Of a DNA stretch of 64,000 nt, positions 1-64,000 are shown one piece after another. The DNA is from Ignavibacteria bacterium (GTDB lineage: Bacteria > Bacteroidota > Ignavibacteria > Ignavibacteriales > SURF-24). A program made the position numbers and the translations under genes. The stretch lies in assembly GCA_025612245.1 (NCBI GenBank), contig JAAXKQ010000010.1, positions 1-64,000 on the forward strand, given 5' to 3'. The notes beneath the pieces were generated by a model. That model had not been told where the DNA came from, ran no database searches, and worked only from the letters and a program-made list of their open reading frames with translations. Position 1 is the stretch's first letter. Every line of letters starts with the position of its first letter.

Positions 1-362
1 CCCCCTCCACCTTATCCTTGTTCTCATTAAACTTCGAACCTTGAACCTTGAACCTTTTTCCCTTGAACCTTGAACCTCTTTCCCTTGAACCTTGAACCTC
101 TTTCCCAACTTAAAACTCAAAACTCAAAACTTAAAACTTCTCTTCTCCCGCATCCCTCCCCACGATACCTGAACCAAAATAACCACGCATCAGCTTTACA
201 GCAATGAATCAACCTCGGTTGTCCCGTCCCAGGAAATTTCTTCCCCCTTCCTTAAATCTTTCTTCTTTACTCCATTTTCTTTGTGAAGACCCCTTTTGAC
301 TTTTGTATTTCTGCATAAATTTCATAAATTTATTTCAAAATAATTACAATCTCAGGTTATAA
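1..362. repeat. Intergenic heptamer arrays (families A and B)
   Basis: No gene is visible here. Positions 32-106 hold degenerate CCTTGAA units (family A) broken up by CTTTCCC spacers, followed directly at 107-139 by AACTTAA/AACTCAA units (family B). The same order, A then CTTTCCC then B, recurs near 19.84, 39.07 and 43.14 kb. The rest, 140-362, is AT-rich and presumably holds the promoter of the gene starting at 363, but I could not pick out promoter boxes with confidence. Confidence 0.8.
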
Positions 363-1232
363 ATGAAAAGATTTTCCATTTATATTTGCTTGCTCGTGCT
401 TTTTGTGTTTTCAACCCTGAACGGATTGCTCGCCCAACAGGTCGACCTGCCCCGCATTAGCCAGAAGGCTTCCGTAATGCAGAGAATCGGACTGCTCGAC
501 GTCACTATTAACTACAGCCGCCCGAATGTAAAGGGAAGAAAAATCTGGGGCGACCTCGTCCCTTATAACCAGGTCTGGAGAGCCGGCGCCGACGACGCTA
601 CTACAATTTCTTTCAGCGATGATGCCTCACTGAATGGAAACATCATCCCCGCAGGAAAATATGCCCTCTTTACCATTCCCGGCGAAAATGAATGGACCAT
701 CATTATTAATAAAACCGCAAAACAGTGGGGAGCGTTTAATTACGACGAATCTAAAGACCAGCTGAGATTTAAGGTGAAGCCTTCACAGGCTAAGTTTACC
801 GAAAGCATGGGCTTCGATTTCTCCGACGTCACTACAAGCTCCGCAAACATTAACCTCAGATGGGAAAACCTGAAGGTTACCTTTACCGTGAACTTCGACA
901 TTGACGCCAAGGCTTATTCTAACATCAAAAAAGCTTTCCAAAATGCCGCCCCCGACGACTGGTCAACTTATGCCTACGCGGCTAACTACGCGGCGGATAA
1001 TAAGGTGCACGCCGACGAGGCCATGGAGTGGGTAGAAAAATCCATTTCTATTAAACCTGCATTTTATAACTATTTCGTTAAGGCTAAGTTACTGGCTAAT
1101 CGGAATAAGATTAAGGAAGCTTTGAACTTTATAAAAGAATCCCGCCAGCTGGGGAAAAACGACCCCGATTATAAGGACTATAGACCGCAGATTGACCTGC
1201 TGGCAAATGAACTGAAAGCAAAGAGGAAGTAA
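363..1232 (+). CDS. DUF2911 family secreted protein
   Basis: Protein of 289 aa with an N-terminal signal peptide (residues 1-25, basic MKR then a hydrophobic stretch ending in LLAQQ), so it is probably exported to the periplasm or outer membrane. Residues about 30-175 match the DUF2911 pattern common in Bacteroidota-like genomes, with the phrases SRPNVKGRKIWG, VWRAGADDAT and PAGKYALF. The last 110 residues are helical and TPR-like (KAFQNAAPDDW, then alternating helices). Function of the family is unknown. The activase gene starts only 8 nt downstream, so the two may be cotranscribed, although no functional link is known. No clear Shine-Dalgarno precedes the ATG. Confidence 0.85.
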   Translation: MKRFSIYICLLVLFVFSTLNGLLAQQVDLPRISQKASVMQRIGLLDVTINYSRPNVKGRKIWGDLVPYNQVWRAGADDATTISFSDDASLNGNIIPAGKYALFTIPGENEWTIIINKTAKQWGAFNYDESKDQLRFKVKPSQAKFTESMGFDFSDVTTSSANINLRWENLKVTFTVNFDIDAKAYSNIKKAFQNAAPDDWSTYAYAANYAADNKVHADEAMEWVEKSISIKPAFYNYFVKAKLLANRNKIKEALNFIKESRQLGKNDPDYKDYRPQIDLLANELKAKRK

Positions 1233-1240
1233 AAGTTTTA

Positions 1241-4200
1241 ATGACTGTTCAAAAATCCCTTGGCATCTGTGTCGGTGCCTCTACAGTTTCGGCTGTCTTT
1301 TTAAGCAGTTGCAAAGGTGAAATAAGCATAGACGAGACCCGTACAATTGCACACAACGGCAACCCCAGAAAAGTCATTTCGGATTTGTTCGTCAGTAGCT
1401 CTATCCCGGGTAAAATCGCCGTTACAGGAAAAAAATTCAGAAAATTCCTGAACCTTACTTCCATCTCTGAGGCTGAGGCAATTGAATTTGCAGTGAGTAA
1501 GCTCGGACTCTCGAGCGACATTATCATCAGCGCCGGCGGCGAAAGCTTCATGGTCTATGTGCTCGACAGCAATAACAGGATCTCCAGGGTATGCACCGGC
1601 AATAAATGCGCTTCCGGCACCGGTGAGTTTTTCCTGCAGCAGATTAAAAGAATGGACCTCAATATCGAACAGGCAATCTCTTCGGGACTTAAAGGCGATC
1701 CGTACAATATCTCAGGACGCTGCAGCGTATTCTGCAAATCCGACTGTACTCACGCCCTCAATAAGGGAGTGCCTAAGGAAAATGTCGTGGCGGGACTGTC
1801 CAGGATGATGGCACAGAAAATAATCGAGCTTACTTCAAGGGTCCCCCACGAAAGCGCAATTATGATCGGCGGCGTCTCCGGAAACAGGGCCGTTATGCGC
1901 TTCCTCGAAAATTATTTCAAAAGCATTAAAATTCCCGCTGAAGCTCCTTATTTTGAAGCCTTCGGCGCTGCACTTTATGCCCTGAAAAACAATACGGAGG
2001 AGCTTGACCTCTCCTGCCTCTTCTCGGAAAAACATTCACAGTTTACTTTTCACAGACCTCTAAGCGAGTTTCAGCACCTGGTGCATTTTAAGGAATTCCA
2101 TAAGGCTGCACCTGTCACTAACGACGACTGCATCCTGGGCCTCGACGTCGGAAGCACTACAACCAAGGCCGTCCTCTTAAGAAAAAAAGATAACGCAATT
2201 CTTGCCGGTGAATACCTCAGAACTAACGGCGACCCCGTGAAGGCTTCTATCCAGTGCTACGAAAGCATTAAAAGACAGCTTACGCTGCCACTTAGAATTT
2301 CGGGACTCGGCGTTACCGGCTCCGGACGCCACATAGCTGGGCTCCATGCCCTGACAAAAGGCATTATTAACGAGATTATTGCCCACGCTGCCGCTACCAT
2401 CTATTTCGATAAGGATGTGGATACTATTTTCGAAATAGGCGGGCAGGATGCCAAGTATACTAATATTACTTCAGGCGTGGCTTCCGATTACGCAATGAAT
2501 GAGGCCTGCTCGGCCGGAACGGGCTCTTTCCTGGAAGAGGCCGCAATGGAATCTCTCGACATCAACTATAAGGAAATCGGCCACATTGCCCTCATGGCAA
2601 AAAAACCCCCGAACTTTAACGACCAGTGCGCCGCCTTTATCAGCAGCGACGTCAAAAACGCTCTGCACGAGGGACTCTCTAAAGAGGACATCGTTGCGGG
2701 ACTCGTATACTCAATCTGCATGAACTATAATAACAGGGTTAAGGGTAACCGCCCTGTCGGGAAAAAAGTTTTTATGCAGGGGGGCGTCTGCTATAATAAG
2801 GCCGTCCCCGTTGCCATGGCTGCCCTTACGGGCAAAGAAATTGTCGTGCCCCCGGAACCGGGACTTATGGGTGCCTTTGGCGTCGCTCTTGAGGTTAAAC
2901 ACCGCCTGGAACTCGGACTGCTTGAAGAACAGGAGTTCAGCCTCGACGAGCTTATCCATAGAACGGTCGAATACGGCAGAAGTTTTATCTGCAAGGGCGG
3001 GGCTGAAAAGTGCGACAGGAAGTGCCCCGTTTCCATGATTACTGTTGACGGCAAAAAGTACCCCTTCGGCGGCGCATGCAACAAGTACTATAACGTACAG
3101 ATGAATATCCGGGATTCACTGAAGGGCACGGACCTCATAAAGCTCAGGGAAAAACTCGTCTTTGAAAAGTACCTGCACCCCGCCGAGCTAAAGGAAAATG
3201 CCCCGGCAATCGGAATTTCCAGGTCTTTTCTTACAAATACGCTTTTCCCTCTTTATTACAACTTTTTTACGCAACTGGGCTTTAGGGTAACCCTTCCCTC
3301 GGAATCAAAAACCGGGGGCGTGGATAAAAGGGAAGCGGCATTCTGCTATCCAGTCGAACTCGCACACGGATTTCTTCAGGACCTGCTCGATCAAAAACCC
3401 GATTACGTATTCCTTCCACACGTAAAGGAAATCTATAACCCGGGCGAGGAAAACCTTCCGAAGAAAACCTGTGTGCTCATGCAGTCGGAAAACTATTACC
3501 TGAAGGCGGCCTTTAAAGACGAACTGAAAAATCTCCGTGTGCTCGACCCCGTGCTGGATTTTTCGGACGGGTATGAAAATGCCGAAAAGGAATTCGTAGA
3601 GCTCGCTAAAAAGCTCAATAAGGAGGAAAAAGTAGCCTCCGAAGCCTACCGCTTCGCCTGCGGCGAACTGAATAAAATGTTCTCAGAGTTTAAGCAGATT
3701 GGCCGCATGACACTCCATGAAATTGAACAGGACCCCCAAAGAATTGCAGTGGTCGTTTTCGGCAGGAGCTATAATGCCTTTGCAAAAGAGGCTAACCTCG
3801 GGGTGCCGCAGAAGTTTTCTTCACGCGGAATTACGGTTATTCCGCACGACTTTCTGCCTTACGACGGCCTCGAAAGCTATAAACACATGTATTGGGCCCT
3901 GGGCCAGCAGATTCTCAGAGGCGCCAGGTTCGTTCGCAGCCACCCGCAGCTCTTTGCCACTTATATCACAAACTTTAGCTGCGGACCGGACTCGTTTATT
4001 ATCCCTTATTTCAGGAACCTCATGGGGGAAAAACCTTCCCTGACACTCGAGCTCGATAGCCACTCGGCTGATGCTGGGATCAATACGAGAATTGAAGCCG
4101 CACTCGATATAATTAAAAGCTATAGGGAGCTTAACGGAAATAAAGAGCTCCTTACAGAGGATATCGACGGCTATAAGCCCCTTGAGGTCCTAAGCGAAAC

Positions 4201-5650
4201 TAAATTCCTGGATTCCGACGGACGGGAAGTCCTTATTACAGACCCTTCGGTTAACGTCATTGTCCCTAACATGGGTAGGTTTACAACAAAAGCCTTTGCA
4301 GAGGCTTTCAGGCATGAGGGAATAAATTCGGCCCCCCTGCCTCTTTATAACATGGAAACCCTTACCATTGGACGCGGAAATACTACCTGCAAGGAATGCC
4401 TCCCCCTTATACTAAGTACCGGGGCAATGATTGAATACTATGATTCGCGCAAAAACAAGGACGAGAAAACCCTTTTCTTTATGCCCAAAGGCGACGGCCC
4501 GTGCCGCCTCGGGCAGTATCACGTCTACCTCGAAGACGTGATAAAGAAAAGAAAAATGCGGAATATCGGCGTTTATTCACTTTCGGATGAGAATTCCTAC
4601 GAAGGCCTTGGAAACAGGTTTGTTATCAGGGGCTGGATAGCTATTACAATCGGTAACCTGATGACCGAAATCTATCACTCCATTCAGGCACTTGCAGTCC
4701 ATAGGGCTTCGGCTACGAAAATATTTGATGAGGAATACGATAAGATCCTTAAGAAGCTAGGGACAAGCAGCTTCGGGGAGCTTTTTCAGCAGCTTGAACT
4801 TTCGGCTAAAATCCTGAATGGAATTCCAAGAAAGGAATCCATAAGCGAGGCTAAAAAAGTCGTTATAGTGGGAGAAATATTTGTCCGCCATGAGGATTTC
4901 TCAAGAATGGACCTGGTGGAAAGGCTCGTTGAAAAGGGCTTTGTGGTGAAAATTGTGCCGATAGGGGAGTATGTCTATTATTCCAACTACCTGGCTTCAA
5001 AAGAAAGCATCGGAAATGGCGTCCTTTCTTCCGGGAAGTTGAAATTTACCGTGCGCGACTATGTCCAGAAATATATCGAAAGGAAAGCCCGGAAGATTCT
5101 TTCAAAATCGGGCTTCATGGAATTTGACATGCCCGATATCCAAGACGTGCTTAAAAGGGCTGAACACCTCGTAAGCCGCGAGCTCCTTGGAGAGGCAATC
5201 CTTACCATCGGCTCTGCAATGAGGGAAATTATGGACCACGTCTCCGGAGTCATTTCACTTGGACCTTTTGGATGCATGCCTTCGCGTGTTGCCGAGTCGA
5301 TTCTGAACGTTGAGATGAATACAGCCGGAAAATTTGCGGCAGAAAAGAAGAAATATTTCTCTGAGGAAAATGGGGACCTGCCTTTTCTAGCCATTGAAAC
5401 AGACGGGAATATATTCCCGCAGATAATTCAGTCGAAAATTGAGATCTTTATGCTTCAGGCAGAAAGGCTGCATGAAAAACTTAAGGCAGCGGATAAGACC
5501 ATTGCGGATAAATACAAAAACGCCTTTCACCGTCTCATAAGCAGCATAACAGGCACCAAAGCAGAGGCTGCCGAACATTTCCAAATTTCCGTAATGGTGC
5601 CCAACTGTAGGGGCGCACGGCAGTGCGCCCGCCCCGAACATATGAAATGA
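1241..5650 (+). CDS. Giant acyl-CoA dehydratase activase (BadF/BadG/HgdC plus HgdB-like fusion)
   Basis: A 1469-aa protein carrying two ASKHA-type ATPase modules of the 2-hydroxyacyl-CoA dehydratase activator family. The first is about residues 1-250, with Cys123 in a CASGTGEF motif. The second begins about residue 297 (LGLDVGSTTTKAV) with its own CSAGTGSF motif. A DUF2229-like region follows (about 660-880), then a long HgdB-like C-terminal part. Family members use ATP to drive low-potential electron transfer through a shared [4Fe-4S] cluster to a CoA-ester dehydratase or reductase; this very large architecture is widespread in anaerobes but its substrate is unknown. The last ~25 codons (from about 5568) and the stop codon lie inside a repeated REP-like sequence that occurs again at 5702-5758, so the C-terminus is probably a recent replacement. 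Confidence 0.85.
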   Translation: MTVQKSLGICVGASTVSAVFLSSCKGEISIDETRTIAHNGNPRKVISDLFVSSSIPGKIAVTGKKFRKFLNLTSISEAEAIEFAVSKLGLSSDIIISAGGESFMVYVLDSNNRISRVCTGNKCASGTGEFFLQQIKRMDLNIEQAISSGLKGDPYNISGRCSVFCKSDCTHALNKGVPKENVVAGLSRMMAQKIIELTSRVPHESAIMIGGVSGNRAVMRFLENYFKSIKIPAEAPYFEAFGAALYALKNNTEELDLSCLFSEKHSQFTFHRPLSEFQHLVHFKEFHKAAPVTNDDCILGLDVGSTTTKAVLLRKKDNAILAGEYLRTNGDPVKASIQCYESIKRQLTLPLRISGLGVTGSGRHIAGLHALTKGIINEIIAHAAATIYFDKDVDTIFEIGGQDAKYTNITSGVASDYAMNEACSAGTGSFLEEAAMESLDINYKEIGHIALMAKKPPNFNDQCAAFISSDVKNALHEGLSKEDIVAGLVYSICMNYNNRVKGNRPVGKKVFMQGGVCYNKAVPVAMAALTGKEIVVPPEPGLMGAFGVALEVKHRLELGLLEEQEFSLDELIHRTVEYGRSFICKGGAEKCDRKCPVSMITVDGKKYPFGGACNKYYNVQMNIRDSLKGTDLIKLREKLVFEKYLHPAELKENAPAIGISRSFLTNTLFPLYYNFFTQLGFRVTLPSESKTGGVDKREAAFCYPVELAHGFLQDLLDQKPDYVFLPHVKEIYNPGEENLPKKTCVLMQSENYYLKAAFKDELKNLRVLDPVLDFSDGYENAEKEFVELAKKLNKEEKVASEAYRFACGELNKMFSEFKQIGRMTLHEIEQDPQRIAVVVFGRSYNAFAKEANLGVPQKFSSRGITVIPHDFLPYDGLESYKHMYWALGQQILRGARFVRSHPQLFATYITNFSCGPDSFIIPYFRNLMGEKPSLTLELDSHSADAGINTRIEAALDIIKSYRELNGNKELLTEDIDGYKPLEVLSETKFLDSDGREVLITDPSVNVIVPNMGRFTTKAFAEAFRHEGINSAPLPLYNMETLTIGRGNTTCKECLPLILSTGAMIEYYDSRKNKDEKTLFFMPKGDGPCRLGQYHVYLEDVIKKRKMRNIGVYSLSDENSYEGLGNRFVIRGWIAITIGNLMTEIYHSIQALAVHRASATKIFDEEYDKILKKLGTSSFGELFQQLELSAKILNGIPRKESISEAKKVVIVGEIFVRHEDFSRMDLVERLVEKGFVVKIVPIGEYVYYSNYLASKESIGNGVLSSGKLKFTVRDYVQKYIERKARKILSKSGFMEFDMPDIQDVLKRAEHLVSRELLGEAILTIGSAMREIMDHVSGVISLGPFGCMPSRVAESILNVEMNTAGKFAAEKKKYFSEENGDLPFLAIETDGNIFPQIIQSKIEIFMLQAERLHEKLKAADKTIADKYKNAFHRLISSITGTKAEAAEHFQISVMVPNCRGARQCARPEHMK

Positions 5651-5765
5651 ATCCGCGCCCGCCCCGAACATATGAAATAAACCCGCGCCGCGGTGCATGA
5701 TTTGCCGAACATTCCCGAATTTCCGTGGTAATGGCGCCCAATTGTATGGGCGCCCAACGGTGCAC
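5568..5765. repeat. REP-like duplicated element at the end of the activase gene
   Basis: Two diverged copies of one sequence, 5568-5620 and 5702-5758, share GCCGAACATT, AATTTCCGT and TAATGGCGCCCAA-like blocks followed by a GC-rich stem-loop (GGGCGCACGGCAGTGCGCCC at 5612-5631). Between them a 30-nt unit is tandemly repeated twice (5625-5654 and 5655-5684). The first copy is translated as the C-terminus of the activase. The second lies between the convergent activase and trpB2 genes, where the hairpins could also act as transcription stops. Confidence 0.7.
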
Positions 5766-5774
5766 CCCTACATA

Positions 5775-7136
5775 TTATGCTACTTCAGGAACCTGCTTTA
5801 TGGACTCGCTTAAAACTGAGTCCGGTGCCTCGTAATCTTCCAGCTCTCCTTTTAAGAAGGCTTCATATGCCCCAAGATCCAAAAATCCGTGCCCGGAAAG
5901 GTTGAACAATATCGTCTTGGCCTCGCCCGACTCCGTGCAGAGCCTGGCCTGCTCAATTGCCGATTTTATTGCGTGTGAACTTTCAGGAGCAGGAACAATT
6001 CCTTCGGTCTGTGCAAATATCCTTGCGGCTTCAAAGACGTCATTCTGCTGGTATGCCTCGGCATCAATTATACCCCTGTTGTAAAGGTTTGATATTATTG
6101 GTGAAGCGCCATGGTAACGGAGGCCGCCGGCATGGATCGAAGGGGGAATGTAATTGTGACCCAGCGTGTACATTTTCATCATTGGAGTCATTCCTGCTTC
6201 ATCGCCAAAATCGTATAAATATTCGCCCTTTGTCAATGTCGGGCACGAGGCCGGTTCAACGGCAATTACCTTAAGATCTTTCTTCTCGCCGGTAAGTTTG
6301 TCCTTGAGGAACGGGAAGCTGATGCCTCCGAAGTTGCTTCCGCCGCCAACGCAGGCAATTACAACGTCCGGGTATTCACCGGCTTTCTCCATCTGAAGCT
6401 TTGCTTCTTCTCCTATTATCGTCTGATGCAGCAGAACGTGGTTAAGTACGCTTCCCAGAGAGTAGTTGGTGTCATCGCGCTGAACTGCCAGCTCAACTGC
6501 CTCGCTTATTGCTATTCCAAGTGAACCAGGTGAGTTCGGGTCCTGCTCAAGGATTCTTCTTCCCGACTGCGTCAGTGTGGAAGGGCTTGCTACTACATCC
6601 GCCCCAAAGAGCTGCATGAAGGATTTTCTGTATGGCTTCTGATGATAACTTACCTTTACCATGAAAACCTGGCACTCTAAGCCGAAATGGTTGCAGGCCT
6701 GCGAAAGGGCACTGCCCCACTGTCCGGCTCCGGTCTCGGTAACCAGCCTCTTGATCCCGGCTTTTTTATTGTAATATGCCTGTGCAATTGCAGTATTTGT
6801 CTTGTGGCTCCCGGATGGATTTGAACCCTCATACTTAAAGAAAATCTTTGCCGGCGTCTTTAGGAATTTCTCCAGCTGGTATGCCCTGATTAAAGGACTG
6901 GGACGGCTAATTGCATACAGGTCCAGCACTTCGTCCGGAATTTCTATGTACCTTTCTGTGGTCATCTCCTGCTCTATGATCTCCATCGGGAAAATTGCTG
7001 CAAGATCCTGCGGACTGGCGGGCTGCTTGGTAGCAGGGTTAAGGGGCATTGCAAGAGGCTCCCCAAGGTCCGCCAGAATGTTGTAGTAATTCTTCGGCAT
7101 TTCTTTTACGTCAAGTATAATTCTGTTCTGCTTCAT
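5775..7136 (-). CDS. trpB2: Tryptophan synthase beta chain, TrpB2 type
   Basis: A 453-aa pyridoxal-phosphate enzyme of the TrpB2 subfamily, which makes L-tryptophan from indole (or indole derivatives) and serine. PLP lysine K112 lies in GSHKTNTA; the long N-terminal extension, [22 protein letters not shown] and the glycine-rich [10 protein letters not shown] phosphate loop fit TrpB2 rather than TrpB1. No trpA or other trp gene lies beside it, as is usual for TrpB2. The start is supported by a GGAG-type ribosome site (ACGGAGAC) 7 nt upstream. Expression is probably controlled by the trp attenuator immediately upstream (7212-7398), which ties this enzyme to tryptophan supply. Confidence 0.93.
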
Positions 7137-7211
7137 TTTAGTCTCCGTTTATATTTTTTTTATTGAAAATTTATTTCTTCCCGGGGAAGCCCGGCTGCCT
7201 GTAATTTTGCG

Positions 7212-7241
7212 CAAAAAAAAAGCCGTGAAAATCTCACGGCT
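7212..7241 (-). terminator. Second intrinsic terminator in the trpB2 leader
   Basis: On the minus strand AGCCGTGA (7234-7241) pairs with TCACGGCT (7221-7228) around a 5-nt loop and is followed by a run of eight to nine U residues (7213-7221). Its stem sequence GCCGTGA is the same as that of the upstream terminator at 7261-7291, so arms could also pair across the two hairpins. It lies 75 nt before the trpB2 start. Confidence 0.75.
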
Positions 7242-7248
7242 TTGCTTT

Positions 7249-7291
7249 AAAAACAAAAAAGCCGTGAACAGTGTGTTCCACTATTCACGGC
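7249..7291 (-). terminator. trp attenuator terminator hairpin
   Basis: On the minus strand GCCGTGAA (7284-7291) and inner AGTG/CACT pair with TTCACGGC (7261-7268), followed by TTTTTTGTTTTT (7249-7260). The left arm can pair instead with leader RNA: CACTGTTC (minus strand of 7321-7328) matches GAATAGTG (7279-7286) with one G-U, and CTATATA/TATATAG (7305-7311 and 7291-7297) extends this antiterminator. The two structures exclude each other, as in classical trp attenuation. Confidence 0.8.
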
Positions 7292-7311
7292 TATATAAAA
7301 TCAGTATATAG

Positions 7312-7398
7312 TTAAGCGAAGAACAGTGAAACGCAGTTGTTCCACCACCAACGCCAAGTGTTGTTTACTTCGCTTAATATGTAATTCCCTAGTTTCAT
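7312..7398 (-). CDS. trpL: trp operon leader peptide (28 aa, four Trp codons)
   Basis: Read on the minus strand, ATG at 7396-7398 opens a 28-codon frame ending in TAA at 7312-7314. Its middle reads NNTWRWWWNNC: four tryptophan codons within five positions (7342-7350 and 7354-7356). It sits directly upstream of two terminators and of trpB2, the textbook layout for ribosome-mediated attenuation. A perfect 10-bp inverted repeat (TTAAGCGAAG at 7368-7377, CTTCGCTTAA at 7312-7321) brackets the Trp codons and would form the 1:2 hairpin. A ribosome stalled on Trp codons would disrupt it and free the second arm to form the antiterminator. No clear Shine-Dalgarno is seen before the ATG. Confidence 0.88.
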   Translation of the reverse strand: MKLGNYILSEVNNTWRWWWNNCVSLFFA

Positions 7399-7598
7399 TA
7401 TGACAAATATATGCCTAAAAATTAAAAACTACAAATTAATTCGTCACATCTGCGAAAAAAATTGAAAATATGTACGCACGTGGCTTCGCTCATAACGGCA
7501 TGCTCTATCGCCTGAAATGCCTTGATGTAATTGAACATTAATAAATATATTAAGTATGAATGGGATTATAAACGGATGTAAATTAAATGGGAGGAACT

Positions 7599-8366
7599 AT
7601 GTTAAGAAGCGTAAAAACTCTTGAAGGCTATAAAATCCATGCCCTCGATGGAGAGATCGGCGAAGTTAATGACTTTTTTTTTGACGACGTATCGTGGAAT
7701 ATCCGCTACCTCGTCGTTGATACGGGAACATGGCTTCAGAAAAGACTGGTCCTGATTTCCCCTCATTCACTCGGTAAACCCGACTGGAAAGCAAAACGCT
7801 TTCCGGTAAACCTTACAAAAGAAAAAATCCAAAACAGCCCGTCGGTTGAAATGGACAGGCCCGTCTCACGACAGCAGGAGACAGACTTAAGCGACTATTA
7901 CGGCTGGCCTTATTACTGGACCGGACTCGGGGCCGGATTCCCGGGTGCAATTCCTCCTGTGCCTCCGGCAAGCCTTAATTACCCCGACCAGGGCTTCCTG
8001 AAAGGAGGCGAAAAAAGGGAAAGGGAAGGCGACCCGCACTTAAGAAGCGCCCGCGACGTAATTGACTATAAGATACAGGCAGAAGACAATAAGATCGGTA
8101 ACGTCGAGGATTTCATACTGGAAGACGACCTCTGGAGCATCCGCTATATGGTCGTAGATACTGGTAAGTGGCTCCTTCCGGGCAAAAAGGTGCTCATTGC
8201 GCTGCCCTGGATTCAGGCAATTGACTGGGACCAGTCAAGCGTCTTTGTCAACCTTACCGCCTCTGAGGTGGAACAGAGCCCTGAATACCACCCCGACAGG
8301 ATTATAAATAAGGAGTTCGAAACCGAGCTGTTTAATTATTATAAAAGACCGGTTCCCTGGAAATAA
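7599..8366 (+). CDS. Tandem PRC-barrel domain protein
   Basis: A 255-aa soluble protein with two PRC-barrel domains, about residues 1-80 (LRSVKTLEGYKI, GEIGEVNDFFFDD, WNIRYLVVDT) and 148-235 (RSARDVIDYKIQ, KIGNVEDFILED, WSIRYMVVDT), joined by a linker rich in aromatics, Gly and Pro (DYYGWPYYW). PRC barrels are small beta domains found in photosynthetic reaction centre H subunits, RimM and many stress-related proteins of unknown role. An in-frame ATG at 7587 is possible, but GGGAGGA at 7589-7595 is a strong ribosome site for the ATG at 7599, so I use that. It appears to be monocistronic. Confidence 0.85.
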   Translation: MLRSVKTLEGYKIHALDGEIGEVNDFFFDDVSWNIRYLVVDTGTWLQKRLVLISPHSLGKPDWKAKRFPVNLTKEKIQNSPSVEMDRPVSRQQETDLSDYYGWPYYWTGLGAGFPGAIPPVPPASLNYPDQGFLKGGEKREREGDPHLRSARDVIDYKIQAEDNKIGNVEDFILEDDLWSIRYMVVDTGKWLLPGKKVLIALPWIQAIDWDQSSVFVNLTASEVEQSPEYHPDRIINKEFETELFNYYKRPVPWK

Positions 8367-8409
8367 TGCCTTTGGAAAATAATCACGCAGAAAATAAAGT
8401 ACAATCCCG

Positions 8410-8440
8410 CCGGTCCGGAAGAACTATCCTTCCGGACCGG
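8410..8440. terminator. Stem-loop between convergent genes
   Basis: A perfect 12-bp inverted repeat, CCGGTCCGGAAG / CTTCCGGACCGG, with a 7-nt loop lies between the convergent PRC-barrel and M56 genes. There is no strong T-run on either side, so it is a candidate bidirectional terminator or mRNA 3' stabiliser rather than a certain one. Confidence 0.55.
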
Positions 8441-8457
8441 CATAAAAAGTGAAAACT

Positions 8458-9675
8458 CTACATAAGCTTGAACTGGTAGGGCATTACCATGCGGACTCTT
8501 ACCGGCTTGCCTTTGTCTTTGCCCGGGTTCCACTTGCCCATTAGCTTTGTCACCCTTATGGCCTCCTCATCGCACCCGCCGCCTATGCCTTTTAAGACTT
8601 TTATGTCACTGAGGCTTCCGTCTTTTTCAACTATAAAACCTACTATTACTTTTCCCTGGATCTGTTCTTTCTTTGCCTTTGCGGGGTAAACCACGTTGCC
8701 GGATATGAAGGTAAGAAGCGCATCCTGACCCTTGGGGTATGAAGGCATCTCGTCAACAAACGTGTAGGGCTCTTCATCCTGAAATGATGTTTCTGCCAGG
8801 CTGGTGGTGATGTCCCTTCCACCGTTTGTCATGCCGAAGAACATTATGACAAGCGCCATTAACGGGACGGAAAGGAGAAATTTGAGCTTTGCATATTTAG
8901 AGGACTTTTCTTGTGCTAACATTTCGAACCTCCTTTTTAAGAGTGAATTGAAGTTATTTGTCATTGGATTTCCTCCCGGCCTGAAGGCGAAAGTAAGTAT
9001 CGTGCTCTTGTATTCTATGCTGTCTAAACCCTTGTCTATTACTTCTGTATCTGCTATGAATTCATGCTGCGCCTCAAGCTCCTTTTTCATTAACCAGACA
9101 AAAGGATTGAACCACAGAGAAATTGTAACAGCCTCAAAGAAGACAATGTCAAGCGAATGGAGACTTTTTATGTGCGCCTCCTCGTGCAGAATCAGCGTCG
9201 AAAGCGCCGGATCCTCAAGATTCCCCTTGGGAAGAAATATTGTTTTGAAGAAAGAAAAAGGCGATTGCCCTTCGTCAAGCAGAATGGTTTTATGCCCTTC
9301 AATCATAATCGGGGCGCTGTAATCGCCGAGCTTTGTAATCTGGTACAGCCTCCAGAAAAACCTCACCAGAAGGGCTAAGGAAACTACTATGTACGCAACC
9401 CATAAAACGGAATTTATATCAATCCCACTGTCGGCGGCCTTTATGCCGCCTCCTGTAAGCACGGGCTCAAGATAATAAGTAATTGTTTTCCCGGCTTCAC
9501 CCGAGGGCAGGCTGAACCTGAATAAGGGAAGCGTGATGGAAAAAATCCCCGACGTTAAAAGATACATCCTGTTCATCTGATACATGGTTTCCTTTTTCAG
9601 ACGGGCCATATAGAACAGGTAAAATATCATGAAGCTGAAGGACGACTGCAAAAGATAAAATTCAAAAGAGTTCAT
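8458..9675 (-). CDS. M56 (BlaR1-type) membrane metalloprotease with TonB C-terminal domain
   Basis: A 405-aa protein with N-terminal membrane helices (about residues 5-22, 38-55 and 88-108), then a zinc metalloprotease domain with HEEAH (His164, Glu165, His168) and downstream EAQHEFIAD, a hydrophobic helix (about 263-282), and a TonB-like C-terminal domain (about 310-405, YPAKAKKEQIQGKV, CDEEAI, PVRVRMVMPYQF). M56 proteases of this type cleave BlaI-family repressors in response to envelope signals. The BlaI gene is 11 nt upstream in the same transcript, so the pair is a classic sensor-repressor module. The TonB domain, in place of a penicillin-binding sensor domain, and the nearby TonB-dependent receptor suggest an envelope signal rather than a beta-lactam. 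Confidence 0.88.
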   Translation of the reverse strand: MNSFEFYLLQSSFSFMIFYLFYMARLKKETMYQMNRMYLLTSGIFSITLPLFRFSLPSGEAGKTITYYLEPVLTGGGIKAADSGIDINSVLWVAYIVVSLALLVRFFWRLYQITKLGDYSAPIMIEGHKTILLDEGQSPFSFFKTIFLPKGNLEDPALSTLILHEEAHIKSLHSLDIVFFEAVTISLWFNPFVWLMKKELEAQHEFIADTEVIDKGLDSIEYKSTILTFAFRPGGNPMTNNFNSLLKRRFEMLAQEKSSKYAKLKFLLSVPLMALVIMFFGMTNGGRDITTSLAETSFQDEEPYTFVDEMPSYPKGQDALLTFISGNVVYPAKAKKEQIQGKVIVGFIVEKDGSLSDIKVLKGIGGGCDEEAIRVTKLMGKWNPGKDKGKPVRVRMVMPYQFKLM

Positions 9676-9686
9676 TTCGTTTCCCG

Positions 9687-10091
9687 CTATTTTGTTTTCT
9701 TTTTTATTTCGCTTTCTTTCTTTGCTTTTATTTCTTTCTGGAGCATTTTCATTATCTCTTCCATTTCACTAACGTCAAGGTCCTCTTCCTTGCTGAAGAA
9801 GGAAACCATGCCCGCAAATGAATTTGAAAAGTAGCCCTTAAGAAAGCCTTTAAGATGATCCTTTGTGTAGTTCTCCTTTGTAACTAAAGGGTAATATTCA
9901 TGCGTGTTGCCGTATGCTTTGTGCGATACGAAACCCTTTTTCTCGAGTATCCTGACAATTGTCGAAACCGTCGTATAGGCGGGCCTGGGCTCAGGAAGCT
10001 CTTTTATGATGTCGTTTACAAACCCTTTGCCGAGCTTCCAGAGTATCTGCATTATCTGCTCCTCGGCTTTTGTCATTTCTTTAATCTTCAA
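9687..10091 (-). CDS. blaI: BlaI/MecI/CopY family transcriptional repressor
   Basis: A winged-helix repressor of about 134 aa. The sequence KAEEQIMQILWKLGKGFV, then RPAYTTVSTIVRILEKKGFV (recognition helix and wing), is characteristic of BlaI/MecI. The C-terminal half would dimerise and hold the protease site. The start is best placed at a TTG at 10091: GAGGG lies 5-6 nt before it and the resulting N-terminus has the usual family length. A TTG at 10103 or ATG at 10076 are alternatives. It is expected to bind its own promoter (see 10125-10152) and perhaps the paired palindromes before the divergent receptor gene. Confidence 0.88.
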   Translation of the reverse strand: MKIKEMTKAEEQIMQILWKLGKGFVNDIIKELPEPRPAYTTVSTIVRILEKKGFVSHKAYGNTHEYYPLVTKENYTKDHLKGFLKGYFSNSFAGMVSFFSKEEDLDVSEMEEIMKMLQKEIKAKKESEIKKKTK

Positions 10092-10124
10092 TTTATCCCT
10101 CAATATTATTTAATGATCCTGCCT

Positions 10125-10152
10125 AAGTACAGGGATGAAGCTAACTGTACTT
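10125..10152. promoter_or_regulatory. Candidate operator upstream of blaI
   Basis: AAGTACA (10125-10131) and TGTACTT (10146-10152) form an inverted repeat about 35 nt upstream of the blaI start. The TACA/TGTA half-sites resemble those bound by BlaI and CopY, although the 14-nt spacing between them is wider than the usual dyad. Low to moderate confidence. Confidence 0.4.
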
Positions 10153-10188
10153 CCCTGTAAAATTAAACTCTTCTAGAATAAAACTCTA

Positions 10189-12612
10189 CTACATCCCCGA
10201 ATGCCGGTCCCTTCCGTCGTCAACCTCACGCTCTTCCTTGTCTTCATAACTGTTGAATAAATAATTAATGGATAAGGATAAATACCTGGAATTTTGCGGC
10301 ACTGCGTTTAACCTTGTACTGTAATTATATGCGTGAGTTTCATATGTGGCGCGAGCCTTATTTAACACGTCATTTAAGGTCAATGTTACCCTCAAACTGT
10401 TCTTCAGGAACTGCCTCGAAAGCGAAATCGTCATGTCCGTCATGCTGCTCATTTTATACCTCTGCGACTTTGACTCCGGACGGTAGGAGAATGACACGGA
10501 GGCTTTGGACTTGTACCAGAGACTAAAGCTGGCATAAGAGGACAGGTAAAAATTAGTTTTGTTCTCCGACAGGTCCTCCTGCATGTAAGTGCCTTCCTGT
10601 ATGAACCTGCTTAAGTTGATTTTTGTATTCATCATCGGGAACCACTCGGGCAGCTTTATCGGCGAGGACTTCCCGCGGCTTAAGTTAAGGTTTAGCTCTA
10701 GCCCAAATTCCTGCGTCTTTGGCCCGTTTATGTATGTCGAAAACAAAACCGAATCCTGCAGCATCGTCTCGGCATTGATGATTTTGCCCTTGGATCCATA
10801 ATAAAACATCGTGAGGTATGGCATCAGCCCTGCGGAAATTGAATTCGTGTAAACCGGATCCAACTCCGAATTTCCCTCGCTGGCTGAATAGGGAGATCTG
10901 TTCCTTCTAAAGGGATTTACATAATTCATCTCGGGCCTTTGCACCCTCCTGGAATAGTTTATAAAAAGCTGCATCTGGCCTATATTATATGAAAGATTGA
11001 CAGACGGATAAATGCTGTAGTAATTTTCGGTAAAGTTCTCCCCGCTGACTGTCTGAAGCCCTTCTGTGTACGCCTTTTCTCCCCTTAAGCCAAGCCTGTA
11101 GTTTATGTCCAGGAGTTTACCTGAGTAAAGAAAATATACAGCATGAATGCTCTCTTTATACTTGAATGTGTTGCTGAAATTTAGGCTGTCTTCCCAGGCA
11201 TTACGCAAGTAGCTGAAATCAAGGCTGCCGTAATCATCCGACCTGTCCCTGAATGTTAAGTTGTAGCCCGCTTCAAACTTGGCCGATTCTTTGAAGGGAT
11301 TTACATATCCCGCCTTGAGTATGAATGTGTTGTTCTTAATCTGGTTGTTCTGCCTCTGCAAATAAGGGTAATCCTGCCTGTCGTAATATTTTGTCGAGTA
11401 ATTATTGGAAGCGTCTTCCCGTATATTCGCGTAATAAATGTCGGAAGTCACTTCGCAGCCTTCATCGTTTATCTTGTTCCTGTAGAATCCGGTCAGGATA
11501 TAGGTGGCATACTTTGAATTTTGTCCGGAGTTGTAGTTATACCATGTATTCTGCTCTGCCGTGTTCTGATCCCGGTAGTCAGTCCTGCGCTGTGAAGCGT
11601 TCGTGTAATCAATGTCCATTTTCTGATTGGTGGCAGAGGACGACAATAGAAAGTAATTGGATTCATCCGGCTCGTAGTCAACCCCGAGCTTCAGATAGTA
11701 AACGTCGTTTTTAACACCCCCTTCGCCAACAGATCTGGTAAAGGCAGTTTCGGCAGAGCTTTTTGAAATAAAAGATTCATCATAGGAAGTTGTATAGTGG
11801 TAGTGCCCGAAATACATGTTCGTAAAAACGTTCGTTTTGCCTCTTTTGTAGTTCAGAGCAAAAGAGGGTCTGGTTTCTTCATTGGAAGTCTGCCTTAAAT
11901 TTACGAAACCACTGAAGGAATCGAATAGGTTTGGTTTCGAGATCAGGTTCAGGATTCCCGCGTCACCCTCCGGATCATCCTTTGCCGACGGGGAGGTGAT
12001 TACTTCAATTTTCTCAATGAGCTCTGCCGGCATCTGTGAAAGGTAATCATCATTAAACTGAAAGGGCTTTCCGTCAAGTAGTATTTTAACCCCGCTCCGG
12101 CCCCTGATGGTAATTTTGTTCGTAACCGGATGAATCTCTACGGCGCCAACCATTTTCAGCGCCTCAGCCACGCTGGAAGGTGAAACGGGGAGCTTGTCGA
12201 TGTTTACTACCTGCTTATCCACGTAGTACTCAATGGGAGGCTTTTCTCCCTTTATTACTACCGTCTTCAGCGTAATTGAACTTGCCTTTAACCTGATCTC
12301 ACCCAGACTAAGTGTATCGCTGCCGGTAAAATTTATCTCAAGGCGCTTTGTCTCGTAGCCGATCAGTGAAAGCTGCAGAATTGCGCTATCCGGCAGAACC
12401 TTACGAATGGAAAAATAGCCGTTGTTATCCGAAAATGTGCCTGCCAGAATTTTATTGCTTTGCTTGCTTATTACTGCCACGGTTACTCCGGGAAGCGGAC
12501 TTTTTCCTGATTCACCATCAAGCACTTGTCCCTTAACTGAGATGGCCCTGCCGCTTTGAGCAAAAATAGCTGAAACTGAAAACACTAACAGAATAAAAAT
12601 GAGATGTCGCAT
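10189..12612 (-). CDS. TonB-dependent outer-membrane beta-barrel protein with carboxypeptidase-like N-terminal domain
   Basis: About 807 aa. A signal peptide (MRHLIFILLVFSVSAIFAQ) is followed by a CarboxypepD_reg-like domain (about residues 25-110, GQVLDGESGKSPLPGVTVAV), a plug region (SVAEALKMVGAVEIHPVTNKITIRGRSGVKILLDGKP) and a long beta-barrel rich in aromatic strands (outer-membrane protein beta-barrel family of Bacteroidota). These proteins import large or scarce substrates, or form maturation-type channels; the ligand cannot be read from sequence. The frame is open to 12690, but the signal peptide begins at 12612 and AAGGATAA lies just upstream of that ATG, so I use it. It lies downstream of two palindromes and upstream of blaI/M56, pointing to envelope-signal regulation. 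Confidence 0.87.
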   Translation of the reverse strand: MRHLIFILLVFSVSAIFAQSGRAISVKGQVLDGESGKSPLPGVTVAVISKQSNKILAGTFSDNNGYFSIRKVLPDSAILQLSLIGYETKRLEINFTGSDTLSLGEIRLKASSITLKTVVIKGEKPPIEYYVDKQVVNIDKLPVSPSSVAEALKMVGAVEIHPVTNKITIRGRSGVKILLDGKPFQFNDDYLSQMPAELIEKIEVITSPSAKDDPEGDAGILNLISKPNLFDSFSGFVNLRQTSNEETRPSFALNYKRGKTNVFTNMYFGHYHYTTSYDESFISKSSAETAFTRSVGEGGVKNDVYYLKLGVDYEPDESNYFLLSSSATNQKMDIDYTNASQRRTDYRDQNTAEQNTWYNYNSGQNSKYATYILTGFYRNKINDEGCEVTSDIYYANIREDASNNYSTKYYDRQDYPYLQRQNNQIKNNTFILKAGYVNPFKESAKFEAGYNLTFRDRSDDYGSLDFSYLRNAWEDSLNFSNTFKYKESIHAVYFLYSGKLLDINYRLGLRGEKAYTEGLQTVSGENFTENYYSIYPSVNLSYNIGQMQLFINYSRRVQRPEMNYVNPFRRNRSPYSASEGNSELDPVYTNSISAGLMPYLTMFYYGSKGKIINAETMLQDSVLFSTYINGPKTQEFGLELNLNLSRGKSSPIKLPEWFPMMNTKINLSRFIQEGTYMQEDLSENKTNFYLSSYASFSLWYKSKASVSFSYRPESKSQRYKMSSMTDMTISLSRQFLKNSLRVTLTLNDVLNKARATYETHAYNYSTRLNAVPQNSRYLSLSINYLFNSYEDKEEREVDDGRDRHSGM

Positions 12613-12760
12613 TAAATTATCCTTTTTATGTGCAATTACGCCTGAATATTCCCCGACAAAGGACATGAAAACAAAAGCCCGCGAAATCATTCTTCATAAT
12701 GTCATTCTGTATCCGGTCGTGCTCGGTCTTAACAGTCTTATTGGTTTCAAGTGCAATATA

Positions 12761-12818
12761 TAACTAAAGATTTAGTTAGTCAACGACTTTTTTAATCCCC
12801 TAACTAATTTTTTAGTAG
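12761..12818. promoter_or_regulatory. Paired palindromic operators between receptor and aldo/keto reductase genes
   Basis: A perfect dyad TAACTAAAGATTTAGTTA (12761-12778) and a near copy TAACTAATTTTTTAGTAG (12801-12818) lie with 40-nt spacing in the 345-nt divergent intergenic region. The 2-nt central spacer and inverted half-sites (CTAAA-N2-TTTAG) resemble the geometry of BlaI/CopY operators (TACA-N2-TGTA), and a blaI gene is just downstream of the receptor. The assignment to BlaI is inference; the dyads themselves are plain. The rest of 12613-12957 shows nothing else recognisable. Confidence 0.6.
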
Positions 12819-12957
12819 AATTTCCACTCCATCCCGCACTAAAACGCTAAAACCGCGAAATTCTGTTTTTTTTTAGGCCCTGAATCCCTTTCCTTTTTAC
12901 TATTATTCGCTATATTATAATCCGTACGTTTCAGAAAAAAATTCAACAGGACATATT

Positions 12958-13902
12958 ATGAGATATAAAAAATTGTGCAAAAATGGCCCCGAAATTTCCG
13001 CCATTAGCTTCGGCGCCTGGGCAATAGGGGGACGCGACTGGGGTAAAACAGACGACAGCCAGTCGGTTGCCGCAATAAACGAGGCCCTCGACATGGGAGT
13101 GAACTTCCTCGATACGGCTGACGTCTACGGCTTCGGACATTCGGAGGACCTGATCGCAAAGGTGCTGAAAGAACGCGGCAAAAAGGATATCTTTGTGGCT
13201 ACAAAGGCGGGAAGCGACTTCTATAACTTTAAAGATGACAGGGGGGAAGTGAAGATTACCCCGAACTATACGAAAGACTACCTCGTTTCAGCGGCGGAAA
13301 AAAGCCTTAAAAGACTTAATCTTGAAACGCTGGACCTCCTTCAGCTCCATAGCCCGTCAACGGACCTGCTTAAAAAAGATGACCCCTGGGAGGCTTTGTA
13401 CCAGCTGAAAAAAGACGGCAAGATCAGGCTCGCAGGCCTGAGCGTGCAGTCTTTTAAGGAAACCGAACAGGCCTACCTGCTCGATGAACATAATGACCTG
13501 CTGGACTGCCTGCAGGTGAGGTATAACCTCCTGGAAAGAGAAGCCGAAAAAGAGCTCTTCCCAAAGGCGCAAAAGTACGGGATCGGCATAATTGCAAGAA
13601 TCCCCATGCTGTTCGGGTTCTTAACGGGTAAGTTTAACCGTGAGACCCGTTTTGCCGATGGCGACCATAGAAGGTTTAACCTATCGCCGGAGAAAATTGA
13701 AAAGTACTTCGGTGAGCTGGAAAGCCATGAGCCGTTATATATCCTTCACCCGGAATATACAAAAGCACAGATAAGCCTTGGATTCTGCATTTCCCACCCG
13801 GCTGTCAGTACCGCAATTCCCGGTGGTAAAACCCCGGAACAGGTCCGCGAAAACTGCAAGGCTGCGGAAATAGATGCTTCCTTTTATAAAGATTTGCTCT
13901 GA
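12958..13902 (+). CDS. Aldo/keto reductase
   Basis: A 314-aa NAD(P)H-dependent oxidoreductase with a TIM-barrel fold. Family signs are the catalytic Asp-Tyr pair in FLDTADVYG, the lysine in VATKAG, the histidine in DLLQLHSP, and the nicotinamide-cofactor end IPGGKTPEQVREN. It resembles the broad AKR group with 2,5-diketo-gluconate or methylglyoxal-type reductases; the true substrate is unknown. AGGAC lies upstream of the ATG. It is divergent from the TonB-type receptor and is closed by a strong bidirectional terminator. A second, only distantly similar aldo/keto reductase is at 22767. Confidence 0.88.
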   Translation: MRYKKLCKNGPEISAISFGAWAIGGRDWGKTDDSQSVAAINEALDMGVNFLDTADVYGFGHSEDLIAKVLKERGKKDIFVATKAGSDFYNFKDDRGEVKITPNYTKDYLVSAAEKSLKRLNLETLDLLQLHSPSTDLLKKDDPWEALYQLKKDGKIRLAGLSVQSFKETEQAYLLDEHNDLLDCLQVRYNLLEREAEKELFPKAQKYGIGIIARIPMLFGFLTGKFNRETRFADGDHRRFNLSPEKIEKYFGELESHEPLYILHPEYTKAQISLGFCISHPAVSTAIPGGKTPEQVRENCKAAEIDASFYKDLL

Positions 13903-13913
13903 GAGGAGTATAT

Positions 13914-13959
13914 AAAAAAAGATGACACCTTTAAGGTGTCATCTTTTAATTTTTTTGCT
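13914..13959. terminator. Bidirectional intrinsic terminator
   Basis: GATGACACCTT (13921-13931) pairs perfectly with AAGGTGTCATC (13933-13943); an A-rich tract precedes it and a T-rich tract follows, so it can stop the aldo/keto reductase transcript on + and the slyD-like transcript on -. Confidence 0.85.
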
Positions 13960-14001
13960 TTTAGATCTATATGAAAATTTTTTCCATCCTCATTTCAAAG
14001 C

Positions 14002-14487
14002 TCAATGATGATGCCCGCCGTCACCGTGAACATGCCCGTGCGCAAGCTCTTCAGCCGTAGCCTCTCTGACATCCAGCAGCTCAAGGTCAAAAGTAAGTGC
14101 TTCGCCGGCCAGCGGATGATTAAAGTCGAGCGTAATTTCATCACCTTCAATTTTTGCTATCACAAAAGGCAGCTGCTGCCCGTCGGGTGTATTTGCAACG
14201 TATTCCATACCTTCTTCAAGTTTGCTGCCTTCTGGAAAGTTGGAACGGTCGACAACCTGTACCGATTCAGGCTGGTATTCACCATATGCTTCTTCAGGAG
14301 AAAGAAATATCTCTTTTCTGCTTCCGATTAACATGTTGCCGATTTCTTCTTCCAGCTTGGGAAGAATCTGATTCTGACCACTTAAAAATGAAAAAGGCTG
14401 TTCTTTAGTCGCAGAATCCAATATTTCGCCATTTTGATCCTTGAGGCTGTATATAACTGTTACAACCTGATTGGGTTTTATTGGCAT
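14002..14487 (-). CDS. slyD: FKBP-type peptidyl-prolyl isomerase, SlyD-like
   Basis: A 161-aa protein with FKBP domain (VTVIYSLKDQNGEILDS, FLSGQNQILPKLEEEI) interrupted by an insert-in-flap region (ALTFDLELLDVREAT follows it), and a His-rich tail HGHVHGDGGHHH that would bind Ni or other metals as in E. coli SlyD. It catalyses prolyl cis-trans isomerisation and acts as a chaperone in the cytoplasm; the metal tail suggests a role in metalloenzyme maturation. The tail is shorter than that of E. coli. The ATG has a good AAGGAG site upstream. Confidence 0.93.
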   Translation of the reverse strand: MPIKPNQVVTVIYSLKDQNGEILDSATKEQPFSFLSGQNQILPKLEEEIGNMLIGSRKEIFLSPEEAYGEYQPESVQVVDRSNFPEGSKLEEGMEYVANTPDGQQLPFVIAKIEGDEITLDFNHPLAGEALTFDLELLDVREATAEELAHGHVHGDGGHHH

Positions 14488-14803
14488 AAATTACTCCTTA
14501 AGAATAAATTGTTGATATTATTTAACCATAAATTAACGCATTTTTTCCATAAGAACCTATCCCAAAATGCAGATTTGCTAAAATATTCATTTGTTTAAGT
14601 TCAAACGGATGGGACCGATTAAGACGCTATTTCCCCGCCAAATGTCGGCGCAGGAATCCCTGCTACCGGGGAAAAATAAAACCTTAATTTCCCCGGCAAA
14701 CATTGAATTTGTACGACAAATCCCTTAACTTTTTACTTAGCAAGACTGCAGACACCATCATACACACTGACTTACTCAATCTTAAAAAGGGGGATTACTA
14801 GCT
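14488..14803. other. 316-nt intergenic region between slyD and a response regulator gene
   Basis: Divergent promoters for both genes must lie here. A direct near-repeat TTCCCCGCCAAATGTC / TTCCCCGGCAAACATTG flanks a short GC-rich stretch around 14632-14705, which might be regulatory. The + strand ribosome site AAGGGGG precedes the ATG at 14804. No RNA gene or repeat array is seen. Confidence 0.5.
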
Positions 14804-15256
14804 ATGGAAAACTCTGAGATTAAGCAAATCCTGCTTGTTGAAGATAACCTCGGCGATATACGCCTCATTAAGGAAGTCTTTAATTATGGCAAAGTCCCCG
14901 TAAACCTCAACGTCGTCAATAACGGCGTCGATGCCGTCTCGTTCCTTAAAAGAGATACCGGCTTCCAGGATGCCCCCCGGCCCGAACTGGTTATACTCGA
15001 CCTCAACCTGCCGAAGAAAAACGGCAAGGAGGTCCTCGCCGATATCAGATCCGATAAGCACTTGAGCAATATGCCCGTAATTGTCCTTACCTCTTCCGAA
15101 GCCGAAAGCGACGTGCAAATCTGCAAAAGCCTCAAAATTGAACATTATTACACAAAACCTATGGAACTGGATAAATTTGTCAGCGTAATTGAGGAAATCG
15201 AGGACTTCCTGATTGAAAACAAAAACGGAGATCAACCGGAGCCGGATAATTCCTGA
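14804..15256 (+). CDS. Single-domain response regulator (Rcp1-like)
   Basis: A 150-aa receiver domain with no output domain. Acidic pair E13/D14, phospho-acceptor D66 in VILDLNLP, T96 and K118 (YYTKP) are all present, so it should be phosphorylated normally. The extended insert DTGFQDAPRPEL before D66 and KKNGKEVLADI after it are typical of the Rcp1/CheY-like group that partners phytochrome-type or hybrid histidine kinases. No kinase lies nearby, so it is an orphan regulator. Signalling probably proceeds by protein-protein contact. Confidence 0.92.
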   Translation: MENSEIKQILLVEDNLGDIRLIKEVFNYGKVPVNLNVVNNGVDAVSFLKRDTGFQDAPRPELVILDLNLPKKNGKEVLADIRSDKHLSNMPVIVLTSSEAESDVQICKSLKIEHYYTKPMELDKFVSVIEEIEDFLIENKNGDQPEPDNS

Positions 15257-15448
15257 GCTTCTTGCGGCCGTACTACCATTTTATTACCTATTCTTGTATA
15301 TTCAGCATGCCTTAAAGTCCTCTTCCGGGCAGAAAAACTTTAGACGGCCTTCTTTCGTCTAAGCTTAATGTGTCAGCTGGCATTTTCTCCCCCGGGCGTA
15401 GGAATAATATTTCCTTAAATTACTCTCATACTTCATAAGGAGGTTATA

Positions 15449-15883
15449 ATGGATCATATCGTTTACGTTGAAGCTTCATCAAAAGAGATGAATAAAATCC
15501 TTAATGGCGAAAAGACAATGATTCTTCGCGGCGCTTCAGGTAGAAAAATGCCCTATGGAAGGGTGGAAACAGGCGACGTCCTGTATTTCATGAACAATAA
15601 CGGCGAAGGGGTGGTTAAGGCCCGCGCAAATGTCAAAAGCGTCTTTAATTCCGAAATGCTTGCCCCCGAGGTTTCTATGGCCCTCATTGAGCAAAACCAA
15701 AAATACTTGCTGCTTTCAAAAAAACAGAAGGAAAGATTCGGCGGAAAAAGATACCTCGTTTTAATTGAAATTGAAAACCCGGAGGAAATTAAACCAATGG
15801 CAATTGATAAATCCGACTTTTCCACTATGGACGACTGGCTCCGGGTTGGGAAAATTAGCAGCGTCCTGGTAGCCGCGAACTGA
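15449..15883 (+). CDS. PUA/ASCH-like small protein of unknown function
   Basis: A 144-aa protein, with excellent ribosome site AAGGAGG before the ATG. The run EMNKILNGEKTMILRG, then MPYGRVETGDVLYFMNNNG and RYLVLIEIENPEEIKP, resembles the PUA-like ASCH/EVE fold, which binds RNA or modified nucleotides, but the match is by pattern only. It ends in the first bases of a short remnant frame and is followed by a DNA alkylation repair-type gene. Confidence 0.65.
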   Translation: MDHIVYVEASSKEMNKILNGEKTMILRGASGRKMPYGRVETGDVLYFMNNNGEGVVKARANVKSVFNSEMLAPEVSMALIEQNQKYLLLSKKQKERFGGKRYLVLIEIENPEEIKPMAIDKSDFSTMDDWLRVGKISSVLVAAN

Positions 15884-15884
15884 T

Positions 15885-16067
15885 GTGAACAAAATGGAAG
15901 TGCTTGAATCAAATAACCCTGATTTTGTTATTCCTACTACGGGTACAATTAAGGATGACACTTTCTACTTCATTGCAGCAAGCCAGCTAAGAAGCTTCGA
16001 GGAAAATGGTAAAATCTTCCCGGAAGAAAAATTAAAGGACGTACTTATTCTTAAACTTAATTTGTAA
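15885..16067 (+). pseudogene. Remnant of a beta-propeller protein C-terminus
   Basis: A 60-codon frame starting at a GTG immediately after the previous stop. IPTTGTIKDDTFYFIAASQLRSF, then EEKLKDVLILKLNL, resembles the last blade of SMP-30/gluconolactonase-like or NHL-type six-bladed propellers found in Bacteroidota (usual signature FYFIANSQ). Nothing of the remaining propeller is present upstream, so this is likely a decayed leftover, though translation as a 60-aa peptide cannot be ruled out. Confidence 0.4.
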
Positions 16068-16092
16068 TTTTTTGGCAACTTAGGGTAATTTT

Positions 16093-16776
16093 ATGATCAT
16101 GACAAAAGACGAAGTTATCGAATACATTAAAAGTAACTATAACGAGGAAAACGTCAGGGGAATGGCCCGCTTCGGCATCAGCCCGGTTAATACTTTCGGC
16201 GTTTCTATGCCTATGCTGAGATCCCTCGCAAAAGTAATTGGCAAAGACCACCGCCTCGCACTCGAACTCTGGGAAACGGGAATTCATGAGGCCCGCATAC
16301 TGGCAGCGCTTACGGACGACCCGCGCCTGGTTACGCCGCCCCAGATGGAAAAATGGGTCTGTGATTTTGAATCCTGGGACGTGTGCGACCAGACGTGCAG
16401 CAACCTGTTCGATAAAACCCCCTTTGCATACCGGAAGGCGCACGAGTGGAGCTTGAGGCCGGAGGAGTTTGTAAAAAGAGCCGGCTTTGTGCTCATGGCG
16501 GCACTCGCAGTCCACAATAAAAAGGCAGACGACGAAATGTTCCTGGAATTCCTCTCCGTAATCGAAAGGGAAGCCTGCGATGAAAGAAATTTTGTAAAGA
16601 AGGCAGTTAATTGGGCACTGCGCCAGATTGGCAAAAGAAAGCTCGGCCTTATGGCACCGGCTAAAAAAACTGCGGAAAGAATCCTTAAATTGGATTCAAA
16701 GTCTGCCCGGTGGATTGCCCGCGATGCCTTAAGAGAACTGAATGACGAAAAGATACTTGCAAGAATAAAAGAATAA
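16093..16776 (+). CDS. alkD: AlkD-like DNA alkylation repair (HEAT-repeat) protein
   Basis: A 227-aa all-helical HEAT-like repeat protein of the AlkC/AlkD family (COG4912). Characteristic phrases are RFGISPVNTFGVSMPMLRSLAK, ARILAALTDDPRL, WVCDFESWDVCDQTCSNL and FVKKAVNWALRQIGKR. AlkD removes bulky or positively charged alkylated bases without flipping them, using Asp, Trp and Arg in the solvent-facing concave surface; the ESWD motif here would supply Trp and Asp. Acts on genomic DNA. Two ATGs are 6 nt apart; either may be used. Confidence 0.88.
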   Translation: MIMTKDEVIEYIKSNYNEENVRGMARFGISPVNTFGVSMPMLRSLAKVIGKDHRLALELWETGIHEARILAALTDDPRLVTPPQMEKWVCDFESWDVCDQTCSNLFDKTPFAYRKAHEWSLRPEEFVKRAGFVLMAALAVHNKKADDEMFLEFLSVIEREACDERNFVKKAVNWALRQIGKRKLGLMAPAKKTAERILKLDSKSARWIARDALRELNDEKILARIKE

Positions 16777-16825
16777 ATGAGCCCCGGAAGGTCGTATCCT
16801 TCGGGGCTCATTTCCTTTTTTTTGT
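16777..16825. terminator. Intrinsic terminator after the AlkD-like gene
   Basis: ATGAGCCCCGAAGG-like arm ATGAGCCCCGGAAGG (16777-16791) pairs with CCTTCGGGGCTCAT (16798-16811), followed by TTTCCTTTTTTTTG. It separates the AlkD-like gene from the convergent peroxiredoxin gene and may work in both directions. Confidence 0.85.
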
Positions 16826-16836
16826 CTGGAGATTTT

Positions 16837-17505
16837 CTAGTTCGAAGGCAAAGACTTGTAGGAGAACCACCAGTCGAAACCTTCTTCAGTTTTCAGGCGC
16901 TCTTCGGCTCCAACTACATCCTTGGGAGGCGGAATTATCACCTTGTCGCCAATGAGCTCGTTGTTCGGCCAGTTTTCGGGCATCGCAACTTTCTTTTCAT
17001 CCGCGGTCTGAAGCGCCTTTAATGCCCTCAGTATTTCATTTACCTGGCGGCCTACTTCCTGCGGATAATAAACCATTAGCCTTATTATCCCCTTTGGATC
17101 AACAATAAATACGGCCCTGACCGTATTGGTGCCTTTTTCAGGGTGTATCATGCCAAGCTTCATCGCCACTCGTCCCATGTCGTCTGCAATTACCGGGAAG
17201 GGAATCTCCGTATTTAATTTCTCCTTCATCCATTCGATCCATTTGATGTGCGAGAATACCTGGTCTATCGAAAGGCCTATGAGCTGTGTGTTTAATTTTT
17301 TGAACTCTTCGTCCCTTCTTGCAAAGGCAATGAATTCTGTCGTGCAGACGGGTGTAAAATCTGCCGGGTGGCTGAATAGAACGATCCATTTCCCCTGAAA
17401 ATCCTGCGGAATCCTGAAAAATCCGCGCGTCGTCTGTACTTCAAGTAATGGAAACTTCTCTCCGATTAAAGGAATACCCGGTCCTGGCTCTTTTGGAGTA
17501 TCCAT
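16837..17505 (-). CDS. 1-Cys peroxiredoxin (Prx6/archaeal-type AhpC)
   Basis: A 222-aa thioredoxin-fold peroxidase that reduces H2O2 and organic hydroperoxides. The peroxidatic cysteine is C54 in [12 protein letters not shown], and it is the only cysteine in the protein, so there is no resolving cysteine and an external thiol must regenerate it. The length and C-terminal extension ([19 protein letters not shown]) place it in the Prx6 subfamily also common in archaea and anaerobes. GAGG lies upstream of the ATG. No partner reductase lies beside it. Confidence 0.93.
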
Positions 17506-17741
17506 ATCATACCTCGTTAAATTGTTAATAAACAGAAGTTGATTATGAAATTTATGTGAAGAATGTGAAGCCTTTGTTATCCCCCCAACTCTATCTTAAA
17601 GTAACTTTTCCACTTATAAATTCAAGTCAGGCAGAATTATTTCCCCAAAGCACGCTTATTTGCCATTCCCTTTATTACTCTTTACCTTTATCTTTCACCG
17701 ATTAATTGCTAAATTTGTAATTATAATAAAACAGGAAAACA

Positions 17742-17960
17742 ATGATCAGTAAGGATTTGCTGGACATACTCTGCTGCCCGGAAACAAAGGCCGATTTGGT
17801 GCTGGACGGGAATTACCTGGTTTCAGTGGATAAGGCAACACGCAGGCGCTACAGAATTGAAGATGATATTCCAATCATGCTTATTGAGGAATCTGAACAG
17901 CTGGATGTGGAAACGTGGAAAGAAATTATGAAACGCCACGGTAGAAATATTGAAGAATAA
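17742..17960 (+). CDS. Trm112-like (UPF0434) small zinc-ribbon protein
   Basis: A 72-aa protein starting MISKDLLDILCCPETKADL, with the Cys-Cys-Pro motif near residue 12, a central YRIEDDIPIMLIEE strand and a helical tail. This is the UPF0434/Trm112 family. Eukaryotic and archaeal Trm112 activate methyltransferases; the bacterial role is not settled. One pair of the usual zinc-binding cysteines is missing here, so metal binding is doubtful. It lies 21 nt before the FAD oxidase gene, probably in one transcript. Confidence 0.85.
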   Translation: MISKDLLDILCCPETKADLVLDGNYLVSVDKATRRRYRIEDDIPIMLIEESEQLDVETWKEIMKRHGRNIEE

Positions 17961-17981
17961 ATGAACTGAAGGTGAACTTAA

Positions 17982-19469
17982 TTGATAATCAAAACCTCTC
18001 CCGACGAGATTGAAAACTATCTTTCAGATGCCGCCAATGTAAAAGGATTCTGCGAGGCGGTTTATTTCCCGGAAAATGAAAACGACATAAAACTGGCCCT
18101 TAAAGACGCGCTTTCTAAAAACGCCCCCGTTACCATAGCAGGCAACGGTACGGGACTTACAGGCGCACGCGTTCCGCGCGGCGGCGTTGTAATTTCAACC
18201 GAAAAGATGAATAAGGTCCTGGAAATTAACAAACAGGAAAAATTTGCTCTGATTCAGCCCGCAGTTATTCTGAAGGACTTCCAGGAAACGGTCGAAAGCC
18301 AGGGACTCTTTTATCCCCCTGATCCGACTGAAAGAAATTGCTTTGTCGGAGCTACCGTTGCAACAAATTCCTCCGGCGCAAGAACGTTCAAATACGGCCC
18401 TACAAGAAACTACGTGCTTGAGCTCAGAATAGTCCTCTCAAACGGCGAAACTCTCCACCTCGTACGCGGTAAGGAGAAAGCCGGTGGCTTAAAGCTCAGC
18501 CTTAAAACCGAAAGCGGAAGCTCCATCAGCCTTGATCTTCCCGGCTATACAATGCCCGAAACCAAACACGCAGCCGGCTACTACTGCAAAAATGACATGG
18601 ATGCAATAGACCTCTTTATTGGCTCCGAAGGTACGCTTGGCATCATTACGGAAATTAAACTGAAACTGCTGGACCTGCCGGAAAATATCCTCTCGGCCGT
18701 AATATTCTTCGAAGAAGAAGACGAAGCACTCGACTTTATTGCCGAAGCAAGAAGAATTTCCTATGAAACCCGCTTTTCCGCCACTCAAAACGGTCTCGAT
18801 GCGCAGGGCCTTGAATACTTCGACTATAACTCCCTGAAATTTATGCGCGAGGAATATCCGCAGATACCCGAAGAGGCCCGTGCTGCCGTATGGTTCGAAC
18901 AGGAAATTAATTCTGCGAACGAGGAAGCCTTGTTTGAAAAGTGGATGGAGCTCATCGCACGCTTTAATGCAAATGAAGAAACTGCTTGGTTTGCTTCTAA
19001 TAAAAGCGACCTGGAACGCTTCAAGGACTTCAGGCACGCAATCTCCTGGAAGGTAAGTGAATACATCGCCAGGAAAAATATCACTAAGGTGGGCACCGAC
19101 ATTGCCGTCCCCGGCGAGGTTTTCAAGAGCTTCTACCACGAAATCAAAGATAAAGTTGAAAAAGCCGGGTTGAATTATATCATTTACGGGCATTTCGGCA
19201 ATTCACACGCGCACATGAACATGCTGCCGGAGGACCAGGAACAATTCCACCTTGCCAAAAAACTTTATATGGAAATATGCCAAAGAGCAGTGGAATTAAA
19301 AGGAACCGTCTCAGCCGAACACGGAATAGGCAAGCTTAAAAGAGAATACCTGATGATGATGTATGGCGAGGAAAATATTAAACAGATGGCCCGCCTCAAA
19401 ATGGCACTGGACCCGAATAAACTCCTCGGACTTGGAAACATATTTGACGAGAAATATCTGGCGGATTAA
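17982..19469 (+). CDS. FAD-linked oxidase, GlcD/D-lactate dehydrogenase type
   Basis: A 495-aa flavoenzyme. Residues 1-215 form the PCMH-type FAD-binding domain (NGTGLTGARVPRGGVVIS, ATNSSGARTFKYG, GSEGTLGIITEI); the C-terminal domain includes NSHAHMNMLP and AEHGIGKLKREYL, typical of glycolate oxidase subunit GlcD and D-lactate dehydrogenases. It would oxidise a 2-hydroxyacid to a 2-oxoacid and pass electrons to a quinone or cytochrome. It starts with TTG, preceded by AAGGTGA at the right spacing. No GlcE/GlcF-like subunit is adjacent. Confidence 0.88.
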   Translation: MIIKTSPDEIENYLSDAANVKGFCEAVYFPENENDIKLALKDALSKNAPVTIAGNGTGLTGARVPRGGVVISTEKMNKVLEINKQEKFALIQPAVILKDFQETVESQGLFYPPDPTERNCFVGATVATNSSGARTFKYGPTRNYVLELRIVLSNGETLHLVRGKEKAGGLKLSLKTESGSSISLDLPGYTMPETKHAAGYYCKNDMDAIDLFIGSEGTLGIITEIKLKLLDLPENILSAVIFFEEEDEALDFIAEARRISYETRFSATQNGLDAQGLEYFDYNSLKFMREEYPQIPEEARAAVWFEQEINSANEEALFEKWMELIARFNANEETAWFASNKSDLERFKDFRHAISWKVSEYIARKNITKVGTDIAVPGEVFKSFYHEIKDKVEKAGLNYIIYGHFGNSHAHMNMLPEDQEQFHLAKKLYMEICQRAVELKGTVSAEHGIGKLKREYLMMMYGEENIKQMARLKMALDPNKLLGLGNIFDEKYLAD

Positions 19470-20018
19470 CTGAAATCCCTTGTATTTGCCATGCGCCATT
19501 CCGTTTAAAGACCCGGGGGGAAAATGACCAATAATCCCGATGGACCCACGTCTGAGATCTTTACACGTCTGGCACCGGTTCATTACCTTTAGCCGCTAAT
19601 TCAAAAACGTAAAAAGCAGAACACCTTACATAACACACTTACCAAGCCCCGATGAGGGGCGACATGTAAGGAATGTCTTAATAGTGTCTACCCATCTCAA
19701 ACAAGTCGCCCTTCCAGAGCTCTATTGATTGTGGGAGGGAGGGAATTCTCCTTCTTTTCTACAAACAAAACGCCCCTCTGGGGCTAAACCCATCCCCAAT
19801 TCCAATTCCTCCCCCTTCCTATATCTTTCCTCCCTAAAACCTTGAACCTAGAACTTTGAACTCTTTTTTCCCAACTTAAAACTTAAAACTCAAAACTTAA
19901 AATTATTCCTCCTTTGCCTTTTCCTTAACCTCGAACCTAGAACCTCGAACTTTGAACCTCTTTCCCAACTCAAAACTCAAAACTCAAACTTCCCCTCTCC
20001 GAAAAAAAGGGGGGAAAT
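19470..20018. repeat. Intergenic REP-like element and heptamer arrays
   Basis: No gene is seen. Between 19640 and 19790 lies a REP-like element bounded by two stem-loops, AGCCCCGATGAGGGGCG with the tail ACATGTAAGGAA (19645-19670) and GCCCCTCTGGGGC (19772-19784). A relative of the first end recurs at about 39215. From 19839 to 19989 are heptamer arrays: CCTTGAA/CCTAGAA units, TTTTCCC, AACTTAA units, then a second A block, CTTTCCC, and AACTCAA units. They lie downstream of both converging genes. Confidence 0.75.
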
Positions 20019-21308
20019 CTATATCACCACCTTCAACGATTCATAATGCGCCTTAATTGTCCTATCCAGGTCTTCCTTCGTGTGTGCCGTCGAAACAAAC
20101 ATCGCCTCAAACTGCGCCGGGGCCAGGTAAATTCCGCGCTTTAACATTTCATGGAAATACTTCCCGTACATCGCCGTATCCGACTTCACCGCACTGGCAA
20201 AATTCGTTACACTGCCTTCGGTGAAAAACATGCACATCATCGAACCTACACGGTTCCACGCATAGTCCTTCGATAACGCCTTCAGATTGTCCCGGAACCC
20301 TTCTTCAAGATACTGCGACTTCTCCTCAAGCGTCCTATAGACTTCCGGATGCTCCTTTATATAGGAAAGCGTTGCATACCCGGCCGACATTGCCAGCGGG
20401 TTGCCGCTTAGCGTGCCTGCCTGATATATGGGCCCCGATGGCGCAACCATTTCCATGATGTCTTTCCTTCCCCCGAAGGCTCCTACAGGAAGCCCCGAAC
20501 CGATAATTTTCCCGAATGTGGAAAGGTCGGGCTTTATTCCGTAAATCTCCTGCGCGCCTCCTTTTGCAACCCGGAAACCGGTCATAACCTCGTCAAAAAT
20601 TAAAACAATCCCTTCTTCCTCACAAAGCGTCTTAAGTTCCTTCAGGAAGCTTTCATTAATCTTAACTACTCCCATGTTTCCCGCAACCGGCTCAATTATT
20701 ACGGCCGCAACCTGACCTTTATTGCTGCTTACAAGCTTCTTTACAGATTCTATATCGTTGTAATCGGCAACAAGCGTATCCGAGGCGTTGCCCTGCGTAA
20801 CACCGGGACTTGTAGGCACGCCAAGCGTAAGTGCGCCGGAACCGGCCTTGATTAAAAAGTAGTCGGCATGACCGTGGTAGCAGCCTTCAAACTTGATGAA
20901 CTTTTCTCTTTTTGTAAATCCTCTGGCTGCCCTTATTGCGCTCATCGTAGCTTCCGTGCCGCTGTTGACCATCCTTACCATTTCCACTGACGGCACCAGC
21001 CTGCTTATGAGCTTTGCCATTTCAACTTCCAGCTCCGTGGGAGCCCCGAAACTCGTCCCGTTTTCTACAGCCCTGAGCAGTGCCTGTTTTATGAATTCCG
21101 GGTTATGCCCAAACAGGTGCGGCCCCCAGCTCCCTATATATTCAACGTATTCGTTGCCATCCACATCCTCAATCTTCGAGCCGTATCCTTTTTTTATGAA
21201 AACAGGACTGCCGCCAACCGACTTGAATGCCCTTACGGGGGAATTTACTCCACCCGGAATGTATTTCTTTGCTTCTTCAAAAAGCTTTTCACTCTTCTGA
21301 GTATTCAT
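20019..21308 (-). CDS. hemL: Glutamate-1-semialdehyde 2,1-aminomutase
   Basis: A 429-aa PLP enzyme that moves the amino group of glutamate-1-semialdehyde to give 5-aminolevulinate, the step after HemA in the C5 tetrapyrrole pathway. PLP lysine is K267 in DLSTFGKIIGSGLPVGAFGG; MVNSGTEATMSAIRAARG, GCYHGHADYF and EPVAGNMGVV also match the family. It is at the far end of the heme gene run, separated from hemB by an MFS gene and an aldo/keto reductase. The ATG lacks a clear Shine-Dalgarno. Confidence 0.96.
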   Translation of the reverse strand: MNTQKSEKLFEEAKKYIPGGVNSPVRAFKSVGGSPVFIKKGYGSKIEDVDGNEYVEYIGSWGPHLFGHNPEFIKQALLRAVENGTSFGAPTELEVEMAKLISRLVPSVEMVRMVNSGTEATMSAIRAARGFTKREKFIKFEGCYHGHADYFLIKAGSGALTLGVPTSPGVTQGNASDTLVADYNDIESVKKLVSSNKGQVAAVIIEPVAGNMGVVKINESFLKELKTLCEEEGIVLIFDEVMTGFRVAKGGAQEIYGIKPDLSTFGKIIGSGLPVGAFGGRKDIMEMVAPSGPIYQAGTLSGNPLAMSAGYATLSYIKEHPEVYRTLEEKSQYLEEGFRDNLKALSKDYAWNRVGSMMCMFFTEGSVTNFASAVKSDTAMYGKYFHEMLKRGIYLAPAQFEAMFVSTAHTKEDLDRTIKAHYESLKVVI

Positions 21309-21403
21309 TATGCTTCCCTGAAAATGAATGTAAACCAGTTAATATTAATTGAGCAAATATATAAAATTAACGCCTAAAGCCATACTCATTGGACTTGCAG
21401 GCT

Positions 21404-22669
21404 TTATTTCTGCGCCCTTAACTGCGGCACTTTAATGAAAATAATCAGTGCAAATAACAGCAGTGCTGCAGAATTAATTATTATCGCCTCCGGCTCACCC
21501 AAATGCTCCGCCAGAAAACCTATCAATAGAGCTCCAAGCGGCATGAAACCGAAAAATGAAATGCTGTATATTCCCATAACCCTTCCGCGGAACTCGTCCG
21601 AAACCAGCGTCTGCACCAGCGCATTTACTACGTTAAGTATCAGTATTGATGATGCCCCTATGGCAACCAGCATCAAAAGCGAAAGAGGCTCCCAGCGTAT
21701 AAATGAAAATATTATAAGCGTAAGCGGAAATGCGAACGTCCCTATGTTTACCAGCTTTCCCTTTATCTTGTAATGCGATACCGAAGCTATGAAAAGCGCG
21801 CTTAATAGTGCTCCTAAACCTCTTGCCGACTGCAGTAGCCCGTTTGTCGTTGCATCCCCGTGGAGTATCTTTACTGCCCATGCCGGAATCAATGTCGCAA
21901 AGGCTATTCCGAAAAGGCCAACTACCGTAATGAGCGCAATAAGCGTTAATATCATCTTTTGCTTTTTCAGATACTTTATGCCTTCTTTCAGATCCGTTAT
22001 GGCCGACTTCCTTGTCTCAGCCTTTGGCTGCGGCTTTAGTTTCATCATCAGTAGCGCTATTATTACTACAATAAATGACGCACCGTTTATGATAAAACAC
22101 CACGCCGGACCGAATGCCGCATAGGTTATGCCTGCTACTGCCGGACCAATGGCCGTTGCGGTATTGAACATCGTTGCATTTAGCGCAATCGCATTTACAA
22201 GATCCTCGCGCTCTACCATCTCAAGCACAAACGACTGCCTTGCAGGCGAATCGAACGCATTTGCAACACCAAGCAAAAATGCCAGCACCACAATGTGCCA
22301 TGCTTCCACTAACCCCATGAATGTAAGCCCGGCAAGTACAAATGCCAGTATCATCATTATCGTCTGTGTAATAACCAGAATTGTCCTTCTTGGAACACGA
22401 TCGGCTACAACTCCTCCGAATATCATAAAAAGCCATGCCGGAACGCCAGAGGCGAAACCGACGTAGCCCAGGTAAACAGGGGAGTGCGTTAATTCGTATA
22501 CCAGGTACCCCTGCGCTGTGGTCTGCATCCAGGATCCGAATAGGGAAGTCATCTGTCCCCAGAACCAAAGCCGGTAGTTCTTGTGCCTTAATGCCGAAAA
22601 TGTCTTTCTGAAACTGACCTTGTCTTTGGGCCTGGAGTCTTTATTTTCTGTAATTTCTTCTTTCATCAT
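21404..22669 (-). CDS. MFS transporter, EntS-like (MFS_3)
   Basis: A 421-aa protein with 12 predicted membrane helices. FRKTFSALRHKNYRLWFWGQMTSLFGSWMQTTAQGYLVYELTHSP at the N-terminus (given in part) and VADRVPRRTILVITQ (motif A) are typical of the MFS_3 group (PF05977) that includes the enterobactin exporter EntS. The substrate is unknown. It lies between hemL and the rest of the heme genes, so export of heme, a precursor or a siderophore is possible but unsupported. A TTG at 22687 is in frame; I use the ATG at 22669. Confidence 0.87.
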   Translation of the reverse strand: MMKEEITENKDSRPKDKVSFRKTFSALRHKNYRLWFWGQMTSLFGSWMQTTAQGYLVYELTHSPVYLGYVGFASGVPAWLFMIFGGVVADRVPRRTILVITQTIMMILAFVLAGLTFMGLVEAWHIVVLAFLLGVANAFDSPARQSFVLEMVEREDLVNAIALNATMFNTATAIGPAVAGITYAAFGPAWCFIINGASFIVVIIALLMMKLKPQPKAETRKSAITDLKEGIKYLKKQKMILTLIALITVVGLFGIAFATLIPAWAVKILHGDATTNGLLQSARGLGALLSALFIASVSHYKIKGKLVNIGTFAFPLTLIIFSFIRWEPLSLLMLVAIGASSILILNVVNALVQTLVSDEFRGRVMGIYSISFFGFMPLGALLIGFLAEHLGEPEAIIINSAALLLFALIIFIKVPQLRAQK

Positions 22670-22766
22670 ATTTTTCAAGATGGGCAAAGGTAATGCCGCA
22701 GTTAATAAGCCAAATCTTCAACCTTAACCTTTTTTCTTCCTCTCCGGCTTTGCCTTTGCCTCTTCA

Positions 22767-23753
22767 CTAATAAACAATCTCCGCTTCCTGGAACAGATCC
22801 CTGATGAAATTAAACTCTTCATCCGTAAGTGGCTTGTCCGCTGCCTCAAGGTTTATCATAACCTGTTTCAGATTTCTGAAACCTGGAATTACGGCTGCAA
22901 CCACTTTATAGTGCAGCAGGTACTGAAGTGCGGCTCTCGAGAGCTCCTGCGTGTTGGAACCGAACTTCGCCTTTAATGCCTCTATCTTCGGCTCGAGCGT
23001 TTCCAGGTTCTCTGCTGAAAACCTCTTAGCGTGCGCACGGTGGTCACCCGGCTCAAACTTGGGCGGATTACTCTTTGTGTACTTTCCTAAAAGCAGCCCC
23101 TGTGCAACGGGCCCGAAGGCTACAAACGATATCTTGTTATCTTCAAGCAGCTTTCTTACCGGACTGCCGTCGGCAACATAGTGATCCTTCAGCGCATTGG
23201 CGGAACTCTGCAGTACTTCGGGCTTCACAACAGGCACTAGCTTTTCAAAATCGCTGTCGGAATAAGCCGACTGCCCTATTACCCTTATTTTCCCTTCTTC
23301 CTTCAGACGGTTCATAACTTCAACGGCATCGTTTAAGTACATGTCGCTTTCGCCAAAGTCTCCGTGATGGAAATAATAAATGTCTATAAAATCTCTTTTC
23401 AGGTTTACAAGCGACTGCTCGCACTGATGCCTTATATGCTGCGGCTCGTATGCGTGCGCGGCTGTTCCCGGAAACCAGCCTACCTTGGTCGCAATAACAA
23501 CTTCGTGCCTTTTTTCACCAAGCACCTTTGCAAGAAGCCTTTCGGCACGACCGTTTCCGTATACGTCCGCGTTATCAAAGTGATTTACCCCGTGGTCAAG
23601 CGCATACTTAACGGCTTCGGCCACTTCATTTTCATCCACGTTTGCCCACCCGTTCGGGGTTCCGTTTACCCAGTTCAGCCCGCCAAGCGTCCAGCAGCCC
23701 AGGCTTATTTCAGATACTTCAATGTTGCTTTTACCAACTTTCCGGTATTTCAT
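22767..23753 (-). CDS. Aldo/keto reductase (YghZ/Tas-like)
   Basis: A 328-aa NADPH-type aldo/keto reductase. Catalytic residues lie in HFDNADVYG (Asp, Tyr), VIATKVGW (Lys) and DIYYFHHGD (His); the cofactor end reads IPGFRNLKQVMIN. It is more like the larger AKR group of YghZ and Tas than the enzyme at 12958. It lies inside the heme gene run in the same direction, but a terminator at 23803-23836 separates it from hemB, so it is likely a separate transcript. Its substrate is unknown. Confidence 0.87.
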   Translation of the reverse strand: MKYRKVGKSNIEVSEISLGCWTLGGLNWVNGTPNGWANVDENEVAEAVKYALDHGVNHFDNADVYGNGRAERLLAKVLGEKRHEVVIATKVGWFPGTAAHAYEPQHIRHQCEQSLVNLKRDFIDIYYFHHGDFGESDMYLNDAVEVMNRLKEEGKIRVIGQSAYSDSDFEKLVPVVKPEVLQSSANALKDHYVADGSPVRKLLEDNKISFVAFGPVAQGLLLGKYTKSNPPKFEPGDHRAHAKRFSAENLETLEPKIEALKAKFGSNTQELSRAALQYLLHYKVVAAVIPGFRNLKQVMINLEAADKPLTDEEFNFIRDLFQEAEIVY

Positions 23754-23794
23754 TTATTCCTCTCTTTTTATAACATTTAATAATTAAGTCAAAT

Positions 23795-23838
23795 AAAATA
23801 AAAAATGGAAGACGGTAAATAATTCATCTTCCATTTCT
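23795..23838 (-). terminator. Intrinsic terminator after hemB
   Basis: On the minus strand AAATGGAAGA pairs with TCTTCCATTT across a 14-nt loop (23803-23836) and is followed by TTTTATTTTATTT. It closes the main heme transcript and isolates hemB from the aldo/keto reductase gene. Confidence 0.8.
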
Positions 23839-23870
23839 TTCAGACAAAAAATCAGGTCATGGCAGAATAA

Positions 23871-24854
23871 CTACTTGTTCCTTTCCAGTACCTTTACGGC
23901 GTCTTTGGCGAAATACGTGATGATCATGTCCGCGCCTGCTCTTTTTATTGCTGTCAGCGACTCCATCATAACCCTTTCTTCATCAATCCAGCCCATCTTT
24001 GAGGCTGCCTTTATGAGCGAGTATTCACCGCTTACCTGGTATGCTGCTGTCGGCATGCCGAAGGTTTCCTTAACCCTGTACAGTATGTCCAGGTACGCCC
24101 CGGCGGGCTTTACCATTACCATGTCGGCTCCTTCTTCAATATCCGCCTCAACTTCTCTCAGCGCTTCTTCTGCGTTGGCAACGTCCATCTGGTGCGACCT
24201 CCTGTCACCGAAAGCCGGCGTGGATTCGGCTGCGTCCCTGAAAGGCCCGTAGAATCCGGATGCGTACTTCGCGGCATAGCTCATAATCGGTATCTTCGTA
24301 AAGCCCTTATAATCGAGTGCCTTCCTGATGGCAAGTATCCTTCCGTCCATCATGTCCGAAGGAGCAATAATATCTGCGCCTGCCTCGGCGTGCGAAACGG
24401 CTTCCTTTGCCAGCAGCGATACGGTCTCGTCGTTTAATACTTCTTCTCCGTTAAGCAGACCGCAGTGCCCGTGCGACGTGTACTCGCAAAGGCATACGTC
24501 TGTAATTACAAGCAGGTTCTTTACTTCAGCCTTAATTGCTCTTATTGCCTTCTGAATTATACCGTTGGGGTCGTATGCCTCTGAACCCTGCTCGTCCTTG
24601 TGCTCCGGAATTCCGAATAACAGAACCGCGGGAATCCCCATCGAGGCTACTTCCTGGCATTCCTTTACGGCAACGTCAACCGACATCTGGTATACGCCGG
24701 GCATTGACTTGATCTCATTCTTTACATTCTCCCCGTGAACTACAAAAAGGGGATATATTAAATCGCTCTTGTTTATGTGTGTCTCACGCACCATGTCCCT
24801 TATAATGGGATTGTAACGCAGTCGTCTTAATCTTTTCGACGGATATACGGCCAT
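23871..24854 (-). CDS. hemB: Porphobilinogen synthase (delta-aminolevulinate dehydratase)
   Basis: About 327 aa; condenses two 5-aminolevulinates to porphobilinogen. Active-site lysines lie in [17 protein letters not shown] and [14 protein letters not shown]. The segment [16 protein letters not shown] contains three cysteines, indicating the zinc-dependent form. The frame opens at a TTG at 24866, but GGAG lies 8 nt before the ATG at 24854 and the family N-terminus [11 protein letters not shown] begins there, so 24854 is chosen. Last gene of the main heme transcript. Confidence 0.95.
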
Positions 24855-24937
24855 TTCTAACTCCAAAATAATTAATTTTAATTTTATAGCACTGCGGAAA
24901 TAACCCGCACAATGTTAATTTCATAATTTTTGCTGAC

Positions 24938-26320
24938 TTAAACCTGCTGCAGCAGGTCAAGCGCCTTTTTATAAACTGTTTCCGAACTTTTGATGCAGTC
25001 ACCTACTGAAATCCCGCCCCTGTAGTTGCCGCTTAAAAGTATGCCCCTGTGGAACTTCTCAAATTCCTCAAAATAATTTTCATGCTCAATGTAGCCAATG
25101 TTATACTGCGGAATTGCTCTCGGCCACATCTTGTCCACCCTGAACTGCGGCATGCCGGTAATCTTCATTACGTCCTGGAATTCAACCAACACCTGCCTTA
25201 TCAGGTCTTCCTTGTTCATGTCGTCAAAAAGCTGAGGCGAGCGCGCACCGCCTATGAAAATGGTAAAGGAGGCATATCCCTCGGGAGCCCTGTTCGGGAA
25301 AATTACCGAACTCCAGATTGCACCCAGATACGACTTGTTTTCCTTCTGGGGAATGAGATATCCGAAACCGTCTAAAGGCTGCCGGATGGATTCTTCCTTG
25401 TAGCCCAAATATAACACCATAACGGGTGGATAATAAATTGATTTAAGGTGACTGAAAAGTACGGTATCCATTTCCTGGAAGAGATAACACGCCGCGTGCG
25501 CCGGAATCGTTGAAATTACAACGTCTGCCTGAACCGATTCCATCACGCCGTTTTTCTTGTACTTTACCGTGTATGCTCCGCCGTCCCTTTCAATATTCTT
25601 TACCTCGGCGCCAAGTATCAGGTTTTCTTCCAGCTTTGCCGCAATGGCGTTCGGAAAGGTCTGCATCCCGTTCTTAAATGAAAACATCCTTGCACTCTGC
25701 TTTGAGGTTTCGGCACTCTGCTTCCTTTCCTTTGCTCCTTTGAACATCCCCTTTATCAGTCCGCCATAAACTTCCTCCAGGCGGTAGAGCTTCGGGAAAG
25801 CAGACTTGACGCTTAAATCATCCGGGTTCCCCGCATAGACACCCGCAACAAAGGGATTAATCGCATAGTCTAGAAATTCCTGCCCCAGACGCCTTCTTAC
25901 AAATTCCGCAATTGACTGGTAATATCCGTCGTTGGATTTACCCACAAATGGCTCCTTTAACAGCCTTAGCTTTGCTTTCGGGGAAAATAATTTCGTCGTA
26001 AGGAATGCACCGGCACCCGTAGGCAGTGCGCACAGCCGCCCGTCCCTTAATATATATCTCTTATTGCCTTCGGAACTTGCATATATCATTTCATCGGCTA
26101 TGCCCGTTTCCTCTGCAAGCTGCCTTATGAGTGGGGTTGTCTCAAGCCCGCTGTTCGGACCGTAATCTACAAGAAATTCATTTTCCCACGCACTGACCAT
26201 CGCACCGCCCGCCTGGCTGCTTTTCTCAATTACAGTTACTTCACATCCGTCTTTCTTTAACCAGTAGGCCGTGGCCAGCCCGGAGATTCCGGCTCCCAGT
26301 ATTACCGCTTTTTTGTTCAT
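24938..26320 (-). CDS. hemG: Protoporphyrinogen oxidase, HemY/HemG flavoprotein type
   Basis: A 460-aa FAD enzyme that oxidises protoporphyrinogen IX to protoporphyrin IX with O2 or another acceptor. The dinucleotide-binding motif is VILGAGISGLATAYWLKKDG; EKSSQAGGAM, DYGPNSGLETTPLIRQL and the C-terminal HRGILLSGNYRGGISVGDCI fit the HemY-type oxidase. It belongs to the heme transcript between hemH and hemB. Its O2-linked chemistry contrasts with the O2-independent HemN next door. Confidence 0.93.
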   Translation of the reverse strand: MNKKAVILGAGISGLATAYWLKKDGCEVTVIEKSSQAGGAMVSAWENEFLVDYGPNSGLETTPLIRQLAEETGIADEMIYASSEGNKRYILRDGRLCALPTGAGAFLTTKLFSPKAKLRLLKEPFVGKSNDGYYQSIAEFVRRRLGQEFLDYAINPFVAGVYAGNPDDLSVKSAFPKLYRLEEVYGGLIKGMFKGAKERKQSAETSKQSARMFSFKNGMQTFPNAIAAKLEENLILGAEVKNIERDGGAYTVKYKKNGVMESVQADVVISTIPAHAACYLFQEMDTVLFSHLKSIYYPPVMVLYLGYKEESIRQPLDGFGYLIPQKENKSYLGAIWSSVIFPNRAPEGYASFTIFIGGARSPQLFDDMNKEDLIRQVLVEFQDVMKITGMPQFRVDKMWPRAIPQYNIGYIEHENYFEEFEKFHRGILLSGNYRGGISVGDCIKSSETVYKKALDLLQQV

Positions 26321-26453
26321 TGTCTTCCGGATTTAATTGTACATTTATTTGAATGTTCAGGACTAAAATACATTTCCCCAACGTTTTAATTCAGAGCCTC
26401 ACACACACAGGCGCCTTGCCTGTAGAAAAAACAAAAATTCCGGCACCTTTTTC

Positions 26454-27410
26454 TCAACCGTTTAACTTCTTCAATACTTCCTCGCATAACGCCTCAACAA
26501 AAAGAGGGGAATCGTTTAAGCCCGTCATTACTATGTAATTCTCAATCCCGGCTTTCTCGGCTACGTGCTTATACTCAATTCCAAGCTCATAGAGAGTTTC
26601 TACGTGGTCCGAGACAAAGCTGACGGGAATTAAAAGTAAGTGTTTTCTTCCCAGTAAAGCAAGCTCTTCAATTTTTTTACTCGTCGATGGCTCCAGCCAC
26701 TTTACGGGACCAACCTTGCTCTGGAAGCATTCATGATGCTCGTGCGAATTTTCCCTCTCCTCCATCACCAGCTCAACCGTCTTCTTTATCTGGTGACTGT
26801 ATGGGTCGCCTTTTTTAACGTAGCTTACCGGGGTGCCGTGCGCGCTGAAAACCAGATGCACGTCTTTCCTTATACCTTCAGGAAACCTCAAAAGGGCTTC
26901 ATCAATTCTTTCATTAATTGCCCTGATGTAGGCCGGGTTGTCGTAATAATTATTTACGCGTATAACCTTCGCGCTTTTATTCTTGAATGCCCTGTCCCAT
27001 TCATTAAACGAAGAGCCCGTCGTGGAGCTCGAAAAATGCGGGTACAGGGGCAGCAGCACAACCTGCTCATATCCTTTTTCTGACACCTCGCGCGCTATAT
27101 CTGCCGTCAAAGGATGCCAGTACCTCATGGCCGTATAAACGTCTGCCTCAAGATCCGAGCTCCTGAGGCTCTCTTCAAGATTCTTCCGCTGTAGCTCTGT
27201 CCAGTAGCCGATGGGCGACTTGCCTCCTATGAGCTTGTATTCCTCTACAACCTTGGGAGCCCTTCTGGAGGCTATAAATTTTGCCATAAAATCCTGGAAA
27301 GGCAGATTGAATATGTCCCTGTCGCTAAATAGGTTAGTCAGAAAGGGCTCCACCGCTTCCAGTGAATCCGGCCCGCCAAGGTTAAAGAGCACTACCGCGG
27401 TTTTCCTCAT
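26454..27410 (-). CDS. hemH: Ferrochelatase
   Basis: A 318-aa enzyme inserting Fe2+ into protoporphyrin IX to give protoheme. Family signatures are VVLFNLGGPDS, YPHFSSSTTGSS, and the catalytic histidine in HLVFSAHGTPVSYVKKGDPY, then PVSFVSDHVETLYELG. Its start overlaps the hemN stop codon by four bases (ATGA), implying translational coupling. Confidence 0.95.
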   Translation of the reverse strand: MRKTAVVLFNLGGPDSLEAVEPFLTNLFSDRDIFNLPFQDFMAKFIASRRAPKVVEEYKLIGGKSPIGYWTELQRKNLEESLRSSDLEADVYTAMRYWHPLTADIAREVSEKGYEQVVLLPLYPHFSSSTTGSSFNEWDRAFKNKSAKVIRVNNYYDNPAYIRAINERIDEALLRFPEGIRKDVHLVFSAHGTPVSYVKKGDPYSHQIKKTVELVMEERENSHEHHECFQSKVGPVKWLEPSTSKKIEELALLGRKHLLLIPVSFVSDHVETLYELGIEYKHVAEKAGIENYIVMTGLNDSPLFVEALCEEVLKKLNG

Positions 27411-28783
27411 ACGGTCCTCGAATATTTTGCTGTATCTTCTTTTCTTTCAATGTAGGCGTCAAAGTTCATGGCAACATTGCGTATAAGAAGCCTCCCCATT
27501 TCAGTTACCCTTAAACTCTCATCCGATATGGAAACAAGTCCGTCATTAACCATTTCTTTCAGGTTATTCAGGCCCCAGGCAAAGTATTCCTTAAAATTGA
27601 TCTTAAATTCATTTTCAATTTTGGGTATGTTAAGCTCAAAATCGCACATGAGCTTCATTATTACCTGATGCCTCAGATAGTCGTCGTCGCTTAAACGGTA
27701 GCCTTTCATAACAGGCAGTACCTCGCTGTCAATTGCTGCAAAATATTCTTTCTCAGTCTTGTAATTCTGCGCGTAAATCCTTTCAAGCTGGCTGATTGCC
27801 GTAATGCCCATTGCGTAAAGATCTGCTCCTGCGTTTGTGGAATATCCCTGGAAATTCCTGTAGAGCTTTTTCTCCCTTAATGCCACTGCCAGCTCGTCGT
27901 CGGGCTTTGCAAAGTGATCCATCCCAATGAAAACATACCCGGCAGACGTGAGCTTTTCTACCGTCATCTTTAATATCTGCAGCTTTTCTTCTGCCGCGGG
28001 GAGGTCCTCTGCATGTATGAGCGCCATATGCTTCTTAAGCCAGGGCAGATGCGCAAAATTAAAAACCGCAATCCTGTCGGGCGAAATGTCTATTACTTTG
28101 TCTACCGTCTCGCCAAAGGTTTCAATCGTCTGAAAAGGAAGCCCGTACATGAGGTCCAGGTTGATGCTGTGGAAGCCAAGCTCGCGCACCCACTGAACGG
28201 TCTGCCTCGTTATGTCCTCGGGCTGGATCCTGTTGACGGCCTTTTGAACCTTATCATTAAAATCCTGCACGCCCATGCTGATCCTGTTAAAGCCCCCGTT
28301 GCGCAATGCCTCAAGGTGATCGCGCGTAAGCCCCCGCGGATCAATCTCACAGCCTGCTTCAATGCCATCCTTAAAATTAAACGACCGGCTTATATACTGA
28401 ATGAGGTCAGCAATTTCATCCGGGTCCAGGTGTGTCGGTGTGCCTCCGCCCCAGTGCAGCTGCGCTACCTTCCTCTCGGGTAGTATGTATGCCCTTAGCA
28501 TGTCAATTTCTTTTTTCAGATACTTTACGTACTCTTTTACCCTGTCACGGTTGCGCGTTACAAGCATGTTGCATCCGCAGAAGTAACACAGCGTGTCACA
28601 GAAAGGAATGTGATAATAAAGCGAGAGATCGGGTAGATTGGTGCCGTAATTGGTTTTTATTATTTCATCAAGATACTGCTCGTGCTTAAAATTTTCATTG
28701 AACTGGGGCGCCGTGGGGTAACTGGTATAACGCGGACCCGGTTTATCATACTTCTTTATCATATCCAAATCAATCGTAAACAT
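27407..28783 (-). CDS. hemN: Oxygen-independent coproporphyrinogen III oxidase
   Basis: A 458-aa radical SAM enzyme that decarboxylates coproporphyrinogen III to protoporphyrinogen IX without oxygen. The cluster motif CxxxCxxC is at C62, C66 and C69 (FCDTLCYFCGC); GGGTPTHLDPDEI, GVQDFNDKVQKAVNRIQ and the N-terminal PGPRYTSYPTAPQF identify true HemN rather than HemW. It lies between hemE and hemH. Confidence 0.95.
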   Translation of the reverse strand: MFTIDLDMIKKYDKPGPRYTSYPTAPQFNENFKHEQYLDEIIKTNYGTNLPDLSLYYHIPFCDTLCYFCGCNMLVTRNRDRVKEYVKYLKKEIDMLRAYILPERKVAQLHWGGGTPTHLDPDEIADLIQYISRSFNFKDGIEAGCEIDPRGLTRDHLEALRNGGFNRISMGVQDFNDKVQKAVNRIQPEDITRQTVQWVRELGFHSINLDLMYGLPFQTIETFGETVDKVIDISPDRIAVFNFAHLPWLKKHMALIHAEDLPAAEEKLQILKMTVEKLTSAGYVFIGMDHFAKPDDELAVALREKKLYRNFQGYSTNAGADLYAMGITAISQLERIYAQNYKTEKEYFAAIDSEVLPVMKGYRLSDDDYLRHQVIMKLMCDFELNIPKIENEFKINFKEYFAWGLNNLKEMVNDGLVSISDESLRVTEMGRLLIRNVAMNFDAYIERKEDTAKYSRTV

Positions 28784-28838
28784 CTTTCTTTTCTCCGTTT
28801 TATTAATTAACGTGGCTTTGCTCCACGTAAAATTCCTT

Positions 28839-29885
28839 CTATTTATGGAAGCGCGGGCTTTCTTCCTTTACAAATTTTACAAGCGCCTTCAGGTTCTCCG
28901 GATCAGTGTCCGGAAGTATCCCGTGCCCGAGGTTAAATATGTGCCCCGTGCCATTGCCGTACGACTCCATTACCTCCAGGGCCTTCTTCCTGATGACGTC
29001 TTCCCGCGCGTATAAAACACACGGGTCCATGTTTCCCTGCAATGCTACTTTACCGCCTGTAAGATCCCGGACACTTTTCAGGTCCATCGTCCAGTCAAGC
29101 CCCAGAACATCAGCCCCCGAGGCTGTAAGCTCCTGCAGACAAAAATGAACACCCTTGGCAAAAACAATTACAGGCTCGTCTTTCTTTTTCAGCTCCGAAA
29201 TTACCTTCGTAATATATTGTAATGAAAATTCACTGAATTCCGAAGGGGATAGTATCCCGCCCCAGGTGTCGAATATCTGAACCGCATTTACACCCGCTTC
29301 AATCTTGGCGGAAAGATAATCCGCTACGGCTCTGGATATCTTGTCCAGTAATTCATGCGCAAGCCGCGGATTATCGTATATCATCTTCTTGATCTGCGAA
29401 AAATTCTTAGAGCCCCTTCCTTCCACCATGTACGTCAGAAGCGTCCAGGGCGATCCGCTGAAACCAATGAGCGGCACTCTCCCCCTTAAGGCGTCTTTTG
29501 TCATCTTTATTGCATCCATAACGTACTTGAGATCTCTGTACGGATCTATAGCCTTCAGACCTTTTGCCTCTTCAGCCGAACGGATGGGCTTAGGGAAGAC
29601 GGGACCTTTGCCCTCATTCATCTCCAGCTCCATTCCCATGGCTTCCGGTATTACAAGTATGTCCGAGAATATAATTGCTGCATCTACGCCTATAATCTCC
29701 ACCGGCTGAATCGTCACTTCCGAGGCCAGCTCCGGCGTCTTGCACATGGTCAGAAAGTCCGCTTTCTCCCTTATAGCCCTGTACTCAGGCAGGTACCGCC
29801 CCGCCTGCCTCATTACCCATACGGGTGTTCTTTCAACTTTCTGCCTCCTGCAGGCTCGTAAAAATAAGTCGTTTTCTATGTTCAA
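28839..29885 (-). CDS. hemE: Uroporphyrinogen decarboxylase
   Basis: A 348-aa enzyme removing four carboxyl groups from uroporphyrinogen III. The N-terminal signature RTPVWVMRQAGRYLPEYR and FSDILVIPEAMG (catalytic Asp) are present, as are GFSGSPWTLLTYMVEG and FNLGHGILPDTDPEN. It starts with TTG, with GGAG 5-6 nt upstream; no ATG candidate gives an intact N-terminus. Confidence 0.95.
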   Translation of the reverse strand: MNIENDLFLRACRRQKVERTPVWVMRQAGRYLPEYRAIREKADFLTMCKTPELASEVTIQPVEIIGVDAAIIFSDILVIPEAMGMELEMNEGKGPVFPKPIRSAEEAKGLKAIDPYRDLKYVMDAIKMTKDALRGRVPLIGFSGSPWTLLTYMVEGRGSKNFSQIKKMIYDNPRLAHELLDKISRAVADYLSAKIEAGVNAVQIFDTWGGILSPSEFSEFSLQYITKVISELKKKDEPVIVFAKGVHFCLQELTASGADVLGLDWTMDLKSVRDLTGGKVALQGNMDPCVLYAREDVIRKKALEVMESYGNGTGHIFNLGHGILPDTDPENLKALVKFVKEESPRFHK

Positions 29886-29903
29886 AAAATCTCCATAGCT
29901 TGT

Positions 29904-31307
29904 TTATGCCGTTTTGCCCGTTAAGAAATATTCCGTGAGCGCACTTAAAATCCCTTCCATCGTATACTCTTTGGGAAGTATATCCACCTGCAGACCCGAG
30001 CTTTCAATTTCCCGGGCAGTGGAGGGACCAATGGCTGCAACCACCATGCCTTCAAAGTACTTATTTACTTCTTTAACTTCCATTATCTGCAGGAAGTTTC
30101 TAAAAGAAGAGGGACTGGTAAAAATGAAAATGTCCGGCCTGATGCTTTGAAGCTTGCCCCTGTATAAACTTACCGTTTCTTCAGAAGGAACCGAGGTGTT
30201 GTATACGGCAGCCGTTCTTACAACTGCACCCATTTCCTTTAGCGAATCCGGAAGCTCTTTCCGTGCAATTGCTGAACCTGGAATAAAAATGTTTTTTCCC
30301 TTTACTTCATTTTCTTTAAGTTCTGCCAGTAGCCCCGCGGCGCTGAATTCCTTTGGATACATGCTTACCTTAATCCCATTCTCAGAACATACCGAAAAGG
30401 TCTTTTTGCCTACTGCAAGCACTTTTATTCCTGAGTAATTGGGCTTAAAGCCAAGCGCGCTGCACCTTTTAATGAACATCTTAACCGAATTGGTAGAAGT
30501 AAAAATCAGTATGTCGGTCTTGCCGAATTCTTTGATCGCGCTGTCAAAATCTTCCCAGCTCTCAGGCGGCACTACTTCAAGAGTAGGGAAGAGCACAACA
30601 CCTGCGCCGCACTGACTGAACATTGCAGCTGAGTCTTTGGAATCTTCCTCTGTCCTCGTAATAACAAGCGTTTTATTCTCAAGCGGAAGCTTCTTTCCCG
30701 GCCCCCCGGCGCTTAAGCCTTTTAATATAAAATCAAAAAGCCTTTCTCTTTCACCGTCAGTTTCCTCCTTGGAGTAGCTGCTGCTTACGGCCCTGTTTAC
30801 AGCCGCGTAAATGCTTCCAAGCACAACCTGCGCTGCAAAATCCGGGTCTGCCGTAAAAAAAACTTTCTCCCTTATGCCTTCACTTATTATATCCTTAAGC
30901 GTGCCGGTTAATTCATTTTTCCTTTCCCTGAATTCCGCACATCTGGTGTTTTGCGCCTTGAGGTTGTCCTTCTGAAACATGATAAAAAAACAGGAGTACT
31001 TAACCATGAACGCATAATTATGAATTACAAATGAATGCAGCGATTCAATTGCAGTCCGTTCTTCCTTGATCCTGCTTTTAAGAGAACTGATAAGATTTGT
31101 CATCCTTATAAGCATGATGGAAAAATAAAGGTCCTCCTTCGAGGCAAAGTAATTATAGAGCGTTCCCTTGGCAATCGAGGCCATTTTTGCCACGTCTTCC
31201 ATCATTACCTCGTGAAAGCTTTTCTCCGAAAAGAGCTGCGAGGCTGCTTCCATAATCCTTTCACGCTTATAATTCTTCTTGTCTGCTATTTTCTCACTGC
31301 CGGCCAA
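29904..31307 (-). CDS. hemD: TetR-type regulator fused to uroporphyrinogen-III synthase
   Basis: One uninterrupted 467-aa frame. Residues 1-199 form a TetR repressor: helix-turn-helix (MEDVAKMASIAKGTLYNYFASKEDLYF, in part) followed by a helical ligand-binding domain (about 70-199). After a short linker (AGGPGKKLP, about 200-209), residues 210-462 are HemD: VITRTEEDSKDSAAMFS, IFTSTNSVKMF, AVGKKTF and FTSPSSFRNFL. HemD closes the linear tetrapyrrole into uroporphyrinogen III. It lies between hemC and hemE, where hemD is expected, so the enzyme role is likely kept. The TetR part may let a tetrapyrrole or related ligand control transcription, for example of this operon; that is inference. It starts with TTG, 10 nt after hemC; starting at Met19 would cut the DNA-binding domain. 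Confidence 0.9.
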   Translation of the reverse strand: MAGSEKIADKKNYKRERIMEAASQLFSEKSFHEVMMEDVAKMASIAKGTLYNYFASKEDLYFSIMLIRMTNLISSLKSRIKEERTAIESLHSFVIHNYAFMVKYSCFFIMFQKDNLKAQNTRCAEFRERKNELTGTLKDIISEGIREKVFFTADPDFAAQVVLGSIYAAVNRAVSSSYSKEETDGERERLFDFILKGLSAGGPGKKLPLENKTLVITRTEEDSKDSAAMFSQCGAGVVLFPTLEVVPPESWEDFDSAIKEFGKTDILIFTSTNSVKMFIKRCSALGFKPNYSGIKVLAVGKKTFSVCSENGIKVSMYPKEFSAAGLLAELKENEVKGKNIFIPGSAIARKELPDSLKEMGAVVRTAAVYNTSVPSEETVSLYRGKLQSIRPDIFIFTSPSSFRNFLQIMEVKEVNKYFEGMVVAAIGPSTAREIESSGLQVDILPKEYTMEGILSALTEYFLTGKTA

Positions 31308-31317
31308 AACTGTTCTC

Positions 31318-32262
31318 TTATTTTAATCTGATGTTTTTATAAATGTCTTCAAGTATCTCACCGGCTCCCGCCTCAACAAGGTCCTTTGCTAGCGCCTGCC
31401 CCAGCTTGGCGCTGTCTTTCCTGCTTCCCCTTACTTTCTTCCTGAAGGTAACAGTTCCGTCAATTGCCCCTACAATGCCGTCCAAATACAGCCCGTTCGG
31501 CTTTACCCCTGCAAAAGCGCCAATCGGCACCTGACATCCGCCTTCAAGCGCCTTCAGGAAAGCCCTTTCGGCCATGGCTGCAATGTATGTCTCTTCATCG
31601 TGCACCGACCGGAGTATCTCTTCTGCCATGCTGTTCCCGGCAGATATTTCAAGTCCTAAGGCACCCTGGCCTACGGCCGGAAGTATCTCTTCTACCGGAA
31701 TAATGGAGGAAATATGCTTCTTTAAGCCCAGGCGCTCAACTCCCGCACGCGCAAGTATTATTGCATCCCATCCGGACTCCTCAAACTTCTTTATCCTGGT
31801 GGGCACGTTGCCCCTGAGCTCAACAATCTTTAGGTCGGGACGTATATGCAGCAGCTGCGCCCTTCTTCTTAAGGACCCCGTGGCAACAATTGCCCCTTCC
31901 TTAAGATCACTGATTGTCATCCCTTTTTTACGCGCAATGAGCGCGTCTTCAACAGGGTGACGCTTTGTAACTGCTGCAAGCTTCAGCCCTTCGGGTATGT
32001 CCGTCTGCAGGTCCTTCAGACTGTGTACGGCAAGGTCTATCCTGCCGTTAAGAAGTTCAACCTCCAGCTCCTTTGTAAAAAGCCCCTTGTCTCCTATCTT
32101 CGAGAGCGCAACGTCCAGTATCTTGTCTCCCTTGGTCTTTACAAGCCTGATTTCAACGGAAACCGACTTGTTTTTTCTTTCAATTTCCTTTTTTATAAAG
32201 TTAGACTGCCACATAGCAAGCTCGCTGCCGCGCGATCCGATTATAATGGTTTGCTTTTTCAA
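31318..32262 (-). CDS. hemC: Porphobilinogen deaminase (hydroxymethylbilane synthase)
   Basis: A 314-aa enzyme assembling four porphobilinogens into hydroxymethylbilane. The dipyrromethane cofactor cysteine is C243 in ALEGGCQVPIGAF; IGSRGSELAMWQS, HSLKDLQTDIPEG and ATGSLRRRAQLL are diagnostic. TTG start with GAGGGA upstream. Directly followed by the TetR-HemD gene. Confidence 0.96.
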   Translation of the reverse strand: MKKQTIIIGSRGSELAMWQSNFIKKEIERKNKSVSVEIRLVKTKGDKILDVALSKIGDKGLFTKELEVELLNGRIDLAVHSLKDLQTDIPEGLKLAAVTKRHPVEDALIARKKGMTISDLKEGAIVATGSLRRRAQLLHIRPDLKIVELRGNVPTRIKKFEESGWDAIILARAGVERLGLKKHISSIIPVEEILPAVGQGALGLEISAGNSMAEEILRSVHDEETYIAAMAERAFLKALEGGCQVPIGAFAGVKPNGLYLDGIVGAIDGTVTFRKKVRGSRKDSAKLGQALAKDLVEAGAGEILEDIYKNIRLK

Positions 32263-32297
32263 TTATTCCCTCTGGTGAATGCCTTTTAATTTAACTC

Positions 32298-33563
32298 CTA
32301 ATCGTGGTCCAGACCGAAAATGCTCCTGATCACGTTAACTTTCATCGCCGATTCCTGCGTATTAACGCCGTTTTCGCTGATCCTCTTCAGCTCTACAGTC
32401 GGCTGATGTAAAAGCTTATTTATTATGCGCTTTGTGACCATTTCCAGCTTTTCAACGTCTTCAGGATTCAGTTTATTCTTAATTTTATCCACTTCCTCAA
32501 GCCGTATGTCTTCAAAAACCTGCCTTAAAGCCCTTATTGTCGGCGTAACTTCAAGCGAATTGTACCACCCGAAGAGATTTACCAGCTCTTCCATAATTAT
32601 AGACTGAACCTTCGGCAATTCTCCCTGACGCTTCTTGACGTTCTGATCTACAATTATCTTGAGCGAATCTATGTCGTGGTAAAATACACTGTCGAGTTCC
32701 CGTATACTGGGATCAATGTCCCTTGGAATGGCAATATCCATCATAATCGTCGGCGCGCCGTTTCTTTTCTTCATGGAAGCCCTGACGTCATCATAAGTCA
32801 ATATTAAATCCGGTGCGCTCGTGGCGCTTATAATGATGTCGTAATCGTGCAGGCATTCCCTGAAACTTGAGAAGGGGATAGCATTGGCATGAATTGCTGA
32901 GGCTAGCTTCTCGGCCTTTTCCATGGTCCTGTTTGTAAGAGAAAGCGTCCCTATCCCTTTATCCCGCAGGTGCTTTGCTGCAATCTCACCCGTTTCTCCC
33001 GTCCCTATTACGAGTGCCGATTTCCTGCTGAGACTGGAGAATATCTTCTCTATCAGCTGCACAGCGGCATAGCTTACCGTAATGGCTCCGTCACTTATTA
33101 TGGTCTCGGTTTTGGCGCGCTTACCGACTTTTATTGCCGAATCAAATATCCTTTTCATCAAAAACCCGGCAAAATCGAATTCCTCCGAAATCTGGAAGGA
33201 TTCCTTTACCTGCCCGAGTATCTGATTATCCCCTAAAAGCAGGGAATCTATGCCGGCGCTTACCCGGAATAGGTGATTTACAGCACCGCAGGAAAAGTAA
33301 TTCTGGAAATTGTCCGGACGTATATCTCCTACAGGCTTCATTTCCATGAGGAATTTCTGCAGATCCTTGAAGTTTGTGCGGGGATTTATGGGAAATCCGT
33401 AAATCTCGGTGCGGTTGCACGTGGAAATGATAAACCCCTCGCTGAACAGGTTTCCTTTAAGCTCCTTCAGGAAACTCTTTATTTCCTCGGTGCTTAAATG
33501 CAGGCTTTCCCTCAACTCTACGGGCGCTGTTCTATGATTTATGCTTACTGCTAGTAAATTCAT
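32298..33563 (-). CDS. hemA: Glutamyl-tRNA reductase
   Basis: A 421-aa enzyme reducing glutamyl-tRNA(Glu) to glutamate-1-semialdehyde with NADPH, the first committed step of the C5 pathway. The catalytic cysteine is C49 in IISTCNRTEIYG; GDNQILGQVK, VIGTGETGEIAAKHL (NADPH site) and ISATSAPDLIL match, and the C-terminal helical dimerisation domain is complete. Followed by hemC after 35 nt. Confidence 0.96.
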   Translation of the reverse strand: MNLLAVSINHRTAPVELRESLHLSTEEIKSFLKELKGNLFSEGFIISTCNRTEIYGFPINPRTNFKDLQKFLMEMKPVGDIRPDNFQNYFSCGAVNHLFRVSAGIDSLLLGDNQILGQVKESFQISEEFDFAGFLMKRIFDSAIKVGKRAKTETIISDGAITVSYAAVQLIEKIFSSLSRKSALVIGTGETGEIAAKHLRDKGIGTLSLTNRTMEKAEKLASAIHANAIPFSSFRECLHDYDIIISATSAPDLILTYDDVRASMKKRNGAPTIMMDIAIPRDIDPSIRELDSVFYHDIDSLKIIVDQNVKKRQGELPKVQSIIMEELVNLFGWYNSLEVTPTIRALRQVFEDIRLEEVDKIKNKLNPEDVEKLEMVTKRIINKLLHQPTVELKRISENGVNTQESAMKVNVIRSIFGLDHD

Positions 33564-33608
33564 TTTAAGTAAAAATGTTTGAATTCTGCGTTAATTTCCT
33601 GCTCTCAA

Positions 33609-34433
33609 TCAATAAAAAGAATGAAAACTCTTTGCCAGGAAGTTTGTAAGCAGGATAGAGAAAATTGCCAGGCAGAATCCTGCTATTGAAAATACAATTA
33701 CCTTTTTGCCCCTCCATCCGCCCACAGTTTTGCTTAAAATTCCAACCCCGTATAAAATCCATACAAAAGCCGTCGCAACAAGTTTCGGATCAAAGTAATT
33801 GAAATTCGGAAAAGCCGAAGGAAGCCATACAGCCCCAATAATAATTGCAATCGTAAGGAGCACAAAACCGATAACAACCGAATAATAACTCAATTGCTCA
33901 AGTTTTTCCAGGCTCGGCAGACGCTCGAAAATGAGCCCGAACCTGTTTAATTTGATTTCTTTATATAATATCCAGAAAAGCAGACCGTAAACAGCAGAAA
34001 TCGTTATACCCGAATACCCCAAAAGCGCACTTACAACGTGAAGCCCTAACATCCGGTTGCGCAATACCTCGCGCACCGCGGTTAAATCCTGTATGAAAAA
34101 TGACGAAATCAGCTGAAAAATCAGCGAAAACACAATTATAAATAATCCCGTACCCCTTATATCCGTCAAAAGCTCCAGTATGAAATAACTGCAGCTGATT
34201 GCAAAAGCCAGCACGGTAAAAATTTCAAAAACATTCGTAATTGGAGGATGATTGAAATCGATAGTCCTCGCCATCAAATAAAATGTATGAAAAATCAGCG
34301 TTACAAACAGGAAAATTCGCTTGGAATTGGACCATTTGTTCCTTTCCTTCACAAAATCATACAAATAAACCAGAAAAGTAAGGCTGTAAAGCAAGGGTAA
34401 AAGGATATTAAGTGTTTTTATTGAGGAATACAT
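33609..34433 (-). CDS. CcsA/HemX-like cytochrome c assembly membrane protein
   Basis: A 274-aa protein with about eight membrane helices and the cytochrome C assembly (CcsA/CcmC-like) pattern. FYLMARTIDFNHPPITNVFEIF, LHVVSALLGYSGITISAVYGLLFW and GAVWLPSAFPNF resemble the heme-handling CcsA core, but the Trp-rich motif is only partly kept. In Bacillus the related hemX follows hemA in the heme operon and lowers HemA abundance; here it precedes hemA, so either a heme-export or a HemX-like role is possible. First gene of the heme transcript. Confidence 0.8.
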   Translation of the reverse strand: MYSSIKTLNILLPLLYSLTFLVYLYDFVKERNKWSNSKRIFLFVTLIFHTFYLMARTIDFNHPPITNVFEIFTVLAFAISCSYFILELLTDIRGTGLFIIVFSLIFQLISSFFIQDLTAVREVLRNRMLGLHVVSALLGYSGITISAVYGLLFWILYKEIKLNRFGLIFERLPSLEKLEQLSYYSVVIGFVLLTIAIIIGAVWLPSAFPNFNYFDPKLVATAFVWILYGVGILSKTVGGWRGKKVIVFSIAGFCLAIFSILLTNFLAKSFHSFY

Positions 34434-34564
34434 ATGCTTTTCATGAAAATGACTGATGGGTCAAAAATAATAACTATTTCCAATATGTGCAACTCATAAT
34501 TCCCGCCATGGGGAAGGGGGAAAGGAAAAATGCTTAATGAGAGCGGGGAAAGAAATGTTTAATG

Positions 34565-34608
34565 CTGAATTTTACTTTTTACTTTTTAATTTTTACTTTT
34601 TAATTTCA
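34565..34608. repeat. Family C heptamer array
   Basis: Degenerate TTTTTAA/TTTTTAC units, the complement of AATTAAA-type repeats, lie in the 215-nt gap between the heme operon and gmd. The surrounding gap has no gene. Confidence 0.6.
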
Positions 34609-34648
34609 ACAAAGGCTGAGCATCCGGCATTAAACATTTTTATCTCCC

Positions 34649-35764
34649 CTAAAACCCTCTCCTCACCACTTTCTCAAAATCCGACCTTATCATTAATTTC
34701 ACCAGATCCTCAAACTTCGTCTTCGGCGACCAGCCCAGCTTTTCCTTGGCTTTTGTCGCATTCCCAATGAGCAATTCCACCTCTGTGGGACGGTAATAAC
34801 CGGGCGATACCTCCACAACACACGTCCCGGGCTTCAAATGTTCTGTCTTTATCCTGGCACTCTGATGTTTTAACGAGGCTTCAACGTGCGAAATGTCCAC
34901 TTTCTTTATCACCCCGCGCTCATTTTCTTCCTCACCCTGCCAGTCAATCTCAACCCCAAGCTCACGGAAGGCAAGATCCACAAACTCCCTTACCATATGC
35001 GTCTCACCCGTAGCAAGAACAAAATCATCGGCCTTTTCATGCTGCAGAACCCTCCACATCCCTTCACAATACTCGGGTGCAAAACCCCAGTCACGCTTTG
35101 CATTAAGATTTCCTAAAACCAGCCTGTCCTGAATCCCCAGCACTATCCTCGATACCGCACGGGTGATTTTCCTTGTAACAAACGTCTCACCCCGCCTGGG
35201 CGACTCATGATTAAACAAAATGCCGTTACATGCAAAAAGATTGTATGCTTCCCGGTAATTTACAATAATCCAGTAGCCGTATAGCTTTGCCACTCCGTAT
35301 GGAGAACGGGGATAGAAGGGAGTATTTTCCGACTGCGGTACCTCCTGCACCTTCCCGAAAAGCTCGCTCGTGGACGCCTGATAAAACTTAACCTGACGGT
35401 CAATTCCAACCTCCCTTATGGCATCAAGAAACCGTAACGTCCCCAGTGCATCCACCTGGGCCGTATAATCGGGTAGCTCAAATGATACCTTTACATGACT
35501 CTGTGCGGCAAGATTATAAATTTCATTTGGACAAATTTTCTCCAGAAGCCGGTTCATATTACTCGTATCGACCAGATCGCCATAATGCAGAAATAAGGTT
35601 TTCCCGCTTATTTCGGGATCGTTATAAAGATGGTCAATTCTTCCGGTGTTAAAAGAACTGCTGCGCCTGATAATGCCATGCACCTCATAACCCTTCTCAA
35701 GAAGAATTTCAGTTAGATAAGAACCATCCTGTCCCGTAATGCCCGTAATTAATGCTTTTTTCAT
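34649..35764 (-). CDS. gmd: GDP-mannose 4,6-dehydratase (first copy)
   Basis: A 371-aa short-chain dehydrogenase/reductase converting GDP-D-mannose to GDP-4-keto-6-deoxymannose. The Rossmann motif [14 protein letters not shown], catalytic [10 protein letters not shown] (Tyr-x3-Lys) and [16 protein letters not shown] are diagnostic. With the adjacent GDP-fucose synthase it makes GDP-L-fucose. A second gmd at 48925 encodes a very similar protein with quite different, AT-rich DNA. In the loop where the second copy holds a heptamer array, this copy reads [13 protein letters not shown] without a repeat. Confidence 0.95.
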
Positions 35765-35767
35765 AAA

Positions 35768-35800
35768 TCAAATAAAAATTAAAAATTAAAAATTAAAAGT
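35768..35800. repeat. Family C heptamer array 3' of a four-helix-bundle gene
   Basis: At least four AATTAAA-type units lie directly before gmd's start and 20 nt after the end of the four-helix-bundle gene. The same family flanks the other side of that gene (36181-36270). Confidence 0.75.
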
Positions 35801-35821
35801 GAGGACAGAGGAAGGAGCAAT

Positions 35822-36172
35822 TTAATTGCCTTGAGATACTTTGCTGCATATTGAGCCTAATATCCTTTTTAATTCTTCTGATTCACCCTTCAGTTTACTT
35901 AATTGTAAAGAATCTCCAATCTGAAGATTCTCCAGAATTCTCAACCAAAAATTCGATTCTCGCATTTCCCTCAATGAAATATTAACCTTACTTTTGAAAT
36001 CGGCTCTGGATGAAGCTGCCTGAGCTTCTTCATAATTGGCAGGACTGGATGTTGCAGACCTGATCAATTGGTTTTTTATAATACTGGTTTCTTTAGAATA
36101 TTTCAAAGTTTTTAGAAACCTAATTACATCAATTGCAAATTTAAATAATCTTTGATTTAGATCGTGATCCAT
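35822..36172 (-). CDS. Four-helix-bundle protein, S23/IVP (Avd-like) family
   Basis: A 116-aa all-helical protein of the S23 family first known from 23S rRNA intervening sequences. The core signature QLIRSATSSPANYEEAQAA, then ADFKSKVNISLREMRESNFWLRIL, is clear. Relatives include Avd of diversity-generating retroelements, which binds the reverse transcriptase and RNA; the function of free-standing members is unknown. It is bracketed by AATTAAA-type heptamer arrays (family C). No reverse transcriptase or rRNA is nearby. No Shine-Dalgarno precedes the ATG. A diverged paralog lies at 45957 inside arrays of another family. Confidence 0.85.
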   Translation of the reverse strand: MDHDLNQRLFKFAIDVIRFLKTLKYSKETSIIKNQLIRSATSSPANYEEAQAASSRADFKSKVNISLREMRESNFWLRILENLQIGDSLQLSKLKGESEELKRILGSICSKVSQGN

Positions 36173-36180
36173 GGAGGTTA

Positions 36181-36270
36181 CAATTAAAATTAAAAAGGAA
36201 AAAACTAGAAATTAAAAAGGAAAAAACTAGAAATTAAAAAGGAAAAATTAAAAATTAAAAAGTACAAAAC
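36181..36270. repeat. Family C heptamer array 5' of a four-helix-bundle gene
   Basis: AATTAAA-type units mixed with AAGGAAAAAACTAG; a 22-nt higher-order unit is repeated about three times, then simple AATTAAA units follow. Begins 9 nt upstream of the start of the S23-type gene. Confidence 0.8.
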
Positions 36271-36339
36271 AATTAAGAATCATAATGTAATATATTGTAT
36301 TCAAACTCTTAACTTGTAATCTGGATCAAAATCTTTTCC

Positions 36340-36416
36340 TTTCCTCTCTTTCCTTCCTTTCCTCCCTTTCCTCCCTTTCCTCCTTTTTACTTTTTCCTTT
36401 TTAATTTTTAATTATT
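36340..36416. repeat. Polypyrimidine tract and family C array after the GDP-fucose synthase gene
   Basis: A pyrimidine-only stretch built of CTTTCCTCC-like units (36340-36386) passes into TTTTTAC/TTTTTAA units (36387-36413). The run reaches the stop codon of the GDP-fucose synthase gene, which ends GKRGKGEE, so its last codons may be repeat-derived. Confidence 0.6.
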
Positions 36417-37380
36417 CCTCTCCTTTCCCCCTTTTTCCTTGATTTCCCAAAAACCACTCATACGCCTTCCCAATTCCTTCCTTCAGTCCTGTAGTATGGT
36501 GCCATCCCATATCGTGCAGACGCGATATATCCATCAGCTTTCTCGGTGTTCCGTCCGGTTTGCTCGTATCGTACTTAATTTTCCCCTCAAATCCAACCAC
36601 ATCCGCAATAATTGTTACCAATTCCGCAATCGTCAGATCCTCTCCCGTACCGATATTTATCTGTGAAATTCCCTTCTCATACAGATCCGGCGCATTTACC
36701 TGCTGCATCACATAATAGCACGCATCTGCCAGGTCATCCACATACAGGAACTCACGCAGTGGTGTTCCCGTTCCCCAGACCTCAACTTCCTCCTTGTTAT
36801 TTACCTTTGCTTCATGAAACTTCCTTATCAGCGCCGGCATCACATGTGAAGTCTTCAGGTCGTAATTATCAAAAGGACCGTAGAGATTCGTCGGCATTAC
36901 GGAAATAAAATTGCTCCCGTACTGCCTGTAGTAGCTCTCGCAAAGCTTTATGCCTGCAATCTTGGCAATTGCGTAAGGCTCATTTGTCTCTTCAAGCGGG
37001 GAAGTTAACAGGTACTCCTCCTTCAAAGGCTGCGGTGCCAGCTTGGGATAAATGCACGAACTCCCGAGGAATAATAATTTCTCGGCTCCGTATTTATACG
37101 CGGCATGAATTATATTCGATTCAATCATCAGGTTTTCATAAAGGAACTGCGCCCGGTAGATGCTGTTTGCCAGTATTCCGCCAACCTTGGCCGCCGCAAC
37201 AACAACGTATTGTGGCCTTTCCTTCTCAAAAAACTCCTCAACCTTATCCTGGCGTATCAGGTTAAGCTCTCCTGAAGTCCTTGTTACAATGTTTGTATAT
37301 CCTTCCGAGGCGTACTTCCTGTGGATTGCCGAGCCCACCATTCCGCGGTGACCTGCAATATAGATTTTCTTGTCTTTCAT
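36412..37380 (-). CDS. fcl: GDP-L-fucose synthase
   Basis: A 322-aa epimerase-reductase converting GDP-4-keto-6-deoxymannose to GDP-L-fucose with NADPH. The N-terminus [28 protein letters not shown] (catalytic Ser and Cys) and [10 protein letters not shown] (Tyr-x3-Lys) identify it. It shares direction with gmd but a four-helix-bundle gene and repeats lie between them, as though inserted into a gmd-fcl pair. The C-terminal GKRGKGEE is lysine-rich and overlaps purine-rich repeat DNA. Confidence 0.94.
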
Positions 37381-37616
37381 AACGGAGCCTGTATTTTAAC
37401 TGTAATTAAATGAATAACCAAACTAAAATAAACAAATTAAAAGAATCAACGCAAAACCCGCATTAATTTTTGAATCATCCTCAATTTCTTATTATAATAT
37501 TAATAGAAGGGTAGGGTAGGGACGAGGGCAAATTCAGTTCTTCCGGCCTCCTTATACCGCTGCTCCTTCACATTTATTTTCCTCATTTCATTAACAATTT
37601 CCCGGGAGAGTGAACT

Positions 37617-38708
37617 TTGAAGAAAATCATATCCGTAGTAGGCGCAAGGCCTAATTTCATGAAAGTGGCTCCGCTTCATAAGGCATTTAGAAACTATGAT
37701 GGACAAATAGAGCACCTGATCTGCCATACAGGTCAGCATTACGACGAAAAGATGTCGAAAGTATTCTTTAACGACCTTGAACTCCCCAAACCCCGCTTCT
37801 ACCTTGGCGTCGGCTCCGGTAGCCACGCAGAACAGACCGCCCGCGTAATGATAGAATTCGAAAAAGTGCTCCAGGAGGAAAAACCTGACCTCGTTATTGT
37901 AGTCGGCGACGTGAATTCAACCATTGCATGCAGCCTCGTAGCTTCAAAACTGCATATCAAAGTAGCACACGTGGAGGCAGGACTCAGAAGCTTCGACCGT
38001 ACGATGCCCGAGGAAATTAACCGCCTCCTTACAGATTCCATTGCGGATTATCTGTTTGTAACTGAAAAAAGCGGACTGGAGAACCTCAGGCGCGAAGGGG
38101 TACCTGAAAATAAAATCTTCTTTACCGGAAACGTAATGATAGATAGCCTTATTAACTACCTCCCTAAAGCTTCGGCCCTCGATACCCCTTCATGCTATAG
38201 CCTGGAAAAAGGGAAGTATATACTGGTTACGCTCCACCGCCCGAGCAACGTGGATTCCAGAGACTACCTGGAAAAACTCATCCATATGCTGAATACAGTC
38301 TCAGAAAAAAGAAAACTCATTTTTCCCATCCACCCAAGAACCAAAAACAACATGCAGAAATTCGGCCTTTATGACTCACTCTGCTCAAATATTATACTGA
38401 CCGAACCTATCGGCTATATTGACTTCCTGTCGCTTACACAAAATGCCGAACTCATAATTACCGACTCCGGCGGCATACAGGAAGAATCCACTTACCTGGG
38501 AATTCAGTGCATTACAGTCAGAAATAATACCGAAAGACCCGTTACCGTGGAAGTAGGCACTAACCAGCTGATTGGCACCGACCTGGCAAAAGTCGAAGAC
38601 GCCGCACTCAGCGTCCTCAATGGAAACTTCAAAAAGGGCAGAATCCCGGAACTATGGGACGGCCGCGCCGCCGACCGCATCGCCGAAATTCTCATAAAAC
38701 AACTATAA
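37617..38708 (+). CDS. wecB: UDP-N-acetylglucosamine 2-epimerase family (WecB/WbpI type)
   Basis: A 363-aa non-hydrolysing epimerase. Signatures: VGARPNFMKVAPL, HTGQHYDEKMS, VVGDVNSTIACSL, HVEAGLRSFDRTMPEEINR, TLHRPSNVD and TDSGGIQEESTYLG. WecB makes UDP-ManNAc; close relatives (WbpI/WlbD) epimerise UDP-2,3-diacetamido-glucuronic acid. Given the wbpA-, wbpB- and wbpD-like genes at 43.6-47.8 kb, the latter substrate is attractive. TTG start, supported by GGGAGAG upstream. Confidence 0.92.
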   Translation: MKKIISVVGARPNFMKVAPLHKAFRNYDGQIEHLICHTGQHYDEKMSKVFFNDLELPKPRFYLGVGSGSHAEQTARVMIEFEKVLQEEKPDLVIVVGDVNSTIACSLVASKLHIKVAHVEAGLRSFDRTMPEEINRLLTDSIADYLFVTEKSGLENLRREGVPENKIFFTGNVMIDSLINYLPKASALDTPSCYSLEKGKYILVTLHRPSNVDSRDYLEKLIHMLNTVSEKRKLIFPIHPRTKNNMQKFGLYDSLCSNIILTEPIGYIDFLSLTQNAELIITDSGGIQEESTYLGIQCITVRNNTERPVTVEVGTNQLIGTDLAKVEDAALSVLNGNFKKGRIPELWDGRAADRIAEILIKQL

Positions 38709-39471
38709 TGGGAAATGCCGAATGGAAGAAAGGAAAAACGGGGAAATTGTGAGCCCTGAATTATGAATGAAAGGGGATTGAAGCATTATTTATAATGTGA
38801 GCATATATACACGTTCCCTACCGCTAAAGCGGTAGAAATCCCAACACATTTATTACACCCGCTCACATTGCTTCCATTCATCATTCCTCTGTGCCGCTCC
38901 TGACCGGAGCTTTGTGTGTTGTGTGAAAAATCCTTTTCCCAGGGGTTCAGTCGCCCCCATCCGGGGGCTTCCTCACCCCGGGCTACTGATGTTACGCCCG
39001 CGCTGCGGGCTCATTCATTGCACAATTCTAATTTGTCTGCCTTCATGGATATTTCTTTTTTAACCTTTTCCTTAACCTCGAACCTAGAACCTTGAACTTT
39101 GAACCTCTTTTTCCTTGAACCTTGAACTTCCTCTCCCTCGAACCTCTTTCCCAACTTAAAACTTAAAACTCAAAACTTAAAACTCAAAACTCAACGCTTC
39201 TCCTCCTCCCCCCAAGCTCCGGCAGGAGCGTCATGTAGGAACCATGCATGAAGATAAAAGTAAAGGAAAAGGAAGAAAGGTTAAGCCTGAAGTTAAAAGA
39301 AGAACAAAAATGTTGAATTATAAGTGAGGAAATGGGAAAAACAGGGAAACTTGAGGCAACTATAAAGAATTATTTTAATTTTATTTTTCTTTTGGCTTTT
39401 TCAGTTTAAGTTTTTAGTTTTACCGCTGATAAAATAATTTTTTATGTAAAAGATTTTATCCTCTGGAAACA
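38709..39471. repeat. 763-nt gene-free region with REP-like hairpins and heptamer arrays
   Basis: Holds several short perfect hairpins: CTACCGCTAAAGCGGTAG (38818-38835), GCTCC-TGACC-GGAGC near 38898, GCCCCC-ATCC-GGGGGC (38953-38968), GCCCGCGCTGCGGGC (38996-39010), and AGCTCC-GGCA-GGAGCG with tail TCATGTAGGAA near 39215. The last resembles the element end at 19645. From 39071 to 39195 families A and B arrays follow in the usual order. The promoter of the marR gene must lie at the end. Confidence 0.7.
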
Positions 39472-39957
39472 ATGGAACAACTAAAGAAAAAATCCCCCTC
39501 CCCCGAATTGAATCTTGCCGTTAAAGGAAGGATTGAGCAGGCGTATACTATGGCCGAGCTTACTTTTGAACTCGTTAAAGAGTATACAAACATGGAGCTC
39601 GATTTTGCCGGGCAGAACGACCTGACTCCCGCTGAATTTAAGCTGTTATGTTATTTCAGAAATACCGAGTCTGTCAGTATAAAGGATCTGGTAAAAGAAA
39701 TGAAACTCACTCCGGGGCGTATTACACATATCATTACTTCCCTGGAAGAAAAAAAACTGATTACTAGAAATATTAACCCTGCCGACAGGCGTGGAATTAA
39801 TGTTTTCCTGACGGGTAAAAGTCTGCCTTTAATCAAGGACCTGAATGACAAGTGCATCGATTTGCAACAATGCGTACTTGAAAAATATAAACCCGATGAA
39901 GCACGTAACGCAATTTGCTTAATCAAGGACCTTGTGAAAAGTATGAAGGAAAGATAG
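39472..39957 (+). CDS. MarR family transcriptional regulator
   Basis: A 161-aa winged-helix protein. LTPAEFKLLCYFRNTESVSIKDLVKEMKL, then TPGRITHIITSLEEKKLITR and the wing DRRGINVFLTGKS are the MarR signature. It would bind palindromic operators as a dimer and release on binding small aromatic or oxidative signals. It stands alone; no target gene is obvious beside it. Confidence 0.9.
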   Translation: MEQLKKKSPSPELNLAVKGRIEQAYTMAELTFELVKEYTNMELDFAGQNDLTPAEFKLLCYFRNTESVSIKDLVKEMKLTPGRITHIITSLEEKKLITRNINPADRRGINVFLTGKSLPLIKDLNDKCIDLQQCVLEKYKPDEARNAICLIKDLVKSMKER

Positions 39958-40107
39958 TCCGGCATGCACTGACTGGAAAAGCAATAGCTGGAAATGATTA
40001 AACTGCAGCCTGTTTTTCACATTGATACCCTCTACCCGTTTGCCTGAGGCGAAGCTCGCCCCAGGACTGTGATATCTATGTGCTGTACGTTTCTTAAAAA
40101 ACAAACG

Positions 40108-42123
40108 TCATTTAATCATTTTCTTCAAACGCTCGATCTCGTCGCGGATGGCTGCGGCACGCTCAAATTCCAGGTCCTTTGCGGCCTCAAGCATCTGAGT
40201 CGTCAGCTGCTCCACCAAGTCCTGCTTCTGATCTTCTGTCATGTATTTTATGACCGGCTCGGCTACCTTGCTGAATGATGCGTCGTTCTTTTCCTGATCC
40301 TTCTTCCTCACGTCGGCAATTGAGGTGGAGTTCATAATTTCTTCCACACTCTTGAATATCGTCTTCGGCGTAATGTTATGCTCTTTATTGTACGCCATCT
40401 GAATCTTGCGGCGGCGATTGGTCTCGTTGATCGTTTTGCGCATGGACTCGGTTATCACGTCGGCATACATTATTACTTTCCCGTTCACATTACGCGCCGT
40501 ACGTCCCGCTGTCTGCATCAGCGATCGCTCACTCCTCAGGAAACCTTCTTTATCGGCATCTATTATGGCAACTAGCGAGACTTCGGGAAGATCCAAGCCT
40601 TCCCTCAATAGGTTAACTCCTACTAGTACGTCGAAATCACCCAGACGCAGATCGCGCACAATCTCAACCCTTTCCAGAGCATCTATGTCGCTATGTATGT
40701 AACGGACCAGTATCCCGATCCTGTCCAGATAATCCGTCAGATCCTCAGCCATCTTCTTGGTAAGCGTTGTAACCAGAACCCTTTCCTTTTTCTCAACGCG
40801 TATGCGTATCTCACCTATCAAATCGTCAATCTGGTTCTTAACGGGACGCACCTGAATTTCAGGATCCAATAAGCCTGTAGGACGTATGATCTGCTCTACA
40901 AATGAACCGCCGGTCCTTTCAAGCTCATAATCGGCCGGTGTTGCACTGACGTAAATTACCTGGTTGGTTAAGTTCAGAAACTCGTCGAATTTGAGGGGAC
41001 GGTTATCCAGAGCCGATGGAAGACGGAAACCGTATTCAACCAGTACCTCCTTGCGTGCGCGGTCGCCGTTATACATGCCCCTGACCTGCGGAACCGTTAC
41101 GTGCGATTCATCTATTACAAGCAGAAAATCCTTCGGAAAATAATCGAACAAACAGTACGGGCGCGATCCTGCCGGCCGACCGTCCATGTGACGCGAATAG
41201 TTCTCAATGCCCGAGCAGTAACCAATCTCTTTGATCATTTCTATATCGAAACGCGTGCGCTGCTCCAGCCTCTGGGCTTCCAGGTACTTTTCCTGCGAAT
41301 TAAAATACTGCAGACGCTCCCTGAGCTCTTCTTCTATTGTCTGAACACCCCTGGCAACCTGCTCCTTTGTGGAAACAAAATGCTTCGCCGGGTATACGGC
41401 AATTGACTCAACCTCCCGTATAACGTCCCCTGTAATGGAATCTATAATAGATATCTTCTCTATATCGTCACCCCAGTATTCAACACGTATGGCCTCTTCG
41501 GTCTGATAAGCCGGAATGATCTCCACAACGTCACCCCGGGCGCGGAATGTCCCGCGTGTAAACTCGGCGTCGTTGCGGTTATAATAAATATCTATCAGCT
41601 GCCGCATGAGCTTCTTGCGCGGCAGTTCTCTATCTTTATTTATAAAGATCATCTGGCTGGCATAATCCTGCGGCGCGCCTATGCCGTAAATGCAGCTTAC
41701 ACTGGCTACAATAATAACATCCTTGCGGCCTTCTATCAGGGCGGTCGTAGCCTTGAGACGCAGACGGTCAATTTCCTCGTTTATGGAAAAATCCTTTTCT
41801 ATATATAAATCGTTCTTTACAACGTAGGCCTCCGGCTGGTAATAATCATAATAGCTGATAAAGAACTCAACGGCATTATTGGGAAAAAATGCCTTGAATT
41901 CCGAATAAAGCTGTGCCGCCAGAGTCTTATTGTGCGAAATAATGAGCGTAGGCCTGTTTATTTCCTTAATCACGTTGGAAATAGTATATGTCTTCCCGCT
42001 GCCCGTAACACCCAGAAGTATCTGGTCCTTTTCGCCTCGATGTATGCCTTCAACGAGCTGACGTATAGCCTCCGGCTGATCGCCTGAAGGCTGATAACTG
42101 GAAACAAGTTCAAACTTTTTCAT
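40108..42123 (-). CDS. uvrB: Excinuclease ABC subunit B
   Basis: A 671-aa helicase-like subunit of nucleotide excision repair that verifies damage after UvrA and recruits UvrC. Walker [11 protein letters not shown], the beta-hairpin region [24 protein letters not shown], helicase motif QTAGRTARN, and the C-terminal UVR domain ([21 protein letters not shown]) are all present at full length. Located among polysaccharide genes but not linked to them in function. Confidence 0.97.
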
Positions 42124-42301
42124 AATAAAACTTCAAAAAAATAAGAAAAATCAGCTTATCAGCTGAAAAATATCTTTTTAAGATAAGAAAGTGAGTGCTA
42201 AATATAAAGGCAGAAAGGGAGGAGGGGAAAAGAAGTTTTCAGTTATAAGCCTTAAAGGAACCGCCTTTAATCCCGCAAAATATCCGCGCCCTTACCACAA
42301 A

Positions 42302-42496
42302 CTACCTGTCCTTCTTCCTGAATTTTTCCTTTACCTTATTCAATATGCGGCGGGCCCATACAAACTCCGTCGCCAGTATCGCTATCCCCGCCGGTATCAC
42401 TATAAAGGCGGGACCCGGTAACACCAGCAATGCAATGCCTATTAAAAGCACCGTAAAACCCACAACGGCCACAACTATGCGCTTTAATTGTCTCAT
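42302..42496 (-). CDS. PGPGW-type small membrane protein
   Basis: A 64-aa protein with two hydrophobic helices (VVAVVGFTVLLIGIALLVL and FIVIPAGIAILATEF) around the LPGPAF motif, and a basic tail. This is the putative transmembrane PGPGW family; its function is unknown. It lies upstream of uvrB in the same direction, with a gap of 178 nt. Confidence 0.8.
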   Translation of the reverse strand: MRQLKRIVVAVVGFTVLLIGIALLVLPGPAFIVIPAGIAILATEFVWARRILNKVKEKFRKKDR

Positions 42497-42660
42497 CAGA
42501 AAAATCTATTAAATATTCGCAAAAAAAACAATTTCATTCCCAAACCCGGCCCATACAAAGACAAACTTGCCCCCATCCCCCTCAGCCTTCCCTTCTTCTT
42601 CTGCTTTTCCCCCCTTTTTTTCTGCTTTTTAAATATTTTTTCATTAATTTTCATAAAATT

Positions 42661-42692
42661 TTCCGAAAACGCACTCCGTCACCATATTATAT
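42661..42692 (+). promoter_or_regulatory. Promoter-like repeat, copy 1
   Basis: TTCCGAAAACGC-ACTCCGTCACCATATTATATA (two blocks) recurs almost exactly at 43251-43282. TTCCGA and TATTAT are about 18 nt apart, a sigma-70-like arrangement. An 11-bp inverted repeat ATTTTATTGCC/GGCAATAAAAT (42706-42716, 42733-42743) follows in what would be the 5' leader of the small gene at 42808. The rest of 42497-42807 shows nothing else. Confidence 0.6.
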
Positions 42693-42807
42693 AATGGGGA
42701 AAAAAATTTTATTGCCACCTTCTGCCTGATCCGGCAATAAAATATCATTCCGTTCTTTAAAATCGTTCTGTTATTAACCAAATCATTATAAATTTTGAGG
42801 GGAACTA

Positions 42808-43047
42808 ATGAATGAGGTAATTAATGGAGTGGATAAGAAGGAATCTGAAATACTGCACTACTACAACTTCAGGAGCACTTCTGTGAAACTTATCCATGAG
42901 GACGATCGGTACGTTGTTGTGTTAAAAAAGTACATTTTGCACATGTTCAAAAAAGTTAAACGCTACGAATTCTCAAATTTGTACGAAGCTGAGGACATGT
43001 ACCTGGAACAGAAGTCATTTCTTCAGTACCAGGGTAGGGCATACTAA
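42808..43047 (+). CDS. Small hypothetical protein (79 aa)
   Basis: Not recognised. ATG follows TTGAGGGG at good spacing, and the frame uses ordinary codons. The protein is charged and soluble, with beta-rich RSTSVKLIHEDDRYVVVLKKYI and helical SNLYEAEDMYLEQKSFLQ. It is preceded by a promoter-like repeat and a stem-loop, which supports its being a real, regulated gene. Confidence 0.6.
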   Translation: MNEVINGVDKKESEILHYYNFRSTSVKLIHEDDRYVVVLKKYILHMFKKVKRYEFSNLYEAEDMYLEQKSFLQYQGRAY

Positions 43048-43139
43048 CCTGCCTGAAAGGGAAGAGCAGCTCAATCCCATAAAATTGGATTACTCTTCTC
43101 CTTTCCTTTCCCCCTCCACCTTTCCCTTTTCCTATTCCT

Positions 43140-43199
43140 CCTTAACCTCGAACCTCGAACCTTCCCCCCCAACTTAAAACTTAAAACTTAAAACTTAAC
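43140..43199. repeat. Families A and B heptamer arrays
   Basis: CTTAACCTCGAACCTCGAA units, a CCCCCC spacer and then four AACTTAA units: the fourth case of the A-then-B order in intergenic DNA. The surrounding gap, 43048-43649, otherwise holds the second promoter-like repeat and a weak reading frame. Confidence 0.8.
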
Positions 43200-43250
43200 C
43201 CTTTCCCATCCCTTTACAAAAAAAAAATTTTTATTTTTTTTAATATTTTT

Positions 43251-43282
43251 TTCCGAAAACGCTCCCCGTCACCATATTATAT
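43251..43282 (+). promoter_or_regulatory. Promoter-like repeat, copy 2
   Basis: Identical at about 30 of 32 positions to the copy at 42661. Downstream, TTGAGGGG again appears before possible starts (ATG at 43321/43324 that stop at once, or GTG at 43326). Confidence 0.6.
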
Positions 43283-43325
43283 ATATGAAAGAAAAAATTA
43301 TTGTGCAGTTGAGGGGCTGCATGAT

Positions 43326-43571
43326 GTGATCTGCCAGTCACATTTTCCGCTAAAAAGCCTCCGATTGCTTTATTTTGAGACATTTTTTTGTTACCATTAC
43401 AAGTCAAAATTGGGAGTACTAAGGCAATTACCTTTCGTCTCCCTGAAGTCGTTAATTAAAAAGAATATAATGTGTCCTGTTAAACGCCATGTTGTGACTC
43501 ACGTGGCGGAGCTGTACCTGGAAATACGTAAAGGCAAAGGTTTTGGCGGAGAAATGCTGAATGCTATATGA
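43326..43571 (+). pseudogene. Possible decayed or divergent small gene downstream of promoter copy 2
   Basis: An 81-codon frame from a GTG start, following TTGAGGGG as in the 79-aa gene. It ends VKRHVVTHVAELYLEIRKGKG, loosely recalling VKRYEFSNLYEAEDMYLEQK of the 79-aa protein. The first half is unusual in composition. It could be a diverged relative, a decayed copy, or no gene at all. Confidence 0.3.
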
Positions 43572-43649
43572 AAAACGGGAAATTATTTTATATTTAATTC
43601 TAACCGTCTATTAAAGCATTAAACACTAAAAATTGAGCATTCATCATCT

Positions 43650-44228
43650 ATGAACCCCTACTTCAAACACGAGTCCGCCTACATCGACGAGCCCTGCGAT
43701 ATCGGCGAAAATACCAAAATCTGGCACTTCTGCCATATCCAGAAAAATGCCAGAATCGGTAAAAATTGCATCCTGGGCCAAAACGTCAACGTCGCCAATA
43801 ACGTCACTATCGGCGATAACTGCAAAATCCAAAATAACGTCTCCATTTACGAAGGCGTTACTCTGGAAGATTTCGTCTTCTGCGGACCCTCGATGGTCTT
43901 CACTAACGTTATCGACCCTAAATGCAAATACCCCCAGGTGGGTGCCCGGTTCTATAAACCAACCCTCGTCAAAGTGGGCGCCTCTATCGGCGCTAACGCT
44001 ACTATTGTATGCGGACATACGATCGGCCGCCACTCCATGATCGGCGCCGGCGCCGTCGTTACTAAAGACGTCCCCGACTACGCTCTCGTCGTCGGTAACC
44101 CCGCTCGACTAATAGGATGGGTCAGCGAAGCTGGTAAAAAACTTGTATTCGATAAAAACGGCCTCGCCCGCTGCGAAAAATCCGGCAAAACCTATAAGTT
44201 CGAAAACGGCAAAGTAACAGAAGTGTAA
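43650..44228 (+). CDS. wbpD: Hexapeptide-repeat N-acetyltransferase, WbpD/WlbB type
   Basis: A 192-aa left-handed beta-helix enzyme. Hexapeptide turns run from [20 protein letters not shown] to [12 protein letters not shown]; the [14 protein letters not shown] loop, [35 protein letters not shown] and the C-terminal zinc-ribbon-like tail are typical of UDP-2-acetamido-3-amino-glucuronate N-acetyltransferase. It uses acetyl-CoA to make UDP-GlcNAc(3NAc)A. Codons are strongly C-ending, unlike the AT-rich pse genes downstream. Confidence 0.9.
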
Positions 44229-44732
44229 AATCGAACCCCTTGTGTCGAACCTTTTCCCCATAAGTTTAGTGCATAATTCAATACACTGCGTATGAAAAAT
44301 TTCTTCATTTATTTCAAAAACAAAATTCCCTATCCTTGCCATGGCTAATTTGAGTCATGGTGCGCTTTTCCCCCCTGTGACCCACGGGGCGGAGCTGCAA
44401 CCGGGGAAATTTGAAGGAATTAAGTAAACACAGTAGGGAGCAGGGAAGTAGGTAGTAAAAAAGTAAGAAGTAGGTAGTAAGAAGGTAAGCAGTAGGTAGA
44501 AAGAAAGTAAGTAGCAGATAGTAAGAAAATAAGCTGCGGATAGTAAAAAAGTAAACGGTTAATAGTAAGGAGCAAAAAGAAAACAATAGCGTAGAAGCAT
44601 ATTCAAAAATTCAAAAATTCTGGGGAAAAATTATCCCCCCGCACCTCGCCTTTAAGCAATGCGGAATGGGTTTGACGTTTACCTCCCGTCTGTTATCTTA
44701 TCAGGATAACCGTCTTTTCCCAATATCAAACT
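44229..44732. repeat. Gene-free region with family D heptamer array
   Basis: From 44434 to 44582 lie purine-rich AGTAGGT/AGTAAGA/AAGTAAG units with loose period 7 and about 21-22, different in sequence from families A-C. The rest holds no gene or RNA that I recognise. Confidence 0.7.
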
Positions 44733-44738
44733 TTGAAT

Positions 44739-45779
44739 ATGAAAAATTTTGCAATCACCGGCGTCGCTGGCTATATCGCCCCTCGCCACCTCCAGGCTAT
44801 TAAGGATACCGGCAACCACCTCCTCGCTGCTGTCGACCCGCACGACTCGGTCGGCATACTCGACCGGTACTTCCCAAACGCTAGCTTCTTTACAGAATTT
44901 GAACGCTTCGACCGCCATATTGAAAAACTTAGACGCAAAAACGGGGGCAATGCTATAGATTTCGTCTCTATCTGCTCCCCTAATAACCTCCACGATGCGC
45001 ATATGCGCTTCGCCCTGCGCGTCGGCGCTGATGCTATCTGCGAAAAACCCCTGGTCCTGAACCCCTGGAACCTGGACGCCCTCCAGGAACTCGAACAGGA
45101 ATCCGGCAAACGTATCTTTAATATATTGCAGCTCCGCGTCCACCCGGCTCTCATTGCCGTGCGGGAACAGGTCCAAAAACCAATGCCCGATGTTCGATCC
45201 TTGCAAAATAATTTCGCCTCCCCCGCAGACGCAAACCTCGAACCTCGTCCCTTGAAACTTGGACATAAAAAACACGACGTGACCCTTACTTATATCACCT
45301 CCCGTGGTCCCTGGTACGACTATTCCTGGAAAGGTGATATTTCTAAATCCGGCGGCGTGGCTATGAATATCGGTGTCCACTTCTTCGACCTCCTTATGTG
45401 GCTCTTCGGTAACGTCCAATTTAGCGAAGTCCACCTGGCCGAACCTCATAAAATGAGCGGATTCCTGGAACTCAAAAACGCTTATATTAGATGGTACCTG
45501 TCAATCGACCGGAATGACCTTCCCAAAAACGCCCTCGAACAGGGCCGCACAACGCATAGGTCAATTAGTGTCGACGGAAATGAAATTGAATTTACTGAGG
45601 GTTTCACCGACCTTCATACACGAGTTTACGAAAATATATTTAACGGCAAAGGCTTCGGAATAGACGACGCCCGGGCCTCAATAGAAACAGTTTACGCAAT
45701 AAGGATGGCTAAGCTTACGGAAAACCCCGATTGCCCCCATCCTTTCCTCCCGGCGGGGAAAATCAATAGCCAGTTTTAA
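44739..45779 (+). CDS. wbpB: UDP-N-acetyl-glucuronate 3-dehydrogenase-like (Gfo/Idh/MocA, WbpB/WlbA type)
   Basis: A 346-aa NAD-dependent oxidoreductase. FAITGVAGYIAPRHLQAIK (Rossmann), VSICSPNNLHDAHMRFAL, AICEKPLVL, NILQLRVHP and GVAMNIGVHFFDLLMWLFG match WlbA/WbpB, which oxidises C3 of UDP-GlcNAcA. A TTG two codons upstream is in frame; I use the ATG. Residues about 164-173 (ANLEPRPLKL) are encoded by family A heptamers at 45231-45260, an in-frame insertion in a loop before HDVTLTYITSRGPWY. The final Phe and stop codon fall in a family B array. Codons are C-rich. Confidence 0.9.
   Translation: MKNFAITGVAGYIAPRHLQAIKDTGNHLLAAVDPHDSVGILDRYFPNASFFTEFERFDRHIEKLRRKNGGNAIDFVSICSPNNLHDAHMRFALRVGADAICEKPLVLNPWNLDALQELEQESGKRIFNILQLRVHPALIAVREQVQKPMPDVRSLQNNFASPADANLEPRPLKLGHKKHDVTLTYITSRGPWYDYSWKGDISKSGGVAMNIGVHFFDLLMWLFGNVQFSEVHLAEPHKMSGFLELKNAYIRWYLSIDRNDLPKNALEQGRTTHRSISVDGNEIEFTEGFTDLHTRVYENIFNGKGFGIDDARASIETVYAIRMAKLTENPDCPHPFLPAGKINSQF
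45231..45260 (+). repeat. Family A heptamers inside the wbpB-like gene
   Basis: AACCTCGAACCTCGTCCCTTGAA-type DNA (two to four degenerate CCTTGAA/CCTCGAA units) lies in frame in the coding region and encodes NLEPRPLKL. Confidence 0.7.
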
Positions 45780-45840
45780 GTTGTAAGTTTTAAGTTTTGA
45801 ATGAAGAAAAGGGGAGAGATAAGTTTTGAAATTAAGTTAA
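45773..45840. repeat. Inverted family B array overlapping the wbpB-like stop codon
   Basis: TTTTAAG, TTGTAAG, TTTTAAG, TTTTGAA units, the reverse complement of AACTTAA. The TAA at 45777-45779 that ends the oxidoreductase gene is part of the first unit. More TTTTGAAATTAAG-like units follow to about 45838. Confidence 0.75.
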
Positions 45841-45920
45841 TGCAGAATTGCTTTTAACTAGCACATTAACTACCTTAAATTATAAGGCTCTTAATTCAAA
45901 ACTCTATATTATTCTTTTGT

Positions 45921-45956
45921 CTTTAACTTAAAACTTAAAACTCAAAATTTGCTCAA
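45921..45956. repeat. Family B array 5' of the second four-helix-bundle gene
   Basis: AACTTAAAACTTAAAACTCA units run up to the ATG at 45957; the last bases before the start (TTTGCTCAA) are degenerate units. Confidence 0.8.
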
Positions 45957-46310
45957 ATGTCAAGTTTGGTTGCTGCCAAGACGTTCACTTTCTCTCTGCA
46001 TATAATCGACTTGTACAAGGTTCTTAAAAGCAAGGGAGAATTTGTTCTTTCCCGTCAATTATTAAGAAGCGGGACGAGCATTGGGGCAAATGTAGAAGAA
46101 GCGACTGCTGCTCAGACGAGAAAAGATTTTCTGGCAAAAATATGTATTGCTTCAAAAGAAGCATACGAAACAAGATACTGGTTAAAACTACTCAATCAAA
46201 GTCAGTTAATTAAAGGCGATTACAATTGTTTTCTGAAAGAAATTGAAGAAATAACGAAAATTCTTACGGCAATAGTAAAAACGACTCAAAACGCAAAACC
46301 TAAAACTTAA
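45957..46310 (+). CDS. Four-helix-bundle protein, S23/IVP (Avd-like) family
   Basis: A 117-aa all-helical protein. Core signature QLLRSGTSIGANVEEATAA, then RKDFLAKICIASKEAYETRYWLKLL, is the S23 family; it is clearly paralogous to but diverged from the protein at 35822. It starts without a Shine-Dalgarno inside a family B (AACTTAA) array, and its C-terminus TTQNAKPKT is itself encoded by degenerate family B units. The array continues past the stop codon to 46388. So the gene is embedded in repeats that run through its ends. Confidence 0.87.
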   Translation: MSSLVAAKTFTFSLHIIDLYKVLKSKGEFVLSRQLLRSGTSIGANVEEATAAQTRKDFLAKICIASKEAYETRYWLKLLNQSQLIKGDYNCFLKEIEEITKILTAIVKTTQNAKPKT

Positions 46311-46388
46311 CACTTTCCTATTGCCTTTAACTTAAAACTCAAAACTTAAAACTTTCAGAATAAACTTAAAACTTAAAACTTAAAACTC
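46283..46388. repeat. Family B array over the 3' end of the second four-helix-bundle gene
   Basis: AACTCAA, AACGCAA, AACCTAA and AACTTAA units extend from within the last nine codons of the S23-type gene to just before the next gene. The interruption ACTTTCAGAA (46352-46361) occurs again within the array inserted in the next gene at 46906-46915, linking the two arrays. Confidence 0.85.
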
Positions 46389-46398
46389 CTTCACCCTT

Positions 46399-47832
46399 AT
46401 GGATCTCCTACAAAAAATATCTGCCTCTTCTGCCGTTGTCGGTATAATCGGACTCGGCTATGTAGGTCTTCCTTTGGGACTTGAGTTCGCCCTCAAGGGT
46501 TTTAAGGTAATCGGCTTCGACCTCGACCCCCGTAAGCCCGAATTTCTCTCCCGCAAAAAGACTTACATTAAGCACATAAGCGAAGAGAAAATAGCAAAGG
46601 CAGTCGATAGCGGAAAATTTACCGCAACAACCGATTTCTCCCGGCTTCCTGAAGTAGATGCAATTATAATCTGTGTGCCCACTCCATTGGATGAGCACCG
46701 CGAACCCGATATGACGTACATCGTCAACTCGGCAAAAACAATTCAGCAGTATTTAAGAAAAGGACAGTTTATTTCCCTGGAATCCACTACCTATCCCGGC
46801 ACAACCGACGAAATCCTTCTCCCGATGTTCGAACAGGCCCCGATAGTCCAGGCAAATACAGCAATAGATGCTTCCAACTTAAAACTTAAAACTGAAAACT
46901 TAAAACTTTCAGAAGAGACTCAGAACTTAAAACTTAAAACTCAAAACTTAAAACTTCCCGCTCCTTTTGTTGTCGGTGAAGATTTCTACCTGGCCTTCAG
47001 CCCCGAGCGCGAAGACCCCAACAACCCGGATTATTCCACCGCCACCATCCCTAAGGTAGTCGGCGGAACAACCCCTCAATGCCTGGCAATAGCAGAGGCT
47101 CTCTACGGAAATGTAATTGTTAAAGTGGTCCCCGTTAGCTCAACCCGTGCCGCTGAAGCAACTAAAATATTGGAAAACGTCTACCGCGCCGTAAATATCG
47201 CCCTGGTAAACGAACTCAAAATGGTGTTCGATAGAATGGATATCGACGTCTGGGAAGTAATTGAAGCCGCAAAAACCAAACCCTTCGGCTTTAACGCTTT
47301 CTACCCGGGACCCGGTCTCGGCGGCCACTGCATCCCAATCGACCCGTTCTACCTTACCTGGAAAGTACGCGAATTCGACATTAATACCCGCTTCATTGAA
47401 CTGGCGGGCGAAATAAATACTTACCAGCCCTACTACGTCGTTGAAAAAACCCGCGAGGCGCTGGATTGCAGCCTTAAAGCCCTTACCGGCTCTAAAGTGC
47501 TCATACTTGGGGCTGCTTATAAAAAAGATATAGACGACATGAGGGAATCCCCCTCTCTTAAACTTATTGAAATTTTCAGGGATAAAGGCGCTCTGGTCGA
47601 TTATAGCGACCCCTATGTGCTAAAACTCCCTAAAACCCGAAAGTATAACTTCGGAATGGAATCTGTAGCTCTTACTAAAGATTCCCTGGCACTGTACGAC
47701 GCCGTGGTCCTAAGTACCGACCATACCGCGTTCGATTACAAATTCATTGCTCAAAATTCCCGCCTGGTTATAGATACCCGTAACGCCTTCGCTAGGCATG
47801 GTATCAATTCAGGCAATATTTATAAAGCATAA
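46399..47832 (+). CDS. wbpA: UDP-N-acetyl-D-glucosamine 6-dehydrogenase (WbpA type) with repeat insertion
   Basis: A 477-aa NAD-dependent UDP-sugar dehydrogenase oxidising C6 of UDP-GlcNAc to the uronic acid. VVGIIGLGYVGLPLGLEFA (Rossmann), VPTPLDEHREPD, LESTTYPGTTDE, FYLAFSPEREDPNN, and catalytic Cys in GLGGHCIPIDPFYL are intact. Residues about 160-186 (NLKLKTENLKLSEET, then [12 protein letters not shown]) are encoded by an in-frame AACTTAA array at 46876-46956, in the loop just before the conserved GEDFYLAFSPER, where normal homologs have a short EEKSGLK-like segment. The catalytic residues lie outside it, so activity may be kept. Confidence 0.9.
   Translation: MDLLQKISASSAVVGIIGLGYVGLPLGLEFALKGFKVIGFDLDPRKPEFLSRKKTYIKHISEEKIAKAVDSGKFTATTDFSRLPEVDAIIICVPTPLDEHREPDMTYIVNSAKTIQQYLRKGQFISLESTTYPGTTDEILLPMFEQAPIVQANTAIDASNLKLKTENLKLSEETQNLKLKTQNLKLPAPFVVGEDFYLAFSPEREDPNNPDYSTATIPKVVGGTTPQCLAIAEALYGNVIVKVVPVSSTRAAEATKILENVYRAVNIALVNELKMVFDRMDIDVWEVIEAAKTKPFGFNAFYPGPGLGGHCIPIDPFYLTWKVREFDINTRFIELAGEINTYQPYYVVEKTREALDCSLKALTGSKVLILGAAYKKDIDDMRESPSLKLIEIFRDKGALVDYSDPYVLKLPKTRKYNFGMESVALTKDSLALYDAVVLSTDHTAFDYKFIAQNSRLVIDTRNAFARHGINSGNIYKA
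46876..46956 (+). repeat. Family B heptamer array inside the wbpA-like gene
   Basis: About nine AACTTAA/AACTCAA/AACTGAA units with a TTTCAGAAGAGACTCAG interruption lie in frame. Because 7 and 3 are coprime, every 21 nt yields one 7-residue unit (NLKLKTE, NLKLKTQ). Confidence 0.92.
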
Positions 47833-47887
47833 CTTGGAAGGTTAGTTATAAGGTTATTGTTCAGTTAAGTGTAAGTACCCTGTTTTT

Positions 47888-47921
47888 TCCTCTTCCTTAA
47901 CCTTAACCTCAACCTTAACCG
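47888..47921. repeat. Short family A variant array
   Basis: CCTTAAC, CTTAACC, CTCAACC units lie in the gap before rmlA. Confidence 0.6.
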
Positions 47922-47958
47922 CTCTTTCTCTTCCCGTCTAAACAGAATAACCATACGC

Positions 47959-48828
47959 ATGAAAGGAATCATACTCGCCGGCGGAGCAGGCACACGCTTG
48001 CAGCCTGTTACTCAGTGCATCAACAAAAATTTGTTGCCTGTTTATAATAAGCCTATGGTCTATTATCCCTTAACTACCTTAATGCAGGCCGGTATAAGGG
48101 ATATATTGGTGATATCAACCCCTCAGGACGTAAACCAGTTTCAGCACCTGCTTAAGGATGGCAGCCAGTGGGGCATTAGTATCAGCTATGCGGTCCAGCA
48201 CGTACCTAAAGGCATTGCCGAGGCTTTCCTTATAGCCGAAAGTTTTATCAATGACGATGAAACTTGCCTTATCCTTGGCGATAATATCTTCTTCGGATCA
48301 AACCTCTGTCCAAAGCTTAAAACGGCTGCCGCGCTAAAGAACGGCGCCCTCGTCTTTGGCTACCCGGTCGACGATCCCGAAAGATTCGGTGTGGTTGAGT
48401 TCGATTCAAATGGACACGTAAAAAGTCTGGAAGAAAAGCCCGCACAGCCTAAATCAAACTTTGCTGTTACTGGGCTATATTTTTATGATAAAAACGTGGT
48501 ATCCTTCGCAAAACAGCTTAAACCCTCCAAAAGGGGCGAGCTGGAAATAACGGACCTTAATAAAATTTACTTATCCCTGGGCTTGCTTAATGTCGAGCTG
48601 TTGGATAAGGGAATTGCATACCTCGATACCGGTACGCACGAGTCCCTCCTTCAGGCTGCCAATCTGGTGGAAAATATAGAAACTCACCAGAGAATGGTCA
48701 TAGGTTCGCCTGAGGAAACTGCTCTTAATAATGGATGGATTACTTCTGAAACTATGGAGAAACTGGCCTATCCGTTAATGCAGAATGGATATGGTAAATA
48801 TCTTTCATCATTAACAAATTTTAATTAA
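47959..48828 (+). CDS. rmlA: Glucose-1-phosphate thymidylyltransferase
   Basis: A 289-aa nucleotidyltransferase making dTDP-glucose from glucose-1-phosphate and dTTP. Signature [32 protein letters not shown], then [33 protein letters not shown] and [13 protein letters not shown]. The usual rmlB, rmlC and rmlD are not in the window, so the final dTDP-sugar is undetermined. Composition begins to drop in GC after this gene. Confidence 0.95.
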
Positions 48829-48924
48829 GGTTACTTTCCCTTGAGTTTATTTTTATCTTCTAATCTCACTTAACTTCAGATCGTAATAAGTTAATTCTCA
48901 AAATAAACTGAAATTTTACAGCAT

Positions 48925-50037
48925 ATGAAAAAAGCACTCATCACCGGCATTACAGGTCAGGACGGCTCATATTTAACGGAAATACTTTTGGAAAAGGGTT
49001 ATGAAGTTCATGGAATTGTTAGAAGAAGCAGTTCAATTAATACTGGAAGAATAGATCATCTTTATAACAATCCCGAAATTAAAGATAAAAGATTATTTCT
49101 TCATTATGGCGATGTAGTCGATACAAGTAATCTCAATAGATTACTAGAAAAAATATGCCCTAATGAAATTTATAACCTTGCCGCACAGAGTCACGTAAAG
49201 GTTTCTTTCGAAGTCCCCGATTATACTGCCCAGGTGGATGCTCTTGGCACATTAAGATTTTTGGATGCCATCAGGGAAGTGGGCTTAGGTCGCGAAACAA
49301 AATTCTATCAGGCTTCCACAAGTGAGCTTTTCGGTAAAGTACAGGAAGTGCCGCAGAAAGAAACAACTCCTTTCTATCCTCGTTCCCCGTATGGTGTAGC
49401 TAAGTTGTATGGATATTGGATAGTTATTAATTACCGGGAAGCATATAATCTTTTTGCATGTAATGGTATTTTGTTTAATCATGAATCCCCGAGACGCGGT
49501 GAAACATTTGTAACTCACAAAATTACCATTGCAGCGTCAAAAATCGTGTTGGGCTTACAAGAAAAATTAGTATTAGGAAATCTTAATTCTAAGCGCGATT
49601 GGGGATATGCTCCCGAGTATTGTGAGGGCATGTGGCGAATACTTCAGCACGAAAAAGCCGACGATTTCGTCCTTGCTACAGGTGAAACACATACTGTACG
49701 TGAATTCACGGAACTTGCATTCAAAGAACTAGGAATTGAGCTGGAGTGGTGCGGCTCTGAAGGAAACGAAAAAGGAATAATAAAATCCTTCGATTCAACA
49801 TTTTTAGAAACATCTTCACTTAAAACTCAAAACTTAAAACTTAAAACTGATCACCTTCGTCCTGGTTCCTGTATTGTTGAAGTTTCTCCTTCATATTATC
49901 GCCCGACAGAGGTTGAGTTACTTATTGGTGATGCATCTAAAGCGAAAGAAAAGTTAGACTGGCAGCCTAAGATTAGATTGGAAGAACTTGTAAGACTTAT
50001 GGTCAAATGCGATTTCCAAAGATTAAAAATATTCTAG
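48925..50037 (+). CDS. gmd: GDP-mannose 4,6-dehydratase (second copy) with repeat insertion
   Basis: A 370-aa enzyme nearly the same in sequence as the first Gmd ([38 protein letters not shown]), but its DNA is AT-rich. Residues about 299-309 ([10 protein letters not shown]) come from a family B array at 49818-49850; the first copy has a similar-length [11 protein letters not shown] there, so the array replaced rather than simply lengthened the loop. No second fcl is present, so it may feed a different 6-deoxyhexose or be a functional duplicate. Confidence 0.94.
49818..49850 (+). repeat. Family B heptamer array inside the second gmd gene
   Basis: ACTTAAAACTCAAAACTTAA then further AACTTAA and AACTGAT units, about four to five in total, read in frame as [10 protein letters not shown]. 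Confidence 0.88.
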
Positions 50038-50099
50038 GTTATATAATTACAGATAAAAATTTAAAAAATAAATATTTCAAAAATTAAATTTGAGCAAAT

Positions 50100-51104
50100 A
50101 TGTTAAACGGGAAAACAATTCTTGTTACCGGTGGTACCGGTTCATTTGGCAAAAAGTTTATTAAAACGGTTTTTCAGAGGTATGAGCCAAAAAAAATTAT
50201 CGTTTATAGTCGAGACGAATTAAAACAGTTCGAAATGCAGGAATCGGATTTTTTCAAGCCTCATAAAGAAAGGATCCGATATTTTATTGGTGATGTAAGG
50301 GATGAACAGAGATTAAGAAGAGCAATGGAGGGTGTTGATATAGTGGTTCATGCAGCAGCATTAAAACAGGTCCCTGCTGCTGAGTATAACCCTTTCGAAG
50401 CAGTAAAAACTAATGTGATCGGTGGGCAAAATGTAATAAATGCTTCCATTGATGCTGGAGTTCATAAAGTAATTGCTTTGAGTACTGATAAAGCTGCTGC
50501 TCCTATTAATTTGTATGGGGCTACAAAGTTAGCCTCAGATAAATTATTCATTGCTGCAAATAATTTCAAAGGATCCCACGACATTCGCTTTTCAGTTGTT
50601 CGCTATGGAAACGTGATGGGAAGTAGGGGATCAGTTATTCCGTTTTTTATGAAAAAAGCAAAAGAGGGGGTTTTACCTATCACGGATGATAGAATGACAA
50701 GATTTAATATAACTCTTCAAGAAGGAGTCGATTTTGTTATTAAAAACTTAAAAAGAATGTGGGGTGGGGAATTATTTGTTCCAAAGATCCCTTCATATAA
50801 AATTCTTGATGTGGCCAAAGCAGTTGCTCCAGATTGCAAGATAGAGATAGTCGGTATTCGTCCTGGTGAAAAGATTCATGAAGAAATGATAACAGAAACA
50901 GATGCGATAAATACTGTCGAGTTTGATGATTATTTCGTAATTCTTCCCTCAACGAAACTGTGGGATATAGAAAAATTTAAGAATGAGAGCAATGGTAAGG
51001 CTGGAAAATTTTGTGAGTTAGGTTTTAAATATAATAGTGGAACAAATACAGAGTGGCTTACCTGCGAACAAATAAGGGAGTTAATTCAAAATTATGTTAA
51101 CTAA
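50100..51104 (+). CDS. pseB: UDP-N-acetylglucosamine 4,6-dehydratase (inverting)
   Basis: A 334-aa SDR enzyme that dehydrates UDP-GlcNAc and inverts C5, the first step to pseudaminic acid. Signatures: LVTGGTGSFGKKFI, VVHAAALKQVPAAEYNP, STDKAAAPINLYGATKLASDKLF (catalytic Lys and Tyr-x3-Lys). Overlaps pseC by 11 nt, showing translational coupling. Starts the pse gene run. Confidence 0.95.
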   Translation: MLNGKTILVTGGTGSFGKKFIKTVFQRYEPKKIIVYSRDELKQFEMQESDFFKPHKERIRYFIGDVRDEQRLRRAMEGVDIVVHAAALKQVPAAEYNPFEAVKTNVIGGQNVINASIDAGVHKVIALSTDKAAAPINLYGATKLASDKLFIAANNFKGSHDIRFSVVRYGNVMGSRGSVIPFFMKKAKEGVLPITDDRMTRFNITLQEGVDFVIKNLKRMWGGELFVPKIPSYKILDVAKAVAPDCKIEIVGIRPGEKIHEEMITETDAINTVEFDDYFVILPSTKLWDIEKFKNESNGKAGKFCELGFKYNSGTNTEWLTCEQIRELIQNYVN

Positions 51105-52266
51105 AAAATACTCTTATGGAAAACAATGTATCGATCAATCTGATATTGATGCAGTAGTCGAAGTTCTGAAATCCGATTGGATGACACAAGGTCCAACAGT
51201 CACAAAATTCGAAAATGAATTATGTAAAAAATTCAATACTAAATATGCAACAGTTGTAAGTAATGGAACTGCAAGCCTTCATCTCATAGCTATGGGCTTG
51301 GGATGGAAAACTGGTGATATTATAATTACTTCTCCAATTACATTTGTTGCAAGTTCAAATTGTGCCTTATATGTTGGCGCTACTCCGGACTTTGTAGACA
51401 TAGATCCGGTTTCTTATACAATAGATATAAATCTCTTGGAAGATAAGATCCAAAAGTATAGAAAAAATGGCAAAAATATAAAAGCAGTTGTAGGCGTGGA
51501 TTTTGCGGGACATCCATGTGAATGGGAATCCCTTAGATATTTGGCTGATAAATATGATTTCCAATTAGTTAACGACAATTGTCACGCATTAGGTGCTGAA
51601 TATGATGGGAACTTTGACTATGCTGCAAAGTATGCTGATGCAGTCAATTTTAGCTTTCATCCTGTAAAGCATATTACGACTGGAGAGGGTGGTGCGGTTT
51701 TGACTAATAATCTAGAACTTAATGATAAAGTAAAATTATTAAGAACTCATGGTATTACAAAAGATAAAAGTCTTTTGGAGAAAAATGATGGTCCATGGTA
51801 CTATGAGATGCATAATTTGGGCTATAATTACAGAATAACGGATTTTCAGTGTGCTCTTGGTATTACTCAGCTTAAAAAATTAGATTACTTTGTTAAAAAA
51901 AGACGCGATATTGCAAAATATTATAATGAGCGTTTTGAAAACGTCAAACAATTTATTACTCCCAAAGTATCTAAGTATGCCAGGCATGCATATCATATAT
52001 ATCCTTTGCAGGTCCATTTTGAAATGATTTCTTTGAACCGGAATGAATATTTCAGTAAGCTGAAAGAAAATGGAATAAATTGTCAGGTGCATTATATTCC
52101 AGTTCATTTACAGCCATACTATAAGAAAAACTATGGTTTCAAAGTTGGGGACTATCCTAATGCTGAAAGTTTTTATAGCAAAGAAGTTTCTATTCCAATA
52201 TATCCTTCATTAGAGGAAGAGGATCTAGAATCTATAACGGATTTATTAATAAAATCATTATTCTAA
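51094..52266 (+). CDS. pseC: UDP-4-amino-4,6-dideoxy-N-acetyl-beta-L-altrosamine transaminase
   Basis: A 390-aa PLP aminotransferase of the DegT/DnrJ/EryC1 family. PLP lysine is K192 in FSFHPVKHITTGEGG, the typical PseC form; YGKQCIDQSDIDAVVEVLKSDWMTQGPTVTKFE (in part) and VNDNCHALGAEYDG agree. It aminates C4 of the PseB product with glutamate. I do not see a separate WbpE-type aminotransferase in the window. Confidence 0.95.
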   Translation: MLTKKYSYGKQCIDQSDIDAVVEVLKSDWMTQGPTVTKFENELCKKFNTKYATVVSNGTASLHLIAMGLGWKTGDIIITSPITFVASSNCALYVGATPDFVDIDPVSYTIDINLLEDKIQKYRKNGKNIKAVVGVDFAGHPCEWESLRYLADKYDFQLVNDNCHALGAEYDGNFDYAAKYADAVNFSFHPVKHITTGEGGAVLTNNLELNDKVKLLRTHGITKDKSLLEKNDGPWYYEMHNLGYNYRITDFQCALGITQLKKLDYFVKKRRDIAKYYNERFENVKQFITPKVSKYARHAYHIYPLQVHFEMISLNRNEYFSKLKENGINCQVHYIPVHLQPYYKKNYGFKVGDYPNAESFYSKEVSIPIYPSLEEEDLESITDLLIKSLF

Positions 52267-52269
52267 TTG

Positions 52270-53286
52270 ATGAATGTAATTATTTTAACTGAAGGTTTTA
52301 ACAATACTGGTTTTGGGCATCTGACTAGGTGTACAGCTATTTATCAGGCTTTTGAGGCAAATGGAATTATACCAAAATTGATAGTTAATGGTGATAAGAA
52401 TGCAGAATCAATACTTGGTAATTTAAATTTTGCCATATTAAATTGGTTACACAATACTTCGCTATTATTCGATCATCTAAATAAACAAAGTATTGTAGTT
52501 ATTGATTCTTATCTTGCTGATTTGAAATTGTATAATGAATTAACCTTGAAAGTTAAAAATTGTGTCTTTATTGACGATAATTTAAGGCTTCCATATCCTA
52601 GTGGAATATTATTGAACGGGACTGTAGGATCAGAGAGTTTCGAATATCCTGAAAGAGATAAAAGAGAATATTTACTCGGAAGTAAGTATATCCCTTTACG
52701 AACGGATTTCTGGCATGTCCCTGAAAAAACAATTAATAATAATGTTGCTCAGATTCTAATAACTGCAGGTGGACAAGATATCAGAAATATTACACCGGAA
52801 ATTCAGAAAGTGGTAAATGAAAAATATCCAAATGTAGTTAAAAATGTTGTTGTTGGTACCGCTTTTTCTAATAAAGATGAAATTGTAAAATCCAAAGATG
52901 AAAATACATCTTTATATTTTCAACCAGATTCAGAACAAATGAAATCTTTAATGTTGAAAAGCGATATCGCTATTTCAGCTGCAGGCCAAACCTTATATGA
53001 ACTTGCGCGGACTGGTACACCTACCATTGCAATTGGTGTTATAGAAAATCAATTGAATAATATTAAAGGTTGGGAAAAGGCAGGATTTATCAATTATGCG
53101 GGATGGTGGAATAGTGCTGAGTTAAGTGAAAATATTTTAAAAGAAATGGAAAAGCTAGAACAACATGAGGTGAGAAATTCCAAATCCCAAATCGGAATAT
53201 CATTAGTAGATGGGAAAGGCGCTTTTCGCTTAGTTGAATACTTAAAGGAAAAATTAGAACATGAAAATACTATTTCTAACCAATAA
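52270..53286 (+). CDS. pseG: UDP-2,4-diacetamido-2,4,6-trideoxy-altropyranose hydrolase
   Basis: About 338 aa, GT-B-like fold; removes UDP from the nucleotide sugar to release 6-deoxy-AltdiNAc-type sugar. N-terminal IILTEGFNNTGFGHLTRCTAIYQAF (His in GHLTR), VFIDDNLRLPYPSGILLNG and ISAAGQTLYELARTGTPTIAIG match PseG. It starts 3 nt after pseC stops (a TTG at 52267 is also in frame) and overlaps the next gene by 26 nt. If the acyl group is formyl here, PseG must accept a formylated sugar. Confidence 0.93.
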   Translation: MNVIILTEGFNNTGFGHLTRCTAIYQAFEANGIIPKLIVNGDKNAESILGNLNFAILNWLHNTSLLFDHLNKQSIVVIDSYLADLKLYNELTLKVKNCVFIDDNLRLPYPSGILLNGTVGSESFEYPERDKREYLLGSKYIPLRTDFWHVPEKTINNNVAQILITAGGQDIRNITPEIQKVVNEKYPNVVKNVVVGTAFSNKDEIVKSKDENTSLYFQPDSEQMKSLMLKSDIAISAAGQTLYELARTGTPTIAIGVIENQLNNIKGWEKAGFINYAGWWNSAELSENILKEMEKLEQHEVRNSKSQIGISLVDGKGAFRLVEYLKEKLEHENTISNQ

Positions 53287-53857
53287 TGAAAATAGCTTAA
53301 TTCTTGCCGATTGGTTGAGAAATTCCGCAAAAGAGGAAGTCCATGTCGTAAGCGATAGGATAAATAAAGAGAAAATATTTGAAAAAAAGTATGATTTCCT
53401 TATCAGTTATAATTATAAATATATAATAAAAAAGGAAATATTAGATTATTTTCCCCGTCGCGCCATAAATTTGCATATATCCTATTTACCATGGAATAAA
53501 GGGTCCAATCCAAATTTCTGGAGTTTTGTGGAAAATTCCATTAAGGGTGTAACAATTCATCTGTTAAATGAAGGGCTTGATACCGGTGATATTCTATTGC
53601 AAGAGGAGGTCAAATTTAATGAGAATAATGAAACGTTAAAGTCAAGTTATGAGAAATTACAAAGCTTAATACAAGAATTATTTTGCATGTATTGGGAAGA
53701 CATTAAGAATATTAGAATTATTCCAATGCCTCAAAAAGTAATGGGATCATATCATACCTTAAAAGAATTTGAGAAATATAAATCCTTTTTGGGTGAAGAT
53801 ATATGGTCGATGAAAATTTCTTATCTTAAAATAAAGCTTAAAGAAATTGGAGCTTAG
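53261..53857 (+). CDS. Formyltransferase-domain protein in the PseH position
   Basis: A 198-aa member of the formyltransferase (Fmt/PurN-like) family. The catalytic triad is readable: N70 and H72 in INLHISYLPWNKGSNPNF, and D107 in GLDTGDILLQEE. It occupies the place of PseH, the GNAT N-acetyltransferase, between pseG and pseI, and no GNAT gene lies in the run. The simplest reading is that it N-formylates the 4-amino group of the PseC product from 10-formyl-tetrahydrofolate, giving N-formyl pseudaminic acid. It lacks a long C-terminal domain. Overlap with pseG and a 3-nt gap to pseI show it belongs to the operon. Confidence 0.87.
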   Translation: MKILFLTNNENSLILADWLRNSAKEEVHVVSDRINKEKIFEKKYDFLISYNYKYIIKKEILDYFPRRAINLHISYLPWNKGSNPNFWSFVENSIKGVTIHLLNEGLDTGDILLQEEVKFNENNETLKSSYEKLQSLIQELFCMYWEDIKNIRIIPMPQKVMGSYHTLKEFEKYKSFLGEDIWSMKISYLKIKLKEIGA

Positions 53858-53860
53858 ATA

Positions 53861-54919
53861 ATGGCTAAAATCAAAGTTGGCAATAAAGAGATATCTTCAA
53901 ATAGTCCTGAAGTTTTTATTATAGCGGAATTATCAGCAAATCATAATCAAGATTATCGGATAGCTGAAGAATCTATTTATGCTATTAAAGAATGTGGCGC
54001 CGATGCAGTTAAATTACAGACATACACTCCAGATACGCTTACATTAAATTGTAACAATGAATATTTTCAAATTAAACAGAATACTTTGTGGGATGGTAGA
54101 ACCTTATATGATTTGTATGGTGAGGCTTATACCCCATGGGAGTGGCAGCCAAAGTTGAAAGAGTTGGCAGAATCTTTGGGCCTAGAATGTTTCTCTTCCC
54201 CATTTGATAAATCAGCAGTTGATTTTCTTGAAGATTTAAATGTCCCTGCATATAAGATTGCTTCTTTTGAAATCCAGGATATTCCACTGATTGAATATGT
54301 TGCTTCGAAAAACAAACCAGTTATTATTTCAACGGGAATAGCAAAACTATCGGATATTGAGGAAGCAATCAATGCATGTAAAAGAGTCGGTAATGAACAA
54401 ATTGCAATATTAAAATGTACTTCTGCTTATCCAGCTCCATATGGAGAAATAAATCTAAGAACAATCCCTGATATGGTTGATAAGTTTAATACAATTGTTG
54501 GATTGTCCGACCATACTATGGGTGTATCAGTACCAATTGCTGCTGTAGCTTTGGAAGCAAAGATAATTGAAAAGCATTTTATATTGGATAGAAAAATCGG
54601 AGGCCCAGATTCTAAGTTCTCCTTAGAACCACAGGAATTCTCAGAAATGATTAAATTCATAAGAGAAATCCAACTGGCATTGGGCAAAGTTGATTATAGC
54701 ATAAGCGAGCTAATAAAAAATAATAAAATATTTGCTAGATCCTTATTTATTGTGCAAGATATTAAAAAAGGTGAATTATTCAATGAAGAGAACCTCCGGT
54801 CAATTAGACCGGGATATGGGTTACATCCTAAATATTATTACTCTATAATTGGTAAAAAGGCAAATAATGACATCAAAAGAGGAACACCCTTAGATTGGAG
54901 CTTAATAGAAAATGCATAG
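53861..54919 (+). CDS. pseI: Pseudaminic acid synthase
   Basis: A 352-aa enzyme condensing the 2,4-diacylamino-6-deoxy-altrose with phosphoenolpyruvate. NeuB-like TIM barrel (AELSANHNQDYRIAEESIYA, DAVKLQTYTPDTLTL, KCTSAYPAPYGEINLRT, GLSDHTMGVSVPIAAVAL, EKHFILDR) followed by an antifreeze-like SAF domain (SLFIVQDIKKGELFNEENLRSIRPGYGL). The PseI-specific form is favoured by its neighbours. Confidence 0.94.
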   Translation: MAKIKVGNKEISSNSPEVFIIAELSANHNQDYRIAEESIYAIKECGADAVKLQTYTPDTLTLNCNNEYFQIKQNTLWDGRTLYDLYGEAYTPWEWQPKLKELAESLGLECFSSPFDKSAVDFLEDLNVPAYKIASFEIQDIPLIEYVASKNKPVIISTGIAKLSDIEEAINACKRVGNEQIAILKCTSAYPAPYGEINLRTIPDMVDKFNTIVGLSDHTMGVSVPIAAVALEAKIIEKHFILDRKIGGPDSKFSLEPQEFSEMIKFIREIQLALGKVDYSISELIKNNKIFARSLFIVQDIKKGELFNEENLRSIRPGYGLHPKYYYSIIGKKANNDIKRGTPLDWSLIENA

Positions 54920-55619
54920 AACTCTAGCAATTATCCCTGCGCGTGGTGGTAGTAAAAGAATACCCCGAAAAAATATAAGGGAATTCTTAGGGAAACCTAT
55001 AATATCATATTCCATTGAGGCAGCAATAAAATCAAATATATTTACGGAAGTAATGGTCTCTACGGATGATTTAGAAATATCTAATATATCGAAAGCTTAT
55101 GGTGCTCAAGTGCCATTTATTAGATCAAAAGAAAACTCCGGAGATTATGCCACTACTGCAAGTGTTATTTTAGAGGTATTAAAAGCGTACCAAAAATTAG
55201 GTGAAAATTTTGATCAGTTTTGCTGCATATATCCTGCAGCCCCTTTTGTTTCTGCGGAAATAATAAAGGAGTCTTATCATGCTCTATTAATGAATAGCGC
55301 CGATTCACTTGTCCCAATTGGTAAATTTTGTTATCCAATATATAGAGCATTGATAGTGCAAAATGCAAAACTAAAATTTCTTTGGCCTGAAAATGCAGAT
55401 GCTCGTTCTCAAGATTTGATAGTAGCTTATCATGATGCAGGGCAATTTTATTGGTGTGACACAAACTCGTTTTTATTACAACGAAAGCTGATTATGGAAA
55501 AAACTATCCCTCTTTTAATGGATGAAATGGACTTTCAAGATATTGATAACATAAATGACTGGGAATTAGCTGAATTGAAATACAAACTAAGAGAAAGTAA
55601 TGCTAATAAAAGATATTAA
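54912..55619 (+). CDS. pseF: CMP-pseudaminic acid cytidylyltransferase
   Basis: A 235-aa nucleotidyltransferase activating pseudaminic acid with CTP. LAIIPARGGSKRIPRKNIREF (nucleotide loop), MVSTDDLEISNI, IYPAAPFVSAEI and AGQFYWCDTNSF match PseF/NeuA. Overlaps pseI by 8 nt; last gene of the pse operon. The next 700 nt appear to hold only a decayed frame. Confidence 0.94.
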   Translation: MHRTLAIIPARGGSKRIPRKNIREFLGKPIISYSIEAAIKSNIFTEVMVSTDDLEISNISKAYGAQVPFIRSKENSGDYATTASVILEVLKAYQKLGENFDQFCCIYPAAPFVSAEIIKESYHALLMNSADSLVPIGKFCYPIYRALIVQNAKLKFLWPENADARSQDLIVAYHDAGQFYWCDTNSFLLQRKLIMEKTIPLLMDEMDFQDIDNINDWELAELKYKLRESNANKRY

Positions 55620-56329
55620 TGTATTAATGAGTATAAAATGGTTGTTGTTTTAAAAATAAAGTCATTTACGATTTTTGAATCTGCCAATACTAAAGTTATT
55701 ATTTGACAATATTCCCATTCAGATAGTGAAGTTATTTACAAGTTTCACTAATTCTCATCTTTTGACTCCAGGATTGTTTAATATAAATATAGTAACTGAT
55801 ATTATTGCAAGATATGTAGGTTATTTACTTCTTGGGATACAAAATGTTATTGCTTTTGCATATGTCTCATTTTATAAAATTTACGTAAATGCATTATTGG
55901 ATATCTTAGTACACAAACTGTGCTTTATTTATTGTTCTAACAATGAAGACAAAGTATCTTTGCGAAAAACAATTTATCAATATATGGTACCATTTGTTTA
56001 TATATTTTCAGTTTTAGCTTTTATATTTATTTCTTTTTCCCAATTGCAATTAAAATATTCTACCATCATCCTATTTGTGTGTCATTAATGATTTTCCTAA
56101 TCTCATTATTGCTGCATTAAGTTCTGACTTCTATGTGGCAATTGGTCATTGCTAGACTATCTTAAAGAAGGATATTGACTTAGTTTAGGAAATAAAAAAA
56201 TGAGAGAAAACAAATGCAATTGGACTTCAATCATTGCTTAAATATTATCTTTCATGAAAGGCTTAAATTGGATGAATGAGTCAATTCTAAATAACTTATA
56301 TTAAATTCTGGACAGATTCAGGATATTAA
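55620..56329 (+). pseudogene. Possible remnant of a membrane protein gene
   Basis: The 710 nt between pseF and the flippase gene are AT-rich. A 137-codon frame (55675-56088, TTG start) encodes hydrophobic stretches (NIVTDIIARYVGYLLLGIQ, MVPFVYIFSVLAFIF) that resemble part of a polysaccharide flippase or similar membrane protein, but it lacks a good ribosome site and is far too short. Further downstream no open frame is seen. Confidence 0.35.
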
Positions 56330-57733
56330 ATGAAGATAAATAAAGCAGTATCATTTACTGGTGCTAGATATTTAACATATGGTCTACAATTTCTAAGAGG
56401 AATATTATTTGCGAAAATGTTGGGACCTACCTTATTTGGTTTGTGGGGCGTCATTACTTTAGTTCAACAATATTTAACATATAGCAATTTTGGAATTAAC
56501 TATTCTGTAAATGTTGAGTTATCTCTCAATGAAAATAATGAAAAGAATCAAAGTGAAATAGTTTCAAGTGGAATATTTTTAACTATGTTATTTTCCGCGG
56601 CAATACTTTTAATATTATTTCTACCGTTGGATTATAAAAAATACTTGTTCGACGGATATAATATTGAATATTTATTGATCCCTATTTTATTGTCCTCTGT
56701 ATTATCAAATTTTACAATCTTGTTTTCAAATATTTTCAGATGTTATGAGAAATTATTCATCATAGTATTTGATGAATTTATTTCGATATTATTCCCGTTT
56801 ATTCTAATCTTTTTCTTTACCGATTATGCATTAATTAAATATGCTATTTGGAGTCTATTTTTTGCAAAATTGATTTCTCTATCTGCTTATCTCTATTATA
56901 ACCCTGTAAAAATTATCTTTAAAATCGGGCTCAATCGTATATTATTTATTATAAAGAGTGGTATTTCGTTATTATTATATAACGCTAGCTTTTATTTTAT
57001 AATGATTAGTGGAAGAACAATTGTTGGGGTATTTTATTCTTCAAAAGAAATGGGCTTATATACTCTTGCATATAATTTAGCTACGGCTACCTTTCTTGGT
57101 TTAAGTGCAACTACCTACGTTTATTATCCAAAAATATTAAAAGCTTTAGAGCCCTCTAAGCCGTTAGAGGAAAGAATAAACAATTTCTGTTTAATTGAAA
57201 AAATTAATAATACTTTTGTTTACTCAATAATATTTCTTGCTTCGTGCATTTTGCCCTTTATATTTATAATTATTCCAGATTATACAGAAATATTGAATAC
57301 CCTAAATTATTTATTATTATCTCAAGCAATTCTAGCTAGTTGTTTAACTGCAAATTCTTTACTAGTAGCTTCTCATAAACAAAATTATGTCGCTATCGGC
57401 GGAATATTAGCTGTGTCTATAAGCGTAATATTCGGTGTAATTATTTCTCAAAACCATTTATCATTTAATATCATTTCTCTTGTGATATTTATTAGTTGTG
57501 TAATTTATTTTCTCTATGTACAAAAAATGGCCTTTAGTTTATTGAAATTACATACCTTTTCATTATTCGATGCAAAAATAATAATCCCAGTCATATTGTT
57601 TTTAATATTAAATATGATTAATTATGAAAAAATTGCAGGTTTATTAGCGCTAACAACTTATTTAATAATTAATTATCGCTCATTAAATGATACTTACTTG
57701 TCAATAAAACGTGTATTATTTCAAAATATTTGA
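56330..57733 (+). CDS. wzx: Wzx-like polysaccharide flippase
   Basis: A 467-aa protein with about 12-14 membrane helices. The start (KAVSFTGARYLTYGLQFLRGILFAKMLGPTLFGLWGVI, in part) is the usual N-terminus of the MVF/PST flippase group; YSSKEMGLYTLAYNLA is another family phrase. It would flip undecaprenyl-linked repeat units to the periplasmic side. Very AT-rich gene, in the same direction as its neighbours. Confidence 0.88.
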   Translation: MKINKAVSFTGARYLTYGLQFLRGILFAKMLGPTLFGLWGVITLVQQYLTYSNFGINYSVNVELSLNENNEKNQSEIVSSGIFLTMLFSAAILLILFLPLDYKKYLFDGYNIEYLLIPILLSSVLSNFTILFSNIFRCYEKLFIIVFDEFISILFPFILIFFFTDYALIKYAIWSLFFAKLISLSAYLYYNPVKIIFKIGLNRILFIIKSGISLLLYNASFYFIMISGRTIVGVFYSSKEMGLYTLAYNLATATFLGLSATTYVYYPKILKALEPSKPLEERINNFCLIEKINNTFVYSIIFLASCILPFIFIIIPDYTEILNTLNYLLLSQAILASCLTANSLLVASHKQNYVAIGGILAVSISVIFGVIISQNHLSFNIISLVIFISCVIYFLYVQKMAFSLLKLHTFSLFDAKIIIPVILFLILNMINYEKIAGLLALTTYLIINYRSLNDTYLSIKRVLFQNI

Positions 57734-57929
57734 AATAAATAAACAATCGTTATAACCAGCACATTAATCTATTGTTTATAGAATCCATAATACATTGAAT
57801 GCATATCAATTATTTTACTAAAATAATAGTAATATAATTGACTACATTTTCTACAAAATATAATCTTAAAATTAGAGTTAATTCAAGTTGGACCTACCTT
57901 GTAATTAATTGTGTTAAATCAGAGTCAAA

Positions 57930-59288
57930 ATGCAATTTATCATTATATTGTTGTCTATATTTTTAATATCGAATTTATTCTCTATTGAAAATCCATATAA
58001 AGCAATACCAATTTCAGTATTAATTCAACTTATATTTGTGATTGGTTATATAGTTAAAATTAAAAAGGCGAAAATTATAAAATCATTTTTAACTCCCTTC
58101 TCAATGTTTTATTTTGTCTTCTTTTTATATTCGATTATCGGACAGTTGGTATGGCTATATAGAGATATATATTGGTTTAATGAGGTAGGTGACCCTATAC
58201 CAGTTATAAAGATATATATGATAGCAGCAGTTCTTCTTTATGTAGCTAGTTTAATACATTATACTTCTATAGCACCGAAAGTATCTCGCATAAATATATC
58301 AGATAAAATTATTCATTTGGATAATTCATTAAATAAAATTTCAAATGTAAAGTTGTTGTTTATTTTCTTTTTAGGACTAGTTGGTACATATATCTTTACA
58401 AGTGGTTTTAAATATATCCCTATATTTTCTAGTGATATGTCTCAGACTAGACTAGACCTGCAAGAATCTAATATCGGTGGTAAAGGATTTGGTTTTATTT
58501 TTATGCTTGGGCTCCTTCATGGCGTTGTATTTATCTACGATAGACTTAAAAAATCCATAAAAATAGGAAATAAAATAATTTACGGATTCTTATTAATATT
58601 ATTCTATTTCCCTCTTACCTTATATAGTGGTAGGTTATTATTATTAATTCCAATAGTATTAATAATAATTAAAAGACTAATCGAAAAAGAAAAAATACGA
58701 TATATACAAATAATATTATTAATGTCAATTTCAATAATCCTTTATTATGTGGTTATGTATTTTGGAGCAGTAAGATTTTTTGGAAAAGGTGTAAGTGATG
58801 AGTTAGTTGTTAGATATCTATGGGGGGATATATTCCCAGAATTTAGAATGTTTGTTTATTTCAATCATATAAGTGAAACAAATTTAATGAACGTTGTATA
58901 TGGTACCTTTTTTAGTGGATTAATACCAGGATTTTTGTTTGATCTGGTGGGAATAGATAAGTCTGAGTTTTACATCACAATAGGTAAATATGTTCAAAGT
59001 CACATGGGACATCTAGGAATTAATCTTGGAATAAGGATGTCATTGATTGGTGAACTTTATATGGCAGGTGGTATACTATCATTATTGATCTCATTTAGTA
59101 TTATCTTAGTTGTACTTCACTTTATTGATAAAAACTTTTTATTACAAAAGTCATTTACTGATGTAAAATATATTACTTTGCTTATAGGTATATTTTTAGC
59201 CCTCTGTATCCCATATGGGACACTTTTTCTATCTAGTACAATTCAATTTGCTGTTTTCACTATTTTAATAAAATATGTCAGAATCTAA
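57930..59288 (+). CDS. wzy: Wzy-like O-antigen polymerase
   Basis: A 452-aa membrane protein with about 11-12 hydrophobic segments and a large periplasmic loop between late helices (about residues 280-350), the topology of oligosaccharide-repeat-unit polymerases. LYSGRLLLLIPIVLII and YLWGDIFPEFRMF are the kind of motifs in this poorly conserved family. Assigned by topology and location. Its end overlaps the next gene by 14 nt. Confidence 0.75.
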   Translation: MQFIIILLSIFLISNLFSIENPYKAIPISVLIQLIFVIGYIVKIKKAKIIKSFLTPFSMFYFVFFLYSIIGQLVWLYRDIYWFNEVGDPIPVIKIYMIAAVLLYVASLIHYTSIAPKVSRINISDKIIHLDNSLNKISNVKLLFIFFLGLVGTYIFTSGFKYIPIFSSDMSQTRLDLQESNIGGKGFGFIFMLGLLHGVVFIYDRLKKSIKIGNKIIYGFLLILFYFPLTLYSGRLLLLIPIVLIIIKRLIEKEKIRYIQIILLMSISIILYYVVMYFGAVRFFGKGVSDELVVRYLWGDIFPEFRMFVYFNHISETNLMNVVYGTFFSGLIPGFLFDLVGIDKSEFYITIGKYVQSHMGHLGINLGIRMSLIGELYMAGGILSLLISFSIILVVLHFIDKNFLLQKSFTDVKYITLLIGIFLALCIPYGTLFLSSTIQFAVFTILIKYVRI

Positions 59289-60588
59289 AATAGATTTATT
59301 AAAAAAAACTGAACATTTCATCTTGCATGATGAATTATTGAAGAAGTATCAATATTTATTTCTTTCGAATATAAATGATTTTGTAAATGGCTTGCAGTTA
59401 AGATATAATGGGCAAAATAATCATATAAATATGCTATATCTGAAAATTGTAATGTCTTACAATTTCATTGCTGATCTATTGTTAAAAGGAATTCTAATAA
59501 AAAAAAATAATAAAAGTCACAGCCCGGTTGATTATGCATTTATTTATGATACATCCTCGCATTATCAAATACTTGAAAATATTTATAATCACTTCAGTGA
59601 AAATAGCTCTACTTTACTAATATCTCCAATAACTGGTAAAAACCGATTAATTGAATCCATATTCATACGCAGGGATATGTATGTAGATTCTTATATCAGT
59701 TGGAAAGGTATAATAAAAAGCATAAAGCTATTTGTATCCTTAATTAAGGATTTTAATAATATTTTTTTTAAACTCTTTAATTTCTTTAGTAATAGTTTCT
59801 ATCCCGATTTCCGAAACTATAAGGATTTATTTATTAAAGTAAGTTTTTCGATAAGATATAGTTTTGCAGTTCGGAATTTTTTAGAAGAGTTTAAACCAAA
59901 ATTCATTTTTCAGGCAAGTGATGCATGTTTTCGAAGTTCTTTGATTGTATTTTATTCGAAAAATCCCAAAATATTGGTTCAACATGGTTTAGTAGCAAAT
60001 CCAATTCAATACTATACCAAATCAAATTATTTTTTCTATTGGTCGAAATATGAATTACAAAAATTATATAAAAATAAAAACACAACATATAATCTAATAG
60101 GCTATCCAAAACGTGAGGAATTATTCAATAATATTAAATATAATAAAGAATCAAAAAATGCTCTTTTTATTTTAACAGGTACAAAAGACAAAGAATACTA
60201 TGATAAAGTATTTTATGTAAAAGAAGAATTAGAGCACAATGATATCACAGTTTTCATAAAGCCCCACCCTCTATATTGCGAAAAAAAGTTAATGGAAGTT
60301 TCTCATCTATATGATGATAATAATAATTATCGAATAGTAATATCTTTTAACTCCAGCCTTGGAATAGAACTCGCCATAAGAGGATATCCAGTGCTGTTTG
60401 TGAGTTGTTCATCTGAGAAAAACATTATTCCAGAATTGCATTATGATCAAATAGAAAATGTATTAACAAATAATTTATTATTGACTGATTACTTAGCTGA
60501 ATGTTCTAGTAAATTAGAAGAGATATTTCCAATAAAATTCCAAGAAAGTATAAAAGTAATTGAAGAAATAATTAATAACATAAGGTAA
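59275..60588 (+). CDS. Putative GT-B glycosyltransferase of unassigned family
   Basis: A 437-aa soluble protein I do not recognise firmly. The C-terminal half shows GT-B-like features recalling capsule or sialyl-type transferases: ILVQHGLVANPIQYY, FYWSKYELQKLY, LIGYPKREELF, VFIKPHPLYCEKK and SFNSSLGIELAIRGYPVLFVS (HP and SS motifs). The N-terminal half has no match I can name. In a pse operon it is a candidate pseudaminyl transferase, which is inference only. Confidence 0.6.
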   Translation: MSESKIDLLKKTEHFILHDELLKKYQYLFLSNINDFVNGLQLRYNGQNNHINMLYLKIVMSYNFIADLLLKGILIKKNNKSHSPVDYAFIYDTSSHYQILENIYNHFSENSSTLLISPITGKNRLIESIFIRRDMYVDSYISWKGIIKSIKLFVSLIKDFNNIFFKLFNFFSNSFYPDFRNYKDLFIKVSFSIRYSFAVRNFLEEFKPKFIFQASDACFRSSLIVFYSKNPKILVQHGLVANPIQYYTKSNYFFYWSKYELQKLYKNKNTTYNLIGYPKREELFNNIKYNKESKNALFILTGTKDKEYYDKVFYVKEELEHNDITVFIKPHPLYCEKKLMEVSHLYDDNNNYRIVISFNSSLGIELAIRGYPVLFVSCSSEKNIIPELHYDQIENVLTNNLLLTDYLAECSSKLEEIFPIKFQESIKVIEEIINNIR

Positions 60589-60593
60589 GAATT

Positions 60594-61739
60594 ATGAAAA
60601 ATATATGTTATATAATGTCTCTAAAAAGAGGATTGCCTGCATTTGTCTACCGTGAGATTGAAAATTTAATTGAAAACAAATTTAATGTATTTATATATTC
60701 AACAAAATATGGAAAAGGGATTTACAATCCACCAGCAGATTATAAGATAGAAAAATTAAGTAAGCTCAAAATATTTACTAGCCTGATTTATCATTTAGTA
60801 TCTCACCCATTAGTAATTATATCGTTATTTTATTCATCAGTAAAAACCAAGACACTAGTAGATTTTGTGATTGCTCTGCAATACTCCCGTCAATTAAAAA
60901 AGGACAAAATAGATGTTATTCATGCAGTTGAAGGTTTACATTCATTTTCAATTGCTTATTATTGTCAGCGCATATATCCTATAAAGAATATTGTAACAAT
61001 ATATGGAGATGCCTTATATATTCATCCAAACAAACAATTTTTAAAGAAATCTCTGGATTCTGCTGATTTGATATTTACAGTTGCTGATTATAATAAACAG
61101 ATCATTCAAAAAGAATTTGCCCAAGATGAAAATAAGGTATTTGTAAGACGCCTTCCGTTTGATTATAAGAAATATACAGCAAAGAATAAAATAAGTATTC
61201 TAATAACTGGGCAATTTGCACAACGGAAAGGACACGAAATATTATTTAAAGCAGTCAAATTGCTTAATAATAAAAATATTGAAATATGGGTTGTAGGTAT
61301 AGAAAGTTGGGGCGATACAGATGGTGTAAACATTCGGCAAATGATAAATGATTTAGAAATAACAGATCAAGTTGTTTTATGGGGTGCGTTAGAAGAACAA
61401 AAATTGAGAATATTATATGAAAAAGCAGATATATTTTGCCTTCCATCAAGATTTTATAGGATCGCGGAAGGCTTGCCAACAGTTATTATCGAGGCTATGT
61501 CTTATGAAAAACCTGTGATATCTACTAAACATGCTGGTATTCCTGAGGTTCTTTCAGAAATACTAGTAGATGAAAATGATATAAATGGTTTAGCTAAAGC
61601 AATAGAAACAATGATAAAAAGAAAAGATGATTGGAAAACCATGGGTAGTAAGAATAGAGAAATTGTAAAAGAGCTCTATTGTAAAGAAAATATCAACAAA
61701 TTTGAACGAAAAATTGAACAATTAATAGATGGTAAATAA
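60594..61739 (+). CDS. Glycosyltransferase family 4
   Basis: A 381-aa GT-B enzyme. The C-terminal domain has ILITGQFAQRKGHEILFKAV, VVLWGALEEQKLRILYEKADIFCLPSRFYRIAEGLPTVIIEAMSYEKPVISTKHAGIPEV (in part), with the acidic-x7-acidic motif characteristic of GT4. It would add a sugar to the lipid-linked repeat unit in the cytoplasm. Starts 5 nt after the previous gene. Confidence 0.87.
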   Translation: MKNICYIMSLKRGLPAFVYREIENLIENKFNVFIYSTKYGKGIYNPPADYKIEKLSKLKIFTSLIYHLVSHPLVIISLFYSSVKTKTLVDFVIALQYSRQLKKDKIDVIHAVEGLHSFSIAYYCQRIYPIKNIVTIYGDALYIHPNKQFLKKSLDSADLIFTVADYNKQIIQKEFAQDENKVFVRRLPFDYKKYTAKNKISILITGQFAQRKGHEILFKAVKLLNNKNIEIWVVGIESWGDTDGVNIRQMINDLEITDQVVLWGALEEQKLRILYEKADIFCLPSRFYRIAEGLPTVIIEAMSYEKPVISTKHAGIPEVLSEILVDENDINGLAKAIETMIKRKDDWKTMGSKNREIVKELYCKENINKFERKIEQLIDGK

Positions 61740-61740
61740 A

Positions 61741-62682
61741 ATGAAGAAAAACATTCTAATTTCAGGGGTGAATGGTTTTATTGGTTCTCATATTGCGCAC
61801 GCATTAAGATCTAATTACAATATTATTGGGACAGATACCAATTCTATTTGTTTCAAAAATAATGTAGATTATTACTACCAATTTATCTTACCTGATGAAA
61901 ATATCAATAAGATATTTGAGCAATTCTCCATAGATTGGTGCATACATTGTGCAGGATCAGCATCAGTTCTTTTTTCGATTGAGAATCCTGTTACTGATTA
62001 TAATAGTGGTCCAAATGTGGTTATTAATCTATTAGAAGCAATTAGAAATTCAAAAAATAAAACTAAAATAATGTTTTTCTCAAGTGCTGCTGTATATGGA
62101 AATCCAGAGTCTCTTCCTATAAGGGAAAGTGATAGAAAGAAACCAATATCTCCATATGGGTACCATAAATTAATTTCGGAGAATATACTTGAAGAATATA
62201 GGCAAATATATGGAATTTCATCTGTCATCTTTAGGTTATTTTCTGCATATGGCAATGATCTACGAAAACAAATAGTATGGGATGCTTGTAATAAATTGTC
62301 CATGCCTGAACCAGTATTTTGGGGTACAGGAAATGAAACAAGAGACTTTATTCATATAAATGATATTTGCAAAATAATTGAAATATTTATCAAGAAGAAC
62401 ATTGAAAAAGGAATATATAATATTGCTAATGGTCTAGAAATTAAGATAAGAGATTTAGTAAATATACTCGCAGACAATTTCGATATCCCAAATGAAAAAA
62501 TTATTTTTAATGGAGTAAATAAATCAGGAAATCCAGAGAGATGGATTGCCAATATAGCTCCAATTACTGATATCGGATATGTTCCCTCCACTGATATTTG
62601 TTGGGGGTTAAAACAATATGTCGAATGGTTCAAACTTAATAAAATGATTCTTCAAAAAAGCAGGGAAGATAAATGGATTTGA
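61741..62682 (+). CDS. NAD-dependent epimerase/dehydratase
   Basis: A 313-aa extended SDR protein. ILISGVNGFIGSHIAHAL (nucleotide-binding), FFSSAAVYGNPESLPIRES, SPYGYHKLISE (Tyr-x3-Lys), and VFWGTGNETRDFIHINDIC are typical of UDP- or GDP-sugar epimerases. The exact sugar is unknown. An ATG at 61729 overlaps the previous gene; I use the ATG at 61741, where the Rossmann motif is properly placed. Its last 10 nt overlap the next start. Confidence 0.85.
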   Translation: MKKNILISGVNGFIGSHIAHALRSNYNIIGTDTNSICFKNNVDYYYQFILPDENINKIFEQFSIDWCIHCAGSASVLFSIENPVTDYNSGPNVVINLLEAIRNSKNKTKIMFFSSAAVYGNPESLPIRESDRKKPISPYGYHKLISENILEEYRQIYGISSVIFRLFSAYGNDLRKQIVWDACNKLSMPEPVFWGTGNETRDFIHINDICKIIEIFIKKNIEKGIYNIANGLEIKIRDLVNILADNFDIPNEKIIFNGVNKSGNPERWIANIAPITDIGYVPSTDICWGLKQYVEWFKLNKMILQKSREDKWI

Positions 62683-63797
62683 CAGTAATTTCAACATACA
62701 GATGCAATTCTAAATGTCAGATGTGCTATGTCTGGGAAAACCCAACAGATCCTAAAGAGGAGGTATCTTTAGAGACTCTGGAAAAGCTTCCCGGCGGTTT
62801 CGATAATGTTAATGTATCTGGGGGTGAGCCTACTTTAAGGCAGGATCTTGCGGAAATTATAGACGTGTTGTACCCTAAGGGCAGAATAATGGAAATTAGC
62901 TCCAATGGTCTTAATGCCGAAAAGATTTTGCCGATAATAAAAAAATATCCCAATGTTAAAGTTCGTTTTAGTCTTGAGGGTAACGAGATTACAAACAATA
63001 CTATTCGTGGAGAGAAGGAAGGTTATAAAAAGAAAATTGACGGTTTGCTGAAACTGAAGGAGGCTGGAGGCACTGACTTGGGGTTTGCTTTTGTAATTCA
63101 GGATGAAAACTCAGAACAACTGGTTAAAGTTTATGAAATGACTCAAAAACTTGGGGTGGAACTGGCTACCTCAACTCTGCACAATGCATGGCAGTTCCAT
63201 AAGAGCGATAATTACTTTTACGAAAGAAAGAAAGTTGCTAAGAATGTCGAAGGGCTTATTACGGGTATGCTTAAAACTAATTCTGTTAAAAATTGGTTCA
63301 GGGCATATCTTAACCTCGGTTTAATTCAGAAAATTCTTGGACACGATAGATTGATTAAATGTACAGCAGGAACCGACTTTGCTTTTATCGATCCATGGTC
63401 CGATGTTTATGCTTGTAATGTGCGGCCTGATCTTATGATAGGTAATCTCGAACGTCAAAGCTGGGAAGAAATAATCAGCAGCGATCTTGCCAAAAGTAAA
63501 TTGCACGATATATCTGCATGCAGCCAAAATTGCTGGATGGTCACAACAGCTAGAACGGCAATGCGTTCCAAAATTGTTCCGTCTTTTCCCAAAATGCAGC
63601 CTTTAATGTGGGTGTTAAAAAACAAGCTCAAAGTAAGTACGGGTAAAGATATTTGCTTTGCAGACTATATCGATTATAATAACGTAAAATCTAACCCTAT
63701 GGTGCAAAGGCACTCCTTCCTGAACGATCAGGTTAAAAAGAACCTTCAGAAAAAAGAGGAAGTCCATTATACTCAGGGAGAATTCATAAATCAGTAA
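62673..63797 (+). CDS. Radical SAM protein with SPASM-like tail
   Basis: A 374-aa radical SAM enzyme. The cluster cysteines are C11, C15 and C18 (YRCNSKCQMCYVW); VNVSGGEPTLRQDL binds SAM. A C-terminal cysteine pattern (KCTAGTDFAFIDPWSDVYACNVRP, ISACSQNCWMV) suggests an auxiliary SPASM-type cluster. The GC content is back to the window norm, in contrast to the genes before it. Its substrate is not evident: radical SAM/SPASM enzymes in polysaccharide loci may act on sugars, peptides or lipids. Confidence 0.82.
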   Translation: MDLTVISTYRCNSKCQMCYVWENPTDPKEEVSLETLEKLPGGFDNVNVSGGEPTLRQDLAEIIDVLYPKGRIMEISSNGLNAEKILPIIKKYPNVKVRFSLEGNEITNNTIRGEKEGYKKKIDGLLKLKEAGGTDLGFAFVIQDENSEQLVKVYEMTQKLGVELATSTLHNAWQFHKSDNYFYERKKVAKNVEGLITGMLKTNSVKNWFRAYLNLGLIQKILGHDRLIKCTAGTDFAFIDPWSDVYACNVRPDLMIGNLERQSWEEIISSDLAKSKLHDISACSQNCWMVTTARTAMRSKIVPSFPKMQPLMWVLKNKLKVSTGKDICFADYIDYNNVKSNPMVQRHSFLNDQVKKNLQKKEEVHYTQGEFINQ

Positions 63798-63829
63798 TTA
63801 TTTAAATCTTCGTCCATTCAAAAATTGAT

Positions 63830-64000
63830 ATGAAAATTGTAGTTCTCGGTACGCGCGGTTTCCCTGATGTCCAGGGGGGTATAGAAAAGCATTGCGAGGA
63901 ATTGTTTACCAGGATTGTCGCTTTGGGGCACGATGTAACGGTTATTACCAGAACACCATATATACCTAAAAATAATAGAAAAAATTCATACAAAGGTGTA
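63830..64000 (+). CDS. Glycosyltransferase family 4, N-terminal fragment (window edge)
   Basis: 57 codons from the ATG run off the window. MKIVVLGTRGFPDVQGGIEK and CEELFTRIVALGHDVTVITR are the start of a GT4 enzyme of the RfaB/RfbF-like group, with the GGIE loop that contacts the acceptor. Incomplete only because the window ends. Confidence 0.85.
   Translation, partial: MKIVVLGTRGFPDVQGGIEKHCEELFTRIVALGHDVTVITRTPYIPKNNRKNSYKGV

Follow-up and report, generated by a model that had tools for sequence, protein, structure and literature searches.

A probable tryptophan-responsive attenuator with a relay to a second gate in the leader of a stand-alone trpB2 gene of the Ignavibacteriales

The DNA region upstream of an isolated trpB2 gene in an Ignavibacteria genome contains a short reading frame rich in tryptophan codons and two consecutive hairpins followed by U-tracts, which raises the questions of whether this leader senses tryptophan and what role is played by the second hairpin. 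Both questions were addressed by analyzing the window, i.e. the whole stretch of 64,000 nucleotides, along with the corresponding loci of related genomes. The leader of trpB2 is best described as a ribosome-mediated, Trp-responsive transcription attenuator whose signal is relayed to a second gate, a reading to which we assign a probability of roughly 0.82. The core Trp attenuator is very likely real, and the relay that connects it with the second gate is likely.

The regulated gene and its translation start are located on the minus strand:

5775-7136, minus strand: trpB2, encoding a TrpB-like PLP enzyme of 453 amino acids (TIGR01415, NF009057)
7143-7146, minus strand: Shine-Dalgarno sequence GGAG of trpB2, without complementarity to segment 5 (see below) in the source genome

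The deduced protein scored 678.3 against the curated profile cut-off of 518.85 for TIGR01415 and 740.5 against that of 366 for PRK12391, and is a TrpB2 protein. As the first-pass annotation had proposed, the gene stands alone directly after the leader element, and its guess of a host from the FCB group agrees with the assignment of the genome to the Ignavibacteriales. The source genome additionally carries a complete-looking trpE...trpB1-trpA operon on a different contig, and trpB2 therefore represents a second, separate beta-chain gene. The gene beyond the attenuator (7587-8366, plus strand) is divergent from trpB2, so that the hairpins in between can belong to trpB2 alone. Its protein consists of two similar PRC-barrel-type halves with a weak match to the photosynthetic reaction centre subunit H. 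On the other side of trpB2, the plus-strand gene at 1241-5650 specifies a protein of 1469 amino acids in which, judging the translation by eye, a BadF/BcrA-type activator ATPase appears to be fused to a 2-hydroxyacyl-CoA dehydratase-like part.

The following features were assigned to the leader and to its first set of alternative RNA structures:

7398-7212, minus strand: whole attenuator element, comprising leader peptide, antiterminator and the terminators T1 and T2, upstream of trpB2
7404-7411, minus strand: predicted promoter -7 box TATATTTG, a sequence match, with the leader ATG 5 nt further on
7312-7398, minus strand: leader peptide ORF MKLGNYILSEVNNTWRWWWNNCVSLFFA (...TWRWWW...), 28 amino acids
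7339-7356, minus strand: Trp codons 15 and 17-19, including segment 1
7345-7339, minus strand: segment 1, GUGGAAC, with the last Trp codons
7305-7332, minus strand: segment 2, 5' side of the antiterminator, GUUUCACUGUUC at 7332-7321 plus CUAUAUA at 7311-7305
7275-7297, minus strand: segment 3, 3' side of the antiterminator, UAUAUAG at 7297-7291 plus GAAUAGUGGAAC at 7286-7275, doubling as the 5' arm of T1
7255-7292, minus strand: T1, an intrinsic terminator, AGCCGUGAAUAGUG/CACUGUUCACGGCU plus U-tract, stem at 7292-7260
7368-7377, minus strand: left arm of a 10-bp inverted repeat, TTAAGCGAAG, lineage-specific
7321-7312, minus strand: right arm of this repeat, CTTCGCTTAA, pairing with TTAAGCGAAG

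The leader peptide with the motif WRWWW that had been noticed ahead of trpB2 was thus located at 7398-7312 of the minus strand, with tryptophan specified by codons 15, 17, 18 and 19. None of the other short ORFs of the window, approximately 1600 in all, contains WWW, and the run of consecutive Trp codons lies immediately before a gene of the Trp pathway, as is typical of a ribosome-mediated trp attenuator. The Bacteroidota -7 promoter consensus is TAnnTTTG, and about 15 of the 37 leaders compared below have a box of this type 4-8 nt ahead of their start codon. With the start codon this close to the predicted promoter box, the leader peptide is probably read from a (nearly) leaderless mRNA. At two loci (L121 and L138) the leader ORF begins a few bases past the 3' end of a tRNA gene, and the attenuator transcript may derive there from tRNA read-through or processing.

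The region from 7410 to 7205 is strongly structured, with a minimum-energy fold of -67 kcal/mol as compared with a mean of -40.9 for dinucleotide shuffles (z = -7.4). The 1:2 pairing that is conserved corresponds to the Trp-codon hairpin formed by GUGGAAC (7345-7339) and GUUUCAC (7332-7326) of segment 2. As the Trp codons themselves provide the 5' arm of this hairpin, stalling of a ribosome at these codons would release segment 2, and as GUGGAAC occurs again in segment 3, segments 1 and 3 compete for segment 2. The antiterminator announced as well-formed in the first-pass annotation was indeed found, with a main helix of 12 bp rather than the 8 bp given there (GUUUCACUGUUC, 7332-7321, with GAAUAGUGGAAC, 7286-7275), supplemented by CTATATA (7311-7305) with TATATAG (7297-7291); its z-score in the window is -4.0. 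The Trp codons 15-19 lie within the 1:2 hairpin, segment 2 extends from codon 23, and the stop at codon 29 starts 7 nt beyond the end of the first block of segment 2. Judged from the sequence, this placement of codons and stop is the geometry of classical attenuation. The 10-bp inverted repeat that had been described around the Trp codons is likewise present in the window, but it is not kept in the same-genus leader L005, which has TTAAACAATG instead, and it was therefore rejected as the functional 1:2 pairing.

A comparison of trpB2 loci revealed a Trp-run leader, an antiterminator and T1 in 37 genomes, the loci L128, L136 and L134 being left out of this count, with these three parts retained in each of the five same-family genomes. 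Accordingly, the survey of close relatives that keep trpB2 did not refute the proposed attenuator, as the 37 leaders preserve both the Trp codons and the alternative pairing. The Trp clusters read WRWWW, WWWW, WWW and similar, with the remainder of the peptide varying freely, and T1 usually takes the form GCCGUGGAUAGU...CACGGC-U(n). Covariation was measured on an alignment of 24 leaders with shuffled and slid controls. In the antiterminator 2:3, 90.5% of the cells are paired and both sides have changed at 8 of 12 pairs, a degree of covariation that exceeds nearly all shuffles and all slid controls, with z-scores from -1.8 to -5.6 in single genomes. In T1 (3:4), 97.5% of the cells are paired and both sides have changed at three of ten pairs. 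The mutually exclusive antiterminator and terminator are thus accompanied by compensatory changes, as is expected of a trp attenuator. Taken together, sequence and comparison establish the parts of the element, their conservation, the covariation of 2:3 and 3:4, and the complementarity of 4:5 and of segment 5 to the ribosome binding site (RBS) that is described below.

The trpB2 genes with at least 66% identity were found in one branch of the order. A search of 395 Bacteroidota genomes with the covariance model R1 yielded matches in Ignavibacteriales, one match elsewhere in the class (G382, with leader and TrpB2 the same as those of L042) and one false match in G457 that is not near trpB2. Within the source genome, R1 detected no site at E < 0.1 besides the trpB2 leader, and no wider use of the element was therefore found. 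A decayed attenuator was observed at locus L134 (genome G148, 79% complete), where the 3' arm of T1 is kept but the Trp-run leader and the 5' half of T1 are unrecognisable. The trpB2 genes of a further, more distant lineage within the order (about 60% identity) lack the element. This lineage (L020, L022, L023, L143, L145, L150, L152, L153 and L157) has a different short leader that often ends in HTWPWRR or ..WWPxGL, has no visible terminator and may act as a translational or Rho-dependent Trp attenuator.

The question of the second hairpin involves three further segments:

7258-7267, minus strand: segment 4, 3' arm of T1, UCACGGCUUU, freed on formation of 2:3 in the proposed relay
7234-7243, minus strand: segment 5, 5' arm of T2, AAAGCCGUGA, complementary to segment 4 (relay helix 4:5)
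7211-7228, minus strand: segment 6, 3' arm of T2, UCACGGCUUU plus U-tract, forming the second terminator as 5:6
7243-7211, minus strand: T2, second terminator, stem at 7243-7219

The first-pass annotation had described two terminators with identical stems, which did not hold, as the stem of T1 comprises 14 bp and that of T2 10 bp, the common part being the basal AGCCGUGA/UCACGGCU. This basal stem occurs at only three places in the 4.8-Mb genome, and GCCGUG stems were rejected on the same count as the standard terminators of this genome. The complementarity of segments 4 and 5 was assessed by a duplex test against dinucleotide shuffles of the downstream stretch, with p <= 0.05 taken as significant. 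It was significant in 31 of the 33 leaders with a segment 5 and in none of the four without it, the two non-significant cases being L042 (p = 0.17) and L142 (p = 0.07). The same test applied to the trpE attenuators of the group gave no such complementarity (0/21). In the 4:5 helix, 89.2% of the cells are paired as compared with at most 54.1% in slid controls, and three pairs have changed on both sides, which represents modest covariation. L137 shows joint changes in all four arms of the two terminators (GCCGCG/CGCGGC with GCCGC/GCGGC). A second terminator, which had been regarded as unusual, is present, but a role within a relay is a better reading of it than a mere peculiarity.

The 33 leaders with a segment 5 and the four without it belong to three classes of second gate. 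In class I, which includes the window, its family and several other genera, 5:6 makes a second terminator. The variable end of segment 5 tracks segment 6 and not segment 4 in this class (e.g. GCCGUU with AACGGC in L018), so that the 4:5 and 5:6 pairings have no more than a core of about 8 bp in common. In class II, found in Melioribacter-like genomes, the 3' arm of T2 is degenerate or absent, an extended segment 5 reads GCCGUGAAC(UUCC or CC), and the RBS of trpB2, with the sequence GGAGGUUCAC-AUG or nearly so, is complementary to it. Of the 15 class II leaders, 14 support this complementarity at p <= 0.022, as opposed to no leader of classes I and III; the RBS complement is lost in L135. Class III (four genomes) has neither segment 5 nor the RBS complement. 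A tree of the TrpB2 proteins calculated with IQ-TREE united classes II and III in one clade (support 100/100) with class III nested in class II, and placed the class I rows outside. Tree and classes together indicate that the output changed from one type to another with 4:5 staying in place, and that segment 5 and the RBS complement disappeared together. Mainly for these two reasons we judge segment 5 to be the partner of segment 4 and not half of a spare terminator. With segment 4 free, the predicted accessibility of the class II start region (-8 to +3) averages about 0.52 as compared with about 0.28 otherwise, with an increase in 14 of 15 leaders; that of the class II Shine-Dalgarno sequence itself is without consistent change.

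As to the events themselves, we infer ribosome stalling, the kinetic order of folding, termination, the physical relay and indole as the substrate. At ample Trp, the ribosome would reach the leader stop and cover segment 2, so that 3:4 folds as T1 and transcription halts; with segment 4 locked in T1, segment 5 would pair with segment 6 and T2 would stop any read-through. When Trp is scarce, the ribosome would stall at the UGG codons 15-19 and open 1:2, and segment 2 would pair with segment 3. Formation of 2:3 would release segment 4, which could capture the newly made segment 5, thereby blocking T2 and allowing transcription of trpB2. In the Melioribacter-like clade the second gate would consist of segment 5 sequestering the RBS of trpB2 instead of T2. 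The TrpB2 protein would use free indole to make tryptophan.

Attenuators in general are kinetic, co-transcriptional switches. Co-transcriptional folding was simulated on a chain growing from 7332, with the upstream part masked as by a stalled ribosome. In this simulation 2:3 formed first, and T1 then became more stable by 4-6 kcal/mol. The combination 2:3+4:5 was the minimum-energy fold while segment 5 was emerging and segment 6 was not yet made, and T1+T2 became the minimum only once segment 6 was complete. At full length the predicted energies are -42.9 kcal/mol for T1+T2, -37.2 for 2:3+5:6 and -34.6 for 2:3+4:5. As both competing folds are more stable than 2:3+4:5 at full length, the relay is possible only as a kinetic, co-transcriptional switch.

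The energies also bear on a rival explanation, according to which a classical attenuator is followed by an independent fail-safe terminator T2 that acts constitutively and owes its likeness to T1 to an old local duplication. It would account for the greater stability of 2:3+5:6 over 2:3+4:5 in the window, for the perfect stem that T2 has of its own in many class I genomes and for the covariation of the variable end of segment 5 with segment 6 rather than with segment 4. We nevertheless regard it as unlikely, because class I leaders retain the core common to T1 and T2 despite the rarity of this stem in the genome, and because segment 5 matches segment 4 perfectly over 9-10 nt in class II leaders whose T2 3' arm is decayed or gone (L016, L125 and L126). 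This match includes a GCC that is dispensable for pairing with the RBS, nothing similar is found in the trpE attenuators, and a constitutive second terminator would cap induction.

Control by a metabolite- or protein-binding leader, i.e. a riboswitch, a TRAP-like system or a T-box instead of a translating ribosome, is very improbable. At the gathering thresholds of Rfam, no family including T-box or known riboswitches was found in the window, and permissive matches to RF04312 and to small-RNA families were well below gathering and treated as shape matches. The candidate riboswitch RF04312 was among the top sub-threshold matches, and the similarity lies in a hairpin with an antiterminator region in its right shoulder, followed by a terminator. 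This Rfam trpB motif is known from Firmicutes and Fusobacteria, where it occurs occasionally before trpB and where its authors left the possibility of an attenuator open (PMC11109978); it differs in that these are other phyla and no Trp-run leader was reported there. Its score of 26.1 bits in the window and 28.4 bits in L138 is far from the gathering value of 59. The Trp-run ORF, with constant Trp codons in an otherwise variable sequence in 37 genomes, as well as the lack of a conserved unpaired pocket outside the helices, also argue against a ligand-binding leader. A pair of ordinary terminators of an unrelated upstream transcript with Trp codons by chance would explain two U-run hairpins and nothing more, and is refuted by the divergent upstream gene, which leaves nothing to terminate, and by the conservation of Trp runs, 2:3 pairing and covariation in 37 genomes.

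The proposed relay attenuator can be compared with several known systems. In the trp operon of E. coli, the leader trpL contains Trp codons located in 1:2, the alternatives are 1:2, 2:3 and 3:4, and the terminator 3:4 precedes the structural gene. The trpB2 leader shares all of these properties, but it controls a lone trpB2 instead of trpEDCBA, carries a probable linked second gate made of segments 5 and 6 or of segment 5 and the RBS, and is unrelated in sequence. The enterobacterial-type Rfam family Trp_leader gave no match between 7100 and 7600, with hits considered up to E = 10. The trp leader of B. subtilis combines TRAP-controlled termination with an RBS hairpin of trpE that controls the start of translation. 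Trp-controlled termination together with control of translation start resembles the class II relatives, but the B. subtilis system is protein-mediated without a leader peptide, whereas the ribosome would be the sensor here.

The enterobacterial his attenuator forms the stems AB, CD and EF as alternatives to BC and DE (PMC10989985). By analogy, the trpB2 leader appears as a six-segment chain in which the position of the ribosome would set the first pairing and each pairing the next; of such a chain, the trpB2 leaders show strong 4:5 complementarity and modest 4:5 covariation. The terminator of his is EF alone, whereas here the middle hairpin 3:4 is already a terminator, and one signal would lead to two gates. 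Tandem attenuators are known from Salmonella mgtCBR, with two leader ORFs for the two signals ATP and proline (PMC3641672); the likeness consists in one leader having two elements under ribosome control, but here a single leader ORF and one signal would be relayed to the second gate. The Bacteroid-trp RNA RF01692 is listed as a probable cis-regulator in Bacteroidetes (PMC2864571) and is similar as a predicted cis-regulatory RNA that is linked to trp by name and occurs in the same phylum. It was searched at trpE and trpB2 in 19 Ignavibacteriales genomes, none of which reached its gathering value of 49. Before a survey in 2010 added Firmicutes, leader-peptide systems were known only in Proteobacteria and Actinobacteria (PMC2965389). 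Neither an attenuator of a TrpB2-family gene nor such a relay was found described in the open-access literature that we searched.

The remaining question concerns the physiological role of the regulated enzyme, for which the other Trp genes of the group are informative:

8480-8658 of locus L158 (source genome G000, contig C21): leader of the trpE operon, with its own Trp leader peptide

The trpE operon of the source genome has its own Trp leader, MKLQNTTYNFNLTWSFLGSWWRTSIYGDLVN, and a single terminator. The trpE leaders of the source genome and its relatives (L158, L165-L187) likewise have a single terminator of the type ACCCUUCU...AGAAGGGU and are unrelated in sequence to the trpB2 element. 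Such separate Trp leaders are also present at 20 other readable trpE loci of relatives, L171 and L185 being left out of the count, which suggests that the whole Trp pathway is under leader-peptide attenuation in this group. In 12 of 35 genomes with an attenuated trpB2, we detected no match for IGPS and no TrpA above the cut-off, and the TrpE model gave no more than weak chorismate-binding matches; incomplete assembly could explain genes missing from drafts, but several genera show the same pattern. Eight of these 12 genomes are 93-100% complete, and for the five of the 12 covered by the trpB2 search no TrpB1-like match was among the matches listed. According to work cited in PMC11917138, TrpB2 proteins have a high affinity for indole. 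In the pathway-poor carriers, which lack IGPS, TrpA above the cut-off and a true TrpE, the TrpB2 protein is therefore best explained as an enzyme of Trp-regulated indole salvage that can use only indole from outside or from another source. Together with the separate Trp leaders at trpE, these genomes support the earlier suggestion that TrpB2 is a genuine Trp-responsive enzyme, and the attenuator is likely to regulate indole salvage by TrpB2.

In its fullest form, the proposal states that one leader peptide operates two gates in series by means of the freed 3' arm of T1; that the output of the second gate was swapped between T2, which is probably ancestral, and RBS sequestration in one derived clade, and was lost together with its target in a nested group; and that the system regulates indole salvage by TrpB2, including genomes without de novo Trp synthesis. 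This complete version is, on balance, probable. The present data extend leader-peptide attenuation to a conserved Trp regulon in the Ignavibacteriales and suggest a simple design principle, in which a second checkpoint set by the spare arm of a terminator would make repression tighter while leaving induction unrestricted. Genomes that lack the other pathway genes but have a Trp-sensing switch before their orphan trpB2 provide strong circumstantial evidence for Trp-regulated scavenging of indole and thus bear on the role of TrpB2.

Follow-up and report, generated by a model that had tools for sequence, protein, structure and literature searches.

A TetR domain fused to uroporphyrinogen-III synthase in the hem operon of Ignavibacteriales: a likely enzyme and predicted autoregulator

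We describe a protein encoded in a stretch of 64,000 nucleotides from an Ignavibacteria bacterium (hereafter the window), in which a TetR-type regulator is joined to uroporphyrinogen-III synthase (HemD). Comparison with related genomes shows that the fusion is real and old, that its enzyme half is a single-copy HemD with its catalytic residues kept, and that a candidate operator at the hem promoter comes and goes with the TetR half. Taken together, these observations make it likely that an active HemD and a DNA-binding autoregulator of the hem operon are combined in one protein. DNA binding, dimerisation, the sign of regulation and the ligand are what we infer from sequence.

The fused gene and its surroundings are listed in Table 1. 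The Pfam HEM4 match (PF02602) extends over residues 227–454 (E 5e-52) and is near full length, covering model positions 4–230 of 231 at 177 bits; like the TetR_N match, it clears its cut-off by a wide margin. The AlphaFold model of the fusion consists of two confident domains and a poorly ordered linker at about residues 200–208; in Foldseek, the second half has uroporphyrinogen-III synthases as its neighbours, and the first half Bacillus FadR and Thermus PfmR. The first half has the make-up of the TetR family, with an N-terminal TetR helix-turn-helix (HTH) and an all-helical C-terminal domain (Pfam, AlphaFold model). The open reading frame, Pfam and AlphaFold/Foldseek thus bear out the initial annotation, which had proposed a TetR domain (residues 1–199) and HemD in one frame; its layout of a complete TetR, a short linker and HemD also holds, except that its HemD start at residue 210 is slightly off, the linker lying nearer to 200–208 by pLDDT.

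Table 1. Features of the TetR-HemD fusion, the hem operon and its promoter region in the window
Feature	Coordinates	Strand	Basis or remark
TetR-HemD fusion	29904..31307	(-)	single intact ORF, 467 aa, TTG start
TetR_N helix-turn-helix DNA-binding domain, residues 18-62	31122..31256	(-)	Pfam PF00440, E 2e-14
TetR C-terminal ligand/dimerisation domain, FadR-like, residues 63-199	30711..31121	(-)	FadR model and PDB matches
Linker, residues 200-208	30684..30710	(-)	pLDDT <60
Uroporphyrinogen-III synthase (HemD) domain, residues 209-462	29922..30683	(-)	Pfam HEM4
ccsA-like cytochrome c assembly protein, first operon gene	33609..34433	(-)	domain search
hemA	32298..33563	(-)	domain search
hemC	31318..32262	(-)	domain search
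hemE	28839..29885	(-)	domain search
hemN	27407..28783	(-)	domain search
hemH ferrochelatase	26454..27410	(-)	domain search
Protoporphyrinogen oxidase (hemG/hemY type)	24938..26320	(-)	amine oxidoreductase family and operon context
hemB	23871..24866	(-)	domain search
O2 operator (candidate) TGACCCATCAGTCA	34450..34463	(-)	perfect; 17-30 bp before ccsA start, abuts -7 box
Bacteroidota-type -7 box TATTTTTG, hem operon promoter (putative)	34462..34469	(-)	consensus match
O1 place, degenerate in this species TTCCCCATGGCGGG	34502..34515	(-)	genus mate intact: TGACCGGTGGGTCT

On the minus strand the genes follow each other in the order ccsA, hemA, hemC, TetR-hemD, hemE, hemN, hemH, protoporphyrinogen oxidase and hemB. 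The fusion is therefore located, as first annotated, in the hemD position of a heme operon, between hemC and hemE of a full hem operon. No Rfam match to an RNA element was found in the window. A lipoprotein-like gene of ~200 aa with a weak PepSY-like match lies between hemC and hemD in fused and unfused relatives alike (L068:6490-7110 and about 25 other loci) and is absent from the window. Two further features of the window were noted: short intergenic AAAAAGTAAAA repeats at about 34570–34605, upstream of the hem promoter, and an ORF of 116 aa at 35822–36172 between two nucleotide-sugar genes, whose product, presumably, resembles a four-helix-bundle protein of the 23S rRNA intervening-sequence type.

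Two families of the Ignavibacteriales, a group of bacteria most of which are uncultured, carry full-length TetR-HemD fusions in the same operon place, in about 47 genomes altogether and with identities of 36–74%. In the window's own family, four of five genomes carry the fusion, and the three other proteins are 50–74% identical to that of the window; the sister family contributes about 43 genomes (36–51% identity to the window protein). According to database records, the fusion-bearing relatives are Ignavibacteriales metagenome-assembled genomes (MAGs) from independently named assemblies. In 40 fused loci the fused gene occupies the same place in the hem operon, where 40 unfused loci of relatives have a plain hemD.

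A sequencing, assembly or frame error joining two genes, for which only the oddity of the architecture speaks, had been considered possible across 30680–30720. The same full-length open frame in about 47 genomes from independent assemblies contradicts it and rules such an error out; we regard it as vanishingly improbable. Separate, neighbouring TetR and hemD genes in close relatives would likewise have pointed to two genes, and no TetR gene adjoining hemD was recognised in the 40 unfused loci. Nor did 395 sampled genomes of the phylum yield close stand-alone relatives of the TetR half at E 1e-16.

In a tree built from five operon proteins, eight changes are needed to account for the fused or unfused label, and the fused rows group in a single clade made up of the two families. 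This pattern is most easily read as one gain followed by repeated losses, with the root of the tree, and hence the direction of the change, not proven. The tree of the HemD half was poorly resolved. Three peculiarities were seen among the relatives. The hemD place of genus g29 holds a tandem HemD-HemD fusion, a frame of about 570 aa without the TetR half (L118:6640-8358 and L119:6002-7702, genomes G076 and G075). Genome G071 has two hem operons, one of them fused; the other looks nearly the same as that of G083 (L101 G071:C27; L102 G083:C8) and is thus probably MAG contamination. Finally, one fused orthologue near a contig edge (L037, G028:C458:252-1625) has a TAA within the matched stretch.

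As regards the enzyme half, Y369 aligns with Y168 of the human enzyme, which we take to be the proposed catalytic Tyr of uroporphyrinogen-III synthase, and is kept in all 40 fused proteins, as is T430 of the IGPTT motif. The fused HemD is the sole HEM4 protein in each of the 15 fused genomes with a hem operon that were checked. With a single HEM4 copy, a functioning pathway has to obtain its uroporphyrinogen III from the HemD half, and we infer that it is the cell's only, and active, uroporphyrinogen-III synthase. The dN/dS ratio, estimable in seven of nine close pairs, was 0.02–0.15 for both halves, rough values, as most pairs are close to saturation at synonymous sites; the TetR half often evolves more slowly than the HemD half. 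These ratios indicate that both halves of the fusion are under selection.

Mean conservation over the 40 fused proteins was highest for the HTH (0.81), followed by the HemD half (0.68) and the TetR ligand domain (0.62), which indicates that the DNA-binding part is under strong constraint. Within the HTH, A46, K47, G48, T49, Y51, K57, E58 and Y61 are invariant; in the ligand domain, Y98, K103 and C123 are near-invariant (37 of 40 proteins). Bacillus FadR, a TetR family acyl-CoA sensor (3whb/3whc, 5gp9), is the nearest relative of the TetR half by both sequence and fold: FadR entries are its best PDB sequence matches, and the model superposes on FadR chains with a TM of about 0.8 (target-normalised). 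The TetR half covers positions 3–188 of 190 of the NCBIfam FadR model NF053878 and scores 72 bits against a cut-off of 200; it is FadR-related, but by this cut-off is not a member of the FadR family.

A palindrome, TGACYnnnnRGTCA, is common to the regions upstream of ccsA in fused genomes. Matches of at least 9/10 were present there in 28 of 34 fused and none of 29 unfused genomes, shuffles giving an expectation of 0.4 and 0.25 sites, respectively; as the motif was discovered on the same promoters used for counting, the shuffles, the unfused genomes and the lpd sites described below serve as guards. A Fisher test of the association gave 2e-12, a value that treats genomes as independent though they are related. 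The tree-based pairs test is fairer but weaker: in independent pairs on the operon tree the operator follows the fusion state 5:0, with p 0.06 (under a looser threshold, median 0.03), the p value being limited by the five informative pairs. Fused loci totalling 517 kb contained 20 perfect sites, of which 19 lie immediately before ccsA; 471 kb of unfused loci contained none. In the window's genome there are six perfect sites in 4.84 Mb. The hem site at 34450–34463 is the only intergenic one; the other five, which are inside genes, were rejected as targets and taken as chance. The initial annotation had pointed to the promoter region at 34.4 kb, and a cognate-looking candidate operator does lie there.

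Both sites, O1 and O2, are present in 19 fused genomes, 14 of which space them 52–53 bp apart, about five helical turns. O2 abuts or overlaps the TATTTTTG box, which fits TAnnTTTG, the consensus of the Bacteroidota element as used in published papers. O1 is located 31–32 bp from the -7 box in 15 of 22 genomes and is off that value in seven. The fusion is thus accompanied by what a TetR regulator is expected to have, a palindromic operator near the target promoter, with binding predicted. Since O1 is degenerate in this species and the window's own family has no lpd site (see below), it is O2 that here supports regulation. Counter to the general pattern, members of genus g15 (L092-L094) carry the fusion with no operator before ccsA. 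Their TetR half is fast-evolving, with H32, K103, C123 and mostly Y98 changing together (K103 and C123 in three of three members, Y98 in two of three).

A search for perfect matches genome-wide in other fused genomes revealed recurrent sites upstream of lpd, which is followed in its operon by lipB and the gene for a 2-oxoacid dehydrogenase E1. Sites of at least 9/10 occur there in 19 of 27 fused versus one of 22 unfused genomes, with an expectation of 0.34 in each set; with the five discovery genomes removed, 14 of 22 fused genomes retain a site. The lone unfused match, at -21, is outside the usual place. In g15, a weak site (8/10) at the right place is kept in two of the fused members, and the unfused members are without it. 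Genomes of the window's own family have no such site, and we therefore do not claim the lpd target for the window's organism.

The distance from the lpd operator to the -7 box is 41–42 bp in 13 genomes, 51–52 bp in six (including L279, read with its TATATTA box) and 62 bp in two. These are steps of one helical turn, which keep the site on one helix face; in a rough model the chance of such phasing is about 1e-4 if five lineages are treated as independent, or 0.006 if only three distinct values are counted. As phasing of this kind is that of activator sites, the fusion probably activates the 2-oxoacid dehydrogenase operon lpd-lipB-E1 in relatives. We are much less sure of the sign of regulation at lpd, and of the ligand, than of the enzyme and autoregulator. 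Two other sites were looked at. The one near recR keeps a constant position of about -165 whether or not the genome has the fusion, and is thus probably coding, so recR was rejected as a third target. In genus g9, a perfect operator precedes a YceI-family gene close to the hem operon by 171 bp in only two genomes, G022 and G023 (L343, L354, L070:13533); this gene is a possible third target there.

These distributions bear on whether the TetR half binds DNA at all. It could be a passenger or structural relic, with the operator belonging to another, co-inherited regulator, and sequence alone leaves room for a second regulator of the same distribution. Such a relic would hardly be expected to keep its HTH as the most conserved part of the protein, and the operator tracks the fusion even inside g15 (at lpd) and from one sister genus to another in the window's family; moreover, the surroundings of the operon showed no further TetR gene. 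We thus consider a passenger role improbable.

In the autoregulator reading that we prefer, the TetR half would dimerise and bind the palindrome. At its own hem promoter, a protein on O2 would cover the -7 box and the start region and should thus act as a repressor, resulting in negative autoregulation; O1, where present, lies just upstream of this promoter. At lpd-lipB-E1 of many relatives, the protein would activate from a single site, separated from the -7 box by about 41, 52 or 62 bp. DNA binding would be switched by an effector seated in the FadR-like pocket; an acyl-CoA is the most likely candidate, a tetrapyrrole a less likely one. The original name of TetR repressor suits O2, which is placed to block the hem start, and does not suit the upstream sites, which are placed like activator sites; the label may be only half right. 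The proposal that one protein both makes uroporphyrinogen III and regulates the pathway agrees with the conserved HTH, the cognate-looking operator and the sole HemD copy; its further part, that a tetrapyrrole is sensed, is more tentative.

Two versions of this autoregulator reading differ in what is sensed. It is quite possible that the FadR-like pocket binds an acyl-CoA, such as the product of lpd-lipB-E1, and thereby matches heme supply to respiratory carbon oxidation. The closest sequence and fold neighbours, Bacillus FadR (acyl-CoA bound in 3whc) and Thermus PfmR, and the identity of the second target are consistent with this, whereas conservation within the fusion is lowest in the pocket domain, TetR ligands change easily in evolution, and the window's own family is without the lpd site. 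Tetrapyrrole feedback setting the output of the hem operon is a more tentative option, through binding of hydroxymethylbilane or uroporphyrinogen III by the HemD half or of heme by the TetR pocket. It would suit a hem operon target, the conservation of Cys123 (37/40) and His96 (33 of 40 fused proteins) and the sensing by a HemD domain proposed for NnaR (PMC11162112); against it, nothing connects the conserved His or Cys with heme, and both the resemblance of the TetR half to acyl-CoA sensors and the acyl-CoA-making second operon point elsewhere. Given a FadR-like TetR half and an acyl-CoA-producing second target in relatives, an acyl-CoA appears at least as likely as a tetrapyrrole. One could also imagine a dual factor that combines two inputs, a tetrapyrrole sensed by HemD and an acyl-CoA sensed in the TetR pocket, repressing hem from O2 and, in relatives, activating lpd-lipB-E1, and perhaps hem from O1, through phased sites; we hold this to be rather unlikely.

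Searches of the literature, which covered open-licence papers, found no prior report of a TetR-HemD fusion. Other HemD fusions involve uroporphyrinogen methyltransferase, HemC (PMC4921024) or HemX (NF005411), partners that are pathway enzymes or a membrane protein, whereas here the partner is a DNA-binding regulator. Bacillus FadR, unlike the fusion, stands alone with no enzyme domain and regulates fatty acid degradation. BirA and PutA are familiar examples of enzymes acting as repressors of their own operon (PMC6978683); the fusion resembles them as a pathway enzyme proposed to regulate its own operon, and differs in fold and pathway, with TetR joined to HemD and, in relatives, an unlinked second target operon.

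The nearest parallel is NnaR (Rv0260c, MSMEG_0432, SCO2958), an actinomycete HemD-OmpR orphan regulator with an experimentally shown role in nitrate/nitrite assimilation; for Streptomyces its HemD is reported to be inactive, and M. smegmatis has another hemD (PMC6277429, PMC11162112). Sensing by its HemD domain has been proposed, not demonstrated (PMC11162112). Both proteins combine HemD with a DNA-binding domain, and NnaR is a working transcription factor. The order is reversed, however: NnaR has an N-terminal HemD and a C-terminal winged helix of OmpR type, the fusion an N-terminal TetR and a C-terminal HemD. Furthermore, in place of an inactive HemD backed by a second gene, the 15 fused genomes have a single HEM4 protein with its catalytic residues kept, and the predicted target is the hem operon itself instead of nitrate/nitrite genes. 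Since enzyme-regulators and NnaR are known, the kind of protein is known, and what is new here is a TetR domain in the place of OmpR, the need for the HemD to be active and a hem target. If our reading is correct, a heme enzyme would control its own operon via a domain fusion that dates back to the early history of two families and was kept with repeated losses, and the lpd-lipB-E1 target of relatives would, unexpectedly, connect the supply of heme with acyl-CoA metabolism. Such a protein, unlike NnaR with its reportedly inactive HemD, would make it possible to ask how catalysis and DNA binding are coupled in a working biosynthetic enzyme.
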